This document shows, piece by piece, positions 1 through 64,000 of a stretch of 64,000 bases of DNA. The translations under genes and the position numbers were made by a program. Under the pieces are notes generated by a model. The model was given only the letters and a program-made list of their open reading frames with translations, had not been told where the DNA came from and did no database searches. Numbering within the stretch: the first letter of the stretch is position 1; the number at the start of each line of letters is the position of its first letter. The stretch is from Erinaceus europaeus (taxonomy: Eukaryota > Chordata > Mammalia > Eulipotyphla > Erinaceidae), in the NCBI RefSeq assembly GCF_950295315.1, contig NC_080172.1, positions 115,574,989-115,638,988 on the forward strand, in the 5' to 3' direction.

Positions 1-427
1 GTCTTGACGTCAGGCAGGGAGGGTGGCAGAGCGGGCTCCTTGGTAGGGTCTGGTTCGAGCCCGTGCGTTGGAAGACTGCCTGGGAGCGAACACCTTGCTG
101 ACCCCAGGCTGGGGGCTGCCCATGCGGCCAGCCTGGTAATTCTGCTCTGTGTAGGGAAGCTTGGGTTTTAACGGAGGTCACTGGGTTCTGGACATGAAGT
201 ATCTTGTCTCCGAGGCCTAACAGGGCCAGAAGCCCAGGGAGTGGCGGTGTTCCAGCCCGCTTCGCTCAGGGATTGCGTGAGCTCGGCAAGGTGGCTCTTT
301 CTGAGGAGACACTCTTCTTGAGAAGTGAGAGTCTTGGCGTCTGGTCAGAGGCGGACGGTGACTAGGGCTGGGGGCGGTCCTGGGGCAGGTCCGGGCGGAC
401 TTGTACATCGGTCTGCTCTTCTGCCAG
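1..427 (+). other. SZRD1: SZRD1 intron, 3' part
   Basis: Unique sequence upstream of the first exon seen here. It ends in a pyrimidine-rich tract and an AG at 426-427. No repeat or other gene is visible. Confidence 0.6.
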
Positions 428-682
428 CAGGAAACCCAAGTCTCCTCCCAAAGGGCCCATTGTGATCCAGGACGATAGCCTCCCCGCGGGGCCCCCTCCA
501 CAGATCCGCATCCTCAAGAGGCCCACCAGCAACGGCGTGGTCAGCAGCCCGAACTCCACCAGCAGGCCGGCCCTTCCTGTCAAGACCCTCGCGCAGCGGG
601 AGGCAGAGTACGCAGAGGCCCGAAAGCGGATCCTGGGCAGTGCCAGCCCTGAGGAGGAGCAAGAGAAACCCATCCTCGACAG
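428..682 (+). CDS. SZRD1: SZRD1 penultimate coding exon (SUZ domain)
   Basis: Encodes most of SZRD1 (SUZ RNA-binding domain containing 1, formerly C1orf144), a small protein with SUZ and SUZ-C domains. The translation runs from [16 protein letters not shown] through [15 protein letters not shown] to [14 protein letters not shown], which I recognise as near-identical to the mammalian protein; the SUZ core is the IVIQDD...RPTSNG block. The acceptor is read as CCAG|CAGG, completing a serine codon begun in the previous exon outside the window; an AG three bases later is also possible. The donor is AG|GTGGGT, and its split arginine codon is completed by the exon at 2278. Upstream exons lie outside the window. 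Confidence 0.95.
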
Positions 683-1565
683 GTGGGTGCAGCTGATGGG
701 ATGGGACCGCTTCCCCGGGGGATGGGGCACCTCGAGGCGACCCACCCACCGGTGGCCTGGCTGCGAGCGGAGCGTCGGGAAGCAGAGTGAGTCGGAGCTG
801 GGCCGGCCGGCCGGCTGCAGTGTGCCGGCATGCCCTTGTAAGCAGCAGGGGAGAGTGGCTTTTGTTGGTCATCGCTGCTCAGAGCTGCCTTCTTCTACAT
901 AGAGACAGACAGACGGAGGGAAAGATAGAACAGCACAAGAGCCCTCGCCAACGGGACAAACCCAGACTGGAATCTGGGCAGGGTGCTTGACAAAGCGGAC
1001 ACGTCCCCTCGCTGACCCAGTCCTTCACCTTCTGGAGCTTAAGGCCACGGGCTCTGGTCAGCATCGGAGTTTGGGGCGACCTCTCAGCTGTCAGCTACTT
1101 GTACTTGGTCTCTGCTCTCAGAGCCCGAGCTGGAAAGTCAGGCAGTGCTCAGACCTGCCTCCCCGCATCGCGCGGGCGGCCAGCCTTCTGCTTGGCACGA
1201 GGAAAAGCCGACTCGGTGCCGAGGTGCTGGTTTTTTGTTTTTTTTTCTTTTTTAATATTTTAATGAGAAAGTAGACATGGGGGAGCCATGGGGTGGGACC
1301 TCAGAGCCTCAGGCCAGGAAGGGCTCTTGCAGAACCGTGACGCTGTCTCCCCGGCTCCCGCCCTCCCTGAGGTTTTCTGAATCTTGTATAAGTCTTCCCG
1401 TTCCCGGCGTCTCCTCTCTCGGCTGGCCTACAGGCCGCACGGCTTCAGTTTGTTCCCACCCAGCCAGGCTGCGTTTGTTCAGATGGTCTTGACTTTGAGG
1501 GGCCTCCTTAAAGCTGGTATCCCGGGACTTGAACAACATCACCTGTGTGCTTTGTTCCTTCAGGT
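683..1565 (+). other. SZRD1: SZRD1 last intron, left part
   Basis: Intronic, starting with the GTGGGT donor. It is mostly unique sequence with nothing I can name apart from a T-rich run near 1230-1260. Confidence 0.6.
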
Positions 1566-1857
1566 TTTTGTTGTTTTTTTAATTTTTTTTTTAAATTATT
1601 TATTTTCCCTTTTGTTGCCCTTGTTGTTGTAGTTATTGTTGTTGATGTCGTTGTTGTTGGATAGGGCAGAGAGAAATGGAGAGAGATGGGGAAGACAGAG
1701 AGGGGGAGAGAAAGACAGACACCTGCAGACCTGCTTCACCGCCTGGGAAGCGACTCCCCTGCAGGTGGGGAGCCAGGGCTCGAACCGGGATCCTTATGCC
1801 GGTCCTCGTGCTTTGCGCCACCTGCACTCAGCCTGCTGCGCCACCGCCCGGCTCCCT
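1566..1857 (-). mobile_element. SINE family A
   Basis: Full-length copy in the last SZRD1 intron. The reversed B box is near 1777 and the T-rich complement of the tail is at the left end. Confidence 0.85.
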
Positions 1858-2277
1858 GTTCCTTCAGTTTTTACCGTAACCGTTCTCTGTCCCGTGAACT
1901 TTCTCCCGACAGCGGCAGGAGTCCATTTCCTTTTAGTCTTGTAGTGAGGCACCTCAGCCGGCCACTAGCTGGGGGTTCGGACAGAAGCAGGATGGAGCAA
2001 AGGCCAGTGTTGCCCTGATGAGCTTTGGGTAGCGGTCTTCCCCTCAGCCTGACGCCGACGGCTCTAGAGTGTGGACCGTCCTGCCTCTGAGCAGGACAGG
2101 TGCCTGAGTCTCGCCCTGGTCTCCAGGCGGGCTGCGGCTGGGGGGCAGCCCGGGGAACAGGGCCTTCCCGCTTGGGGGCTCTGAGCCTGCTTGCCAACGC
2201 TGAACAGGTTGGGTCGAGGACTCTCGGGCCTTTGCTGGGTTCCTTCTGAGGCTCCCCTGTGATCTTCTTCCCCTCAG

Positions 2278-2380
2278 GCCAACCAGGATCTCCCAGCCCG
2301 AAGACAGCAGGCAGCCCAATAATGTGATCAGACAGCCTTTGGGTCCTGATGGGTCACAAGGCTTCAAACAGAGAAGATAA
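2278..2380 (+). CDS. SZRD1: SZRD1 terminal coding exon (SUZ-C) with stop
   Basis: The acceptor is CCCTCAG|GCC. The exon completes the split Arg codon and reads [19 protein letters not shown], then [14 protein letters not shown] and TAA at 2378-2380. This is the conserved SUZ-C end of SZRD1. Splice phase matches the upstream exon, so the gene looks intact in the part visible. Confidence 0.96.
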
Positions 2381-2819
2381 ATGTGGACAAGAGAGGATGC
2401 CACCGCCGCCGCCGTCACCGTTACCGTTACCGCCGTCACCGTTACCGCCTCCGGGGCTGTCTGCCGTGGGCCGCACTGCCGTGGCAGACAGCTGGACTTG
2501 AGCAGAGGGAACGACCCGGTTTACTTGCACTGTGACCCCTTTGCTCCGCCCACTGTGACCTTGAACCCCATGCACTGTGACCTCCCCCATCTCCCCTTCC
2601 CACTGTGATTGGCATGTCTTACAAGGGCTGTCCCAGGTCCAGGGAAGGGAGAGGGTGGGGGCTCGGGGAGGGTTGGGAGGACCCAGCAAGGACTCAGAGT
2701 AGGACTCTACCAGAGTAGAGAGGCAGTGCCACTTGGCCGCTTGGGGTAAAGCCAGTGCCAGCAATAACAGTTTATCATGCTCATTAATTTGGGATTTCAG
2801 AACACAAATGAGAACTCCC

Positions 2820-2847
2820 ACCCCCCCACCCCACCCCCCCACCCCCA
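2820..2847. repeat. C-rich low-complexity run
   Basis: Runs of C separated by single A in the SZRD1 3' UTR. The minus strand is G-rich and could fold as a quadruplex. Confidence 0.7.
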
Positions 2848-4667
2848 AGTGCATGTCTTCATCACTTAGAAGTAAGTTCCATTTGAAAATACCCTTTCCT
2901 TTCCTTTTTTTTTTTTTTCTTCTTCTTCTCTCTCTCTCTCTCTTCCTACTTTTTGTTTATACAGATATCTGATTTGCAAGCAAAAAATGCATGGGAGGGG
3001 TTTTAGCAGTTTAATGAATTTTTAATTGGGAAAGGGTAGTTTGGTAGTCTACTTAAAAATGTTTCTGGGAAATTCACCAGAGACGTTGACCAATAGGATT
3101 TTGGTGAGCTTAGCTTCTGTATTCCTACTGCCACCCAGAAAAGGGGCAGGGCTCTGCAGCCCCCAGGACAGATGAGCACCCCATGCCTATACCTCTCTCC
3201 CCCCAGCTAAGTCCAGGGCACCTTGGCTCTGCTTGGAGACTGGGCTGGCTGTCTAGGCTCAGAGAGCCTGGGGAGAGCTTCAACCCCACCTCTAGTATTT
3301 TGGGAGACGGGGAAAGTCGAGCAGACTTCCCCTTCCCAGTACCCCTCAGGGTAGTTCCCTACCAGCCAGGCTTGCTACTTGGTGAAGAAAGCAGGGAACG
3401 AGTCTACTCCTGGGCTTAGGAGTAAGGCCTGCTCGGTATTTACTGTCGGCACCAGGAGGACCGGGAGAGAGTCTGAGCCTCCTGCCTAGCGTGGCCAGAA
3501 CGGGGGTCGATCTCCCGCTCCAGAGAGGCCTGAACCCTCCGCGCGCGGTCTGTGAGGCACCATCTCTGCTGGTGGCACCAGCTTGGTAACTGTTCCTGGC
3601 GCGTTTCCTGTGGGAAATCACCGCCTCGACAGCAGACCGTTGAGAACCCAGGTGAAGGGAGGCAGCGCGTCGCAAAGATCGGCCCTAACGGACTTGTTTC
3701 TCCGTAGCCGAGGCCACCCGTCACCTCGTTTTCCAGAGCCATGGCCTGGACTGAGGACGGTTCCCCCCCACCCCTGGAGCCTGGCGCTGTCCTTGGACTG
3801 CTTGAGTCGTAGAGGCTTAGAGGCTTAGAGGGCCGCCGCCCAGAGCAGCTCTGTGCAGTCTGGCTGCCCTCAGGCTGCCGGTCTCCGCCGATGCGCTGCG
3901 CCTTATCCCTCAGCCAGCCAGCCAGCCAGCTCCCCGGCTCGGTGGGCGAGTTCTCAAGTGGCCGGCGTGATGTTTTGCGAGTCTGATTTCGCAGGCCCGT
4001 TGCAGCGTGGGTTTGCCCGGTTCTCAGGCTTCCCCGGCTGGAGCGTAGGCCAGGCCCACAAGCCATGCCCCACCACACCGCACCGCCCCTTGGGAGGAAG
4101 GACCGACTGCCAGCGGAGGCAGCCGCTGGTCCGCAACACAACCTTGGAGCTGCGTGCGGCCGCAGCCAGGAGGTAGTCTGCAAGCAGACCGGAACAGAGC
4201 CCCGGCGCTGTGAGGCCACGGGGCGGCTCCGAGGGGCATTACCTCCAGGAGTGAGCCGGGGAGGTGGTTGGCTGCTGCTTTTCTAGTTCTACTGCCCTAA
4301 GTCTATATTATGAATGTGTAGTGTCCACCTGTCGTGTGACAGTTCTGGCGCGTCAGTGGGAAAGGTGCCGAGGTAGGCCAGGTGGCAGGTAGGCAGGAGT
4401 GCTGACCGCTGGGCGCGGGGCTGCCTGTACGCGCCGCCTCTGGTGGGGGCGAAGGGGAAGGCTGGCTGCTGGGTGCCCAGATGGAGGACTGCAGGGCATT
4501 GGTGTCGCCACCTCCCTGCCCACTGTGTGCCTGTCACCACCCACCAGCAGTCATACCCTTGGCCTCCCAGATGGAGAGGTGGCAGGCAAGATGAAAGAAA
4601 GAAATGAAAACAGGAACCTGTATTGTGTTGGGGGCGGGTGGGAGGGGAGATGGGAGAGCGGTTTGGA

Positions 4668-4670
<3 letters not shown>

Positions 4671-4716
<46 letters not shown>

Positions 4717-4728
4717 TGTGTCTGTGTC
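4671..4728. repeat. (TG)n microsatellite
   Basis: About 22 TG units, then TGTC variants, inside the SZRD1 3' UTR. Confidence 0.9.
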
Positions 4729-5119
4729 CCCGTGTGCGTGCATGCATATTTTTTTTTCTTTTTGGTAGTTGTCTTAACTTTCCTTAAATGCACCCCCCTC
4801 CCCTTTTTGCAAAGCTGCAGGCTTTGGCTTGGGAAACCCTCGGGGGGTGATGGGGGCAGAAACCTGAGGCTGCTGCCCCTTTGTCTGCCTTCATGGTATT
4901 GTCCCCTTCCCTCAGCTCCTCCCTCTCCCCATGAGCCAGGCCTCAGACCTGCCAGCTAACCGCTTCCCATGAGCCACTACTCTGATGTCAGCCTATAACC
5001 AAAGGAGCTGGGGCCCAAGCCTGGTGACCAACCCTTCTCAGCCCACTCAGTCAGGGTGCTCCCCACCTGCAGGCAGGAGGCAACACCCTCTCTGCTACCA
5101 TCAGCCCCTTCCAGAGCCC

Positions 5120-5153
5120 CCTGCCCTGCCCTGCCCTGCCCTGCCCTGCCCAG
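5120..5153. repeat. (CCCTG)n pentanucleotide
   Basis: Five or six CCCTG units. A related TCTGC run follows at 5356-5380. Confidence 0.8.
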
Positions 5154-5460
5154 TCCAGCCATACCCTGCTATGCCCCATCTGGGGGTGCTCTGCTCAGGG
5201 ATGGGCGGCAGGGCTGTCCCAGCCTCCCTGGTAGGCAGAGACTCTGGAAACCTCTAGGGTCCTGCCTTCTGGCCGTGTGTGATCCCAAGGGTACGCGTGG
5301 GCCCCTTGGGTGTCTGAACAGAAGGACACGGGAGGGAGGGCAGCACCCCTGCCGTCTGCTCTGCTCTGCTCTGCTCTGCAGGTCTGGCGGGCAGCTGTCC
5401 ACCTCGCTCCATCCATCCCATCCCACCCCGCGGACTCCTGAGTCGGCAGATTAAGCATTT

Positions 5461-5466
5461 TATAAA
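5461..5466 (+). terminator. SZRD1: Possible non-canonical poly(A) signal of SZRD1
   Basis: TATAAA in an AT-rich stretch just before the sequence changes character. It is a known weak variant signal, offered only because no AATAAA is present nearby. Confidence 0.3.
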
Positions 5467-5867
5467 TTGTATTTTAAATACATGTTTTAAACTTGTCAGA
5501 GCACTGTCCTCATTTCAGTCCCCAGCCTCTTAATTTCTTGCCACGGTTGTTTGACCGCTGGGGAGCTACTTCTGCTCGCTCCCTGGGCGGGGCTCTCTCT
5601 CTGTATCAGCGAGCTAGGCCTGGGCTGGTGAGGGGCGCGGGGCGTGGGGAGCAGCACCCCCAACCTCTAGGTCCAAGGGAAGCCGCGTGGGGCCTGGGGC
5701 TCTTACCGAAAGCATGGCTGAGGCTGGACCTGCCCTCGTGCAGGGGCTCCCCCTCTTAGAGGCCAGGGCCTTACCCTGACAGCTTCCCTTATGTCTGCCA
5801 CTCCCTTGGGGCAGGGCGGGAGGGAGGATTCCTCCCCTTGCGGGGCTCCTGGTCTAAGTCGGGATTT
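5467..5867. other. Intergenic, nothing recognised
   Basis: GC-rich unique sequence between the convergent 3' ends of SZRD1 and SPATA21. No ORF or repeat that I can support. Confidence 0.5.
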
Positions 5868-6118
5868 AGGGTACTAACGGTGGCTCACACAGTGGAGTGT
5901 GCCCGTTAGCAAGGAAAGGGCCAGGATCTGAGCCCAGGGCCACCAGACAGGTGCGGGCAGGGGAGAAGCTTCATCAACTCGGGAGCGGTACTGTGGTTTC
6001 TGTCTGTGTCCCCATCACTCTACGGAGAAAAAGAAGAGAGGTGCTTCTGGGAGTGGAGGGGCAGGCAGCAAACCCCAGTGGTAACTCTGGTAGCAGAGAA
6101 AAACAAAACAAAAAGCAC
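5868..6118 (+). mobile_element. Old diverged SINE (family D-like)
   Basis: Contains diverged GAAGCTTCATC and GTACTGTGGTTTCTGTC segments and ends in a diverged CCCCAGTGGTAAC tail block. Confidence 0.5.
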
Positions 6119-6159
6119 AGAGCCTGAGGGCACCTCTAGAAGGACACCCTTTAATGGTT

Positions 6160-6297
6160 TTATTCTTTCTCAGTGAGAGAGACACAGAGAGAACACTGCT
6201 CAACTGGCTTATGGTGGTGCTGGGAATCGAACCTGGGACCTCAGCATCTCAGGCATGGAAAGCTTTCTCAGACCATCATGCTGTCTTCCCCAGCCCT
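6160..6297 (-). mobile_element. SINE family B
   Basis: Reversed GCTCAACTGGCTTATGGTGG core, tRNA-like B box GGAATCGAACC, and CTTCCCCAGCCC head. Confidence 0.75.
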
Positions 6298-6467
6298 AAA
6301 AGGAGACCCTCTTGGGGGGGGCTGGGTTTTGAGGTGAACTTTGCCACAGGGGTTCCTAGGCCTGGAGAAAGCCGGGACCGGGAGCCTGTACTCGAGGGCC
6401 CAGAAGAGAAGCGGAGGAAGACCCTGGAACCTTCCCTGGTAGCAGACACAGGCTGAGGCTGTCGGTG

Positions 6468-6473
6468 TTTATT
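6468..6473 (-). terminator. SPATA21: SPATA21 poly(A) signal
   Basis: AATAAA on the minus strand, 98 bp downstream of the SPATA21 stop codon, so cleavage is expected near 6450. It makes a short 3' UTR. Confidence 0.8.
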
Positions 6474-6570
6474 GGCTCACCAGGCCACAGCAATATCCAG
6501 TGCCGGCCCCTGCCCGACGGCCCATCTGTCTGCAGACCTCGAACAGCTACCCCGGCAGGACTCCACAGGG

Positions 6571-6628
6571 TCAGTGGGTTCGAGCCAACATAGAGCCAAG
6601 CCACTTCCGCCCGTCAGAGCTGTGTTCC
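6571..6628 (-). CDS. SPATA21: SPATA21 last coding exon with stop
   Basis: The acceptor is CCCCTAG|GGAAC. The exon reads (R)EHSSDGRKWLGSMLARTH and TGA at 6573-6571. I recognise this as the C-terminus of SPATA21 (spermatogenesis associated 21), whose human form ends in a similar RKWLSSVPARTH. The first base completes an Arg codon split with the exon at 7685-7862. Confidence 0.9.
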
Positions 6629-6833
6629 CTAGGGGAGGGGTGGGAAGGAACGAACGAACGAGTGTGGCCACGAGCCTGGGCAGGTGGGAGGGAGGCGTTC
6701 CCTGGGCACCATGGAGCTGGTGGCAACGAGTGCTCTCTCGTGCCAGGTGCCTGGGGGAGGCTGCTGTGGAGTGAGTCTCCGGCCATCTGCCAGGCCAGCT
6801 GCCGCTCTTGACATACGGGGTTGTCTGCCGGGG

Positions 6834-7093
6834 TTATTGCTGGAGCTCAGTACCAGCACTGCCAATGGCATTTCTTCCCTTTTTTGTTTTTGTTTTTTGT
6901 TTCTTTTTTGTAATTGGATAGGACAGAGAGATTGAGAAGGGCGGGGAGTTAGAGAGAAAGAGAAACACCTGCAGACCTGTTTGACTACTCGTGAAGCATC
7001 CCCCTGCAGACGGAGAGTGGGGGCTTGAACCCAGATCCTTGTGTTTGGTACCGTGGACACTTAACCAACCTGGTGCACCACCACCTGGCACCC
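6834..7093 (-). mobile_element. SINE family A2, long form
   Basis: Lies in the last SPATA21 intron. It starts on the left with the reversed GGGGTTATTGCTGGAGCTCAG tail block and ends at CCACCTGGCACCC. Confidence 0.8.
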
Positions 7094-7098
7094 TGTTT

Positions 7099-7217
7099 CT
7101 TTAACCAGAGCGCTGCCCAGCTCTCCCTTCCAGTGGTGCAGGGGATTGAACCTGGGACTTCGGAGCCTCAGGCAAGGAGGTCATTTTTCATAACCGTTAC
7201 GCTATCTCCCTGCTCTT
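7099..7217 (-). mobile_element. SINE family B
   Basis: Abuts the previous SINE. Reversed AACCAGAGCGCTGCCCAGCT and ATTGAACCTGGGAC are visible. Confidence 0.75.
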
Positions 7218-7296
7218 ACATGAATTCAGACCTGGGCAAAAGAATTGAGAGTTTCGGCCACTTGTACAGCAGAGGCGGTAAGAAAGCCAGCCTGGG

Positions 7297-7480
7297 GCCT
7301 GTTTGGCACACCTGGTGGAGCACACACGTTATATTAACGTGCAAGGACCTGAGTTCAAGGCCCCTAGCCCCCGCCTGCAAGGGGAAAGCTTCATGAGCAA
7401 TGAAGCAGTGCTTCCTTCAGTTCCTGTCTCTATCCAAAAAGGAAAATATTTAAAAAGAAAGAAAGGGGGAAAAAAAATAA
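7297..7480 (+). mobile_element. SINE family A2
   Basis: Diverged head (GGCACACCTGGTGGAGCACA) and a shortened pyrimidine-rich body. Confidence 0.75.
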
Positions 7481-7684
7481 AGCCTACGAGAAAGCTTGTT
7501 GAGCCTTGGGCACAAACAGGCACAAATACCCAGACTCGTGAACGGTCTCCCTGGCACACAGGCACTGGAGAAGGGCTTCCTGCCCGAGCAACAGTCTCCT
7601 GGCATCTGTGGGAAGGACAGACTCCCCATACAAAGGCCACGGGCGTCGTAAGGAAGGAGGTGACCGGTCTGCCGGAGCTCCCAC

Positions 7685-7862
7685 CTGCTTCCTTGAGATC
7701 CTGGCTGGAAGAAAAAGCTCCGGATGTCAGGGCCCAGGTAGGTGGGGGGGTACTGGTCCAGCACGTGGTGGCTTCCCTGCTTCCTGCAGACCATCTTCTT
7801 ATCCAGCCGCGGGCAGAGCGGGATGCAGGGCACTTGGGCGTAGGGGCTCTGCAGGTTGTCCG
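7685..7862 (-). CDS. SPATA21: SPATA21 penultimate coding exon
   Basis: The acceptor is CTCGACAG|CGG and the donor is AGCAG|GTGGGA. It encodes [59 protein letters not shown]. It is strongly similar to the conserved C-terminal part of SPATA21. Both splice phases agree with the neighbouring exons. Confidence 0.92.
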
Positions 7863-8149
7863 CTGTCGAGGGAGGAGGGGGTCGGAGCACACACCCAGTG
7901 CTGGCAAGCACCCTGACCCCGCTAAGATCCTGGCCTTGCGTAGCGGGTAACACGGCGCTGTGCGGGCAGGTCACTTGGCCTCTGAATCGCCCGGAAGCTA
8001 GAGAAGCTAGTGCCACCCGCCTCAGCAGATGAGGAAGATGCAGGGGTAATGCGGACCCAGCGTTTGAGTGCTAAGTACGGGTAAGGGATACAAAGTTCTA
8101 CCCAGCGTTTGACTGAGTGCTGAGTACAGGTAAGGGATACAGTGTTCTT

Positions 8150-8432
8150 TTTCTGTTGCCTCCAGAGTTATCGCTGGGGCTGGGTGCCGGCGCTACGAGC
8201 CCACTGCTCCTGGAGGCTGTTTTTTCCCATTGTATTGGATAGGACAAAGAGGAATTGAGAGGAGAGGGGGAGGGAGAGAGGGAGAGAGACAGAGACACCT
8301 GCAGACCTGCTTCACCATCTGTGAAGCTTTCCTCCCTGCAGGTGGGGAGCCGGGCGCTCCAACCAGGCCCCTGCGCGGCCCTTGTGCTTTGGACGGTGTT
8401 TAACCAGGCGGGCCACTGCCTGGCCCCCAGGC
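8150..8432 (-). mobile_element. SINE family A, long form
   Basis: The left end carries the reversed GGTTATCGCTGGGGCT block. The head ends at GCCACTGCCTGGCCCCC. Confidence 0.8.
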
Positions 8433-8461
8433 TACTGAAGTTCTTAAAAGAGAGATGTCTG

Positions 8462-8783
8462 GGGGTCGGGCAGTAGCGCTGCGGGTTAAGCGCACATGGC
8501 GTGAAGCGCAAAGACCGGCATAAGGACCCTGGTTGGAGCCCCTGGCTCCCCACCTGTAGGAGGGTCACTTCATGGGCGGTGAAGCAGGTCTACAGGTGTC
8601 TTTTCCCCTCTCTGACTTCCCCATCTCTCTTGATTTCTCTCTGTCCTATCCAACAACAACAACAACAAAACGACATCAATAATAACCACAACAAGGGCAC
8701 CAAAAGGGGGAAAAATAGCCTCCAGGAGCCGTGGATTTGTGGTGCAGGCACGGAGCCCCAGCAGTAACCCTGGAGGCAGACAA
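8462..8783 (+). mobile_element. SINE family A, long form
   Basis: Complete from GGGTCGGGCAGTAGCG to the 3' block CCAGGAGCCGTGGATTTG and GGAGGCAGAC. Confidence 0.85.
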
Positions 8784-9048
8784 AACAAGATGTCTTTATA
8801 GTAAAGTCCTGTCAGCATGGTAGGCACACCGCAGAGAGACTGTGGACAGCGCCTTGGTGCACTGTGAGCCCTGCAGAGTGAGCTGCACCTGTGGTGGGAA
8901 GGAGCTGGGCCCAGGGAAAGGTTTTGGAACCCGGGGGCCTTAGGCAGATGGCTGAAACTGCCTCAAATACAGCTGCTCATTTGTAAAGTGGGGCATGTGA
9001 ATATATGCACAGATGTAACAAATGGTACCGAAATATGCCTGTCTAAAC

Positions 9049-9050
<2 letters not shown>

Positions 9051-9084
<34 letters not shown>
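9051..9084. repeat. (CA)n microsatellite
   Basis: Seventeen CA units. Confidence 0.95.
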
Positions 9085-9087
<3 letters not shown>

Positions 9088-9122
9088 AAGAGCAAGTTTT
9101 CCCAGCGGACACTGAAAAGGAG

Positions 9123-9312
9123 GCTTGGCGCCAGGAGGCGGCACACCTGGTTGGTCAAACACTCACATTACGGTGCACAAGGACAAGGGTTCAGGTCCCC
9201 AGTCCCCACCTCCAGGGGCAAAGCTTTGAGAGCGGCGAAGCAGGGCTGCAATTGTCTCTCTGTCTCCCCCCCTCTCTTCTCAGTTTCTGTCTTTATCCAA
9301 TAATAAGAGACT
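9123..9312 (+). mobile_element. SINE family A2
   Basis: Head GGCACACCTGGTTGG, tail TTATCCAATAATAAG. Confidence 0.8.
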
Positions 9313-9315
9313 TGT

Positions 9316-9606
9316 TGGGGGCCAGGTGGTGGTGTATCTGGTGAAGCGCACATAGTACTTACTACGCTCATGGATCCAGGTTCAAGCCCCCGACTCCTCA
9401 CCTGCAGGGAGGAGGCTTCACACTCGCTGAAGCAGGTCCGCAGGTGTCACTCTCCTTTTCCATCTCCCCCCCTCCTCTCTCAATTTCTCTCTGTCCTAAC
9501 TAATAAAAAGAAATAAATAAAAGTAAAAACTGGAAAAAGTGGCTCCGGGAGCAGTGGATTGGTAGTGCCGGCACCAAGCCCCAGTGATAACCATGGGGGC
9601 AATAAA
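9316..9606 (+). mobile_element. SINE family A2, long form
   Basis: Tandem to the previous copy. It carries the GGGAGCAGTGGATTGG 3' block. Confidence 0.8.
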
Positions 9607-9888
9607 AAGAGGCTTGTTTATAGAGAGGGCTGAGCTACGATTACTGCCTTCCCCTCTCACTCAGGTCAGGCTCTTGGGGTCCCGTGGCCAGGGGAAGCAG
9701 GAGGAGGACTCACTCCATGCAGAAAACCCCTGGGGAGGCAGGGGGACAGTCAGCCCATTGACGGATGCACGTAGCTAACTACAGAGCAGGAAGCCGGCTC
9801 CCCCCCCCCCCTTTCTTCCTGGGACTGGTTCTGTGGAGCTGGAGAAAAGTCGAGTGGACAGGGTTCCCACCATTCCCAAGGCTCTTAC

Positions 9889-10064
9889 CATAGTTCTGCT
9901 GCTTCAGCCGGCTAAGGATTCGGAGGACTCTTCGTTCCGGCACGTCAAAATTTTCTACCTGCTGCTGGGCGTAAGGAAGCTTCTTCCTGGGCCGCAGCCT
10001 GCCTATGGTTGACTCTATCTCTCGGACCCTTGTGGTGCCTTCCTTCAGCTTCTTCTGGTAATAG
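9889..10064 (-). CDS. SPATA21: SPATA21 coding exon
   Basis: The acceptor is CCCACAG|CTATT and the donor is CTATG|GTAAGA. It reads (N)[58 protein letters not shown]. It is lysine/arginine rich and probably helical. The Asn and Ala codons at its two ends are split across introns and resolve in frame with the exons at 10910 and 7862. Confidence 0.9.
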
Positions 10065-10175
10065 CTGTGGGTGGGGAAGCAAGGCTTGCTTAGCTCAGCC
10101 GGCTGTGTTTACTTCACGCTCGTGAATCCCCATTCTGTCTGCTCACCTCTGAAAGCAGGGACAGAAGACGTGGGT

Positions 10176-10380
10176 GTTTTATACTTTATTGGATAAAGAC
10201 AGCCAGATAGAGACGCAGAGAGGGGGAGAGAAAGACAGACACCTGCAGACCTGCTTCACCGCCTGTGAAGCGACTCCCCTGCCGGTGGGGAGCCGGGGGC
10301 TCGAACCGGGATCCTTACGCCGGTCCCTGCGCTTTGCGTCATGTGCGCTTAACCCGCTGCGCCACTGCCTGACTCCCTAC
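10176..10380 (-). mobile_element. SINE family A head joined to an A2-like tail
   Basis: The tail end (TTATTGGATAAAGACAGCCAG) is of A2 type, while the head and body (GCGACTCCCCTGCC, GACTCCC) are of A type. A short A2-like tail remnant in + orientation follows to about 10460. Confidence 0.65.
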
Positions 10381-10909
10381 CCGACCCCCTTTTAACTATT
10401 TTATTTACTTATTTATCCCTTCCTCTTGATTTCTGGCTGTCTCCATCAAATAAATTAAGACAATTTAAAAAAATTTTTTTTTAAAAAGTAACAGAAGGTT
10501 TCTATTTCTTGTGTTCTCTGAGTCTAGGCACCTGCCTAGAAATTCTGGAACCCCTTCATGGCACGGCAAGAAAGAATCCTGCTTGCTGTCGAGGCTGCTA
10601 AACTCGGAGGGGTGTTAGTTGTCATGCTTCCCACTGAGAGGGAAATCGCTGGATTTTGGTCTGTCCGATGCACAGAGGTAGCAGGCGAGGTCAGGCCTTA
10701 ACAGGACCATCTGGTCTCCGGGATCGTGCTGGTCCCAGTCCGTGGCCAGTCGGGTGAGCCAGTATGGCTCCCTTTGGGCTCAAATCAGTTTTACTTGGGG
10801 TTCTTGCAAAAAAGAATCCTACCTACCAAAAATCCTTGACTGCCAAAATTGGAGGTACGGTTCCCACGTCTCCCGCCCTCTGCCCCACCAGCCAGCCAGC
10901 CCCACGCAC

Positions 10910-11027
10910 TTGGTGATCTCCTCCAAGGCCGCTTCAGGTAAAGCCAGCATCTCCACCAGCAAGGACAGGATCTCGAAGAACAGGGTGTGAGGATTCGAGG
11001 GAGCCATGTCTGTCAGGGTGTTCTGTT
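10910..11027 (-). CDS. SPATA21: SPATA21 coding exon
   Basis: The acceptor is TCCGCAG|AACAG and the donor is ACCAA|GTGCGT. It encodes (E)[17 protein letters not shown], then [21 protein letters not shown](N), a conserved helical stretch following the EF-hand. Phases fit the exons at 11147 and 10064. Confidence 0.9.
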
Positions 11028-11146
11028 CTGCGGACGTGGGAGGTGGCTGCCATTACACTGAGCAGTCCTGGGTGCCCACCCAGACCCTGCCAGCCTCCTG
11101 CCACCCCCTCCAGTGCCAACTGCCTTGAGCTCCACCCCCTGCTCAC

Positions 11147-11218
11147 CCACAGAGCAGAAGAAGCGCTTGGTGTCTGTCATCACGGCCAGGAAGTCTTTGA
11201 AGCTCACATGGCCGTCTC
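11147..11218 (-). CDS. SPATA21: SPATA21 coding exon: second half of the EF-hand
   Basis: The acceptor is CCTCACAG|GAGAC and the donor is TGTGG|GTGAGC. It reads (G)[23 protein letters not shown](E). The exon supplies positions 5-12 of the calcium-binding loop and the exiting helix; the first half is on the exon at 17218-17355. Residue 12 of the loop is Asp rather than the usual Glu. Confidence 0.92.
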
Positions 11219-11330
11219 CTGTGAGGGTTCAGAAGCAAAAGAGGACAGAGGCCTTCTCAGCGGGCCCGGGCATTGACGCACTGAGTGTGACAATGAGAAG
11301 CAGCTATCATTTCTGTAGAAAGGGTGGTGC

Positions 11331-11418
11331 GTGGGAGCCGGGCGGTAGCACAGCGGGTTAAGCGCATGTGGTGCAGAGCCGCAAGGACCCAGGTTCAAAT
11401 AAAGATAATTTTTAAAAA
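11331..11418 (+). mobile_element. SINE family A, head only
   Basis: GGAGCCGGGCGGTAGCACAG head running to the B-box region, then an abrupt A-rich end. Confidence 0.75.
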
Positions 11419-11473
11419 CATCCAGCAGAAAGAGAGAGGAGACACAGCAGAGCTTCACCCGGCCCCCACTTTC

Positions 11474-11562
11474 ATGTTCTTTATCCCTCTGGGAGCATGG
11501 ACCCAGGGTCATTATGCGGTGCAGAAGGTGGAAGGTCCGGCTTCTGTAACTGCTTCCCCGCG
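11474..11562 (-). mobile_element. L1 3' UTR fragment
   Basis: Matches the complement of the 3' UTR of the L1 at 51536, in particular TCCCTCTGGGAGCATGGACC and the segment ending GCTTCCCC. Confidence 0.65.
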
Positions 11563-11569
11563 GAATTCA

Positions 11570-11715
11570 CTTATTTTTAATGAGAGGGAGAAAAAGAGAC
11601 GTCAGAGCACTGTTCAGCTCTGGTTTATGGTGTGGCTTGGGATCAAACCTGGGATTTCAGGGAATCAGGCCTGAGAATCTATTTATATAACCAGTATGCT
11701 GTGTCCCCAGCCCCA
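11570..11715 (-). mobile_element. SINE family B
   Basis: Reversed GAGCACTGTTCAGCTCTGG core and CTGTGTCCCCAGCCC head. Confidence 0.75.
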
Positions 11716-11794
11716 GATATCTCTATCCACTAAGTAAATAAAATGTTTTTTTTAAATAAAACTAACTAGATAAAAATTTTAAGATAAATAAAGG

Positions 11795-11912
11795 CAAGGG
11801 AAATTGCCCACTGCTTATGTAAAAGACCTTCTGTGCCAGAGGCCCCAAGGTCTGGGGTTTAATCTCTTTCACTAACATAAGCCAGAGCAGAGCAGTGGTC
11901 TGGTAAAAACAA
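11795..11912 (+). mobile_element. SINE family B-like, diverged
   Basis: Ends with ATAAGCCAGAGCAGAGCAGT and GGTCTGGT. Confidence 0.55.
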
Positions 11913-11918
11913 TTAAGT

Positions 11919-12297
11919 GGGGAGTCGGACGATAGCACAGCGGGTTAAGCTCACGTGGCGCGAAGCGCAAGGCCTGGCTTTAAGGATCCCAGTTCGAGCC
12001 CCCGGCTCCCCACCTGTAGGGGAGTTGCTTCACAGGCGGTGAAGCAGGTCTGCAGGTGTCTGTCTTTCTCTCCCCCTCTCTGTCTTCCCCTCCTCTCTCC
12101 AGGTCTCTCTGTCCTATCCAACCAGGATGACAACAACAGCAGCAGTAATAACTACAACAATAAAAAACAAGGGCAACAAAAGGGAAAATAAATGAATATT
12201 AAAAATTAAAAAAAAAAAAAAAAAGCCTCCAGGAGCAGTGGATTCGTGGTGCAGACACTGAGCCCCAGCAATAACCTTGGAGGGAAAAAAAAAAAAA
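11919..12297 (+). mobile_element. SINE family A, long form
   Basis: Head GGGAGTCGGACGATAGCACA; the long A-rich linker (12195-12222) precedes the CCAGGAGCAGTGGATTCG block. Confidence 0.85.
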
Positions 12298-12489
12298 GAC
12301 CTAATTTCAATGAACGTCAGTCCCAGAAAGCACAGGCAGAGAACATGCTCAAAGCACCCAGTGGGCTTCCAGGGCGTGAGGCGAGTCTAACCCCACCTGG
12401 GGCCAGAAGCCTTGGCACTAGCTTGGTCTCCTACCAAGGTCATCCTCCCCTCCCCCACTCAGGATACCTGTACAGGATACTTGGTTGTT

Positions 12490-12775
12490 TTTCTTTCTTT
12501 ATTGGGGAATTAATGTTTTACGATCAACAGTAAACACAATAGTTTGTACATGCATAACATTTCCCAGTTTCCATATAACAATACAACCCCCTCTAGGTCC
12601 TCTGTCATCCTTCTTGGACCTGGATTCTCCCCACCCACCCACCCCAGAGTCTTTTACTTTGGTGCAATACGCCAATTCCAGTTCAGGTTCTACTTGTTTT
12701 TGTTTTTTTTTTCTTCTGTTCTTATTTTTCAACTTCTGCCTGAGAGTGAGATCATCCCCTATTCATCCTTAGGAT
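12490..12775 (-). mobile_element. L1 3' end fragment
   Basis: The complement reads through a G-rich GGGTGGGTGGG segment (reverse of 12630-12645) and ends CCCCAATAAAGAAAG, as in the + strand fragment at 15600. It is 5'-truncated. Confidence 0.7.
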
Positions 12776-12776
12776 A

Positions 12777-13060
12777 CTTTTTTTTAATATTAAAAAAAAT
12801 TAATATTCTCTTTTGTTGTTGTCTCCTTTTTTTAATTGTTGTAGTTATTATTGATGTCATCATTGTTGGATAGGACAGAGAAATGGAGAGAGAAGGGGAA
12901 GAGAGAGGGGGGGAGAGAAAGACACCTGCAGACCTGCTTCACCGCCTGTGAAGCGACTCCCCTGCAGGTGGGGAGCCGGGGGCTCGAACCGGGATCCTCA
13001 TGCCGGTCCTTGCGCTTGCGCCATGTGCGCTTAACCCGCTGTGCTACAGCCCGACTCCCC
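12777..13060 (-). mobile_element. SINE family A
   Basis: Complete; reversed B box GGCTCGAACCGGG near 12981. Confidence 0.85.
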
Positions 13061-13072
13061 GTTTTTATTTTA

Positions 13073-13217
13073 CTTTAAAGATTTTATTTATTAATGAGAA
13101 AGGAGAGAGAAAGAACCGCACATCACCCTGGTCCATGTGCTGCCGGGGACTGAACTCAGAAACCTCATGCTTGAGAGTCCAGTGCTTTATCCACCGCGCC
13201 ACCTCCCGGACCACCCC
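13073..13217 (-). mobile_element. SINE family C
   Basis: Left end AAAGATTTTATTTATTAATG, head CCACCTCCCGGACCAC. Confidence 0.8.
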
Positions 13218-13550
13218 GGGTCACTTCCTTTGCCGGGTGTTCTCTCTGCCGCCCTGAGCTGTACCACTTGATGGATCTGCTTGACAGTCCCAGTGCAGGC
13301 AGGTCAGGGCCCCCACCGGACGCTTGCTTGAAGCCTCTGCATTTCAGTACACATTCTTCATAAGATCTGGAGTTTAACTGAGGTTCTGACTGTGCGCTTA
13401 ACCCGGTGCACTACCACCCCACCCCAAGGGGAGGTTCTGGAAGGCAGGAAGCTGGTTCTGTTTCCTTCTGCACTGTGTGCTTGGGATTTAAGATTGGGAG
13501 GTCTTAGCAATGTTCTCTCATCTGCATGGTGAGTAAATGATGGTTCCTGA

Positions 13551-13830
13551 GAGTCGGGCGGTAGCACAGCGGGTTAAGCGGACGTGGTGCCAAGCACAAG
13601 GACCGGCTCAAGGATCTCGGTTCGAGCCCCCGGCTCCCCACCTGCAGGGGAGTCGCTTCACAGGCGGTGAAGCAGGTCTGCAGGTGTCTGTCTTTCTCTC
13701 CCCCTCTCTGTCTTCCCCTCCTCTCTCCATTTCTCTCTGTCCTATCCAACAACAACAACATTAGTAACAACAACAACAATGAAAAACAAGGGCAACAAAA
13801 GGGAAAATAAATATTTAAAAAAATTTTTTT
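13551..13830 (+). mobile_element. SINE family A
   Basis: GAGTCGGGCGGTAGCACAGC head and CAACAAAAGGGAAAAT tail. Confidence 0.85.
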
Positions 13831-13877
13831 TAAAGTAATGGATGGTTCCTAAGCTTAAAACATCCTCTGGGATGGGG

Positions 13878-14068
13878 TGAGGGCTGGTGGGTAGTGCTCC
13901 TGGTTAAGAGCACATGTTACCATGCACGAGGACCTGGGTTCAAGCCCCTTGTCCCCACCTTCAGGGGGAAACTTCAGGAGCAGTGAAGCAGTGCTGCAGG
14001 TATCTCTCTGACTTGTCTCTCCCACTTCCCTCTCCATCTCTCTCTGCCCTGTTAAATAAATCAACAAT
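13878..14068 (+). mobile_element. SINE family A2
   Basis: Diverged head; body GTTCAAGCCCCTTGTCCCC; tail TTAAATAAATCAAC. Confidence 0.75.
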
Positions 14069-14176
14069 CCCTCTGAGTGCTCAGTACTGAATTCCCATGC
14101 CACGGGAGAGGCTTGGGGCACAGAGAAAAGATGTGTTGCCCTAGGTTATGTATAAGCCAAGCTGGATAATTCCAGG

Positions 14177-14180
<4 letters not shown>

Positions 14181-14235
<55 letters not shown>

Positions 14236-14339
14236 GTGTGAGTGTATGTATGTGTGTGCTTGAGTGTGTGTATGTTTGTATGTGTGTGAGTTTTTGTGTG
14301 TATGTGTGTGTTTGTGTGAGTGTGTGCGTGTTTGTGTAT

Positions 14340-14382
<43 letters not shown>

Positions 14383-14389
14383 TTTGCTC
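14181..14389. repeat. Interrupted (TG)n microsatellite
   Basis: About 210 bp of TG with TATG, GAGTG and TTTG interruptions. Confidence 0.95.
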
Positions 14390-14424
14390 CTGAAAAGGTC
14401 AGATATCTAGACTTTTTGTTTGTT

Positions 14425-14526
14425 TGTTTAACAAGAGCACTGCTCAGCTCTGGCTTATGGTGGTGAGGAAATTGAACCTGGGACTTTGGAGCGGTAGGCA
14501 TGAGAGTCTCTCTGCATAGCTATTAT
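14425..14526 (-). mobile_element. SINE family B
   Basis: Reversed GAGCACTGCTCAGCTCTGGC core. Its head runs into the TG repeat at 14528. Confidence 0.75.

Positions 14527-14527
<1 letters not shown>

Positions 14528-14572
<45 letters not shown>
14528..14572. repeat. (TG)n microsatellite
   Basis: About 22 TG units. Confidence 0.95.
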
Positions 14573-14573
<1 letters not shown>

Positions 14574-14690
14574 CACACCAGATGTCTAGTAGTCTAGTAA
14601 CTGAAGCCCAAATCCCCCACACCCTGTGTTAAGCCAATCACACTACTTATTACTCTATTCATCCTACACCCTCTTATTTGTCCTGGATAT

Positions 14691-14994
14691 TTCTTTTTTT
14701 TAATTTTTATATATTTATTTATTTTCTCTTTTTGTTGCCCTTGTTGTTTTTCATTGTTGTAGTTATTATTGTTGTTCTTGTTTATGTTGTCGTCATTAGA
14801 ACAGAGAGAAATGGAGAGAGGAGGGGAAGACAGAGAGGGGGAGAGAAAGACAGACACCTGCAGACCTGCTTCACCGCCTGTGAAGCGACTCCCTGCAGGT
14901 GGGGAGCCGGGGACTCGAACCAGGATCCTTACGCCGGTTCTTGCGCTTTGTGCCACGTGCACTTAACCCGCTGCGCTACCGCCCGCCTCTCTGT
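14691..14994 (-). mobile_element. SINE family A
   Basis: Complete; contains GAGCCGGGGACTCGAACC near 14904. Confidence 0.85.
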
Positions 14995-15210
14995 CCTAGA
15001 TATTTCTATCACCAGGAATGCCCTTCATCCTTCTCTCCATGTCTGACTACTGCTAACTCTTTCACAATTTGGCTCAGTTAACACCTCCTACAGGAAGCCT
15101 TCCTGATCCTTTCCTCCATGCCACTTCAAGTGCTATTTCCTTTGGTGTCTCCTAATTTCTGTAGACAGTCTTGGTGAGCGACTTGCAGGGAAAGTCTCAT
15201 GGACCTCATA

Positions 15211-15503
15211 CTTTTTTTTTTTTTTTTTTTTTGCCTCCAGTGTTGAATCCACTGCTCTTGGAAGCCACTTTTTCCATTTTGTTGCCCTTGTTGTTATTAT
15301 TATTGCTGTTGTTGTTGGATAGGACAGAGAGAAATGGAGAGAGGAGGGGAAGACGGGGGGGGGAGGAAGACAGACACCTGCAGACCTGCTTCACCTCCTG
15401 TGAAGCGACTCCCCTGCAGGTGGGGAGCCGGGGCTCGAACCAGGTCCTTTCGCTTTGCACCACTTGCCCTTTTCCTGCTGTACTACCGCCCCCCCCCCCA
15501 ACA
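15211..15503 (-). mobile_element. SINE family A, long form
   Basis: Starts with a T20 run and TTGCCTCCAGTGTTG. The head is replaced by a C run at 15490-15499. Confidence 0.8.
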
Positions 15504-15599
15504 TCTTTTTATTCTTGGTGCCAAGCACAGGGATGGACAGACAAGTGGGCAGTTAATCCATGTTTAGTGGTTGGATAATAATACTCAAGGGTGGGGGCT

Positions 15600-15762
15600 G
15601 ACTACACGCATTAAATGTTCAAGTATCTGGAACATGATGGCAGAGGACCTAGTGGGGGTTGTATTGTTAGGTGGAAAACTGAGAAATGTTATGCATGTAC
15701 AAGCTACTGTATTCACTGCGGACTGTAAAACATTAATCCCCCAATAAGGAAATTTAAAAAAA
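15600..15762 (+). mobile_element. L1 3' end fragment
   Basis: Contains GGACCTAGTGGGGGTTGTAT and GTAAAACATTAATCCCCCAA. Same family as the reversed fragment at 12490. Confidence 0.65.
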
Positions 15763-15765
15763 GTT

Positions 15766-15908
15766 CACGGAGCCATGTTCAAGCCCCAGTCCCCACTTGC
15801 AGGGGGAAAGCTTCACTAGTGGTGTGGCAGTGCTGCAGGTGTCTCTCTCTCCCTCCTCTCAGTTTCTCTTTGTCCTATCAAATAAATAAAATTTAAATTT
15901 TTAAAGAA
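15766..15908 (+). mobile_element. SINE family A2, 5'-truncated
   Basis: Begins just before the B-box region; body GCAGGGGGAAAGCTTCAC. Confidence 0.75.
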
Positions 15909-15914
15909 ACAATA

Positions 15915-16040
15915 CTACCAGCAAATATCTGCCGGGTACATTCTGTGAAGCAGGTGTCGTGGCCAGTGCTTAGCCTGTATGATCTCACTTAGTCTGTGTA
16001 GCGGCTCGGTGAAATGGATACTGTTTTCAATCCCTTTTTA
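15915..16040 (+). mobile_element. MIR SINE, left part
   Basis: Ancient mammalian MIR: GTGGCCAGTGCTTAGCC, GATCTCACTTAGTC and GGTGAAATGGATACTGTTTT align to the MIR body. It is interrupted and resumes at 16841. Confidence 0.6.
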
Positions 16041-16047
16041 TTTACTT

Positions 16048-16200
16048 ATTGTTGCCTCCAGGGTTATTGCTGGGGCTCGGTGCCAGCACTATGAATCCAC
16101 AGCTCCTGGCAGCCTTTTTTTTTTTTTTTTTTTTTTTGTCGTTTTATTGAATAGGACAGAGAGAAATTGAGAGGTGAGGGAAAGATAAAGAGGGGAAGTG
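16048..16200 (-). mobile_element. SINE family A2, long-form fragment
   Basis: Tail block GGTTATTGCTGGGGCTCGG, T run, then ends in the body. Part of the nest interrupting the MIR. Confidence 0.7.
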
Positions 16201-16394
16201 GGTCAGGCAGAGGCGCACCTAGTTGAGCGAACACATCACAGTGTGCAAGGTTGTACTTCAAGCCCCTGGTCCCCACCTGCAGGGTGAAAGCTTCATGAGT
16301 GGTGAAGCAGGGCTGCAGTTGTCTCTGTGTCTCTTTCCCTATCTCCCCCTACCCTCTCAATTTCTCTGTCTCTATCCAATAATATATAAATATT
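16201..16394 (+). mobile_element. SINE family A2
   Basis: Head GGCAGAGGCGCACCTAG; tail CTATCCAATAATATA. Confidence 0.75.
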
Positions 16395-16395
16395 T

Positions 16396-16672
16396 TTTAG
16401 TATTTATTCCTTTTTGTTGCCCTTCTTTTATTGTTGTAGTTATTATTATTGTTGTTATTGATGCCATTGTTGGATAGGACAGAGAGAAATGGAGAGAGGA
16501 GGGGAAGACAGAGAGGAGGAGAGAAAGACAGACACCTGCAGACCTGCTTCACCGCTTGTGAAGGGACTCCCCTGCGGGGGGAGGAGCCGGGGGCTCGAAC
16601 CAGGATCCTTACTCCTGTCCTTGTGCATTGCACCACCTGCGCTTAAGCCACTGTGCTACCACCTGACTACCA
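16396..16672 (-). mobile_element. SINE family A
   Basis: Complete copy; reversed B box near 16595. Confidence 0.85.
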
Positions 16673-16694
16673 ATAAATACAATTTTAAGATTCT

Positions 16695-16836
16695 AAAAAG
16701 AGAGTGAGAGAGAAGACACCTGCAGACCCGCTTCACGGCTTGTGAGGCTACCCCCTGTGGGTGGGGAGCTGGAGGCTCGAACCGAGATCCTTGTGCAGGT
16801 CCTTGTGCTTAACCCGGTGTGGCCACTGCCCAGCCC
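16695..16836 (-). mobile_element. SINE family A2 fragment
   Basis: GGAGGCTCGAACCGAGATCC and head CACTGCCCAGCCCC. Confidence 0.7.
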
Positions 16837-16840
16837 CTCC

Positions 16841-16935
16841 AACCCCTTTTATAGATGGGGAAGCCGAGGTTTAGTAAAATCCAGTGACTTGCGCAAGGTC
16901 ACACAGCTGGCAAGACAAGTGCCCAAGGCACATGG
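16841..16935 (+). mobile_element. MIR SINE, right part
   Basis: TATAGATGGGGAAGCCGAGG and AAGGTCACACAGCTGGCAAG are hallmark MIR 3' core. It continues the element at 15915. Confidence 0.75.
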
Positions 16936-17217
16936 GCATGTCTGAAGAAGCAGATGCAAGGACCTGCCAGAGAGGGGCAAGAGACCATCAGCATCTTGGC
17001 ACCAGGAGGCAGGGCTTGGTCAGCTCTGGACCCCTAGAACCTGGCACAGAATAGGTGCCCGGTGAGGGCCAGGGCCAGCGACATGATCTGTGGCTCCAGG
17101 GCATAAGGAAAGAGCAGAATGGAGCCCCTCCTTCAGAACACAGGCGGAATCTGTCTGTTGCCCCAGAAACCGCAAAGGCACCCCAGCCACCCGCCTGTGA
17201 GGCCGAGTCCCCCTCAC

Positions 17218-17355
17218 CGTCGATGTCGGCGCTCATCAGGGCGGCCTCCACCTGGGCTGGCATCAGGGAGATGCCCACAAACAGCAGGGTGTTCTCCAGG
17301 CTGTGTGCGTCCACCTCTCCGTGGCCTTTGAAGATGTCAAAGTAGCTGCGGAAGG
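17218..17355 (-). CDS. SPATA21: SPATA21 coding exon: EF-hand region
   Basis: The acceptor is CGGCCCAG|CCTTC and the donor is GACG|GTGAGG. It reads (A)[46 protein letters not shown] degenerate first EF-like unit (around [14 protein letters not shown]) is followed by the start of the canonical loop; joined to the next exon the loop begins D-I-D-G-D-G. Phase joins EEA|FRS with the exon at 20375. Confidence 0.93.
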
Positions 17356-17506
17356 CTGGGCCGGGCAGCAGGGGACATAAGTTGGTGGAGACAGCTCTTG
17401 GGGGTACAAATCGTCTCATCCCTTCCTGCCACCCCCGACCCCAGTGTCCTTTCTCATGGTGGCGGAGTATTGAGGCCAAGGGAGCTGAAAGAATAGAAGT
17501 GGAGGG

Positions 17507-17790
17507 GGGTCGGGCGGTAGCGCTGCGGGTTAAGCACACATGGCATAAAGTGCAAGGACGGTGGAAGGATCCTGGTTCGAGCCCCCGGCTCCCCACCTGC
17601 CAGGGGAGTCGCTTCACAGGCGGTGAAGCAGGTCTGCAGGTGTCTGTCTTTCTCTCCCCCTCTGTGTCTTCCCCTCCTCTCTCCATTTCTCTCTGTCCTA
17701 GCAACGACGACATCAATAACAACAATAATAACTACAACAATAAAAAGAAACAAGGGTAACAAGAGGGAATAAATAAGTAAATAAAAAATC
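17507..17790 (+). mobile_element. SINE family A
   Basis: Head GGGTCGGGCGGTAGCGCTGC. Confidence 0.85.
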
Positions 17791-17799
17791 TAAAAAAAG

Positions 17800-17909
17800 A
17801 GAAAGAGGTGTGTGCATATATTAATATGTACAAAGACCTGCACTCAAGTCCCTGCGCTCCATCTGCGTCGGGGGGAGGCTTCACAAATGTTGAAGGAATG
17901 CTGCATGTG

Positions 17910-17911
<2 letters not shown>
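17800..17911 (+). mobile_element. SINE family A2, 5' part
   Basis: Diverged. Its 3' pyrimidine-rich tail resumes at 18201-18290 (CTCTCAATTTCTCTGTCTC), the two parts being split by the next SINE. Confidence 0.55.

Positions 17912-17944
<33 letters not shown>
17912..17944. repeat. (CT)n microsatellite
   Basis: About 16 CT units at the junction of nested SINEs. Confidence 0.9.
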
Positions 17945-17949
<5 letters not shown>

Positions 17950-18200
17950 CCAGGGTTATCGCTGGGACTCAGTGCTGGCACTACGAATCCACTGTTCCTG
18001 GAGGCCTCCTCCCCATTTTATTGGATAAGACAGAGAAATTGAGAGAAGACAGGAAGACAGAGATGGGGAGAGACAGACACCTGCAAACCTGCTTCACCTC
18101 TTGTGATGAGACAGTCCTGCAGGTGGGGAGCCGGGGGCTTGAACTGGGATCCTTACGCTTCACAGTATGTGCGCTTAACCCTGTGCACTACGGCCCTGCA
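17945..18200 (-). mobile_element. SINE family A, long form, nested
   Basis: From the reversed GGTTATCGCTGGGACTC block to CTACGGCCCTGCACC; inserted in the A2 copy that starts at 17800. Confidence 0.75.
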
Positions 18201-18317
18201 CCGTCTTCCTCTCCTCCTCTCCCTCCCTCCATCTCTCCCTCCCGCCTTTTCTCTCAATTTCTCTGTCTCTATCCAAAATAAAACATATATATATGTATAT
18301 ATATCCTTTTTAAAAAT

Positions 18318-18625
18318 GGGGAGTCGGGCGATAGCGCAGCAGGTTAAGCGCAGGTGGCGCAAAGCACAAGGACCGGCGTAAGGATCCCGGTTCGAGCCCC
18401 CGGCTCCCCACCTGCAGGGGAGTCGCTTCCCAGGCGGTGAAGCAGGTCTGCAGGTGTCTGTCTTTCTCCCTCTCTGTCTTCCCTTCCTCTCTCCATTTCT
18501 CTCTGTCCTATCCAACAGTGACAACATCAATAACAATAATAACTACAACAACAATGAAAAACAAGGGCAACAAAAGGGAAAATAAATTTTAAAAATTAAT
18601 AAAAGGAATAAATAAATATTTTTTT
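18318..18625 (+). mobile_element. SINE family A
   Basis: Well-preserved head GGGAGTCGGGCGATAGCGCA with clear pol III A and B boxes. Confidence 0.88.
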
Positions 18626-18635
18626 AAAAGTCTGT

Positions 18636-18770
18636 GTGGCTGGGTGATGGTGCATCTGGTTGAGTGCACACGTTGCAATGCATGAGGATCCGGGTTCGAG
18701 GAAGCTTCATGTGTGCTGTGGGTGTCTCTGTTTCCCTCTCTATCTCCTTCTTCCCTCTTTCTTTATCTTT
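18636..18770 (+). mobile_element. SINE family A2, internally deleted
   Basis: The B box is followed at once by GAAGCTTCATG; the CCCC...CCTGCAGG segment is missing. Confidence 0.7.
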
Positions 18771-18774
18771 TTTC

Positions 18775-19087
18775 TTTTAATATTTATTTATTTATTCCCT
18801 TTTGTTGCCCTTGTTTTTATTTTTGTCATTGTTGTTGGCTAGGACAGAGAGAAATGGAGAGAGGAGGGGAAGACAGAGAGGGGGAGAGAAAGACAGACCT
18901 GCTTCACTGCTCAGGTAGACAGTAGAATGGCTATGCAATCAAATTTCAAGCCTGAGTTTCAAGTTTTTGAACTCCCAGGTTCTGTTCCCCCGCAGGTGCT
19001 TAGCTGGGGGCTCGAACCGGAACCTTCACACTGGTCCTTGTGCTTCACGCCACGTGTGCTTAACCCGCTGCGCTACCGCCTGGTCCC
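18775..19087 (-). mobile_element. Chimeric SINE: family A with an internal family B piece
   Basis: The flanks are a normal reversed family A (GACAGAGAGAAATGGAGAGA on the left, GGGCTCGAACCGGAACC to TACCGCCTGGTCCC on the right). About 18908-18982 is instead a + strand family B segment containing CAATCAAATTTCAAGCCTGA and replaces part of the A body. Confidence 0.7.
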
Positions 19088-19154
19088 TAAGAGTTAGTTT
19101 GAGTAATCATTATGCTCACCTCAAATAAATAAATCTTTACAAATAATAATAAAG

Positions 19155-19310
19155 GGGACCAGGAGCTGATTGACTGAGTGATCTGGGAATCGAACCAAGG
19201 TCTCAATCCCCAGCACCACTATAAGACAAAGCTGAGCAGTGCTCTGATCTCACTCTGTGTCTTTCTCTTTGTTTTTCTCTCAAGAAAATAAAAAAAAAAT
19301 TACTAAGGAA
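19155..19310 (+). mobile_element. SINE family B-like
   Basis: AATCCCCAGCACCACTATAA and GCTGAGCAGTGCTCTGATC, with an A-rich tail. Confidence 0.6.
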
Positions 19311-19367
19311 GACAGAAGCAGGCAAGCATCCCCAGGACAGCCCTGGCAGCAAATGATGATACAGAAA

Positions 19368-20078
19368 TGTCAGGAAGTTGTGAGGATGTGGTAGAACCTG
19401 GCAGGTCTTGACCTGAGGAGTGTGTCTATCCTGTCAGTCTCTCTACCAAGAGGTTGAGCAAGGAGGGACAGGAGTAACCCCAAAGGTGTGCCCCATCTTA
19501 TCAGACTCCCTGCCTCACAAAGCACCCTGCATTCCTGATACCAGGGCCATTAGATAAAAAGAAAGGGGTAGATGTCAGGAAATTGAGGAGCCTCACAAAG
19601 CACCCTGCATTCCTTAAAACATTAAGCCAGCTCCCCCTGCTCCATCCTGCATTCCTGATACTATGGCCTAGCTACATAATCATTGTTTTGCCTGAAAGAT
19701 CCCCACCCATTCCATTCCTTTCATCTATCTTCTTTCTACCCTCAAGACCCTCCCTGCCTGTGGGGTAGTATTAATCCCACCAGATAAAACCCTCGCAACA
19801 GTTGCTAACGAAGTTTCTAACTTCCAAGCTCCTTTTGCCTTTCTCCACCCCTTTCCTAGCCATTTCCATCTCTGACTTGCCACTTCCGGGGTCTACCCTT
19901 TAAAAGCCTTGGCTCCCTGATCAATAAAGATTTTGCATTGCCTCGCCTCGAGCTTGGTTCCTGAGTCATCTCTCCCGTGTCGCTGAGTGAGTAGCAGCCC
20001 AGGCTGGCTCCGGTCATGTTCTCTCGAACCCAGAGAGTACACGCCCGGGAAGAGGCACCCCCACGCTAGCCCGGCACA
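19368..20078 (+). mobile_element. Solo LTR of an endogenous retrovirus (class I-like)
   Basis: It begins TGTCAGGAAGTTGTGAGG and ends CCCGGCACA, so it has TG...CA termini. It is flanked by a 4-bp GAAA on both sides (19364-19367 and 20079-20082). It holds a TTTAAAAG box near 19899 and AATAAA at 19923. A segment containing CACAAAGCACCCTGCATTCC occurs twice within U3 (19514 and 19593). No internal retroviral sequence follows. Related LTRs are at 46236 and 42609. Confidence 0.75.
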
Positions 20079-20374
20079 GAAAGCCAAAGAGTGGGTCAGG
20101 GCGGGTAGGCAGAAGTGCCTGAAGCCTCCAGTGTTTGAAAGGCTTGTCAGTCCCATGCAGAGAATCTGTTCTGCCGCTGAGCTGCCAGCTGGAGCCCAAA
20201 TGGAGGCCAAGTCCTCTACCCAGCAGGCAGTGTGGTGTGAGCCCGGGTCAGCCTTCTACTCTGCACTGTCCTGAGCAGGACAGACTGCTGGACCCGGGGC
20301 ACAGGGTGGTAGTATGCTCTCTACCTCCACCCTGCCCTGCGGGGGGCACCCCAGGGGGCTGGCCATACCCTCAC

Positions 20375-20466
20375 CTTCCTCTTGCCTCAGGGTGAGGTGC
20401 TCCTCCGACTTCTCCTTCCAGTTCTGAAACAACTTCAGCAAGTTGCTCTCGTCACACTCGGTGGGT
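20375..20466 (-). CDS. SPATA21: SPATA21 coding exon
   Basis: The acceptor is CCCTACAG|ACCC and the donor is GAGGAAG|GTGAGG. It reads (R)PTECDESNLLKLFQNWKE, then KSEEHLTLRQEE(A): a charged helical lead-in to the EF-hand. It chains in phase with both neighbours. Confidence 0.9.
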
Positions 20467-20639
20467 CTGTAGGGAACAGAGTCGGGGCCCAGGAGACACA
20501 TCCAGCTACATGCCCCCACCCTCGGGCCAGAAGGACCCCAGGGGCAGCTCGGGAAGGGGAGGAGCGGGAGGGCGAGTTGGAGGGGAGGACTGCATGGGAG
20601 GTAGGGTTCGAAAGCAAAGGAGGAGGTCCATGGCAGTGA

Positions 20640-20812
20640 TGCATCTGGTTTCCATGTACATTACCATGCACAAGGGAACTGGGTTCAAGGCCCTTGTCCC
20701 CACCTACTGGGGAAGCCTCACACGTGGTGGAGCAGGGCTGCACGTGTCTTTTACTCTCGCTATCTCCCCTTCCCTCTCAAGTTCTCTCATCAAATTAGAA
20801 AATAGTAAATAG
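20640..20812 (+). mobile_element. SINE family A2
   Basis: Body GGTTCAAGGCCCTTGTCCCC; tail CTCATCAAATTAG. Confidence 0.7.
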
Positions 20813-20814
20813 GA

Positions 20815-20960
20815 CTGAGGAGACAGTAGAATGGTTATGCAATCAACTTTCAAGCCTGAGTTTCAAGTGTTTGAAGTCCCAGGTTCAGTCCCCAGCACCG
20901 CCATAATAAGCCAGAGCTGAGCAGCGCTCTGGTTTTAAAAAAAAAAATAATAATAACAAA
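20815..20960 (+). mobile_element. SINE family B
   Basis: ACAGTAGAATGGTTATGCAA head and GAGCTGAGCAGCGCTCTGGT. Confidence 0.8.
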
Positions 20961-21021
20961 CAGCAAAATACTGAATAAATGCAAAATAGGGAAAGAACGA
21001 TAACAGAGTCAGAAAATGGGA

Positions 21022-21105
21022 ATCTAGGAAATGGGATCTAGGAAATGGGATCTAGGAAATGGGATCTAGGAAATGGGATCTAGGAAATGGGATCTAGGAA
21101 GTGAG
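21022..21105. repeat. 14-bp minisatellite, six units
   Basis: Unit ATCTAGGAAATGGG starting at 21022, 21036, 21050, 21064, 21078 and 21092. It lies in the SPATA21 intron about 140 bp from the exon at 21241. Confidence 0.95.
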
Positions 21106-21240
21106 ACTCGAGGGAAGATGACCAGGGATGTAGCCAGGGGACCTACGGGGAACAGGGCAGGAAAAAGAATCTGGCCAAGAGATGTCAGGGACAGTAGGAC
21201 ATGACTGCCATCTCCCGTGTCCTTTCTGGGATGCCCCTAC

Positions 21241-21662
21241 CGTGCCAGGCTCCTCTCATAGTTCTGCTGTAAGAATTCCATCCTTCTCCAGCTCATATCT
21301 GGGGAGGAGGCCGGGACGAGGGCCCCTATGGAGGCAGGAATAGGCCCAGGGGCCGGCGGCCGGACCCAGGATGGGGCTGTGGCAGGTGCTGAGTTGGGAG
21401 GTTTAGGCAGGCTTGGGGCTGAGTTGCCAGCCAGGGTAGAGGTGGGCATGGGGGTCAGGGTCCTGGGGGACTTCCGGTTCTGCAGGGCCCGGGCTTTAGT
21501 GGCCCTTCGAATCATGGCTTCCTCTTCTTCCACCTCCAGCAAGCACTTCATGAAGCCCTGGCAGGTGGTCTTAAGGCTCTGGGCCATGGTGGTTAGCGTG
21601 GGGGGCTGAGGCTGCTTCTGCACATCGTCCAGCGACCTCCACTCTTCAGAGTCCTTCACCAC
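21241..21662 (-). CDS. SPATA21: SPATA21 large coding exon (proline-rich)
   Basis: The acceptor is TGTCCTAG|GTGG and the donor is GGCACG|GTAGGG. It encodes about 140 residues. A conserved block CQGFMKCLLEVEEEE is followed by RRATKARAL, a Pro/Ala/Ser-rich spacer, and MSWRRMEFLQQNYERSLA(R). GFMKCLLEVEEEE and the KARAL region match SPATA21. It enters at phase 0 and exits with two bases of an Arg codon. Confidence 0.92.
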
Positions 21663-21794
21663 CTAGGACAGGATGGGACGGACAGGAAGCCGGGAGCCCC
21701 CCGGCCAGACTGTCCCCCCACGTTTCTCTTCCCTACTCTCCAAGGTCTATTCACAATGCTTCCCCTGCTCTCTGGCTTCTTAGAAAACACCTCC

Positions 21795-22030
21795 CAGCAC
21801 AGGTGGTGCAAGGACCGGCATAAGGATCCCGGTTCGAGCCCCCGGCTCCCCTCCTGTAGGGGAGTCGCTTCACAGGCGGTGAAGCAGGTCTGCAGGTGTC
21901 TATCTTCCCCCCCCCGTCTTCCCCTCCTCTCTCCATTTCTCTCTGTCCTATCCAACAATGTCGACATCAATAACAACTACAACAATAAAACAAGGGCAAC
22001 AAAAGGGAATAAATAAATATAATAATAAAA
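21795..22030 (+). mobile_element. SINE family A, 5'-truncated
   Basis: Starts within the head at CAGGTGGTGCAAGGACCGG; otherwise well preserved. Confidence 0.8.
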
Positions 22031-22035
22031 TTTTA

Positions 22036-22104
22036 AATGTTTATTATTGGATAGAGACAGAGAGAAATTGAGATGGAGGAGGGAGACAGAGAGGGATAGA
22101 GAGG
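22036..22104 (-). mobile_element. SINE family A2 tail fragment
   Basis: TTATTATTGGATAGAGACAG and GAGAAATTGAGATGG. Confidence 0.5.
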
Positions 22105-22315
22105 GGCCAGATGGTGACACACCTGGTTGAGCGCACCTGTTACAGTGCGCAAGGACCCGGGTTCAAGCACCTGGTCCCCACCTGCAGGGGGAAAGCTTTG
22201 CAAGTGGTGAAGCAGTGCTACAGGTATCTCTCTGTCTCTCTTCCTCTCTATCACCTCCTTCCCTCTCAATTTCTGGCTGTCTCTATCCAATAAATAAATA
22301 ATAAAAATAATAATA
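22105..22315 (+). mobile_element. SINE family A2
   Basis: Head GGGGCCAGATGGTGACACAC; tail CTATCCAATAAATAAAT. Confidence 0.85.
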
Positions 22316-22318
22316 AGG

Positions 22319-22590
22319 GGTGCCGCTGGTAGTGTACTCAGTACAAAACACAAGGACCCTCGCAAAGATCCCGGTTCAAGCCCTGGATCTCCACCTTCAG
22401 GGGGAAAGTTTCACTAGTGGTGAAACAGGTCTACAGGTGTCCAGGTGTCTTTCTGACTCTCTCCCTTTCTATTTCCCCCTCCCCTCTCAATTTCTCTCTG
22501 TCCTATTCTATAAAATGGAAAAAATGGTTGCCAGGAGCAGTGGATTCATAGTGCAATAAATAACCCTAGAGGCAGAAAAAAAAAAACACA
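22319..22590 (+). mobile_element. SINE family A2, long form, diverged head
   Basis: Carries CCAGGAGCAGTGGATTCATA and a duplicated CAGGTGTC. Confidence 0.7.
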
Positions 22591-22607
22591 TTGAGAGAGT
22601 GAGGAGA

Positions 22608-22802
22608 ACGGGAGTCGGGCAGTAGTGCACCGGATTAAGCGCACGCAGCTCAAAACAGTGAGGAATAGAGACAGAGAGACGCCTGCAGCCCTGCTTCACC
22701 ACACGTGGAGCTTTCCCCTGCAGGTGGGGACCAGGGGCTTGAACCTGGGTCCTTGAGCAGTGTAATGTGTGCGCTCAACCAGGTGCGCCACCACCTGGCC
22801 CC
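22608..22802. mobile_element. SINE A head (+) joined to an A2 copy (-)
   Basis: 22608-22660 is a + family A head (GGGAGTCGGGCAGTAGTG). 22661-22802 is a reversed A2 ending CCACCACCTGGCCCC. Confidence 0.65.
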
Positions 22803-22874
22803 GTATGATCTTCTGAGAAGAAACCTCTCCTGACATTAAGAACTCCTCTGACCACAATCCCTGTTCTCTGCTTG

Positions 22875-23037
22875 CTTGCTTATTTATTTAATATGACGCC
22901 AAAAAAGTTCCGTATCAGACCGAGAGTGAGACGCCAAAGCCAAAACACCACTCCAGTTACACGCAGTGCTGGGGCTTGAACCCTGGGTTCCACATTTGCA
23001 AAGCAGTCACTCTCTCTGCTGCGCCACTCCCGTGTGC
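22875..23037 (-). mobile_element. Old tRNA-derived SINE, diverged
   Basis: Reversed B-box-like GGGCTTGAACCCTGGG and a degenerate head near 23030. Confidence 0.45.
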
Positions 23038-23731
23038 GGTGGGACTCCCCAGTGTTTGCGAGAGGGAAGGGAATGACCCCCGCAGAAATGGAGACTGGGA
23101 GCAGAGGGAGTGCGTGATGAATTAGTGGAGGCGGGCACAGCACAGCACAGCAGTTGATGGACACAGACAACAGTTCACACAGCTCCCACGTCAGCATGAG
23201 AAGCAGTGCTGTCCTGTGACACCCCGAGTGAACAGGGGTGGGGGTGGTGGAGGGGTGCACATGGTCAGGGTGCAGCCAGGAGCCTCTGACGTCAGCTCCG
23301 CAAATAAGAACCAAAGCCTGTCGTTGAAACAGAGTTTCGCTCCAACTTGGCGAACTACTCAGGTGCAGGAAGAGGGGAAGTGAATTTTTGGGGTCCAGCT
23401 AAGGCTGGGGTTTGGCCAGTAAATACAGCAGCAGGAGGCCCAGGCAAATGAGGGTTGTGGATTAACAGGCTACCCAGTCAGACCCAAAAACTTAGCAGCT
23501 GGCAGAGCTGGGCTGGGGCTGCCGCAGCCTCCCGTGTCTCCAGGGGCTTCGAGTGGATGGAGGGCGAGTGGTCAGAAGAAATTCACACTGGTGTGCAAAA
23601 GCCATGGCTCGGGACCCATCACACTCTCCTGCCTCGCCTAGTTTGACTCCAAAGGCCATCCTGCGTCTCCCTCAACTCCTTCCCCTGCCTCCCCCTGCCT
23701 CCCCCCCCATTTCCATCACGACTCTACTTAC

Positions 23732-23780
23732 TGGTGGAGAAGCAGGTACTGGTGCTGGCTGAGGCTCCACAGGTTTACCC
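23732..23780 (-). CDS. SPATA21: SPATA21 short coding exon
   Basis: The acceptor is TTGTTCAG|GGGTA and the donor is CCACCA|GTAAGT, a near-consensus donor. Sixteen full codons read GKPVEPQPAPVPASPP, preceded by one base completing Gly. It joins in phase to VVKDSEEW of the next exon. The proline-rich character fits the SPATA21 N-terminal half. Confidence 0.8.
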
Positions 23781-23839
23781 CTGAACAAGGGAGAAATCCT
23801 CACAGTGGGGAAGGGGCTCATCTCAAGGCTTGACCTAGT

Positions 23840-24345
23840 ACCCACAATCTCTTAGTCTTCCCAGATACTCGAGACCAGCACCCAAGCCTCTCCCTCCTGA
23901 TAACCTCATCTCAGAGGGCCCCCTCATTCTCTTAGATCTCCATGCGGATAGGGGAAGATGGAAACAGGCTGGGGGATGGATCCACCTGCCGACACCCATG
24001 TCCAGAGCCCTGCCCCACTAGGGGAAGATAGAAATAGGCTGGAGGTATGGGTCTACCTGACAATGCCCATGTCTAGAGCCCTGCCCCATTAGGGGAAGAC
24101 AGAGACAGGCTGGGGGTGGGGATCCACCTGTCAACACCCATGTTCAGTGGAGAAGCAATGACAGAAACCAGACCTCCCACCTTCTGCTCCCCAGAAAGAA
24201 TTGGGGTCCATACTCCCAGAGGGGGAGACATGTCAGGGGAAGATGACCAGAGGACTCTGAACCCCAATTCCATCAGGACCCAGAGAGAAAAGAGGGAAAA
24301 AGGAAGGACATTTGGAAGTAGTAATAAGTGTAGGTGTGACTAGGA
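23840..24345 (+). mobile_element. L1 3' UTR fragment with internal triplication
   Basis: GTGGAGAAGCAATGACAGAA and CCTTCTGCTCCCCAG match the 3' UTR of the L1 at 51536. A 70/71-bp piece starting TAGGGGAAGA occurs at 23949, 24019 and 24090. Confidence 0.65.
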
Positions 24346-24382
24346 AAAGAACAGAAGGGGGGCTGGGCGGCAATAACCCTGG

Positions 24383-24419
<37 letters not shown>

Positions 24420-24439
24420 AGGCAAGACCATAGGGAAAA

Positions 24440-24563
24440 AAAAAAAGGCACTTAGGTCCCAGGCTCAATCTCCAGCTCTGTCATAAGCAGAGATGAGCAG
24501 TGCTCTGGTCTCTTGCTCCTTTCCCCTCTCTCTCTCTCTCTCTCTCATTAAAAAATAAATAAA
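24440..24563 (+). mobile_element. SINE family B, 5'-truncated
   Basis: GAGATGAGCAGTGCTCTGGT and a CT-rich tail. A (GA)n run lies just upstream at 24391-24420. Confidence 0.7.
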
Positions 24564-24565
24564 CG

Positions 24566-24712
24566 TGGTCCGGGAGGTGGCACAGTGATAAAGCTTTGGA
24601 CTCTCAAGCACGAGGTCCTGAGTTCGATCCCCAGCAGCACATGTGCCAGAGTGATGTCTGGTTCTTTCTCTCTCCTCCTGTCTTTCTCATAAATAAATAT
24701 AATCTTTACAAA
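24566..24712 (+). mobile_element. SINE family C
   Basis: GTGGTCCGGGAGGTGGCACA head and GAGTGATGTCTGGTTC. Confidence 0.85.
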
Positions 24713-24738
24713 ATAAACACATAAATAAATAACAAATA

Positions 24739-25049
24739 GGGTGCCGGCCAGGTGGTAAAGCACTGGATTAAGTGCCCACATCACCATGCACAGGGATCCA
24801 GGTTTGAGCCCTCGCTCCCCACCTGCAGGGGTGGAGTGGGGAGCTTCATGAGCAGTGAAGCAGGTCTGCAAGTGTCTGTCTGTCTCTCTTTCTCTCTATC
24901 CCCCATCCCTCTCAATTTCTCTGTTTCCTATCCAATAAAAAATAGAAGAAGAAAAAGGAAGGAAGGAAAAAAAGGCCGCTGGGAGCAGTAGATTCACAGT
25001 GCCAGCGCTGAGCCCCAGTGGTAACCCTGGTGGCAGAAAAAAAAAAAAG
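24739..25049 (+). mobile_element. SINE family A2, long form
   Basis: Body expanded by GGGGTGGAGTGGG; 3' block GGGAGCAGTAGATTCACAG. Confidence 0.75.
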
Positions 25050-25260
25050 GGAATAAGTAAATAAATTAAATCTCCTCATTGATAAAAGGAAAAAAAGAAA
25101 GAAAAAAGCCAAAAAAAAAGGAATAAGTAAATAAATTAAATCTCCTCATTGATAAAAGGAAAAAAAGAAAGAAAAAAGCCAAAAAAAGGGAATAAGTAAA
25201 TAAATTAAATCTCCTCATTGATAAAAGGAAAAAAAGAAAGAAAAAAGCCAAAAAAAAAAG
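25050..25260. repeat. 69/70-bp tandem repeat, three units
   Basis: Units start GAATAAGTAAATAAATTAAA at 25051, 25121 and 25190 and end in AAAAAGCC plus an A run of varying length. They are nearly identical apart from A-run length. Confidence 0.95.
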
Positions 25261-25264
25261 GAAT

Positions 25265-25553
25265 GGGGGGGTCAGATGGTAGCGCAGCGGGTTAAGCGCA
25301 CGTGGCACAAGCGCAAGGACCGGCGTAAGGATCCCGGTTCGAGCCCCCGGCTCCCCACCTGCAGGGTCGTCGCTTCACAGGCAGTGAAGCAGGTCTGCAG
25401 GTGTCTGTCTTTCTCTCCCCCTCTCTGTCTTCCCCTCCTCTCCATTTCTCTCTGTCCTATCCAACAACATCATTAACAACAATAATAAAACAACAAGGGC
25501 AACAAAGGGGAATAAATAAATAAATAATCTTTAAAAAAAAAAAAAAAGAAAAA
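25265..25553 (+). mobile_element. SINE family A
   Basis: GGGGTCAGATGGTAGCGCAG head, long A-rich tail. Confidence 0.85.
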
Positions 25554-25579
25554 AGGGATGGGTAGAAAGCATAATGGTC

Positions 25580-25795
25580 GAGGCCAAGTGGTGGCGCACC
25601 TGGTTAAGCACATACACTACAGTGCTCAAGGACCCAGGTTCGAGCCCCTGGTCCCCACCTGCAGGGGGAAAGCTTCACAAGTGGTGAAGCAGGGATGCAG
25701 GTGTCTCTCTGTCTCTGCCTTTCTATCACCCCCTTCCCTCTCAATTTCTGACTGTCTCTATGCAACAGATAAAGATTTAAAAATAATAGTAATAA
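25580..25795 (+). mobile_element. SINE family A2
   Basis: GGCCAAGTGGTGGCGCACCT head. Confidence 0.85.
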
Positions 25796-25798
25796 TAA

Positions 25799-25922
25799 CA
25801 GAAAGCATAATGGTCATCCAAACAAACTTTCAAGCCTGAGGCACTGAAAGTCCCAGGTTCAATCCCAGCACCACCACCAGCAGGAACTGAACAGTGCTCT
25901 GGTAAAAAAAATAAATAAACAA
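25799..25922 (+). mobile_element. SINE family B
   Basis: GCATAATGGTCATCCAAAC head; GAACTGAACAGTGCTCTGGT. Confidence 0.75.
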
Positions 25923-26065
25923 ACTATTTATGAGGAAGAGGAGGAAGAAAAGAATTTTGGTGTTAGAGCTAGTGCACAAATGCAGAAACTGAGATCCAAA
26001 CAGAACTGACTTGGACCCAACGTGTCACAGCAGGGAGGAGGCATTCCTTGTAGAATCACCCTCAC

Positions 26066-26360
26066 CCAGAACTCGGCAGGAGAGCGTCGGGGAGAGGGAC
26101 TGCGTGGGATCCTGGCGTGGGAAGTGAGCAGCAGTCGGCAGTTTCTTCCTTCTGAATTGCTGTGGGCGCTGGGGCCGTCACGTCCTGGGAACCGTTCTCA
26201 AGCTCTCCTGGCTCAGGCTCCGACGGTGTCTCCTGTGGCCTCATCTGTGGGGCACCTGTCTCCTTGGGGGCCCGGTCTCTCGGCTGCTGTCCACCGCAGT
26301 CCAAGGTGCAGCAAGGCTCTGTCAGCTGGACTACATCTGCCCCATTTTCTGCTTGGGGAC
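26066..26360 (-). CDS. SPATA21: SPATA21 coding exon (N-terminal half)
   Basis: The acceptor is TCCCACTCCAG|GTCC and the donor is TTCTGG|GTGAGG. It encodes about 97 acidic, Pro/Glu-rich residues, including PQAENGADVVQLTEPCCTLD and PQETPSEPEPGELENGSQDV. The exit phase fits the exon at 23732 (SSG|GKPVEP). I have no close memory of this segment in human SPATA21, so it may be an isoform-specific or fast-evolving exon. Confidence 0.65.
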
Positions 26361-26593
26361 CTGGAGTGGGATGACACGCCCGGCCCTGCCAAGGACAAGA
26401 AACCACGGCGAGGAGTCCGGCTGAACCGTGACACTGAGGGGCCGGCTGTCAGACACAGCTGGTCCAGATGCCTGAGTTCTCCTAACACACCCTGAAGACA
26501 GAGCGGGCTCCCTCCACACCTCCCTCCAATTTGAGAGATGAGAAAATCATACAGGAGGCTTGGCCCACTCAAAGACATTTTCTTTTTTTCTTT

Positions 26594-26737
26594 TTTTAAA
26601 GATTTTATTTATGAGAAAGATAGGAGGAGAGAAAGAACCAGATATCACACTGGAACATGTACCGCCGGAGACTGAACTCAGAACCTCATGCTTGAGAGTC
26701 TGATGTTTTATCTACCGCACCACTTCCTGAACATATA
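26594..26737 (-). mobile_element. SINE family C
   Basis: AAAGATTTTATTTATGAGAA on the left, CCACTTCCTGAAC head on the right. Confidence 0.75.
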
Positions 26738-26764
26738 TTTTCCTTTCTTTCTTTCTTTCTATAT

Positions 26765-26922
26765 ATTTTTAAAGATTTTATTTATTTATTAATAATGAGA
26801 AAGGAGAAGAGAGAGAAAGAGCCAGACATCACTCTGGTACACATGCTGCCTGGAATTAAACTTGAGACCATATGCTTGAGAGTCCAGTACTTTATCCATT
26901 GCGCCACCTCCCAGACCACTCA
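26765..26922 (-). mobile_element. SINE family C
   Basis: A second reversed C copy in tandem, head CCACCTCCCAGACCAC. Confidence 0.8.
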
Positions 26923-26987
26923 AAGTCACTTTCTTCCCTTTCTTTTTAAATACTTTTATTTATTTATTATTGAATAGAAACAGAGAT

Positions 26988-27106
26988 TGGGCAGGGAGGG
27001 ATACACAGCATAATGGTTATGCAAAGAGACTCTCATACCTGAGGCTCCAAAGTCCCAGGTTCAATCCCCTGTACCACCATCAGCCAAAGCTGAGCAGTGC
27101 TCTGGT
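26988..27106 (+). mobile_element. SINE family B
   Basis: GGGCAGGGAGGGATACACAG head, CTGAGCAGTGCTCTGGTT end. Confidence 0.8.
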
Positions 27107-27109
27107 TGA

Positions 27110-27160
<51 letters not shown>
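27107..27160. repeat. (GAAA)n microsatellite
   Basis: Thirteen GAAA units grown from the A-rich tail of the family B SINE. Confidence 0.95.
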
Positions 27161-27415
27161 GGAGTCGGGCTGTAGCGCAGCTGGTTAAGCACACGTGGTG
27201 CCAAAGCCCAAGGACCGGCATCAGGATCCCGGTTCCAGCCGCCGGCTCCCCACCTGCAGGTGAAGCAGGTCTGCAGGTGTCTGTCTTTCTCTCCCCCTCT
27301 CTGTCTTCCCCTCCTCTCTCCATTTCTCTCTGTCCTATCCAACAACAATGACATCAATAACTACAACAAGGGCAACAAAAGGGAATAAATAAATATATTT
27401 TTAAATTTTTTTAAA
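27161..27415 (+). mobile_element. SINE family A, internally deleted
   Basis: The GGGAGTCGCTTCACAGGCGG segment is missing: CACCTGCAGGTGAAGCAGG. Confidence 0.8.
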
Positions 27416-27422
27416 AAGAGAG

Positions 27423-27640
27423 GGGGCCAGGTGGTGGCGCACCTGGTTGAGTGCACATATTACAGTGCACAAGGATCCAGGTTCGAGCTCCTGGTCCCCA
27501 CCTGCAGGGGAAAAGGTTCATGAGTGGTGAAGCAGGGCTGCTGGTGTCTCTCTGTCCTCTCCCTCTCTATACCCCCTTCCCTCTCTCAATTTCCAGCTTT
27601 CTCTATCCAATATATAAATAAAGATGATAAAAAAAAATTT
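27423..27640 (+). mobile_element. SINE family A2
   Basis: GGGGCCAGGTGGTGGCGCAC head. Confidence 0.85.
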
Positions 27641-27694
27641 AAGAAAAGGAAAAGAAAAAGAGAGATTGAGAGGGGAAGGGGTGATAGAGAGGGG

Positions 27695-27825
27695 AAGAGA
27701 GGGCAGGGATAGACAGTGTAGTGGTTATTCAAAGAGACTCTCATGCCTGAGGCTCTGAAGTCTAAGGTTCAGTCCCCTACACCACCATAAGCCAGTGCTC
27801 AAGAGAAAAAAAAAAAAAAAAAAAA
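27695..27825 (+). mobile_element. SINE family B, 3'-shortened
   Basis: ACTCTCATGCCTGAGGCTCT, then AAGCCAGTGCTCAAGAG and an A run. Confidence 0.75.
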
Positions 27826-27976
27826 GAGGGAAAGAGACCGAGAGGTATTTGCAGCCCTGCTTCCTGCTTCACCACTCGTGAAGCTTTCCCCCTGCAGATG
27901 GGGACCAGGGGCTTGAACCTGGGTCCTTATGAACTATAATGTAAGTGCTTAACCAGGTGTACCACCACCTGCTCCC
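27826..27976 (-). mobile_element. SINE family A2
   Basis: GGGGACCAGGGGCTTGAACC and head CCACCACCTGCTCCC. Confidence 0.8.
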
Positions 27977-28019
27977 TTCAAAGTCATTTTCTATATAATT
28001 TTGTAAAGGTAAAATGAAA

Positions 28020-28332
28020 GGGGGGCCAGACGGTAGCGCAGCAGGTTAAGCGCACATGGTGCAAAGCTCAAGGACCGGCGTGAGGATCCCGGTTCGAGCC
28101 CCTGGCTCCCCACCTGCAGGGGAGTCGCTTCATAAGTGGTGAAGCAGGTCTGCAGGTGTCTATGTTTCTCTCCCCGGCCCCCTGTCTTTCCCATTCCTCT
28201 TGATTTCTCTCTGTCCTATTCAACAATAATAACTACAACAACAACAACAGCAAGGGCAACAAAATAGGAAAAAATGGCCTCCAGGAGCAGTGGATTCATA
28301 ATGCAGACACTGATAGCCCTGGAGGGAAGAAA
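28020..28332 (+). mobile_element. SINE family A, long form
   Basis: Head GGGGCCAGACGGTAGCGCAG; 3' block CCAGGAGCAGTGGATTCATA. Confidence 0.85.
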
Positions 28333-28505
28333 AGAAGAAAATCTGGAGAATGTGAGGAGAGAGATTCCTCTTTTAATAAGACTTCCCAGGTCCCAGGGAG
28401 TGGCTGGGGATATGGCTTAGCAAGCAGAATACCATGGTACAAATTCAACAGGAGAAGGGCCCAAGCTGTCTCTCAGTTCACAGCACACATGAAGACCCAT
28501 GTGGC

Positions 28506-28676
28506 CATGGCCTGGGAGGTAGTGCAGTGGGTTGAGTGCTGGACTCTCAATCACGAGCTTCTTTCCAAGTTTGATCCCCAGTAGCGCATGAGCCAGAGTG
28601 ATCCCCTGGTTCGTTTTCTCTCTCTGTCTCTCTCTCTCCCTCTCCTCTTATGTTTCTCAATAATAAATAAAATATT
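28506..28676 (+). mobile_element. SINE family C
   Basis: GGCCTGGGAGGTAGTGCAGT head. Confidence 0.75.
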
Positions 28677-28678
28677 TG

Positions 28679-28960
28679 GGGAGTCGGGCGTTAGCACAGC
28701 GGGTTAAGCACACGTGGCGTGAAGCGCAAGGACAGGCTTAAGGAAGCAAGTTCGAGCCCCCGCTCCCCACCTGCAGGGGAGTCGCTTCACAGGCGGTGAA
28801 GCAGGTCTGCAGGTGTCTTTCTCTCCCCCTCTCTTGTCTTCCTCTCCTTTCTCCATTTCTCTCTGCCCTATCCAACAACAATAACAATAATAACTACAAC
28901 AATAAAACAAGCACAACAAAAGGGAATAAAAAATAAAATATTTTTAAAATAAATAAAATA
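28679..28960 (+). mobile_element. SINE family A
   Basis: GGGAGTCGGGCGTTAGCACA head. Confidence 0.85.
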
Positions 28961-29111
28961 TTTGGAGAAAAAAAAAAGGAGCTGGAATTTCTTAGTGACC
29001 CACAAAGATCTGACATGACCCCAGGGCACAGGGAGGCATGGACATATGTCCATCAGGATGGGGACCCCGGGAGCTCTTCCAACTTCCCCGTGCGCACACC
29101 ATTCCAGCCCT

Positions 29112-29157
29112 CCAGCCCCAGCCCCAGCCCCAGCCCCAGCCCCAGCCCCAGCCCCAG
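29112..29157. repeat. (CAGCCC)n hexanucleotide
   Basis: Seven to eight units, at or just beyond the 3' end of a candidate SPATA21 exon. Read through on the minus strand it would encode Gly-Leu dipeptides. Confidence 0.9.
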
Positions 29158-29166
29158 GAAAACCAC

Positions 29167-29386
29167 CTCGAAGCTCTCAGTGGCTTGCGCCTCCAGGGTC
29201 CTTGGGCTCTGTGGGCTCCCCAGCTGGTCCTCAGCCTCCTCCTCCACACCCTGGTTCTGCAGCCTTTTGTTAGCTGCAGGTGCACCGGTGGGCAAAGCCG
29301 CGGGGTCACTTCCTGCGCTGGTCTGATCCAGCCCTGTTTGAAGCTCCCTGGGTCCTTTCGGGGGGGGGCAGGATGACTTCTTCTTC
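29167..29386 (-). CDS. SPATA21: Candidate SPATA21 N-terminal exon
   Basis: The acceptor is ATTCCCCCAG|GAAG and the possible donor is TTCGAG|GTGGTT. The best frame reads KKKSSCPPPKGPRELQTGLD, QTSAGSDPAALPTGAPAANK, RLQNQGVEEEAEDQLGSPQS, PRTLEAQATESFE. The splice phases do not chain directly to the exon at 26360, so another exon or a different donor is needed. An eight-base C run could also hide an indel. Confidence 0.45.
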
Positions 29387-29454
29387 CTGGGGGAATAGAC
29401 ACAGGGACACGTCAGCTTCCAGAGGGAGCACAGTTTTTTATATATGTATGTTGG

Positions 29455-29560
29455 GTTTTTTTTTTTGGTTTTTTTTTTTTTGCCCTCATGGTTATCCCTG
29501 GGGCTCAGTGCTAGCACCATGAATCCATGGCTCCTGGAGAACATTTATTCATTCCTTTTT
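29455..29560 (-). mobile_element. SINE long-form 3' block fragment
   Basis: T run and reversed GGTTATCCCTGGGGCTCAG block. Confidence 0.6.
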
Positions 29561-29561
29561 T

Positions 29562-29819
29562 AAAAATATATATTTATTTCCTTTTGTTGCCCTTGCTTTA
29601 TTGTAGTTATTATTGTTGTTGTTGGATAGTACAGAGAGAAATGCAGAGAGGGGAAGACAGAGAGGGGGAGAGAAAGATAGACACCTGCAGACCTGCTTCA
29701 CCGTATGTGAAGAGACTCCCCCTGCAGGTTGGGACCGGGGGCTCGAACTGGGATCTTTAATCCAGTCCTTGCACTTTGCGCCACCTGCGCTTTACCCGCT
29801 GCACTACTGCACAACTCCC
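29562..29819 (-). mobile_element. SINE family A
   Basis: Reversed copy ending CTACTGCACAACTCCC. Confidence 0.8.
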
Positions 29820-29820
29820 T

Positions 29821-30129
29821 CCTTTTTTTTTTTTTTTTTTTTACCTCTAAGGTTATGACTGGGACTCAGTGCCTACACTACGAATCTACTGCTCCTGGTG
29901 GCTATTTTTTTTTTTTGTCCATTTTTTAATTGGATAGGACAGAGAGATATTGAGAGGGGAGGGGAAGGTATAGAAGGGGAGAGAAAGACAGACACCCACA
30001 GACCTGCTTCACTGCTCATGAAGCTTCGCTCTGCAGGAGGGGAGCAGGGGCTCGAACCTGGATCTTTGCGGGGGTCCTTGTTCTTAATACTATGTGCGCT
30101 TAACCAGGTGCACCACTGTCCAGCCCCCA
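29821..30129 (-). mobile_element. SINE family A2-like, long form
   Basis: Ends 20 bp from the candidate SPATA21 exon at 30151. Confidence 0.8.
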
Positions 30130-30150
30130 GTTTTACATTCTTATACTTAC

Positions 30151-30207
30151 TCGTTCTCTCAAAGCATTTGCACAGGGTTAAGCACACCTCAGGGGCATAT
30201 TTAACAT
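30151..30207 (-). CDS. SPATA21: Candidate SPATA21 N-terminal exon
   Basis: A strong pyrimidine tract and acceptor (TTTCTCTCCCAG|ATGTT) and a consensus donor (ACGA|GTAAGT) enclose one open frame: (x)VKYAPEVCLTLCKCFERT. It lies on the SPATA21 strand between its first exon and the chained exons, but its phases do not fit the nearest exons as I read them. Confidence 0.4.
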
Positions 30208-30390
30208 CTGGGAGAGAAATAGGAAGGCCTCATTTGTCTTATGTGTCAGTGTTGACAGGAGTAAGGTATAATAATTTTATCCTTATTTCCTGTTGTCTAG
30301 AAAGGGTGGAGCGAACTGGGATTCAGAGAGGCTAGAGTCCAGGGTCATTAGCGAGTTGACAGCTCAGAACTTGATGATGTCTGAGCTCAC

Positions 30391-30424
30391 TTTAACATTC
30401 TGGAGTACTTCCTCCAGGCTCATC
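30391..30424 (-). CDS. SPATA21: Candidate short SPATA21 exon, frame uncertain
   Basis: The acceptor is TTTCCTTAG|GATG and the donor is TTAAA|GTGAGC. One frame reads MSLEEVLQNVK. Entered at phase 0 from the first exon it instead meets TAA three bases before its end. It is either a different isoform start, an exon with a lineage-specific change, or a chance splice pair. Confidence 0.3.
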
Positions 30425-30451
30425 CTAAGGAAATAGGTAGATTATTGAGAG

Positions 30452-30728
30452 AGGGGAGTTGGACGGTGGCGCAGCGGGTTAAGCGCACATGGGACAAAGC
30501 GCAAGGACTGGCGTCAGGATCCCGGTTTGAGCCCCCGGCTCCCCACCTGCAGGGGAGTCTCTTCACAGGCGGTGAAGCAGGTCTGCAGGTGTCTGTCTTT
30601 CTCTCCCCCTCTCTGTCTTCTCCTCCCCTCTCCATTTCTCTCTGTCCTAACAACGACGACATCAATAACAACAACACTGTTAAAAACAAGGGCAACAAAA
30701 GGGAAAAATAAATAAATAAATAAATAAA
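30452..30728 (+). mobile_element. SINE family A
   Basis: GGAGTTGGACGGTGGCGCAG head. Confidence 0.85.
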
Positions 30729-30800
30729 AGATTATTGAGAGAGAGAGAGAACCAGAGGACCACTCTGGTATACTGAACCCACTGTACTACCTCCCAGGCC
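30729..30800 (-). mobile_element. SINE family C fragment
   Basis: GAACCAGAGGACCACTCTGG and CTACCTCCCAGGCCAC. Confidence 0.6.
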
Positions 30801-30954
30801 ACATCCCTACACCCATATCTAAGTGATTTAATTATCATCTTCAAATAATCACATAACTTTTCATAGTTATAATTGTGTTGCATATGTGATTCTATAATTT
30901 CTGTCCAATTAATACTATATATTTTTTTCTCATGCCAAATATCCTCCATAAATA

Positions 30955-30959
<5 letters not shown>

Positions 30960-31003
<44 letters not shown>
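30960..31003. repeat. (GT)n microsatellite
   Basis: About 22 GT units. Confidence 0.95.
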
Positions 31004-31004
<1 letters not shown>

Positions 31005-31271
31005 GTGACCAGAACTCACACATGTGTAATCATGGCTCCTGGGCTAGGGCTGACTTTTTCAGTCAGTCAGAGGCTGAAAGAGCGGGAGACACCACAGCCC
31101 TGGGTTCACCCTGCCAGCCGTCCCACACTATGTCAAGCCTTTGCTGTGGCAACCCCGTTACTGGGGCTCGAAGCTGGACCACACACAGCAAGGGAAGGAC
31201 TGGGCCTCTATGTGGTGGGCTGCCTCTCCAGCCCCTCAAACATATTTCTACAATGAAAATGCAGAGCTCAA

Positions 31272-31478
31272 AGGGGGCCAGGCGGCAGCACAGCTGGTCA
31301 GTCACACATGACAGGGCGCAAGGACCCGGGTTCAAGCCCCTGGCTCCCAATTGCAGGGTGGACGTTTAACAAGTGGTGAAGCAGTGCTGCGAGTGTCTCT
31401 CTGTCTCTCTCCCTCTGCCTCCCCCTCCCATCTCACTTTCTCTTAGTCTCTACCCAATAACATAAACAAAAATTTTAA
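31272..31478 (+). mobile_element. SINE family A2
   Basis: GGGGCCAGGCGGCAGCACAG head, tail CTACCCAATAACATAAA. Confidence 0.8.
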
Positions 31479-31600
31479 AATGGAAATGCAAAGCTCCATA
31501 GGTTACAGGCCATCAGTTTATATAACAATACCCCTACTGTGGGTAGATATAGAACACCGGCTTTCCAAAAGCTTTTTGGTGCTTAAAATAATGTAACAGT

Positions 31601-31852
31601 AAGCGCACGTGGCGCAAAGCGCAAGGACCGGTGTAAGGATCCCGGTTCGAGCCCCCGGCTCCCCACCTGCAGGGGAGTCACTTCACAGGTGGTAAAGCAG
31701 GTCTGCAGGTGTCTGTCTTTCTCTCCCCCTCTCTGTCTTCCCCTCCTCTCTCCATTTCTCTCTGTCCTATCCAACAACGACATCAATAACAACAACAATA
31801 AAACAATAAGGGAAACAAAAGAGAATAAATAAATAAATAAATATAAAAAAAC
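31601..31852 (+). mobile_element. SINE family A, 5'-truncated, with target-site duplication
   Basis: Begins at AAGCGCACGTGGCGC. It is flanked by the direct repeat AATGTAACAGT at 31590-31600 and 31853-31863, a clear L1-type insertion signature. Confidence 0.92.
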
Positions 31853-32007
31853 AATGTAACAGTGAAAATCTTTGTATATAAAATGCTCCCAAAATCTTCA
31901 ATCATCTCCTCGGCGAACATTTCTAGAAGTGGAGGAAGGCAGGTAAAGACAGTTGTAAGGCAATTTAAACAAACTGCCACGTCGTGGAAGCAGTTATGTG
32001 GAAATGT

Positions 32008-32232
32008 TTTTTGTTGTTGTTGCCCTTGTTGTTATTGTTATTATTGTTGTAGTTATTATTGTCGAATAGGACAGAGAGAAATAAAGAGGGATGGGAAAGA
32101 CAGAGGGGGGGAGAGAACGATAGATACCCGCAGACCTGCTTCGCCACTTGTGAAGAGACTCCCCTGCAGGTGGGGAGCCGAGGGCTTGAACCAGGATCCT
32201 TGTGAGTGTCCTTGTGCTTCGTACTATTCGAA
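32008..32232 (-). mobile_element. SINE family A, head-truncated
   Basis: Tail and body present; the head is lost at the boundary with the LTR at 32236. Confidence 0.75.
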
Positions 32233-32235
32233 CTT

Positions 32236-32592
32236 TGTTGGTTTGCTTCTAAATTCTGCTTATCAGACCTTCTGTTCTGATCATCACATTAGGTTTGCTT
32301 GTATTACTTAGGATGTGGTCTGTTTACATCATCACTGTTTACCTGGGTCCCGCCCTGCCTGCAGGGGATTGGTTTCATCCCCACTGGTTAGATGGAAGCT
32401 TTCTATGTTCTGTTTGCACTCTTTTTTTGCTCCGCCCCCTCTCCTAGTCATTTCCTTTCCCTTGTCACTTCTGGTGAAGAGATGCATAAAAGGCGATGGA
32501 TCTGACTAATAAACGAGACGCTGTGTCCCTGGTCGTCTGTCTCCCGCCCGCGAAGCTAGCTCGGCCCGGCAAATGGCGCCCTGAACAGGGAC
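32236..32592 (+). mobile_element. LTR plus primer-binding site of an endogenous retrovirus (tRNA-Lys primed)
   Basis: A compact LTR of about 336 bp (32236-32571). It has CATAAAAGG at 32485, AATAAA at 32508 and a CGGCA end. After two bases, 32574-32592 matches a tRNA-Lys3-type primer-binding site with one extra T. This points to a class II (betaretrovirus-like) element. The internal region stops after about 40 bp; no gag, pol or env remains here. Confidence 0.75.
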
Positions 32593-32659
32593 TGGCAGAA
32601 CTTAACTGGGTACATCACCACCTGCCCCCTCTTCTTCCTCCCCTCCTTTTTCTAAATTA

Positions 32660-32795
32660 TTATTATTTTTTATTTTTTTACCAGAGCACTGCTCAGCTCT
32701 GGCTTATGGTGGTGCAGGGGATTGAACTTGGGACTTTGGAGCCTCAGATATGAGAGTCTATTTGCATCAGCATTATGCTATCTACCCCTGCCCTC
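32660..32795 (-). mobile_element. SINE family B
   Basis: Reversed CAGAGCACTGCTCAGCTCTG core. Confidence 0.8.
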
Positions 32796-32844
32796 TTCCC
32801 TCCTTCTTTCCTTTATTTCTCTTCTTCTTAAAAATACATCCTCA

Positions 32845-33207
32845 GGGGAGTCAGGTGGTAGCGCAGTAGGTTAAGGGCATGTGGCATAAAACTCAAGGAC
32901 CGGCGTAAGGATCCCGGTTCGAGCCCCTGGCTCTTCACCTGCAGGGGAGTCGCTTCACCGGCGGTGAAGCAGGTCTGCAGGTGTCTGTCTTCCTCTCCCC
33001 TCTCTGTCTTCCCCTCCTCTCTCCATTTCTCTCTTTCCTATCCAATAACAATGACATCAGTAACAATGATAATAATAACCACAACAATGGTAAAACAACC
33101 AGGTTAACAAAAGGGAAAAATGGCCTCCAGGAGCAGTGGCTTCATGGTGCAGGCACCAAGCCCCGGCAATAACCTTGGAGGCAAAAAAAAAAAAAAAAAA
33201 AAAAAAT
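32845..33207 (+). mobile_element. SINE family A, long form
   Basis: GGGAGTCAGGTGGTAGCGCA head; 3' block CCAGGAGCAGTGGCTTCATG and a 26-base A run. Confidence 0.85.
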
Positions 33208-33210
33208 CCT

Positions 33211-33492
33211 CAGGAGTCGGGCGGTAGCACAGCGTTAAGCGCACATGGCACAAAGTGCAAGGACCAGCACAAGGATCCCGGTTCGAGCCCCCGGCTCCCC
33301 ACCGGCAGGGGAGTCGCTTCCCAGGCGGTGAAGCAGGTCTGCAGGTGTCTGTCTTTCTCTCCCCCTCTCTGTCTTCCCCTCCTCTCTCCATGTCTCTCTG
33401 TCCTATCCAACAACAATGACATCAATAACAACAATGATTACAACAAGAAAACAACAAGGTCAACAAAAGGAATTAAATATATATTTTTAAAA
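33211..33492 (+). mobile_element. SINE family A
   Basis: Immediately follows the previous copy's A run; head GGAGTCGGGCGGTAGCACAG. Confidence 0.85.
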
Positions 33493-34131
33493 AGACATTC
33501 TGTGAGTTCCCAAATATACAAAGTATTTAGAAAACAATGGCAGCACTGCCACATACGGGTGCATTTCTGCGTCTCAGTGTCTTTTATCTTCTTTTTCATT
33601 ATTAATTCAGTGGCGTTAAAGCTGGGACTTAACACTCTGGTTTCTCTTCAGATCGAATCAATATTTTGCCTTTTAACCAGTGACTAAACCTTGAAAGTGG
33701 ACCTGGCACCAGGCAGTTATAGGAACAAGGGCTTATGGCAGAACAAGGCACGTAGCCTCCCTTGAGTAAGACACAGAGGAGGCCGTGGTCTCGTTACCAG
33801 AGACCTGGTCTGCTTCTCGAAGCGAGAGAAGCTCTGTGTCGGTGTGGGTAGCACCCGCCTCAGGCTGAGCGTTTTCTCTCTTTTCCCAAATTGGGTGAGC
33901 TGGCAGGGGTTTTCACCTGAATTTGTCCTCTGGAAGCCCCCCCCCCCCCATCTCACCCTGCTTCTGCCAAATGCCTCTGCTCCTGGGTCCTGGGTGCTGG
34001 GGAGTCCTCCTCCGACATGTCTATGTGCCCAGACCTCTTCTCCGGCTCCCCCAGAGTTAATGAGGGCTGCATTTCACTGCCCATCTCCGCAGCATCTAGA
34101 ATCACCTGGAACAGAGATGCCACTGCAGGTC
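33493..34131. other. Unique SPATA21 intron 1 sequence
   Basis: No SINE, exon or recognisable older repeat seen. Confidence 0.5.
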
Positions 34132-34265
34132 AGGGAGACAGCATAGTGGTTCTGCAAAGAGACTCTCATGCCTGGGGCTCTAAAGTCCCAGGTTCAATTC
34201 TCTGTAGCAGCTTAAACAACAATTGAACAGTGCTAAAAAAAAAAAATTGAACAGTGCTCTGGTTT
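34132..34265 (+). mobile_element. SINE family B
   Basis: GCATAGTGGTTCTGCAAAGA head; the terminal ATTGAACAGTGCT is duplicated around an A run. Confidence 0.75.
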
Positions 34266-34339
34266 AAATATATATATGGAGAGAGAGAGAGAGAGAAAGG
34301 AAGAGAGAGAGGTGTCCGGGAAGTGTCATTTAAAGTGTC

Positions 34340-34421
34340 AGGACTGAACCTGACACTTTGGAGCCTCAGGCAGGAAAGTCTCTTTGCAGAACCATTATGC
34401 TTTCTACCCTCCGCCCTCTTT
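34340..34421 (-). mobile_element. SINE family B fragment
   Basis: GACTGAACCTGACACTTTGG and AACCATTATGCTTTC. Confidence 0.65.
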
Positions 34422-34458
34422 TTCATTAATCAATAAATAAAATCTTAAAGAGAAAAAG

Positions 34459-34770
34459 GGGGGGTTAGGCAGCAGGTTAAGCGCACGTGGTGCAAAGTGC
34501 AAGGACCGGCATAAGGATCCCAGTTTGAGCCCCCAGCTCCCCACCTGCAAGGGAGTGGCTTCACAAGTGGTGAAGCAGGTCTGCAGGTCTCTGTCTTTCT
34601 CTCCTCCTCTCTGTCTCCCCTCCTCCCTCCATTTCTCTCTGTCCTATCCAACAATAGCAGCAATAACAATAACAACAACAGGGGCAACAAAAATGGGGGG
34701 AAAATGGCCTCCAGGAGCAGTGGATTCGTAGTGCAATCACTGAGGCCCAGCAATAACTGTGGAGGCTAAA
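34459..34770 (+). mobile_element. SINE family A, long form
   Basis: GGGGGTTAGGCAGCAGGTTA head (short A-box deletion); 3' block present. Confidence 0.8.
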
Positions 34771-34777
34771 AAAGAGA

Positions 34778-35105
34778 GGGGAGCCAGGCGGTAGTGCAGT
34801 GGGTTAAGCGCACATGGGGCAAAGCGCAAGGACCATATGTAAGGATCCCGGTTCAAGCCCCCGGCTCCCCACCTGCAGGGGAGTCGCTTCACAGGCAGTG
34901 AAGCAGGTCTGGAGTCACTTCACAGGCGGTGAAGCAGGTCTGCAGGTGTCTGTCTTTCTCTCCCCCTCTCTGTCTTCCCCTCCTCTCTCCATTTCTCTCT
35001 GTCCTATCCAACAATGATGACATTAATAAGAACAACAACAATAAAACAACAACAATAAAACAACAAAGACAACAAAAGGCAATAAATAAATATTTTTTTA
35101 AAAAG
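34778..35105 (+). mobile_element. SINE family A with internal duplication
   Basis: The GAGTCRCTTCACAGGCRGTG segment occurs twice, at 34881 and 34913, a 32-bp direct duplication. Confidence 0.85.
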
Positions 35106-35128
35106 AGAGAGAGATAAAGAGAGAGATA

Positions 35129-35396
35129 AAAGCCAGGCAGTGGCGTACCCAGTTAAGCACATATAGTACTATGCAGAAGTACATGCAAGGACCCAAGTTC
35201 AAGCCCCCACTCCCCACCTGAAGGGATACATTTCATAAGCAATGAAGCAGGTCTGCAGGTATCTATCTTTCTCTCTCTCCCTCTCTCCCTTCCCCTCTTC
35301 TCTCAATTTCTCTGTCCTATCCAATAAAATGGAAAAAATAGCTGCCAGGAGTCATGGATTCAGTGCTGACACCAAGACCCAGCGATAACCCTGGAG

Positions 35397-35397
<1 letters not shown>
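35129..35397 (+). mobile_element. SINE family A2, long form
   Basis: AGCCAGGCAGTGGCGTACCC head; 3' block CCAGGAGTCATGGATTCAG; followed by (GA)n at 35398-35432. Confidence 0.8.
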
Positions 35398-35435
<38 letters not shown>

Positions 35436-35619
35436 CATGACACAACCTCAAGGGCTTGTCCCAAGTTCTCAGACTAGAGGCTGCACGGTGGTGCATTGGG
35501 TTAAGCACAGAAATCACAAGTTGTCAGACTGAAGGGACTGTCTCCGTAACTCCTGAGTTTGGGATGGCATTTGCTCTGCAGGATGGGCTACACTTCCCAA
35601 ACCCTGAATGCCTGTCTCT

Positions 35620-35738
35620 CTCTCTCACCAGAGCACTTCTCAGCTCTGGCTTATGGTGATACAGGGGACTGAACCTGGGATTCTGGAGTCTCAGGCATGA
35701 ACATCTCTTTGCATAACCATGAGGCTATCTACCCCCTA
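35620..35738 (-). mobile_element. SINE family B
   Basis: Reversed GAGCACTTCTCAGCTCTGG. Confidence 0.75.
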
Positions 35739-35740
35739 GT

Positions 35741-36107
35741 TTTTTGGTTTTTTTTTTTTTTTTGGCCTCCACTGCTGGGGCTCAGTGCCTGCACCATGAA
35801 TCCACCGCTCCTGGAGGCTTTAACAATTTTTTTTTATATTTATTTATTTTCCCTTTTGTTGCCCTTGTTGTTTTATTGTTGTAGTTATTATTGTTGTTGA
35901 TGTCATCATTGTTGGATAGGACAGAGAGAAATGGGAGAGAGGAGGGGAAGACAGAGAGAGGGAGAGAAAGATAGACACCTGCAGACCTGCTTCACCGCCT
36001 GGGAAGCGACTCCCCTGCAGGTGGGGAGCTGGGGGCTTGAACCGGGATCCTTACGCCGGTCCTTGTGCTTTGTGCCACATGTACTTAACCCGCTGCACTA
36101 CTGCCCA
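35741..36107 (-). mobile_element. SINE family A, long form
   Basis: From a T run and TTTGGCCTCCACTGCTGG to CACTACTGCCCAATT. Confidence 0.85.
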
Positions 36108-36113
36108 ATTTGC

Positions 36114-36390
36114 GGGGGCTTTTATTTTTCTTTTGTTGCCCTTGTTGTTTTATCCTTGTTGTGGTTATTATTGTCATTGTTATTGTTGTTGGATAGGACA
36201 GAGAGAAATGGAGAGAGGAGGGGAAGACAGAGAGGGGGAGAGAAAGACAGACACCTGCAGACCTGCTTCACCGCCGGTGAAGCGACTCCCCTGCAGGTGG
36301 GGAGCCGGGGCCTCGAACCAGGATCCTTACACCGGTCCTCGCGCTTTGCGCCACCTGCACTTAACCCATTGTGCTACCGCCCGACCCCTA
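36114..36390 (-). mobile_element. SINE family A
   Basis: Ends GCTACCGCCCGACCCC, 97 bp from the first SPATA21 exon's donor. Confidence 0.85.
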
Positions 36391-36486
36391 GCCCCCAGTT
36401 TTAATGAAAGCCACTGGGGAGGAAGCTGGCACCGGAGGGAAGAGGAGTGGAGGGAGTTAGAACGTGAGGTACATGGTAGGTCTCAC

Positions 36487-36615
36487 CTGGCTGATGTCGA
36501 ACATACTAGACTCAACGCCAGCTCTCTTGTCCATGGCCCTCAAGCCAGGACCTGGCTGGACCTCCAGCATCTTGATCCTAGCCTCCTCGAACACCTGGCC
36601 GCTCCTGTTGTCCAT
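36487..36615 (-). CDS. SPATA21: SPATA21 first coding exon (start codon)
   Basis: ATG at 36615-36613 opens MDNRSGQVFEEARIKMLEVQ, PGPGLRAMDKRAGVESSMFD, ISQ, then the donor CAG|GTGAGA. The MDNR start matches my recollection of SPATA21 beginning MDNRN. The exon exits at phase 0 after 43 codons. Sequence upstream (36616-36800) is GC-rich and probably 5' UTR. Confidence 0.75.
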
Positions 36616-36824
36616 TGTACCGGGGCTGACCGGGGCGACAGGTGGTGGCATCAGCCGTGGCGCTCCCACAGGAGAATACCAACCTGCTCCAGCAAGCCGG
36701 GAACCGTCACTCGGCAGCCCGTGCAGAGCCTGCGGTGCAGAAAGCCCGGCTCAGGGGCAGAGGCGGCACCCGGGCTGGCACAGGACAGCCACATGTGCTC
36801 CCTGATGCTCACAACTGTCAGGCC

Positions 36825-37000
36825 AGAGCCAGGCAGTGGCCTATGTGGCTGAGCCACCTGTCACCTTATGTGAGGATGTGGGTTCTAGACCCTGGCTCCC
36901 ACCTGCGTGGGAAGGAGGTACATAAGTGACGAAGCAGTGCTACCACTGCCCTCCCTCCTTATCTCCCTGTGCCTTCTGAGTTTCTCCCTGCCCTACAAAG
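36825..37000 (+). mobile_element. SINE family A2, diverged
   Basis: AGCCAGGCAGTGGCCTATGT head; followed by a GA-rich stretch. Confidence 0.65.
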
Positions 37001-37175
37001 AGAGGGAGAGAGGGAGGAGAGAGAGAGAGAGATGGGAGGAGAGGAAGAAAGAGCAGGTCTTAGGAAGTCAAGCAGAGGTTCAACTTCACAGAGCAGAAAC
37101 TCAGCCGCAATCAGCAGATCTCCAAGACCCACAGACTTTCCATTCTTGCTGCATTTCCAAAGTGTCATCTTTGCA

Positions 37176-37378
37176 GAGGCCAGGCCGTGGTGCACCCGAT
37201 TAAGCACACACACTACAGGGCGCAAGGACCTGGGTTCAAGCCCCTGGTCCCCACCTGCAGGGAGAATGCCTCCTGAGTGGTGAAGTAGAGCTGCAGGGGT
37301 CTCTCTGTCTGTCTCTATCTCCCCCTCCCCTCTCAATTTGTCTCTATCCAATAATAAATAAGTCAATTTAATTAAAAA
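37176..37378 (+). mobile_element. SINE family A2
   Basis: AGGCCAGGCCGTGGTGCACC head. Confidence 0.85.
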
Positions 37379-37397
37379 AAAAAGACTTAAAAAAGAG

Positions 37398-37732
37398 TGG
37401 GGGGTAGGCTGTAGCGCAGCGGGTTAAGCGCAGGTGGCGCAAAGCACAAGGACCGGCATAAGGATCCTGGTTCGAGCCCCCGGCTCCCCACCTGCAGGGG
37501 AGTCGCTTCACAGGCGGTGAAGCAGGTCTGCAGGTGTCTGTCTTTCTCTCCCCCTCTCTGTCTCCCCCTCCTCTCTCCATTTCTCTCTGTCCTATCTGAC
37601 AACAACAACAGCAATGGCAACAATAATAACAATAACAAGGGCAACAAAATAGGAAAAATGGCCTTCAGGAGCAGTGGATTCGTAGGGGCTGGCATCAAGC
37701 TCCAGCAATAACACTGGAGGGGGAAAAAAAAG
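37398..37732 (+). mobile_element. SINE family A, long form
   Basis: GGGGGTAGGCTGTAGCGCAG head; TTCAGGAGCAGTGGATTCG block. Confidence 0.85.
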
Positions 37733-37890
37733 TGATCCAAGAGGTGGAACAGTGTTTAAAACATTAGATTCTAATGCTTGAGGTCCTTAGTTCAATCCCT
37801 GGCAGCACATGTACCAGAGTGATGTTTGGTTCTTTATCTCTCTGTTCCTATCTTTCTCTCTAATCAATAAATAAACACTTAAAAAAAAAA
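37733..37890 (+). mobile_element. SINE family C
   Basis: GATCCAAGAGGTGGAACAGT head, then GAGTGATGTTTGGTTC. Confidence 0.8.
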
Positions 37891-37946
37891 AAGTAATCTT
37901 TGCCATACTGCCCATCCGCCCCCCAGGATCATCACAGGGTCAGCAC

Positions 37947-37994
<48 letters not shown>
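37947..37994. repeat. (CA)n microsatellite
   Basis: About 24 CA units. Confidence 0.95.
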
Positions 37995-37999
<5 letters not shown>

Positions 38000-38119
38000 C
38001 AGTGAGACCTTGTGCCCTTGAAGCTCTTGAGGGTGGCACTTCACTTTCAAAGAAGGAGGCAAGCCAGCATCCATGCAGGAAGCTTCTATTTGCTGGGCAT
38101 GTTTGCATGTAGCAGTCTT

Positions 38120-38222
38120 CTCCTCACCAGCCTGTGAAGTCAGCGAGCTCAATCCTGTTTTCATGACAAGGAAAATGAGGCTTGGAGGGTCCCTGTTTGT
38201 TGTCCAATACTATACAGCTGGT
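38120..38222 (+). mobile_element. MIR SINE fragment
   Basis: TTTTCATGACAAGGAAAATG and ATACAGCTGGTGG resemble the MIR 3' core. Confidence 0.45.
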
Positions 38223-38345
38223 GGCCCAGGAGACAGCACAGTAGGTAAGCCACTGGACTCTTAAGCCTGAGGTCCCGAGTTTGAGCCCCAGCACCGCACA
38301 TGCCAGAGTGATGCTCTGGTTCTCTCTCTCCCTCCCTCATAAAAA
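38223..38345 (+). mobile_element. SINE family C
   Basis: GGCCCAGGAGACAGCACAGT head. Confidence 0.8.
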
Positions 38346-38370
38346 TGATCAACCTTAAACATATGTACGG

Positions 38371-38660
38371 GGGAGTCGGGCGGTAGAGCAGCGGGTTAAG
38401 CGCAGGTGGCGCAAAGCACAAGGACCGGCATAAGGATCCCGGTTCGAGCCCCAGGCTCCCCACCTGCAGGGGAGTCGCTTCACAGGCGGTGAAGCAGGTC
38501 TGCAGGTGTCTGTCTTTCTCTCCTCCTCTCTGTCTTCCCCTCCTCTCTCCATGTCTCTCTGTCCTAGCCAGCAACGACGACAACAATAATAACTACAACA
38601 ATAAAACAACAAGGGCAACAAAAGGGAATAAATAAATAAAATAAAATATTAAAAAAAAAC
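38371..38660 (+). mobile_element. SINE family A
   Basis: GGGAGTCGGGCGGTAGAGCA head. Confidence 0.88.
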
Positions 38661-38673
38661 AAAAACATATGTA

Positions 38674-38825
38674 CGGGCCGGGCTGGGGTGTACCTTGTGA
38701 CTGTACACAGTACCAAGTATAAGGACCATACAAGGACCCAGATTCAAGCCCCTCATGCCTACCTCCATGAGGGAAGTTTCTATCTCCCCTTCCCTCCTTA
38801 ATTTCTCTCTGTCCTATCAAACAAA
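38674..38825 (+). mobile_element. SINE family A2, diverged
   Basis: GGGCCGGGCTGGGGTGTACC head, shortened body. Confidence 0.65.
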
Positions 38826-38836
38826 AATGAATAAAT

Positions 38837-39190
38837 AGGGAGTCTGGTGGTAGCGCAGCGGGTTAAGCTCAGGTGGCGCAAAGCACAAGGACCAGCGGAA
38901 GGACCCCAGTTCGAGCCCCCGGCTCCCCACCTGCAGGGGAGTCACTTCATGAGCAGTGAAGCAGGTGTCTTTCTCCCCCCCCTCTGTCTTCCCCTCCTCT
39001 CTCCATTTCTCTGTCCTATCCAACAACAATGACATCAATAACAATAATAATAGTAACCACAACAATGATAAAACAACCAGGGCAACAAAAGGGGAAAAAA
39101 TAGCCTCCAGGAGCAGTAGATTCGTGGTGCAAGAACCGAGCCCAGCAATAACCCTGGAGGGAAAATAAAATAAAATAAAACAAAAAAAAA
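38837..39190 (+). mobile_element. SINE family A, long form
   Basis: GGGAGTCTGGTGGTAGCGCA head; CCAGGAGCAGTAGATTCG block. Confidence 0.85.
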
Positions 39191-39908
39191 TACAGGCTTG
39201 TCCGATGCCCCAAACCACTCGTCACACCCTTGTACCTTGCCTCCCAAGAAGCTCAAGTCAGCCATCTGCTCATCGAATCAACAGTTGTTTAACAGACAAG
39301 CTGGCATGTGTTGGCACTGAGTGTTCTCGTGACTGGCATGGGTTACTGGGAACGCAGAAGAGGTGCCTCTAAGACTTGCTGACCCACACCTTCCTCCCCT
39401 CTCCTTCCAACCTTGCCTTCTCTGCCCGCCTGGGTCCTTCCCGCAGGCAGCTCCACACCCCCACAGCAGAGACCTCAGCTCAGCTCCCCGGTGGCGCTTC
39501 ACCAAGGCTCAGTCCCAGTCTCCAAAGGGTCTGGGCTCTCACTTGGCCCAGAGAAGTCAGCGCTGTGCCAAGAACCCTTCCTTCCCTCGGACTGCCTCTC
39601 TCCCTTTAGGAGTCCTAGCATTCCGCTTCACTCTGAGTCTTTCTGCCACAGGGGTGGGGTCCCCACAGGCCTTTTAAACACGCCCCCCATTGTCCGCTGT
39701 CTCCACCTCAGAATCCTCGCCCCTCACAGTATTCTAAAGGCTGAAGCAGCACGTGGACACAGGTCCCAGAGGAGATCCGCCCCACCCGGAGCTCAGAGCC
39801 TTGCAATCCCCGGAAAGACACAGGCTTTCAGGATGGGGTTGGGGTGGCCGGTGCAGGCTGTACCCCTTTCTGAGCACAGCACGCTTTTTGGTTAACAGTT
39901 TGTTGAGA
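39191..39908. other. Unique intergenic sequence
   Basis: A SINE-free interval upstream of the SPATA21 start exon. It could hold its promoter or a 5' non-coding exon, but I see no decisive motif. Confidence 0.4.
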
Positions 39909-40135
39909 GGGGCCAGGTGGTGGCGCACCTGGTTGAGCGCACATGTTACAGTGCACAAGGACCCAGGTTCGAGCCCCTGGTCCCCACCTGCAGGGGGAAT
40001 GCTTTGCAAGAGGTGAAGCAGGGCTGCAGGTGTCTCTCAGTCTCTCCCTCTCTATCACCCTCTTCCCTCTCGATTTCTGGCTGTCTCTATCCAGTAAATA
40101 AAAGATAAAGATAACAAAAAAAATTAAATATTAAA
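39909..40135 (+). mobile_element. SINE family A2
   Basis: GGGGCCAGGTGGTGGCGCAC head, near-consensus body. Confidence 0.88.
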
Positions 40136-40199
40136 AAAAAAATGTTTGTTGAGATGACATTCTCACACCACATAGCTCACCCGTGTGAAGGGTACAACT

Positions 40200-40400
40200 C
40201 AGGGCAGCAAAATAGCTCACTTGAATAGTGCGCTGCTTGGCCAGCCGTGTGCGCGATCCACACTTGATCCCGGTCACCACTACACTGGAAAAAGCTTTGG
40301 TGCTGTGGTCTCTCTCTGTCTCTCTCTGTCTCCCTCTGTCTCCCTCTGTCTCCCTCTTTCTGCTTCTTTGTCTCTATATGAAAACGTCACCATCCTGGAC
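40200..40400 (+). mobile_element. SINE family D
   Basis: GGGCAGCAAAATAGCTCACT head; CTTTGGTGCTGTGGTCTCTC; CT-rich tail. Confidence 0.65.
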
Positions 40401-40485
40401 AGGTGACGCCTGGTGATGACTAAAGTAAACAAACGAATGTTGGCTTGTCTAAAAAGTCATGACATTTAAAAATTTTTTTTTAATT

Positions 40486-40775
40486 GGGAGTCAGGCAATA
40501 GCGCAGCGGGTTAAGCGCAGGTGGCTCAAAGTGCAAGGACCGGCTCAAGGATCCCAGTTTGAGCCTCCGGCTCCCCACCTGCAGGGGACGCTTCACAGGC
40601 AGTGAAGCAGGTCTGCAGGTGTCTGTCTGTCTCTCCCCCTCTCTGTCTTCTTCCTCTCTCCATTTCTCTCTGTCCTATCCAACAATGACGACACCAACAA
40701 CAATAATAACTACAACAACAATAAAACAACCAGGGCAACAAAAGGTAAAATAAATAATTAAAAATTTTTGAAAAT
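40486..40775 (+). mobile_element. SINE family A
   Basis: GGGAGTCAGGCAATAGCGCA head. Confidence 0.85.
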
Positions 40776-40819
40776 TATCTTTCTTTATTGGATAGAGACA
40801 GCCAGGAATCAAGAGAGAA

Positions 40820-41030
40820 AAGGGAGATGGGGAAGCAATTACAGAAGCCAGACCTTCCACCTTCTGCGTCCCACAGTGACCCTGGGTCCATATTCCCAGA
40901 GAGATAGAGAATGGGAAAGCTGTCAGGGGAGGGGATGGGATACAGAGATCTGGTGGTGGGAATTGTATGAAGTTATACCCTTTTTATCCTGTGATTTTGT
41001 TAATGTCTCCTTTTAAAAATAAATTTTAAA
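40820..41030 (+). mobile_element. L1 3' end, 5'-truncated
   Basis: GGAAGCAATTACAGAAGCCA and CCATATTCCCAGAGAGATAG match the 3' UTR of the L1 at 51536. It ends TTTTGTTAATGTCTCC plus an A-rich tail. Confidence 0.8.
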
Positions 41031-41034
41031 AAAA

Positions 41035-41175
41035 GGGAGAGAGACAGACATCTGCAGCACTACTTCACCACTTGCAAAGCTTTCCCCCCAGCAGGTGGGG
41101 ACCAGGGGCTCAAACCTGGGTCCTTGCGCACTGTAGCACATGCGCTCAAGCAGGTGCCCCACCACCCGGCCCCAT
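41035..41175 (-). mobile_element. SINE family A2
   Basis: GGACCAGGGGCTCAAACCTG, head CACCACCCGGCCCC. Confidence 0.8.
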
Positions 41176-41189
41176 GACATGTTCTTCTA

Positions 41190-41860
41190 TGCCAAAATGC
41201 ACCACAATGTTCCCGACAACCCCAAAAATAAAGGGTATGATTCACTGACTCTTAGTCTATGCACTATCCATGAGGATCATTTCTGGAACCATCCGTTCCA
41301 CCCCGGTTCCATGGCTGCCAGTTCTTAGCAACATCGCCCCGCCAGATATTCGTCGGGATGCAGCATCATCTAAGTTCATTTCCCACGTCTACGCTCGACC
41401 GGACCTGCCAATATACGCGGATATCTTTGCCCACCGTGTCCAACGCTTGACGTCTTGTCACCCAATCTGGTCCCCTACGCCTACACTGAACTTCTCTGCT
41501 CCAGACTCTTGGAAACAGTTGGCAGTCAGCTGAGGTCAAGAACAAACACCTCATCACAGACCCCTGCGAGCCTCAACCCGGCTTTGACCTAGCACGTTAT
41601 GATTGGGCCCTCCTCCATCGCTATCGAACAGGCCATGGCCGGTGCGCCGCTATGTTCCATCGCTGGGGAGCCAGAGACGACCCGAACTGCCCCTGCGGCT
41701 CCAGACAGACTATGACCCACATAGTCAACGACTGCCACCTCTCCAGATTCAAAGGAGGTCTCGAAACTTGACATCAGGCTCAACCTGACGCTGTGGACTG
41801 GCTACGGAAGAAGGGCAAACGCTAGAAGAAGTCTACGCACAGAGTCCTGTGGTCATCATC
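41190..41860 (+). pseudogene. Remnant of a non-L1 LINE (RTE-like), reverse transcriptase C-terminal end
   Basis: Two frames together resemble the C-terminus of RTE-like non-LTR retrotransposon polyproteins. The first (ORF 41270-41533) contains STPVPWLPVLSNIAPPDIRR. After a frame change near 41525 the second has ALLHRYRTGHGRCAAMFHRW, then NCPCGSRQTMTHIVNDCHLS, a Cys-His zinc-knuckle-like motif. A TGA interrupts it near 41770. The clade is assigned from remembered motif shape only. It is not related to the L1 in NECAP2 intron 1. Confidence 0.55.
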
Positions 41861-42100
41861 CCAACCCCAGAACAGTGTTCACCATCCCAGAGACCCCTCG
41901 TCCCTTCACTGTCACCCCACACCCAGCTCTAGGCCACCGCTAATCTCTTGGTCAGTCTCTACAACTTTGCCCTTTCTGGACATTCCATAGGAGTGGGATC
42001 AGATGATAGGTGGCCCTGGGTGTCTCGCCTCCTTCACTTAGCACAGGAACATTTTATCAGGGCACCATTCCTTTTTATGATAACTTTACAGCATTTTATC

Positions 42101-42102
<2 letters not shown>

Positions 42103-42151
<49 letters not shown>
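42103..42151. repeat. (TA)n microsatellite
   Basis: About 24 TA units. Confidence 0.95.
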
Positions 42152-42155
<4 letters not shown>

Positions 42156-42320
42156 GAATGGAGGCAGAGAGAAATTGAGAGGTAGAGAGGTAGAGACACC
42201 TGCAGCCCTGTTTCACCATTCATGAAGCTTTCCCCCTGCATGTGGGGACCAGGGGCTTGAACCTGGGTCCTTGCACACTGTAATGTGAGTGCTTAACCAG
42301 GTGTGCCACCACCCGGCCCC
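42152..42320 (-). mobile_element. SINE family A2
   Basis: GGGGCTTGAACCTGGGTCC, head CACCACCCGGCCCC. Confidence 0.85.
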
Positions 42321-42349
42321 TACAGCATCTTGTATATTTATTCATTTTC

Positions 42350-42475
42350 TTTTCTTTCTTTTTACCAGAGCACTGCTCAGCTCTGTCTTATGGTAGTGTG
42401 AGGGATCGAACCTGGGACTTCGGAGCCTCAGGCCTGAGAGTCTCTTGGCATAACCACTATGCTCTCTATCCCTGT
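42350..42475 (-). mobile_element. SINE family B
   Basis: Reversed CCAGAGCACTGCTCAGCTCT core and GGATCGAACCTGGGAC. Confidence 0.8.
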
Positions 42476-42608
42476 CCTTATTCATTCATTCGTTCACAGA
42501 CTTTTGAGTTGTTTCTACTTCGAGGTATACTAAGATTAATGCTGTGTGCAATATATCTTAATATCTGTGTGCAACTTTTTGTGGGGGCATCTGTTTTCTT
42601 TTATCTCA

Positions 42609-43370
42609 TGTCGGGTTTTTTTTTTTTTTTTGGGGGGGCGCCTCTTTCCCGGGCACAAACTCCCGGCTTACCCGCTCTGTTGTGCACCAGGTGCGGGGGC
42701 CTAAGAGAATGTTCCGGGGCAGCAGGGGTGGAGCTATACAGGCCTCTCTCTATGGCCGACGACCTGGGGACTTGTCTAATGGGCAACCTATTTATTGAAC
42801 AGAAAAGCAGGGTTTATAAGGGGTTGTAGGAGGAAGCAAGTTATCCATTCTATATATGGTTTTGGAGAAGAGGGACAAAGAGAAATGGAGGGTTGACAAA
42901 AGGTTAGAGCATCTCTAGTAAATGTTGAACAAGGGGTTTAGTTGATCAAAGGAACGAAGGAAGTGGTTATCAATAACTAGCAGACAGAGAGGAGCCTTAA
43001 GAGAGGAGATAGAGCATGTAGGATGAGAAGGGCCAGAGGAGGTGGAGGAGTAAAGAGGATGTTCTTGGTTGTAGTTTGACAGAGCAGGACAATGATGTGT
43101 GGGCCGTGTAGGATCAAAGAAGATGGACTTCTGTTAACTTCTGAGTCAACGAACCAGCTGGTTTGAGAACAAGGAAATGGGCTGCATGCAGGGTCTTTGT
43201 GAAGCAGGGAGGCTGACAGAGGAGACATTTCCTGGTGGTCGTTTTCCCTCCATGCTCAATCTCAAGTAGAGAGAGACTAATAGGAAAAGGCCGTGCCATC
43301 CAGACTCCCATATTTTAATAGGAGGTCCCACACCATGCTCAACCATATATATCCTCACAATTTCCCTACA
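42609..43370 (-). mobile_element. Solo LTR of an endogenous retrovirus
   Basis: In minus orientation it runs from TGTAGGGAAATTGTGAGG to CCCGACA. It has a TTATAAACCC TATA-like box, AATAAA (42796-42791), and a GCCCGGGAAAGAGGCGCC end segment also seen at the end of the LTR at 19368. It splits the ancient L1. TCTC(A) occurs at both flanks with a one-base offset. Confidence 0.7.
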
Positions 43371-43567
43371 GTCTCAGGCACTTAGAGCTGTGAGTGAACT
43401 GCTCATTCAGGTGGTGACTGTGGCTAGTGATGGGGGGAAGGGCTCACCAAGTGTTTTCCAAAGGAATGGCAGCATGTTACAGTCTGACCAACAGGCCCTG
43501 AGAGTTCCAATTCCTCCACATTCTAAACTACCTCTTATTATCATTCTTTTAAAATCCTGGTCATCTT

Positions 43568-43680
43568 GGGCTGGGGAGATAGCATACTGGTTCTGCAAAA
43601 GACTCATGCCTGAGGCTTTGAGGCCCCAGGTTCAACCCCCCACACCACCACAAACCAGAGCTGATCAGTGCTCTAGTAAA
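43568..43680 (+). mobile_element. SINE family B
   Basis: GGCTGGGGAGATAGCATACT head. Confidence 0.85.
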
Positions 43681-43716
43681 AAACAAACAAACAAACAAAC
43701 AAAAAAACAGCAAATT

Positions 43717-43857
43717 GGGGCCAGGTGGTGGCTCACCTGGTAGAGTGCACATGTTACAATGCACAAGGATCCAGGTTTAAGCCCCCAGTCTCCACCTGCA
43801 GGAAAAAACTTTATGAATAGTGAAGCAGGGCTGCAGGTGTGTCTCCCTCTCTCTTTT
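43717..43857 (+). mobile_element. SINE family A2, split
   Basis: GGGGCCAGGTGGTGGCTCAC head; its tail resumes at 44069-44140 (CCCTATCACCCCTTCC ... CAATAAATAAAG) beyond the inserted copy. Confidence 0.8.
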
Positions 43858-44068
43858 TAAAATTTATTGTCTTTATTTATCTAATAGATAGAGACAGCCA
43901 GAAATTGAGAGGGAGGGGAGATAGAGAGGGAGAGAGACAAAGAGACACCTGCAGCCCTGCTTCACCATTTGTGAAGCTTTCCCCCTACAGGTGTGAACCG
44001 GGGGCTTGAACCGGGGACCTTGTACATTGTAACATGGGCACTCAACCAGGTGTGCCACCACCCAGCCC
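43858..44068 (-). mobile_element. SINE family A2, nested
   Basis: A reversed A2 inserted in the tail of the A2 at 43717. Confidence 0.8.
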
Positions 44069-44174
44069 CTCTCTCCCTATCACCCCTTCCTTCTTGATTT
44101 CTGGCTGTCTCTATCCAATAAATAAAGATAATAAAAAGTTTCTAAGTAGAGTAAATAGAGTGTATTTTTTTTTT

Positions 44175-44475
44175 CTCTCCAGGGTTATTTCTGGGCTCGG
44201 TGCCTGCACAATGAATCCACCACTCCTGGAGGCCATTTTTTCCCCTTTTTGTTGCCCTTGTTGTTGTAGCCTCGTTGTGGTTATTATTATTGCCATTGTT
44301 GATGTTGTTCGTTGTTGGATAGGACAGAAAGAAATGGAGAGAGGAGGGGAAGACAGAGAAGGGGAGAGAAAGACAGACACCTGCAGACCTGCTTCACCAC
44401 CTGTGAAGCGACTCCCCTGCAGGTGGGGAGCCGGGGGCTCAAACCAGGACTTTTATGCCAGACCCTGCGCTTTGC
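44175..44475 (-). mobile_element. SINE family A, long form
   Basis: CCAGGGTTATTTCTGGGCTC on the left; head truncated at CTTTGCGC. Confidence 0.8.
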
Positions 44476-44584
44476 GCAAATAGAGTGTATTTTTAACAAT
44501 TCTAGTCATCCTAGATGGTATGACTATAAAGTGATATCTTACCATGAATTTAATTTGCACTTCTCCGATTGCTAAAAATGACAA

Positions 44585-44720
44585 GCCCTGCTCAGCTCTG
44601 GCTTATGGTGGTGCTGGAGATTGAACCTGCCAGTTCTTAGCAACCTTTGGTTGAGACCTTTGGTGGTGCCTCAGGCATGGACGTCTTTTGTGTAACCATC
44701 TCACTATCTCTCCAGCCCTA
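44585..44720 (-). mobile_element. SINE family B
   Basis: CCTGCTCAGCTCTGGCTTAT; contains a short CCTTTGGT duplication. Confidence 0.7.
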
Positions 44721-44814
44721 CCATCTGCCTTGTTTCCTTTTTTCCACTAGAAGTTTTGTTAGAGCTTCACACCTGATTTCACTGCTCTTTGCAAACTCTT
44801 TTTAAAGAACAGGT

Positions 44815-45110
44815 TAGGGAGTAGGGCAGTAGCGTAGTGGGTTAAGCACACTTGGCACAGGGCACAAGGACCGGCATAAGGATCCCGGTTTGAGCCCCCG
44901 GCTCCCCACCTGCAGGGGAGTCGCTTCACAGGCGGTGAAGCAGGTCTGCAGGTATCTGTCTTTCTCTCCTCCTCTCTGTCTTCCCCTCCTCTCTCCATTT
45001 CTCTCTGTCCTATCCAACAATGACGACATCAACAATAATAACTACAACAATAAAACAACAAGGGCAACAAAAGGGAATAAACAAACAAATAAATATTAAA
45101 AAGTTTAAAA
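44815..45110 (+). mobile_element. SINE family A
   Basis: GGGAGTAGGGCAGTAGCGTA head. Confidence 0.85.
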
Positions 45111-45185
45111 GATGGAATAAATAATTTTTTATTTATTTACTCATGCTGGGCTGTTTTTGTTTGTTTTGTTTGTAATATTTATTAA

Positions 45186-45325
45186 GTGGTCCAGGAGGTG
45201 ACACAGTGGATAAGGCACTGGACTCTCAAGCTTGAGGTCCCGAGTTTGATCCCCGGCAGCACATGGACCAGAGTGACGTCTGGTTCTTTCTCTCCTTCTG
45301 TCTTTCTCATTAATAAAAAAAATTT
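45186..45325 (+). mobile_element. SINE family C
   Basis: GTGGTCCAGGAGGTGACACA head. Confidence 0.85.
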
Positions 45326-45333
45326 TTTAATAA

Positions 45334-45625
45334 GGGAGTCGGGCGGTAGCGCAGCGGGTTAAGTGCACGTGGCGCAAAGCACAAGGACCGGCGTAAGGAT
45401 CCGGGTTAGAGCCCCTGGCTCTCCACCTGCAGGGGGGTCGCTTCACAGGCGGTGAAGCAGGTCTGCAGGTGTCTGTCTTTCTCTCCCTCTCTCTGTCTTC
45501 CCCTCCTCTCTCCATTTCTCTCTGTCCTATCCAACAACAACGACATCAATAACAACAATGACTACAGCAATAAAACAACAAGGGCAACAAAAAGGGAATA
45601 AATAAATACATAAATATTTTTTAAA
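45334..45625 (+). mobile_element. SINE family A
   Basis: GGGAGTCGGGCGGTAGCGCA head identical to the inferred consensus; a young-looking copy. Confidence 0.9.
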
Positions 45626-45629
45626 AATT

Positions 45630-45815
45630 ATTTATCCATTTATTGGATAGAGACATCCAGAAATCTAGAGAGAAGGAGGTGATAGAGAGGGAGAGACAGA
45701 GAGACACCTGCAGCCCTGCTTCACCACTTGTGAAGCTTCCCCCCCTGCAGGTGGGGAACGGGGGGCTCCAACCTGGGTCCTTGCATATTATAACTTGTGC
45801 CACCACCCTGCCTTT
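45630..45815 (-). mobile_element. SINE family A2
   Basis: TTATTGGATAGAGACATCCAG on the left, CCACCACCCTGCC head. Confidence 0.8.
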
Positions 45816-46235
45816 TGTCATTTGTCTTTTTAGTAATTTAATTTCTATTATCTAGGTGCGAGTGAGTCCCTTGTAAGATATATAATTTGCAGCGTTCTTC
45901 TCACATTATGTGGATTATATTTTCAGTTTTCTGGCCTTTGGATCACAGAAGTTGTTAGTTGCGTTAAACCCCTTTGGGTGTTACTTTTGCTTTCTGTATC
46001 TTATCAAAGAGCCCACTGGATTCTCTGTGTTAGATTATAAATCCAAGGTCATGAGCTGCCAGCTACGTTCTCATTGCAGCCTTCCTCCCTCTCCTCCCCT
46101 CTCAATTCTTCTCCGCCTCCACCTTCTGAGGCGGAGGTCTATTTTTTGCCACTTCAGGAACTTAGGAAAATGAAAGACAGGACACAACTACTAGGTGGAA
46201 GAAGTCTTGCTTGCTGAGTCATTTATCATTTTCTT

Positions 46236-46942
46236 TGTTGTGGAGAACCCAGAGCGTTGGGCCTTAAAGCCAGGCCCCCTGCTCTGCTTACATAATCATT
46301 GTTTTGTCTGAAAGATCCCCACCACCATCATATCCCCTCAGGGTATCGCTAACTCAGTTAAAACCGTTGCAACAGAGGGACCAGGTGGTGGCGCACTTGG
46401 TTGAGCGCACATATTACGGTGCGCAGGGACCCAGGTTCAAGCTCCTGGTCCCCACCTGCAAGGGGAAAGTTTCACAAGTGGTGAAGCAGGGCTGCAGGTG
46501 TCTCTCTGTCTCTCACCCTCTCTATCTCCCCCTTCCTCTCAATTTCTGGCTATGTCTATTCAATAAACAAATAAAGATACCAAAAAAAACCAAAAAACAT
46601 TGTAACAGTTGCTAAGGACGCTTCCACCTTCCCAACATGCCTTTTGCCTCTCTCTCCACTCCCTTTCCTAGCCAATCCCGTCCCGACTTGCCACTTCCGG
46701 AATCCTCCCATAAAAGCCTCTCCTGCTTGCGCTTCCGCTCTCTCTTGCTCTCCTCTCTTCCAAGAACCAACCCGGAGAAGGGCTGATGGGCAGAGTGGGA
46801 GGCGGCCATTTTGCTAGCTCCACGTGGCCCAAACCACTGTGCTCACACCCAATTCTGGGGCATCTGCATGGATAAAGATTTGCGTTCCCGCTCCGCCAAG
46901 AGTTCCTCGTCTCTTCTCTCTCCCCCGTGATGCAACCCCACA
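46236..46942 (+). mobile_element. LTR related to that at 19368, split by a SINE
   Basis: Shares CATAATCATTGTTTTG, CTGAAAGATCCCCACC and GACTTGCCACTTCCGG with the LTR at 19368. It has CATAAAAGCC near 46710 and a GGATAAAGAT poly(A)-signal variant. No internal retroviral sequence is seen. Outer boundaries are approximate. Confidence 0.65.
46377..46600 (+). mobile_element. SINE family A2 inside an LTR
   Basis: GGGACCAGGTGGTGGCGCAC head. The flanking TTGCAACAG and TTGTAACAG look like the target-site duplication. Confidence 0.85.
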
Positions 46943-47039
46943 CTGGAGAATGAGCAGAGTTGAAATTAGAGGGCAGATTTGCATAAAGAAAGATAAACTT
47001 CATACTCACCAGGATGGCTACAACTCAAAAGGACCAAAT

Positions 47040-47310
47040 AGGAGGCAGGCAGCGGTGCAGTGGGTTAAATGCACATAGTATGAGGTGCAGGGATCCAGGC
47101 AAGGATCCCAGTTCAGGCTCCCCACCTGCAGGGGAGTCGCTTCACAGGCGGTGAAGCAGGTCTGCAGGTGTCTGTCTTTCCCTCCCCCTCTCTGTCTTCC
47201 CTCCTCTCTCCATTTCTTTCTGTCCTATCCAATGGGGGGAAAGGGGCCTTTAGGGGAGCAGTAGATTCCTAGTTCCAGAGCCCCAGCCATAACCCTGGAG
47301 GCAAAGAAAA
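47040..47310 (+). mobile_element. SINE family A, long form, internally deleted
   Basis: The CAA-rich linker is lost (CCTATCCAATGGGGGGAAAG). Confidence 0.8.
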
Positions 47311-47318
47311 GACAAAAC

Positions 47319-47600
47319 GGGGAGTCGGGCAGTAGCCAGTGGGTTAAGCGCACGTGGTGTAAAGCGCAAGGACCCACAGAAGGATCCCGGTTTGAGCCCC
47401 CAGCTCCCCACCTGCCTGGGAGTCGCTTCACAGGCGGTGAAGCAGGTCCGCAGGTGTCTGTCTTTCTCTCCATCTCTCTGTCTTCCCCTCCTCTCTCCAT
47501 TTCTCTCTGTCCTGTCTAACAACTACGACATCAATAATAACTACAACAACAATAAAAAAACAAGGGCAACAAAAGGGAAAATAAATACAAAAAAAGAAGA
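47319..47600 (+). mobile_element. SINE family A
   Basis: GGGAGTCGGGCAGTAGCCAG head. Confidence 0.85.
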
Positions 47601-48030
47601 AGGAGAAAAAGAAAAAAATAGAAGAAAAAGAAGAAAACAAAACAGCAAGAATTAATGAGGAGGACAATAACTCGCTTTCATCGCTTCTGGGAATGTAAAA
47701 TGGGGAGGCTGATGTGAAAATAGCTTGATTTTCTACATGGTAGCCCAGGGCCCCAGGACCTTTTATTTCACGGCTCCGGGACCTTTTATTTCATGCACCG
47801 GGAGCTCGGTGCTGCTTCCTCCCGGGAAGTTTGATGGGCCACCCTGGAAGAGCAGGCCCATTCCTGGTGTCTCAGTTCTGCTGGCCGGAACCTGATGGCA
47901 CCTTGCAGAGGGCGAGTCCTCACCAGGTGTGCAGGTCAGGCTCAGGCCCCGCCCACACCACGTGCGAGGGAAGCTCCACCCACCGCGCCGCGCCCCGCCC
48001 CGCCCCTCTGCACCTGCGTCTACAGAGACG

Positions 48031-48245
48031 CCTCACTAGAAGGGCGCAGCCGGTTAAGCGCACGTGGCGCAAAGCCAAGGATCCCGGTTCGAGCCCCGGC
48101 TCCCCACCGGCAGGGGAGTCGCTTCCCAGGCGGTGAAACAGGTCTGCAGGTGTCTGTCTTTCTCTCCCCCTCTCTGTCTTCCCCTCCTCTCTCCATGTCT
48201 CTCTGTGCTATCCAACAACGACAAGGGCAATAAATAAATAAAATA
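48031..48245 (+). mobile_element. SINE family A, short
   Basis: Head begins near AGGGCGCAGCCGGTTAAGCG; shortened CAA tail. Confidence 0.8.
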
Positions 48246-48249
48246 AAAA

Positions 48250-48350
48250 TAAAAATGAAAGGGCACCGTGCCTTGCCAAGTACACAGCACAGGTTCAATC
48301 CCTGGCATCACACAGGAGGTGTTATGATACCAAGGGAAATTTCAGAACTG

Positions 48351-48385
<35 letters not shown>
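48250..48385 (+). mobile_element. SINE family D-like
   Basis: GGCACCGTGCCTTGCCAAGT and AGAACTGCGGTCTC followed by (CT)n. Confidence 0.45.
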
Positions 48386-48388
<3 letters not shown>

Positions 48389-48454
48389 CCCGCCCTCCCA
48401 CCCTCTCTTTCTGCCTGCCATTCTCTGTATCTGTCTCTCATTGTTTGTTTATTA

Positions 48455-48685
48455 TGGGATACAGAGAAATTGAGAGCGGAGGAAGAAATGAAGAGGACAA
48501 GAGACAGAGAGACCCCTGCAGCCCTGCCTCACCACTCGTGAAGCTTTTCCCCTGCAGGTGGGAACCAGGGATTTGAACCTGGGTCCTTGTGCACTGTGAT
48601 GTGTGTGGGAACCAGGGATTTGAACCTGGGTCCTTTTGCCCTGTGATGTGTGCGCTCAACCAGGTGTGTCACTGTCTGGCCCTCT
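48455..48685 (-). mobile_element. SINE family A2 with a 47-bp internal duplication
   Basis: GTGGGAACCAGGGATTTGAA starts at both 48558 and 48605, duplicating the B-box region. Confidence 0.85.
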
Positions 48686-48718
48686 GTATCTGTCAGTCTG
48701 GATGAAAAAGCAGCTCTA

Positions 48719-49008
48719 GGGAGTCAGATGGTGGCGCAGCGGGTTAAGCACAGGTGGCGCAAAGCACAAGGACCGGCATGAGGATCCCGGTTTGAGCCCC
48801 CGGCTCCCCACCTGCAGGGGAGTCGCTTCGCTTCCCAGGCGGTGAAGCAGGTCTGCAGGTGTCTGTCTTTCTCTCCCCATCTCTGTCTTCCCCTCCTCTC
48901 TCCATGTCTCTCTGTCCTATCCAACAACAACGACATCAATAACCATAACACTGTTAAAAACAACAAGGGCAACAAAAGGGAATAAACAAATAAATATTAA
49001 ATTAAAAA
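48719..49008 (+). mobile_element. SINE family A
   Basis: GGGAGTCAGATGGTGGCGCA head; its A-rich tail ends at the RPL9 pseudogene. Confidence 0.85.
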
Positions 49009-49012
49009 AAAA

Positions 49013-49640
49013 AATCTTCTTTGCCGCATCTACTGTGAGAATGAAGACCATTCTCAGCGACCAGACCGTCGGCATTCCGGAGAATGTCCACATCTCTCTG
49101 AAGGGCCCCAGAGGCACCCTGAGGACGGACTTCAACCACATCAACGTGGAGCTCACTCTCCTCGGAAAGAAAAAGAAGCGGCTCCGACTTGACAAATGGT
49201 GGGGACATAGAAAGGAACTGGCTACTGTCCGCACTCTCTGCAGCCATGTACAGAACATGATCAAGGGTGTTACCCTGGGCTTCCGATACAAAATGAGGTC
49301 CCTGTATGCTCACTTCCCTATCAACATTGTTATTCAGGAGAATGGGTCTCTTGTTGAAATCACAAACTTCTTGGGAGAAAAATACATACGCAGGGTTCGA
49401 ATGAGGTCAGGTGTTGCGTGCTCAGTGGCGCAAGCCCAGAAAGAGGAATGAATTCTTGAACGAAATGACATTGAACTTGTATCAAATTCAGCTGCATTGA
49501 TCCAGCAAGCTGCAACTGTTAAATACAAAGATATCCGGCAATTTTTGGATGGTGTCTATGTTTCTGAAAAAGGAACAGTTCAGCAGGCTGATGAAGAATC
49601 TCTTAAGGTGTCCAACCACACAAGCTGCAAAATAATGGGA
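49013..49640 (+). pseudogene. RPL9: Processed pseudogene of ribosomal protein L9
   Basis: Intron-less copy of RPL9 (60S ribosomal subunit protein uL6). It includes a 5' UTR remnant (TTTGCCGCATCTACTGTGAG) before ATG at 49041. The protein starts [16 protein letters not shown] and shows [20 protein letters not shown] and [16 protein letters not shown]. An in-frame deletion removes part of LKGRTVIVKG, a TGA follows SVAQAQKEE at 49449, and the remaining C-terminus continues in the same frame ([15 protein letters not shown] ... GTVQQADE). Beyond the lost stop the sequence does not resemble the RPL9 3' UTR as I recall it. Confidence 0.9.
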
Positions 49641-49854
49641 TGCTGTGTGATCTCTTAAAAGATGCACTGAAAGCCATTACTGGTTTGGCACTTTTCCGGA
49701 AAGAAAGAAAGAAAGAAAGAAGAAAAGAAAGTAGCTCTGGAAGCAGTGAAATCACATATGAATGAAATGCCACTTGTCAACACACACCTTGCCATGGACG
49801 AGACCCAGGTGCTGTGGTCTCTCCTGTCTTCTCTCTCTCTCTCTCTCTCTCCTT
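49641..49854. other. Unassigned sequence with GAAA and CT repeats
   Basis: A GAAA run at 49700-49732 and (CT)n at 49829-49850 within sequence that I cannot assign. Confidence 0.4.
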
Positions 49855-49965
49855 GATTGCCTCCAGGGTTATTGCTGGGGCTCGGTGTCTGCACCATGAA
49901 TCCACGGCTCCTGGAGGCCATTTTTCCCTTTTGTTGCCCTTGTTGTTGTTGTTGTTATTGTAATT
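49855..49965 (-). mobile_element. SINE long-form 3' end fragment
   Basis: TTGCCTCCAGGGTTATTGCT and TTTTGTTGCCCTTGTTG, then TA-rich unique sequence. Confidence 0.7.
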
Positions 49966-50064
49966 GTTATATATATTGCTATATATTGATGATATATACT
50001 TGCCAATATATGTCTCGGCTAATTGTATACAGTGTCTCTCTCTTATATATATGGATGTTTTCCT

Positions 50065-50322
50065 TTTTGTTGTCTTTGATTTTTATTGTTGTTGCAATTA
50101 TTATTGTTATTGCTGTCGTCGTCGTTGGATAGGACAGAGAGACATGGAGAGAAGAGGGGAAGACAGAGATGGGGAGAGAAAGACAGACACCTGCAGACCT
50201 GCTTCACCGCCTGGGAAGCGACTCCCCTGCAGGTGGGGAGCGGGGGCTCGAACCGGGATCCTTCTGCCGGTCCCTGCGCTTTGCGCCACCTGCGCTTAAC
50301 CTGCTGCGCCACGGCTCCACCC
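50065..50322 (-). mobile_element. SINE family A
   Basis: Ends about 310 bp upstream of the NECAP2 start codon. Confidence 0.85.
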
Positions 50323-50470
50323 TCCGACCGGGCCCCTTCTTTCTCTGTCTTCTTTCTGTGCAGAAGCGCCCCGCGAGCAGTCAGGAGCCTTGAGAAGGGA
50401 GGCATGCATCCTGCACACGGGGACGGGAGACTGGGCGACGGGCGCCGCGGCGTGTCTTTCGCCGGCGTCT

Positions 50471-50486
50471 CCAGCAGGGGGCGCAG
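50471..50486 (+). promoter_or_regulatory. Predicted CTCF site
   Basis: CCAGCAGGGGGCGCAG fits the CTCF core consensus (CCASYAGRKGGCRS), 146 bp upstream of the NECAP2 start codon. Confidence 0.6.
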
Positions 50487-50631
50487 GCGCGGAAGGGCGC
50501 CCGCGAGCCGCCGCTCTAGCCTGCCGCGGGCGCGCGCGCGGGTCAGAGAGTCGAGCCGCTTCCGGTGTCGGGGCGGGGGCGGGGCCGGGAGCCGGAAGCG
50601 GAAGTGCGGCGGGCTCGGGGCGGGCGTCGCG

Positions 50632-50723
50632 ATGGAGGAGAGCGGCTACGAGTCGGTGCTGTGCGTCAAGCCCGAGGTTCACGTCTACCGCATCCCGCCG
50701 CGGGCCACCAACCGCGGCTACCG
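50632..50723 (+). CDS. NECAP2: NECAP2 exon 1 (start codon)
   Basis: NECAP2 (adaptin ear-binding coat-associated protein 2) is a cytosolic adaptor acting with AP-1/AP-2 clathrin coats in endocytic recycling. Its PH-like NECAP (PHear) domain occupies about the first 130 residues and WxxF-type ear-binding motifs sit at the C-terminus. This exon gives [30 protein letters not shown] and two bases of Arg, with donor CCG|GTGAGC. The five exons seen here encode exactly 163 codons in phase; the C-terminal exons lie beyond the window. ATG choice follows the conserved [11 protein letters not shown] start. Confidence 0.97.
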
Positions 50724-50896
50724 GTGAGCGCGCCTCCCCGCCGCCCGGACGCCGCGGCGGGCCCGGGGAGGAAGAGGCCAGGGCCGGCCTGGGGGCTGGG
50801 TGGTTACTGATCATTGCTGCTGTTGTTGTTGTTGTTGTGGTTGTGGACTGTGAGGTCACGGGGTGCGGTGCCGCCGGTTCCCGCCCCCGAGCCCCG

Positions 50897-51510
50897 CGTC
50901 GCGCCCTCCGCTGCCGCTGCGACCTGTTCGCTCTCCGCCTTGCTTCTCGTTATTGTTATTATTGTTGTTATTGTTGTTATTGTAATTGCTTGCTATTATT
51001 ATTATTATTATTACCGTGTCGCGCCCTCCGCTGCCGCTGCGACCGGTTCGCTCTCCGCCTTGCTTCTCGTTATTGTTATTATTGTTGTTATTGTAATTGC
51101 TTGCTATTATTATTATTATTATTATTACCGTGTCGCGCCCTCCGCTGCCGCTGCGACCGGTTCGCTCTCCGCCTTGCTTCTCGTTATTGTTATTATTATT
51201 GTTATTGTTTGTTGTTATTATTATTATTATTATTACCGTGTCGCGCCCTCCGCTGCCGCTGCGACCTGTTCGCTCTCCGCCTTGCTTCTCGTTATTATTA
51301 TTGTTGTTGTTGTTATTACCGTGTCGCGCCCTCCGCTGCCGCTGCGACCTGTTCGCTCTCCGCCTTGCTTCTCGTTATTGTTATTATTGTTGTTATTGTT
51401 ATTATTATTATTATTACCGTGTCGCGCCCTCCGCTGCCGCTGCGACCCGTTCGCTCTCCGCCTTGCTTCCCGTTATTATTATTGTTGTTGTTATTATTAT
51501 TATTATTTTT
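50897..51510. repeat. Composite minisatellite, six units of GC core plus TTR tail
   Basis: A GC-rich core of about 55 bp (GTCGCGCCCTCCGCTGCCGC ... CGCCTTGCTTCTCGTT) starts at 50898, 51018, 51132, 51240, 51323 and 51421. Each core is followed by ATT/GTT triplets of varying length, so the period shrinks from 120 to 83 bp. Lies in NECAP2 intron 1 just beyond the CpG island. Confidence 0.95.
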
Positions 51511-52151
51511 TATTTTTTATTTTTTTATTTAAGAAAGGATTAATTAACAAAACCATAGGGTAGGAGGGGTACAACTCCACAGAATTCCCGCCACCCAATC
51601 TCCATAACCCACCCCCTCCCCTGATAGCTTTCCCATTCTCTATCCCTCTGGGAGCATGGACCCAGTGTCATTGAGGGTTGCAGAAGGTAGAAGGTCTGGC
51701 TTCTGTCATTGCTTCCCCGCTGAACATGGGCGTTGACTGGTCGGTCCATACTCCCAGTCTGCCTCTCTCTTTCCCTAGTAGGGTGGGTCTCTGGGGAAGC
51801 TGAGCTCCAGGACACATTGGTGGGGTCTTCAATCCAGGGAAGTCTGGCCGGCATCCTGATGACACCTGGAACCTGGTGACTGAAAAGAGAGTTAACATAC
51901 GAAGCCAAACAATTTGTTGAACAGTCATGGACCCAAAGCTTGGAAAAGTGGAGAGGTAGTATTAGGGAGGTACTCACTGCAAACTCTAGTGTACTTCTGC
52001 TTTCTTACTTTGGATCCATACTCCAAACTCAGTCAATTTCTGCTTTGCGTTTCTACTTCTTTTTTTTTTTTACATGCATAACATTCCCCAGATTCCCATT
52101 TAGCAATACAACCCCCACTATTTCATTCATCATTTTTCATGGACCTGTATT

Positions 52152-52176
52152 CTCCCCACCCACCCACCCACCCCAG
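52152..52176 (-). other. G-quadruplex motif in the L1 3' UTR
   Basis: The minus (L1 sense) strand carries five G runs of three or four separated by single T. The same motif is in the related fragment at 12630-12645. Confidence 0.7.
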
Positions 52177-52361
52177 AGTCTTTTACTTTGGTGTAATACT
52201 CCAATTCCATTTCAGGTTCGACTTGTGTTTTCTTTTCTAATCTTGTTTTTCAACTTCGGCCTGAGAGTGAGATCATCCCGTATTCATCCTTCTGTTTCTG
52301 ACTTATTTTACTCAACATGATTTTTTCAAGGTCCATCCAAGATCGGCTGAAAACGGTGAAG

Positions 52362-55300
52362 TCACCATTTTTTACAGCTGAGTAGTATTCCATTGTGTAT
52401 AGACCACAACTTGCTCAGCCACTCATCTGTTGTTGGACACCTGGGTTGCTTCCAGGTTTTGGCTATTACAAATTGTGCTGCCAAGAACATATGTGTACAC
52501 AGATCTTTTTGGATGGATGTGTTGGGTTCCTTAGGATATATCCCCAGGAGAGGAATTGCAGGATCATAGGGTAGGTCCATTTCTAGCCTTCTGAGAGTTC
52601 TCCAGACTGTTCTCCACAGAGGTTGGACCAATTTGCATTCCCACCAGCAGTGCAGGAGGGTTCCTTTGACCCCACACCCTCTCCAGCATTTGCTGCTGCT
52701 ACCTTTTCTGATGTATGACATTCTCACAGGAGTGAAGTGGTACCTCGTTGTTGTCTTGATTTGCATTTCTCTGACAATCAGAGACTTGGAGCATTTTTTC
52801 ATGTGTTTCTCGGCCTTTTGGATCTCTTCTGTGGTAAATATTCTGTCCAGTTCCTCCCCCCATTTTTGGATGGGGTTATTTGTTGTCTTGTTGTTGAGTC
52901 TGGTAAGCTCTTTATATATGTTGATTATTAAACTCTTATCTGATGTATGGCATGTAAAGATCTTCTCCCATTCTGTGAGGGGTCTCTTGGTTTGGGTAGT
53001 GGTTTCTTTTGCTGTGAAGAAGCTTTTTAATTTGATGTAGTCCCATAGGTTTATACTTGCCTTAGTCTTCCTTGTAATTGGATTCGTTTCATTGAAAATG
53101 TCTTTAAAATTTATGCGGAAAAAAGTTCTTCCAATATTTTCCTCTAAGTATCTGATAGTTTCTGGTCTAACATCCAAGTCCTTGATCCACTTGGAATTTA
53201 CTTTTGTATTTGGTGAAATACAGTGATTCAGCTTCATTCTTCTGCATGTTTCAACCCATTGTTTCCAACACCATTTGTTGAAGAGACTCTGCTTTCCCCA
53301 TGTAATAGTCTGGGCCCCTTTGTCAAAGATGAGATGTCCATAGGTGTGGGGCCTCACTTCTGGGCTCTCAATTCTATTCCACTGGTCAGTGTGTCTGTTC
53401 ATGTTCCAGTACCAAGCAGTTTTGATGACAATGGCCCTATAATACAGTTTGAGACCTGGCAGTGTGATGCCTCCGGTTCTGTTCTTTTTTCTCAAGATTG
53501 TTTTGGCAATTCTAGGTCTTTTCTGGTTCCAGATAAACATTTGTAGCATTTTTTCTATTCTCCTAAAAAATGTGCTTGGGATCTTGATGGGGATAGCATT
53601 AAATTTGTAGATGGCTCTGGGTAATATATTCATTTTGATGATGTTAATTCTTCCAACCCATGAACATGGAATATCTTTCCACTTCTTTGTGTCTTTTTCA
53701 ATTTCTTTGAGTAGTGACTCATAATTTTCAGTATACAAGTCTTTCACTTCTTTGGTTAGGTTTATTCCTAGATATTTTATTGTTTTTGTTGCTATAGAAA
53801 AAGGAACTGATTTCTGGATTTCAATTTCTTCTAACTTAGTGTTTGCATAGAGGAATGCCACTGACTTTTGAATGTTAATTTTATAGCCTGTCACATTACT
53901 GTATTGCCTGATGATTTCCAAAAGCTTCTTGCTAGATTCCTTAGGTTTTTCCATGTATACTATCATGTCATCTGCAAATAAGGAGAGTTTGACTTCTTCT
54001 CTTCCAATCTGTATGCCTTTAATTCCTTGCTCCTGCCTGATTGCTATGGCAAGAACTTCCAACACTATGTTGAATAGTAATGGTGATAGTGGGCAGCCCT
54101 GTCTAGTATCTGATCTGAGGGGAAAGGCTTCCAGTTTTTCACCATTGAGTATGATGTTGGCTGTAGGTTTGCTATATATAGACTCCACTATCTTCAGGAA
54201 TTTTCCATCTATTCCCACTTTTTGTAGTGTTTTGATCATAAAGGGATGTTGTATTTTGTCAAAGGCTTTCTCTGCATCTATTGATATGACCATGTGGTTT
54301 TTGGTCTTGCTTTTGTTGATGTGGTGGATCACATTGATTGACTTACGTATATTAAACCAACCTTGCATGCCTGGGATAAACCCCACTTGGTCATGATGAG
54401 CAATCTTTTTGATATACTGCTGTATCCGGTTGGCTAGAATTTTGTTCAATATTTTCGCATCTATGTTCATCAGAGATATTGGTCTGTAGTTTTCTTTTTT
54501 GGTTGTGTCCCTGTCTGCTTTTGGTATCAGGGTGATGTTGGCTTCATAGAAGCTGGCAGGGAGTATTCCAGTGTCTTCAGTCTTCTGGAAGACTTTTAAA
54601 AGTAGAGGTATTAGTTCTTATTTGAAAGTTTTGTAGAATTCATTTGTAAAACCATCTGGTCCAGGACTTTTATTTTTGGGAAGATTTTTGATAACTGTTT
54701 CAATTTCATTAGCTGTGATGGGCCTGTTCATGTTGTCCACTTCCTCTTTACTTAGTTTTGGAAGTTGGTAGGTATCTAGGAAATCATTCATTTCTTCCAG
54801 GTTCTCTAACTTGGTGGCATATAGTTGTTCATAGAAGCCTCGCATGATATGTTGAATTTCTGCAGTGTCTGTTGTGATATCTCCTCTTTCATTTACTATC
54901 CGATTTATTTGGGTCTTCTGCCTTTTTTGTTTTGTGAGTCTGGCTAAAGGTTTGTCGATTTTGTTTACTCTTTCGAAGAACCAACATTTACTTTCATTGA
55001 TCTTTTGTATGGTTTTCCTATTCTCAGTGTTATTTCTTTCTGCCCTAACTTTAGTAATTTCTGTCCTTCTGGTTGCTTTAGGGTTCCTTTGTTGTTCTTC
55101 TTCTAGGTCCTTAAGATGTGCAATCAGGCTGTTTATTTGTGCCTTTTCTTGTTTCCTAATGTGTGCTTGTATAGCTATTAACTTCCCTCTTAGGACTGCT
55201 TTAGCTGTGTCCCAAATATTTTGATTGCTTGTGTCTTCATTTTCATTGAACTCTCGAAACATTTTGATTTCTTCCTTGATTTCCTCTTTGACCCAGAAGT

Positions 55301-56072
55301 TGTTAAGAAGTGTACTGTTGAGCTTCCACATTTTGGCACTGTTACTAATCTTTTGTTGATTGTTAAGTGTTAGTTTAATTCCACTGTGGTCTGAGAAGAT
55401 GCTTGGGATGATTTCAGTGCTCTTGAATTGGCTGATGCTGTCTTTGTGGCCTAACATATGGTCTGTCCTTGAGAATGATCCATGTGGATTTGAGTAAAAT
55501 GTGTATTCCAGTTTCTTGGGATGAATGACTCTGAAAATGTCCAATAGTTCTAGTTTATCTATCTCTTCATTTAGCTCCCTTATGTCTTTACTGATTTTCT
55601 GCCTGGATGATGTGTCAAGTTGAGATAGTGGGGTGTTGAAGTCCCCTACTATGATTGTGTTACTGTTAATATATTGCTGTAGCTCTTTCAGTAGAAGTTT
55701 GATGTATTTAGATGGCTTCTCATTGGGTGCATAGATATTAATAATTGTTAAGTCCTCTTGATTGACTGATCCTCTGAGCATTAAGTAGTGTCCATTCCTA
55801 TCTTTTTTAATCTTATGTATTTTAAAGTCTATCATGTCAGATATGAGAATAGCTGTTCCTGCCCTTTTTTGTGGGCCGTTGGCTTGAATGATAGTTTTCC
55901 ATCCTTTCACTTTAAGTCTGTGTTTGTCTTGTTGCGTTAGGTGAGTTTCCTGTAGACAACATATTGTTGGGTTGTGTTTTCTGATCCATCTTCCTACTCT
56001 GTGTCTTTTAGTAGGTGAATTCAGGCCATTGACATTTATTGATATCAAAGATTGAAGATATTTTAACGCCAT
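52362..56072 (-). pseudogene. L1 ORF2 (endonuclease-reverse transcriptase), one internal stop
   Basis: 1,236 sense positions in one frame, broken only by TAA at 54620-54618 (codon 485). The first part has the apurinic endonuclease motifs [14 protein letters not shown] and SDHSGIKL. The second has the reverse transcriptase block with FADD ([13 protein letters not shown]) and a C-terminal Cys/His motif ([19 protein letters not shown]). No frameshift is seen. The stop falls just before the reverse transcriptase domain, so this copy should not make full-length ORF2p. Confidence 0.93.
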
Positions 56073-56128
56073 TCTTGTAGAGTTTTAGAGTGTTTTGATA
56101 TATGTTCTATTTGTGGTGGTCTGGTTGT

Positions 56129-57103
56129 TTATAGGAAACCTTTCAGAACTTCTTTCAGGGCAGGCTTGGTGATGGTTGCTTCCTTCAACTGTTGCTTGTC
56201 TGAGAAGGTTTTGATGCTTCCATCTAGTCTGAATGACAATCTAGCAGGATATAGTATTCTTGGCTGAAAGCCTTTCTCATTGAGCACTCGATAGATATCT
56301 TGCCATTCTCTTCTGGCCTGTAGTGTTTGTATGGAGAAGTCTGCTGCTAATCTTATGGGTTTTCCTTTGTAGGTGACTCTTTGTTTTTCTCTTGCAGCCT
56401 TGAGGATCCTTTCTTTATCCTTATTCCTTTCCAATCTAAGTATGACATGTCTTGGTGTCTTTAGGTCTGGGTTAATTCTGTTTGGGACCCTCTGGGCTTC
56501 TTGAATCTTTATGTCTTTGGTGTTGTCTAGACTAGAGAAATTTTCAGCTATTATGGCCTGGAGAACGCTTTCTTCCTCCCCTTCTCTTTCTTCCTCTGGT
56601 AAGCCAATAATGCGTATATTGTTTCTTTTGAAGTCATCCCATAGGACTCTGTTGTTGTTTTCAGCATCTGTTAATCTCTTTTTGAGATCTCTTACTTCTT
56701 TTTTAGTTGTCTCTAATTCATCCTCAATCTTGCTAATTCTGTCTTCAACCTCATTGATTCTATTCTCTCTGCCCTCTACTGCTTTCTGGAGTTCATCTAT
56801 TTTGTTGCCCTGCTCTGATACTGTTTTAGCTTGTTCAGCTAGTTGCCTTCTTAGCTCAGCAATTTCAGCTTTCAGCTCTCTAATAACCATGAGATTATTA
56901 GAATTTTCTTCCATATTCTCATTTGTTGTTCCTGCAGTTCTGATTACAATTTTTTCAAATTCTTTACTCACTCCTGTTATTATTTCCTTAGCTAATGTTT
57001 GGATGTTGAACTCGTTGTTTTGTGCTTCGCCCTCTGGAGGACTTTTAGCTGGACTCTTGTCCTGGTTCGAGTCTCCATTATTTTTTCTTGTTGTTTTAAC
57101 CAT
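56129..57103 (-). CDS. L1 ORF1 (RNA-binding chaperone), intact
   Basis: A 324-codon ORF with the ORF1p layout: a basic N-terminus (MVKTTRKNNGDSNQDK), a heptad coiled coil (ELKAEIAELRRQLAEQ through EVRDLKKRLTDAENNNRV), an RRM-like region (NNIRIIGLPEEEREGEEES) and a C-terminal domain (NPDLKTPRHVILRL; RRIEW-like RREWQDIYRVL). No stop or frameshift. Confidence 0.93.
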   Translation of the reverse strand: MVKTTRKNNGDSNQDKSPAKSPPEGEAQNNEFNIQTLAKEIITGVSKEFEKIVIRTAGTTNENMEENSNNLMVIRELKAEIAELRRQLAEQAKTVSEQGNKIDELQKAVEGRENRINEVEDRISKIEDELETTKKEVRDLKKRLTDAENNNRVLWDDFKRNNIRIIGLPEEEREGEEESVLQAIIAENFSSLDNTKDIKIQEAQRVPNRINPDLKTPRHVILRLERNKDKERILKAAREKQRVTYKGKPIRLAADFSIQTLQARREWQDIYRVLNEKGFQPRILYPARLSFRLDGSIKTFSDKQQLKEATITKPALKEVLKGFL

Positions 57104-57540
57104 TTTATATAAGTTAACAGTTTTTTCAATCCCTGAGTTGGAGTTCAGTGGTGTAAAAGCCTTTTTTTTTTTTTTTCCCCTGTAGGCTATGGGAGCCTGA
57201 GGGCTTTTAAACTATCAATAGGCTTCTTGGCTTAATCAATGACTCCTGACCAAGAGATAAAGCAGGGTGTGGCAGAGATAATCCAGTGGTTATGCAAAGA
57301 GACTTTCACAGCCCTTCAGCTATGCCACCGAGGTATAGGTCTTCTCCTGAGTTTCCCGGTTAGATCTCTGTCCCCTGGTGTCCCTCCCTGTCGCTGCTCC
57401 AGATTCTGAGGGTAGTAGCAATGGAGACTCAGAGTTGCACTTGGTGAGTCTCTGGGGAGTCCTCTCCTCCCTTCAGCTGTCCCCTTGTTGTGGAGCAGAC
57501 TGGAGGTGGTGTCTCAACTGATAAACTGCTGAACTGGTTT

Positions 57541-58624
57541 AGTGAGGACTAAACCAGTGTCCGGAGACGGGGAAGCGAGGACTAAACCAGTGTCTGGACA
57601 CGGGGGAGTGAGGACTAAACCAGTGTCCGGACACAGGGGAGTGAGGACTAAACCAGTGTCCAGAGACGGGGGAGCGAGGACTAAACCAGTGTCCGGACAC
57701 GGGGGAGCGAGGACTAAACCAGTGTCCTGGGATGAGCGAGGACTAAACCAGTGTCCAGACACGGGGGAGCGAGGACTAAACCAGTGCTAAACCAGTGTCC
57801 GGACACGGGGGAGTGAGGACTAAACCAGTGTCCGGACACGGGGGAGCGAGGACTAAACCAGTGTCCAGACACGGGAGAGCGAGGACTAAACCAGTGCTAA
57901 ACCAGTGTCCGGACACGGGGGAGCGAGGACTAAACCAGTGTCCAGACACGGGGGAGCGAGGACTAAACCAGTGTCCGGACACGGGGGAGTGAGGACTAAA
58001 CTAGTCTCCGGACACGGAGGAGCGAGGACTAAACCCGTGTCCGGAGACGGGGAGCGAGGACTAAACCAGTGTCCAGACACGGGGGAGTGAGGACTAAACC
58101 AGTGTCTGGAGACGGGGAGCGAGGACTAAACCAGTGTCCAGACACGGGGGAGTGAGGACTAAACCAGTGTCCGGAGACGGGGAGCGAGGACTAAACCAGT
58201 GTCCGGAGACGGGGAGTGAGGACTAAACCAGTGTCCGGAGACAGGGGAGCGAGGACTAAACCAGTGTCTGGAGACGGGGAGCGAGGACTAAACCAGTGTC
58301 CAGACACGGGGGAGTGAGGACTAAACCAGTGTCCGGAGACGGGGAGCGAGGACTAAACCAGTGTCCGGAGACGGGGAGTGAGGACTAAACCAGTGTCCGG
58401 AGACGGGGAGCGAGGACTAAACCAGTGTCCGGAGACAGGGGAGCGAGGACTAAACCAGTGTCCGGACACGGGGAGCGAGACTAAACCAGTGTCCGGACAC
58501 GGGGGAGCGAGACTAAACCAGTGTCCGGAGACGGGGAGCGAGGACTAAACCAGTGTCCGGAGACGGGGGAGCGAGGACTAAACCAGTGTCCGGACACGGG
58601 GAGCGAGGACTAAACCAGTGTCCC
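57541..58624. repeat. About 33-unit tandem array (32-36-bp units) abutting the L1 5' end
   Basis: Unit GAGGACTAAACCAGTGTCC plus GGACACGGGGGAGC, with variants GGAGACGGGGAGC and AGACACGGGGGAGTG. Many units contain the 12-bp perfect palindrome GTGTCCGGACAC. The junction with the L1 leader carries an inverted repeat, ACTGGTTTAGT / ACTAAACCAGT. Whether it is L1 promoter sequence or an adjoining minisatellite is not certain. Confidence 0.95.
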
Positions 58625-58722
58625 CGGGGGACGTGCAAACAACACATCGCAGGCAACACTAGCGAGCCCAATGTGATGATACATGAGAAGGTCTCACAAG
58701 CAGAATCCAGAAGCAGACCAAC
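58625..58722. other. Short unique NECAP2 intron segment
   Basis: Separates the tandem array from the next SINE; no feature seen. Confidence 0.4.
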
Positions 58723-58920
58723 AGTTATTTATTCCCTCTTGTTGTTTTATTGTTGTAGTTATTATTGTGATTGATGTCGTTGTTGTTGGATAGGACAGAG
58801 AGAAATGGAGAGAGGAGGGGAAGACAAGAGAGGAGAAAGACAGACACCTGCAGACCTGCTTCACCGCCTGTGAAGCGACTCCCCTGCAGGTGGGGAGTCG
58901 GGGGCTCGAACCCGAACCCG
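58723..58920 (-). mobile_element. SINE family A, head-truncated
   Basis: TTCCCTCTTGTTGTTTTATT on the left; stops after GGGGCTCGAACCC. Confidence 0.85.
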
Positions 58921-59119
58921 AGTCCTGCACTTGCAGGCCCCACACACTGTCTGATGCGGGAATCCACAGGGACTGACGGACTGACTGACTGAGGTGCGGA
59001 TCCCGCGGGCCGCTCAGTGGCAGGGTCGCTGTGGCAGGTCGCGGGGCGTCTCGGACACGTTCGCTGCCCGGCCCCCCGCGTCCCGCACTCAGTCAGCGCC
59101 TCGTCCTTTGTCCCCTCAG

Positions 59120-59220
59120 GGCCGCGGAGTGGCAGCTGGACCAGCCGTCCTGGAGCGGCCGGCTGAGGATCACCTCACAGGGGCAGGCGGCCTACATCAA
59201 GCTGGAAGACAGGACCTCAG
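59120..59220 (+). CDS. NECAP2: NECAP2 exon 2
   Basis: The acceptor is TCCCCTCAG|GGCC and the donor is CCTCAG|GTACAG. It encodes (R)[33 protein letters not shown](G), in the NECAP PH-like domain. Almost identical to the mammalian protein, with S/Q substitutions at ITSQGQ. Confidence 0.96.
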
Positions 59221-59225
59221 GTACA

Positions 59226-59400
59226 GCCGGGCGGCGGGTTAAGCGCACTTGACACTAAGCAAGGACCGGCGTGAGGATCCCGGTTCTTGCCCCAGCTCCC
59301 CACCTGCAGGGAGTCGCTTCCCAGGCGGTGCAGCAGGTCTGCAGGGGTCTGTCTTTCTCTCCCCGTCTGTCTCCCCTGCTGTCTGCATGTCCCTCTGTCC
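59226..59400 (+). mobile_element. SINE family A starting 5 bp after the exon 2 donor
   Basis: CCGGGCGGCGGGTTAAGCGC head follows GTACAG directly. The B-box region is degenerate (CGGTTCTTGCCCC). Its pyrimidine-rich body leads into the minisatellite. Confidence 0.8.
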
Positions 59401-59904
59401 TGTCCAGCACCGGCCGACTCACCGGCCTGTGTCTGTGTCTGCAGGGGAGCTGCCGTCTGTCTCCCCTGCTGTCTGCATGTCCCTCTGTCCTGTCCAGCAC
59501 CGGCCGACTCACCGGCCTGTGTCCGTGTCTGCAGGGGAGCTGCCGTCTGTCTCCCCTGCTGTCTGCATGTCCCTCTGTCCTGTCCAGCACCGGCCCGACT
59601 CACCGGCCTGTGTCTGTGTCTGCAGGGGAGCTGCCGTCTGTCTCCCCTGCTGTCTGCATGTCCCTCTGTCCTGTCCAGCACCGGCCGACTCACCGGCCTG
59701 TGTCTGTGTCTGCAGGGGAGCTGCTGTCTGTCTCCCCTGCTGTCTGCATGTCCCTCTGTCCTGTCCAGCACCGGCCCGACTCACCGACCCGTGTCTGTGT
59801 CTGCAGGGGAGCTGCCGTCTGTCTCCCCTGCTGTCTGCATGTCCCTCTGTCCTGTCCAGCACCGGCCGACTCACCGGCCTGTGTCCGTGTCTGCAGGGGA
59901 GCTG
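59365..59904. repeat. NECAP2: 90/91-bp minisatellite carrying copies of the exon 3 splice acceptor
   Basis: Each unit joins a SINE tail segment (CCGTCTGTCTCCCCTGCTGT ... CCTCTGTCCTGTCCAGCAC) to the native intron end (CACCGGCCTGTGTCTGTG) and TCTGCAG|GGGAGCTG, the acceptor plus the first eight exon 3 bases. Acceptor copies place a potential exon start at 59445, 59535, 59626, 59716 and 59807; the true one is 59897. Confidence 0.95.
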
Positions 59905-60001
59905 TTCGCGCAGGCGCCGGTCGAGCAGTTTCCGGGCGCGGCGGTGGAGAGCGTGGCGGACTCCAGCAGGTTCTTCGTGATCCGCGTGCAGGACGGCAGC
60001 G
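59897..60001 (+). CDS. NECAP2: NECAP2 exon 3
   Basis: The acceptor is GTGTCTGCAG|GGGAG and the donor is GGCAGCG|GTGCGT. It encodes (G)[34 protein letters not shown](G), in the PH-like domain. The start at 59897 is chosen because FAQAP continues only from this copy of the repeated acceptor. Confidence 0.95.
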
Positions 60002-60084
60002 GTGCGTGGGCGGGCCGAGCCTCCTCCCCGAGGGCCCCCGGCAGCGCCCCTCGGCCGCCCTCCTGACCGTGCGTTTGTCCCCAG

Positions 60085-60166
60085 GGCGGCGGGCGTTCAT
60101 CGGCATCGGCTTCGCAGACCGCGGCGACGCCTTTGACTTCAACGTGGCGCTGCAGGACCATTTCAA
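60085..60166 (+). CDS. NECAP2: NECAP2 exon 4
   Basis: The acceptor is TGTCCCCAG|GGCGG and the donor is TTTCAA|GTGAGC; intron 3 is only 83 bp. It encodes (G)[26 protein letters not shown](K), the conserved core of the NECAP domain. Confidence 0.96.
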
Positions 60167-60207
60167 GTGAGCGCGTCCGGGGCCGGGGTCCGGGGTCCGT
60201 GCCTCTT

Positions 60208-60505
60208 TTTTTTTTTTTTATTTGTTTTCCCTTTTTTGTTGCCCTTGCTGTTTTACTGTTGTAGTTATTGTTGTTATTGACGTTGTCGTCGTTGGCTAGG
60301 ACAGAGAGAAATGGAGAGAGGAGGGGAAGACAGAGAGGGGAAGAGAGAGACAGACACCTGCAGACCTGCTTCACCGCCTGTGAAGCGACTCCCCTGCAGG
60401 TGGGGAGCCGGGGGCTCGAACCGGGATCCTTACGCCGGTCCTTGCACCGGTCCTTGCGCTTTGCGCCACCTGCGCTTAACCCGCTGCGCCACCGCCCGAC
60501 TCCCT
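60208..60505 (-). mobile_element. SINE family A
   Basis: Near-consensus; the GCACCGGTCCTTGC segment is duplicated (60438-60460). Confidence 0.88.
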
Positions 60506-61407
60506 TCCCTCTCCTCTTATGTCACTCTAAAAGCAAGGAAATGCCAGGGACGGTGGAGTCCTGCAGGTACCCGCCAGTCCCGGTGGCAGAAACAAAGAAA
60601 GAAAGAGAAAGGAAGAAAGGATCCCCGGCCGGGACACGCAGTGGCTGTGTGTGTGTGTGTGTGTCTGTGAGCGGAGGCCTTAGGGAAACCCATGTCTCCT
60701 TCGGGGCTGGCTCTGCTCCCCACCCCGTCAGTCCGCCCGCTCCGAGTCCCTTCTCCGTGTCCTGAGCTCTGTCTGTCTCTGCCGTCCCGCTCGGTGACCC
60801 AACCTTCCACCCTTCCACGGCCTCCTGCCTTTTCCTCTCAGCTTCCCGTTGCAGATCCTTGTCAGGCTCCAAGGCCTGCTCCTCCACACGCACCGGGCCG
60901 CCTGACTTCCCAGCCCGGCCCACAGACCCCTGAGTGTGTGGCCGCCTAGCCGTGTGTGCCCTGCCTCCTCCCTGTGCGGGTCTGGTGGGGGCGTGCGACT
61001 TCAGTGTCTCCGTCCTGCCAGTGTCACCAGTGTCACCCGAGCTTTGGGGAGGAGGGAGGGAGCGTGGAGGCCTCGTGTTAGTTCTCACGGCAAATGCGGG
61101 AGGAGAGCGGCCCCAGGTGGGGCCCCAGAGCTCTCGGCCCCGTGTGCGGACCCGGAACCCGGGGGCCTCGGGCATGAGGTCTGTGCGCGAGCGCTGCGCC
61201 GTCCCGAGTTCTGAGCCGCCCCGCAGGCCGATCGATCGACTGGCCGCCCAGCCTTGCCGGCCAGGACGAGGACCCGGACCCGTGTGCACTCCCCTGTCTG
61301 CGGCCTCACCCATCGGACACGAGCTTCATCCTGCACGGCAGCTAGGAGCGAGCAGGGGGGTGAGCGGCCGGTCTCTCACCGCCTCTGCTCTCTGGCCTGT
61401 TCTGCAG

Positions 61408-61516
61408 GTGGGTGAGACAGCAGTGTGAATTTGCAAAGCAAGCCCAGGACCCAGACCGAGGCCCCAAGCTGGACCTGGGTTTCAAGGAAGGCCAGACCAT
61501 CAAGCTCAACATCGCG
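61408..61516 (+). CDS. NECAP2: NECAP2 exon 5
   Basis: The acceptor is TGTTCTGCAG|GTGGG and the donor is ATCGCG|GTGAGT. It encodes (K)[36 protein letters not shown], the end of the PH-like domain. It exits at phase 0; the remaining exons are outside the window. Confidence 0.96.
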
Positions 61517-62267
61517 GTGAGTCCGGCCTCGCTGACTGCTGGTCGCGGCCGGGCGGTCCTGGTGCTTGTGGCCGCCACCCCGGGCGCCGTGCCCAGCCCA
61601 GCCCAGCCCATCGCTTGCTGTCTGCCAGCGGGGCGGGTTTACGGGGCCGGTAGCCCTGTGCCGGGTGGTCCGCTGGGCTGAGCGGAGACGGCAACGACAC
61701 TGGCTGTAGCCTGGCAGGGGGACTCCCGGAGCCATAGCGGAACCAGAGAGACAGGCGGCGACAGAGCAGCGCTGCAGAGCGAAGGGCCAGTGATTGTGGC
61801 GCCACGTTCCTGGCTGGCTGGGGGAGTGGGCTCGGGGTGCTCGTGCCAGGTGGCTTGGCCTCGTGCCTGGCGTGAGGGCTGTTTGGGGGGCTCTGGGCGG
61901 CGAGGTGAGCGCTGAGCTTCGTGGGCAGTTGCTGCTGGTGGAAGCGTCTTTCCTCGGAGCCGCCTCTCTGGCTCTGCCCCTGTCAGTTCCCGCCGAGGAC
62001 AGGAAGTCTGCCTGGGTTGGGCTGCCAGGACTTGCCTGGGCGGGTTGGAGTGATGTGTGGGGACCAAGGTGGGATTTTTTTTTTGTTTTTTAGAAGCTTT
62101 GTAACCCTGAAATAATGCTCTTCTTCTTCACTTACTATCTCTTTCTCCTCTTTTCTGCTTCATGCTGGTGATGATAGGACCCTTGAAGTGAGCCAGTTGG
62201 CCCTTAAAAGAAACCCCAGGTCTGTCCAGTGGACTGGTTGGGAGGTGATGATTTCTCTTGCTTGGAG
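61517..62267 (+). other. NECAP2: NECAP2 intron 5, unique sequence
   Basis: GC-rich for the first 500 bp, then AT-richer; no repeat recognised. Confidence 0.5.
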
Positions 62268-62490
62268 GAACTAACATTTACTGACCACCAGCTGAGTGCC
62301 CGCCAGGTAGTGTGTCTAGGCATTTCCTCTCGTGGATTCAACATCGGCCCCCTTCTGTAGACGAGGAGGTTGAGGCTTTGAAGGGTTCACGGACTTGCCT
62401 GGGGTTCTAGAGCTAGAAATGACCAGCATGGCTGGGCTCACACAGCCCGGCGGGGGGACTTGACCTTGGAGTGTGTTCTCACCGTTTGAT
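62268..62490 (+). mobile_element. MIR SINE
   Basis: CTAACATTTACTGACCACCA, CTTCTGTAGACGAGGAGG and GAGCTAGAAATGACCAGC follow the MIR consensus order. Confidence 0.7.
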
Positions 62491-62730
62491 CACGCCTGCT
62501 GTTCGCCTCACAAACCAAGAACCTCATGTCACTTCGTCTTTGTGAAGCATGCTGATTCCTGACTCGCTCTTTGTACCGACTGTTGTGCTTTATCGTGTGT
62601 GGTTTTTAAATGTCTTGCTGCCTAAGTAAGTAGGTGTGCACAGAGTACACACAAGACATGCTGCAGGAAAGTCCATCACCCCCCCTGCGGTGCCAGCTCC
62701 CAGATGAGTACACATATTAGAAACAGACTC

Positions 62731-63010
62731 GGGGACGGGCGGTAGCACAGCGGGATAAGAGCACGTGGAGCCAAGCACAGGGACTGGAAGAAGGATCCCG
62801 ATTCAAGCCCCCAGCTCCCCACCTGAAGGGGGGTCACTTCCCAGGCGGTGAAGCAGGTCTGCAGGTGTCTGTCTGTCTTTCACTCCCCCTCTCTGTCTTC
62901 CCCTCCTCTCTCCATGTCCTATCCTACAACAACAGCAATAATAGCTACAACAATAAAACAACAAGGGCAACGAAAGGGAATAAATAAATATTAAAAACCA
63001 TTAAAAAAAC
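62731..63010 (+). mobile_element. SINE family A
   Basis: GGGACGGGCGGTAGCACAGC head. Confidence 0.85.
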
Positions 63011-63029
63011 AAACATAGAACTCAGTGAA

Positions 63030-63185
63030 ATAAAAAAGTTATTCTGTAGAGACAGAAAAATCAAGAAGGAAGGAGGACAGAGAGAGAGAGAGCTAGAAAC
63101 TTAGGAAGCTTTCTCCCTGAATGGGGACCTGGGGCTTGAACCTGGGTCCATGAGCACTGTAACACATATGCTCTACAGCCCCACT
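63030..63185 (-). mobile_element. SINE family A2, diverged
   Basis: GGGGCTTGAACCTGGGTCC; truncated head. Confidence 0.65.
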
Positions 63186-63211
63186 CAGTGAATTTAAGAA
63201 AAAAGCAGGGG

Positions 63212-63485
63212 GAGTCAGGCGGTAGCCTAGCGGGTTAAGTGCAGGTGGCGCAAAGCTCAGGGACCAGCGTAAGGATCCTGGTTCGAGCCCCCGGCTCCCT
63301 ACCTGCAGGGGGGTCACTTCATAAGTGGTGAAGCAGGTCTGCAGGTGTCTGTCTTTCTCTCCCCCTGTCTGTCTTCCCCTCCTCTCCATTTCTGTCCTAT
63401 CCAACAGCGACACCATCAATAACAACGATAATAACTACAACAACAAAAAACAAGGGCAACAAAAGGAAATAAATATTAAAAAATA
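63212..63485 (+). mobile_element. SINE family A
   Basis: GGGAGTCAGGCGGTAGCCTA head. Confidence 0.85.
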
Positions 63486-63489
63486 AAAA

Positions 63490-64000
63490 AACTTACCCCC
63501 ACAAACCAATCCCCAGATTAAGAAACAAAAGGTCACCTGCCCTCCTGAAGCCCTTCTTGCTCCCTCCTGGTACTGCTCACGTCGAGCAACAACCATCCTG
63601 TCTTTGCACACTCCAGATTCTGTTTTATCTTTTATGAATCGGGTCATGCACTTGACATTCTCACGTCGAGGGCTTACGAATGTCCCTATTGTTGCATGCT
63701 GTGTGTTCATTCCGTGTGGCGGCTTAGTCCACTATGGGCATGTATCCCATCATTCCCTGCTTATCTGGTGGGGGACATTTCGGTGTGGGCCTATCGCAGT
63801 GCGGCCAAGCATGACCAGATTCCTGCCTTTGGTGCAGAGGACGCGTTCCCACTGGGTCTGCTCAGGATCGGAACTTTAGGGCCATTGGTTCCCATATTCC
63901 GATGTCCCCACCACACTTCTGCCGTCAGCGTGCAAGTGTCCTGGTTGCTGTTTGTCCTTGTCCGTAGTCTGTGTTCAGGCGGGTGTGTGGTGGTATGCTG
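63490..64000 (-). mobile_element. Ancient L1 fragment
   Basis: GGGTCATGCACTTGACATTC and CTTATCTGGTGGGGGACATT resemble the antisense of an old L1 3' region. It runs off the window edge within NECAP2 intron 5. Confidence 0.45.

Follow-up and report, generated by a model that had tools for sequence, protein, structure and literature searches.

A minisatellite in intron 2 of hedgehog NECAP2 carries the exon 3 acceptor in each of its six units

Which 3′ splice site is used when the genuine acceptor of an exon is preceded by five tandem copies of itself? The choice among identical 3′ splice sites has long been studied, usually with engineered genes. The window analysed here, the whole 64,000-nt stretch of the Erinaceus europaeus genome, contains a minisatellite at the end of NECAP2 intron 2 that offers a natural test of this choice, with six near-equal sites placed 224 to 676 nt from the donor in a conserved gene. 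Should the copied acceptors (hereafter decoys, named by the first base after their AG) be silent, the locus would show how a gene survives the growth of a repeat through its own splice site; should they be used, the repeat number would set the dosage or the isoform of NECAP2. The explanation that we put forward, with about an even chance of being right, is that the minisatellite is young and that the true site is mainly used, aided by exon definition and by hairpins over the decoys.

Results

Gene and array

The gene carrying the array is NECAP2 on the + strand, with GT donors and AG acceptors throughout exons 1–5 (Table 1). The 163-residue product of these exons matches the PDB NECAP2 chain 6owo_N over its full length (E 3.9e-99), and 148 of the 163 residues are identical to those of the human NECAP2 record P0005. 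A human NECAP2 query gave no convincing match to exons beyond exon 5 in the window among the 40 rows listed, and the gene looks intact within the reach of the window. No Rfam family matched positions 59000–60500 at the gathering score. A structure model of shrew NECAP2 (P0034, built on a 25-sequence alignment) had a mean pLDDT of 35.5 and was left unused.

Tandem Repeats Finder (TRF) delimits the array at 59363–59904, with a period of 90, 6.0 copies, 97% matches and a score of 1031. The first-pass annotation had described six tandem units of 90 or 91 bp in NECAP2, each with the acceptor followed by 8 bases of exon 3. The gene identity agrees with the exon structure and the whole-length match to 6owo_N, and the units are found both by TRF and as six occurrences of TCTGCAGGGGAGCTG on the + strand of the window. 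The distances of the decoys from the true site (452, 362, 271, 181, and 90 nt) were likewise recovered, whereas the start of the array, previously placed at 59365, has to be moved to the TRF boundary.

Table 1 Features of the NECAP2 region discussed in the text (positions in the window)
Feature	Position	Strand	Remark
NECAP2 exon 1, coding part	50632..50723	+	GT donor
NECAP2 exon 2	59120..59220	+	donor GTACAG at 59221
SINE copy	59231..59412	+	pyrimidine-rich 3′ end forms the first ~50 bases of unit 1; blastn of 59221–59470 against the window
Six-unit minisatellite	59363..59904	+	NECAP2 intron 2, extends 8 bases into exon 3
Unit 1, 90 bp	59363..59452	+	decoy acceptor 59445, offset 452, premature stop in exon 3
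Unit 2, 90 bp	59453..59542	+	decoy 59535, offset 362, premature stop in exon 3
Unit 3, 91 bp, extra C	59543..59633	+	decoy 59626, offset 271, premature stop in exon 4
Unit 4, 90 bp	59634..59723	+	decoy 59716, offset 181, premature stop in exon 4
Unit 5, 91 bp, extra C	59724..59814	+	decoy 59807, offset 90, in frame, +30 residues
Unit 6, 90 bp	59815..59904	+	true exon 3 acceptor, first exon base 59897
Six SINE-derived acceptor-like CAGs	first base after: 59408, 59498, 59588, 59679, 59769, 59860	+	higher tract score than the true site; the sole yUnAy motif of each unit lies downstream
Predicted junction hairpin, first of five	59441..59469	+	GCAG/GGGAG against CTCCCCTGC in the following unit; loop of 11 nt
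Predicted junction hairpins, other four	starts 59531, 59622, 59712, 59803	+	9-bp stem over the decoy AG
NECAP2 exon 3	59897..60001	+	105 nt, phase 1-1
NECAP2 exon 4	60085..60166	+	GT/AG borders
NECAP2 exon 5	61408..61516	+	GT/AG borders

The units are closely alike. Units 1 and 4 are identical, as are units 2 and 6; units 3 and 5 each have one added C, and unit 5 differs from unit 1 by three substitutions. The substitution between units averages 1.7% over the 15 pairs. The neutral rate in mammals is about 2.2e-9 per site per year, and at that rate, assuming no homogenisation, the array would be a few million years old; it is thus probably young, judging from the sequence divergence.

Origin of the unit

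The composition of the unit was examined by blastn with positions 59221–59470 as the query and the window as the subject. Among the 45 of 77 matches listed, those outside the array and other than the query itself all belong to one abundant SINE, which we take to be tRNA-type. These matches end at or before 59412, and nearly always start at 59231 or later, with single ones at 59225 and 59230. Bases 1 to about 48–50 of the unit are therefore SINE, and the ~42 that follow belong to the native gene, as the last part of intron 2 and 8 bases of exon 3. The motif CTCAC, 24 nt before the exon-like base, is the sole yUnAy branch-point motif in each unit (six in the array). Since the branch point, the pyrimidine tract, and the AG are native and lie within every unit, the full native 3′ splice site has been copied.

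The first-pass annotation had each unit take its pyrimidine-rich tract from SINE sequence, and this holds in part. The SINE does supply pyrimidines and a second set of CAGs, but the blastn boundaries place the copied branch point, tract, and AG in the native part. The SINE CAG in each unit lies 37–38 nt upstream of the copied acceptor, and its tract scores higher by acceptor weights (9.5, against 7.23–7.75 for the copied acceptors). No yUnAy motif is found upstream of these CAGs, either within the unit or in 59300–59410. Splicing at 59408, 59498, or 59588 would preserve the frame and meet no stop, unlike splicing at 59679, 59769, or 59860. The array differs from SINE exonisation in that the competing signal is copied from the native acceptor and not from the SINE; it also differs from NAGNAG-type tandem acceptors, which lie a few bases apart and share one branch point, in that neighbouring sites are separated by 90–91 bp and every site has a branch-point motif of its own.

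Equality of the sites and consequences for the reading frame

Across the 53 nt compared, decoy 59535 shows no difference from the true site, and decoys 59445 and 59716 agree with it at 52 positions. Ranking by acceptor weights does not separate the sites (decoys 7.23–7.75, true site 7.23) and was retained only as a statement of equality; 399 of the 9814 AGs in the window score at least 7.23. The best donor-like GT inside the array agrees with the consensus at 5 of 9 positions.

The sites differ in position. The exon 2 donor is 224 nt from the first decoy and 676 nt from the true site, and intron 3 is 83 nt long; in a model allele of one unit, intron 2 would be 224 nt. Splicing to a decoy would extend the exon to 195–557 nt, in comparison with 105 nt for the true exon 3.

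The reading frames were recomputed, and the earlier reading of decoy 59807 as a source of a 30-residue in-frame insert without a stop, with a frameshift at each of the other four decoys, is confirmed. The 90 nt added at 59807 keep the frame open through exon 5. With acceptors 59716 and 59626 (offsets 181 and 271), translation would stop in exon 4, leaving 139 nt to the end of exon 5. With acceptors 59535 and 59445 (offsets 362 and 452), it would stop in exon 3, and the exon 4/5 junction would lie 103 nt further on. The usual rule for nonsense-mediated decay (NMD) sets a distance of 50–55 nt, by which the frameshifting products would be NMD targets. It should be noted that the array is free of stops in all three + frames, which is unsurprising because its A content is 7.9%. 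Four of the five decoys shift the frame because units 3 and 5 each gained one C; units all of 90 bp would put every copied acceptor in frame.

Protein records at the exon 2/3 junction

A protein search among cluster representatives, with NECAP2 extended by the 30 residues as the query, had 1382 matches; the analysis covered the best 120. Among these best 120 of 1382, the exon 2/3 junction is plain in 105 records and carries an insertion in 2, and 13 do not fit the pattern. None of the seven peptides encoded by the array occurs in the best 120 of 1382 matches, and no hedgehog is recognisable among the listed names, which are truncated; the absence of the extended isoform is therefore weak evidence. 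The two insertions, of 25–26 residues, are in the bird records P0056 and P0070 and lie exactly at the exon 2/3 junction of NECAP2. They may be annotation artefacts. The top-scoring match, P0001, was set aside, as it has no insertion at the junction and repeats a later stretch of NECAP2 instead.

Predicted structure around the acceptors

The position of each decoy AG relative to the next unit should be noted. At all five unit-unit junctions, a stem of nine perfect pairs covers the AG. Downstream of the true site, CTCCCCTGC does not recur before 60389, so that the true site has no near partner on that side. In local folds with four windows, the cost of opening the CAG is 3.6–7.1 kcal/mol for the decoys and 0.8–1.1 kcal/mol for the true site; the corresponding cost for the acceptors of exons 2, 4, and 5 is 1.2–2.5. 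When the 148 YAG sites in 58.0–62.5 kb are ordered by closure (120-nt window), the decoys take ranks 1, 2, 3, 4, and 7, while the true site is equalled or exceeded in closure by 79% of the sites.

The same contrast appears in model alleles of one to eight identical units. The last site costs 0.7–1.1, and the earlier sites cost 5.7–6.3 in the 120-nt window and 2.6–6.6 in the 250-nt window. In alleles of two to eight units, the most open site is always the last one. When the 48-nt SINE part was shuffled in three-unit models, the observed contrast of 4.80 was reached in 1 of 400 shuffles. Shuffling the unit body 2000 times produced an AG-spanning stem of at least nine pairs in 24 cases. Both counts are uncorrected for the fact that the junction stem had been spotted before the shuffle controls. 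Overall, the local folds at model copy numbers of 1–8 suggest a default in which the CAGs of the decoys are masked and that of the true site is accessible, which points away from a tunable array.

Several predictions point the other way. In global folds of three pieces, the AGs of all six sites, the true site included, are paired at 0.98–1.00, and the junction stem forms at 0.005 to 1.0, varying with the decoy and the piece. Global folding was dropped as support for masking because all six AGs are paired. In three of the four windows, the decoys have more open pyrimidine tracts than the true site; in two of the four, the true site has the least open branch point. When the six bases around the junction are considered, the opening costs overlap (5.4–6.8 for the true site and 5.6–14.1 for the decoys), and in the widest window decoy 59807, at 5.6, is easier to open than the true site, at 6.8. 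The fold energy at the junction, −19.6, was equalled by 37 of 500 shuffles, and the fold at the true junction (−19.0) is nearly as stable, with its CAG outside the stem. Even after the stem was broken in silico, the decoys still cost 3.5–4.2, indicating that the stem explains only part of the closure. The SINE-part shuffles gave a mean contrast of 2.45, and all 400 were positive, indicating that composition alone does part of the closing. Given these models, we consider it rather less likely than not that masking is the main reason for the presumed use of the true site.

Discussion

Proposed explanation and published rules of site choice

In the explanation that we prefer, the minisatellite would have grown within the intron, starting from a segment in which the 3′ end of the SINE meets the end of intron 2 and 8 bases of exon 3. 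Every added unit brings a complete extra 3′ splice site, as observed in the sequence. The spliceosome most likely keeps mainly to the last, true site, and we are reasonably confident that this site predominates. It alone adjoins the real exon 3, a 105-nt exon beside an 83-nt intron. Each decoy CAG, as predicted by local folding, would be held in a strong hairpin made by the unit junction itself, through pairing of GCAG/GGGAG with the next CTCCCCTGC, while the true site lacks a close downstream pairing partner. Leaky use of the decoys would then give mRNA mostly targeted by NMD, and leaky use of 59807 would give NECAP2 with 30 additional residues between LEDRTSG and ELFAQ in the PH-like domain.

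The positions of the sites can be compared with published rules. According to the excerpted text of Carranza, Shenasa and Hertel (PMC9225289), the switch between intron definition and exon definition lies near 250 nt. The same excerpts state that the upstream one of two competing 3′ sites is preferred overall, strongly in short introns and to a significantly reduced extent in long ones; that, for 3′ sites, a long upstream intron with a short downstream intron acts like exon definition; and that smaller exons are preferred, as measured for 5′ sites (PMC9225289). The first decoy and the true site straddle the switch at about 250 nt, and the published rules are thus opposed here at near-equal sites. 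The upstream preference (PMC9225289) counts against our explanation, because it would favour the decoy nearest the donor (59445, at 224 nt).

Alternative explanations

The strongest alternative, which we regard as plausible though doubtful, is that the array is a neutral by-product. The decoys would be ignored as a plain result of exon definition, in which 59897 and the donor of exon 3 form a pair, and the hairpins would be incidental, arising from a C-rich SINE end near the GGGG start of the exon. The difference between an exon of 105 nt and decoy exons of 195–557 nt accords with such neutrality, as do, within the excerpts of PMC9225289, the preference for smaller exons (for 5′ sites) and the exon-definition-like behaviour of long upstream with short downstream introns. 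Decoys closed to some extent in 400 of 400 shuffles are also consistent with incidental hairpins; the observed contrast, however, exceeds that of 399 of the 400, and the intron ending at the first decoy, at 224 nt, is inside the intron-definition range. A further reading, which we hold to be unlikely, is that the minisatellite silences itself, each junction folding over its own decoy and only the last, partnerless unit staying open. If it were true, copies of a splice site could be gained or lost without change in the mRNA, and they would form a latent reservoir of in-frame and NMD isoforms, freed by melting of the stem or by protein binding.

The remaining readings are less probable still. 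Substantial use of decoy 59445, by proximity and by being transcribed first, would produce much mRNA with a premature stop and less protein, with NECAP1 possibly compensating. The 224-nt intron against 676 nt to the true site, the near-identity of the two sites (52 of 53 nt), and the premature stop with later junctions all suit this reading, as does the excerpted statement that the upstream 3′ preference is strongest under intron definition, with the switch near 250 nt (PMC9225289). We nevertheless think it improbable, because its CAG is predicted to be closed in the local folds, its exon would be 557 nt, and the conservation of exons 1–5 (148/163 against human P0005) makes the gene look constrained. 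It is more improbable again that the decoy at −90 gives a regular functional 30-residue isoform whose level is set by the copy number, the tunable array proposed in the first-pass annotation. The frame is open through exon 5; this decoy is the least closed one by CAG cost in two of the four windows (3.8 and 3.6, with 5.4 and 5.5 elsewhere); and the bird records P0056 and P0070 show an annotated length change at the same exon junction. The insert, however, would be array sequence within a conserved domain, no array-encoded peptide is present in the best 120 of 1382 matches, and the bird insertions are possibly annotation artefacts. An error of assembly, in the number of units or in the array as a whole, is the least probable of all, since the substitutions and the inserted C form a mosaic pattern not expected of a simple assembly duplication, and the flanking exon and SINE are intact.

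Relation to known splice-site minisatellites

The NECAP2 array is an acceptor-side variant of the splice-site minisatellites known on the donor side: it includes the genuine site of a conserved exon, its other units are sequence-equivalent to that site, and all of its sites are acceptors, unlike those of IFI6 and ABCA7. In IFI6, as described in PMC4526556 and listed among the references of PMC2572611, a minisatellite gives several donor sites, with repeat units serving as alternative splice sites. Both are tandem repeats with copies of a real splice site, but in the IFI6 excerpts the sites are donors and downstream units are reported to be used, whereas the NECAP2 sites are acceptors with branch point and tract, known from the sequence.

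The intron 18 VNTR of ABCA7, according to the excerpted report, contains the donor of exon 18, and splicing at a distance of one unit has been observed; its length is highly variable between people, and a one-unit shift adds one unit to the mRNA (PMC5954066). Like the NECAP2 array, it abuts an exon and contains its splice site. The excerpts give for ABCA7 a 25-bp unit on the donor side, 12 to about 427 units, and a measured usage and disease association (PMC5954066), while the NECAP2 array has a 90/91-bp unit on the acceptor side and is known from one sequence. A search of open-licence literature by titles and abstract openings found no other acceptor-side array, which is no proof of absence.

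The competition experiments of Reed and Maniatis, as described in the excerpts of PMC9225289, placed splice sites in competition in cis, with the choice made by position. Compared with that description, the NECAP2 case is natural and six-fold, with near-identical acceptors and decoys under predicted hairpins.

Other repeats in the window

Other repeats are present in and near the gene. In NECAP2 intron 1, a 33-bp minisatellite of ~33 copies occupies 57544–58623 and ends ~500 bp before exon 2. Another tandem array, at 50894–51499 (TRF periods 83–114), mixes a GC-rich piece with TTA/TTG runs; it starts ~170 bp after exon 1 and does not include the donor. Intron 1 also contains, at 54618–57211, two long minus-strand open frames of 488 and 360 residues from stop to stop, which presumably correspond to the start of LINE-1 ORF2 and to ORF1. 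At 35843–36367, a SINE-like sequence of 276 bp is present about twice, head to tail.
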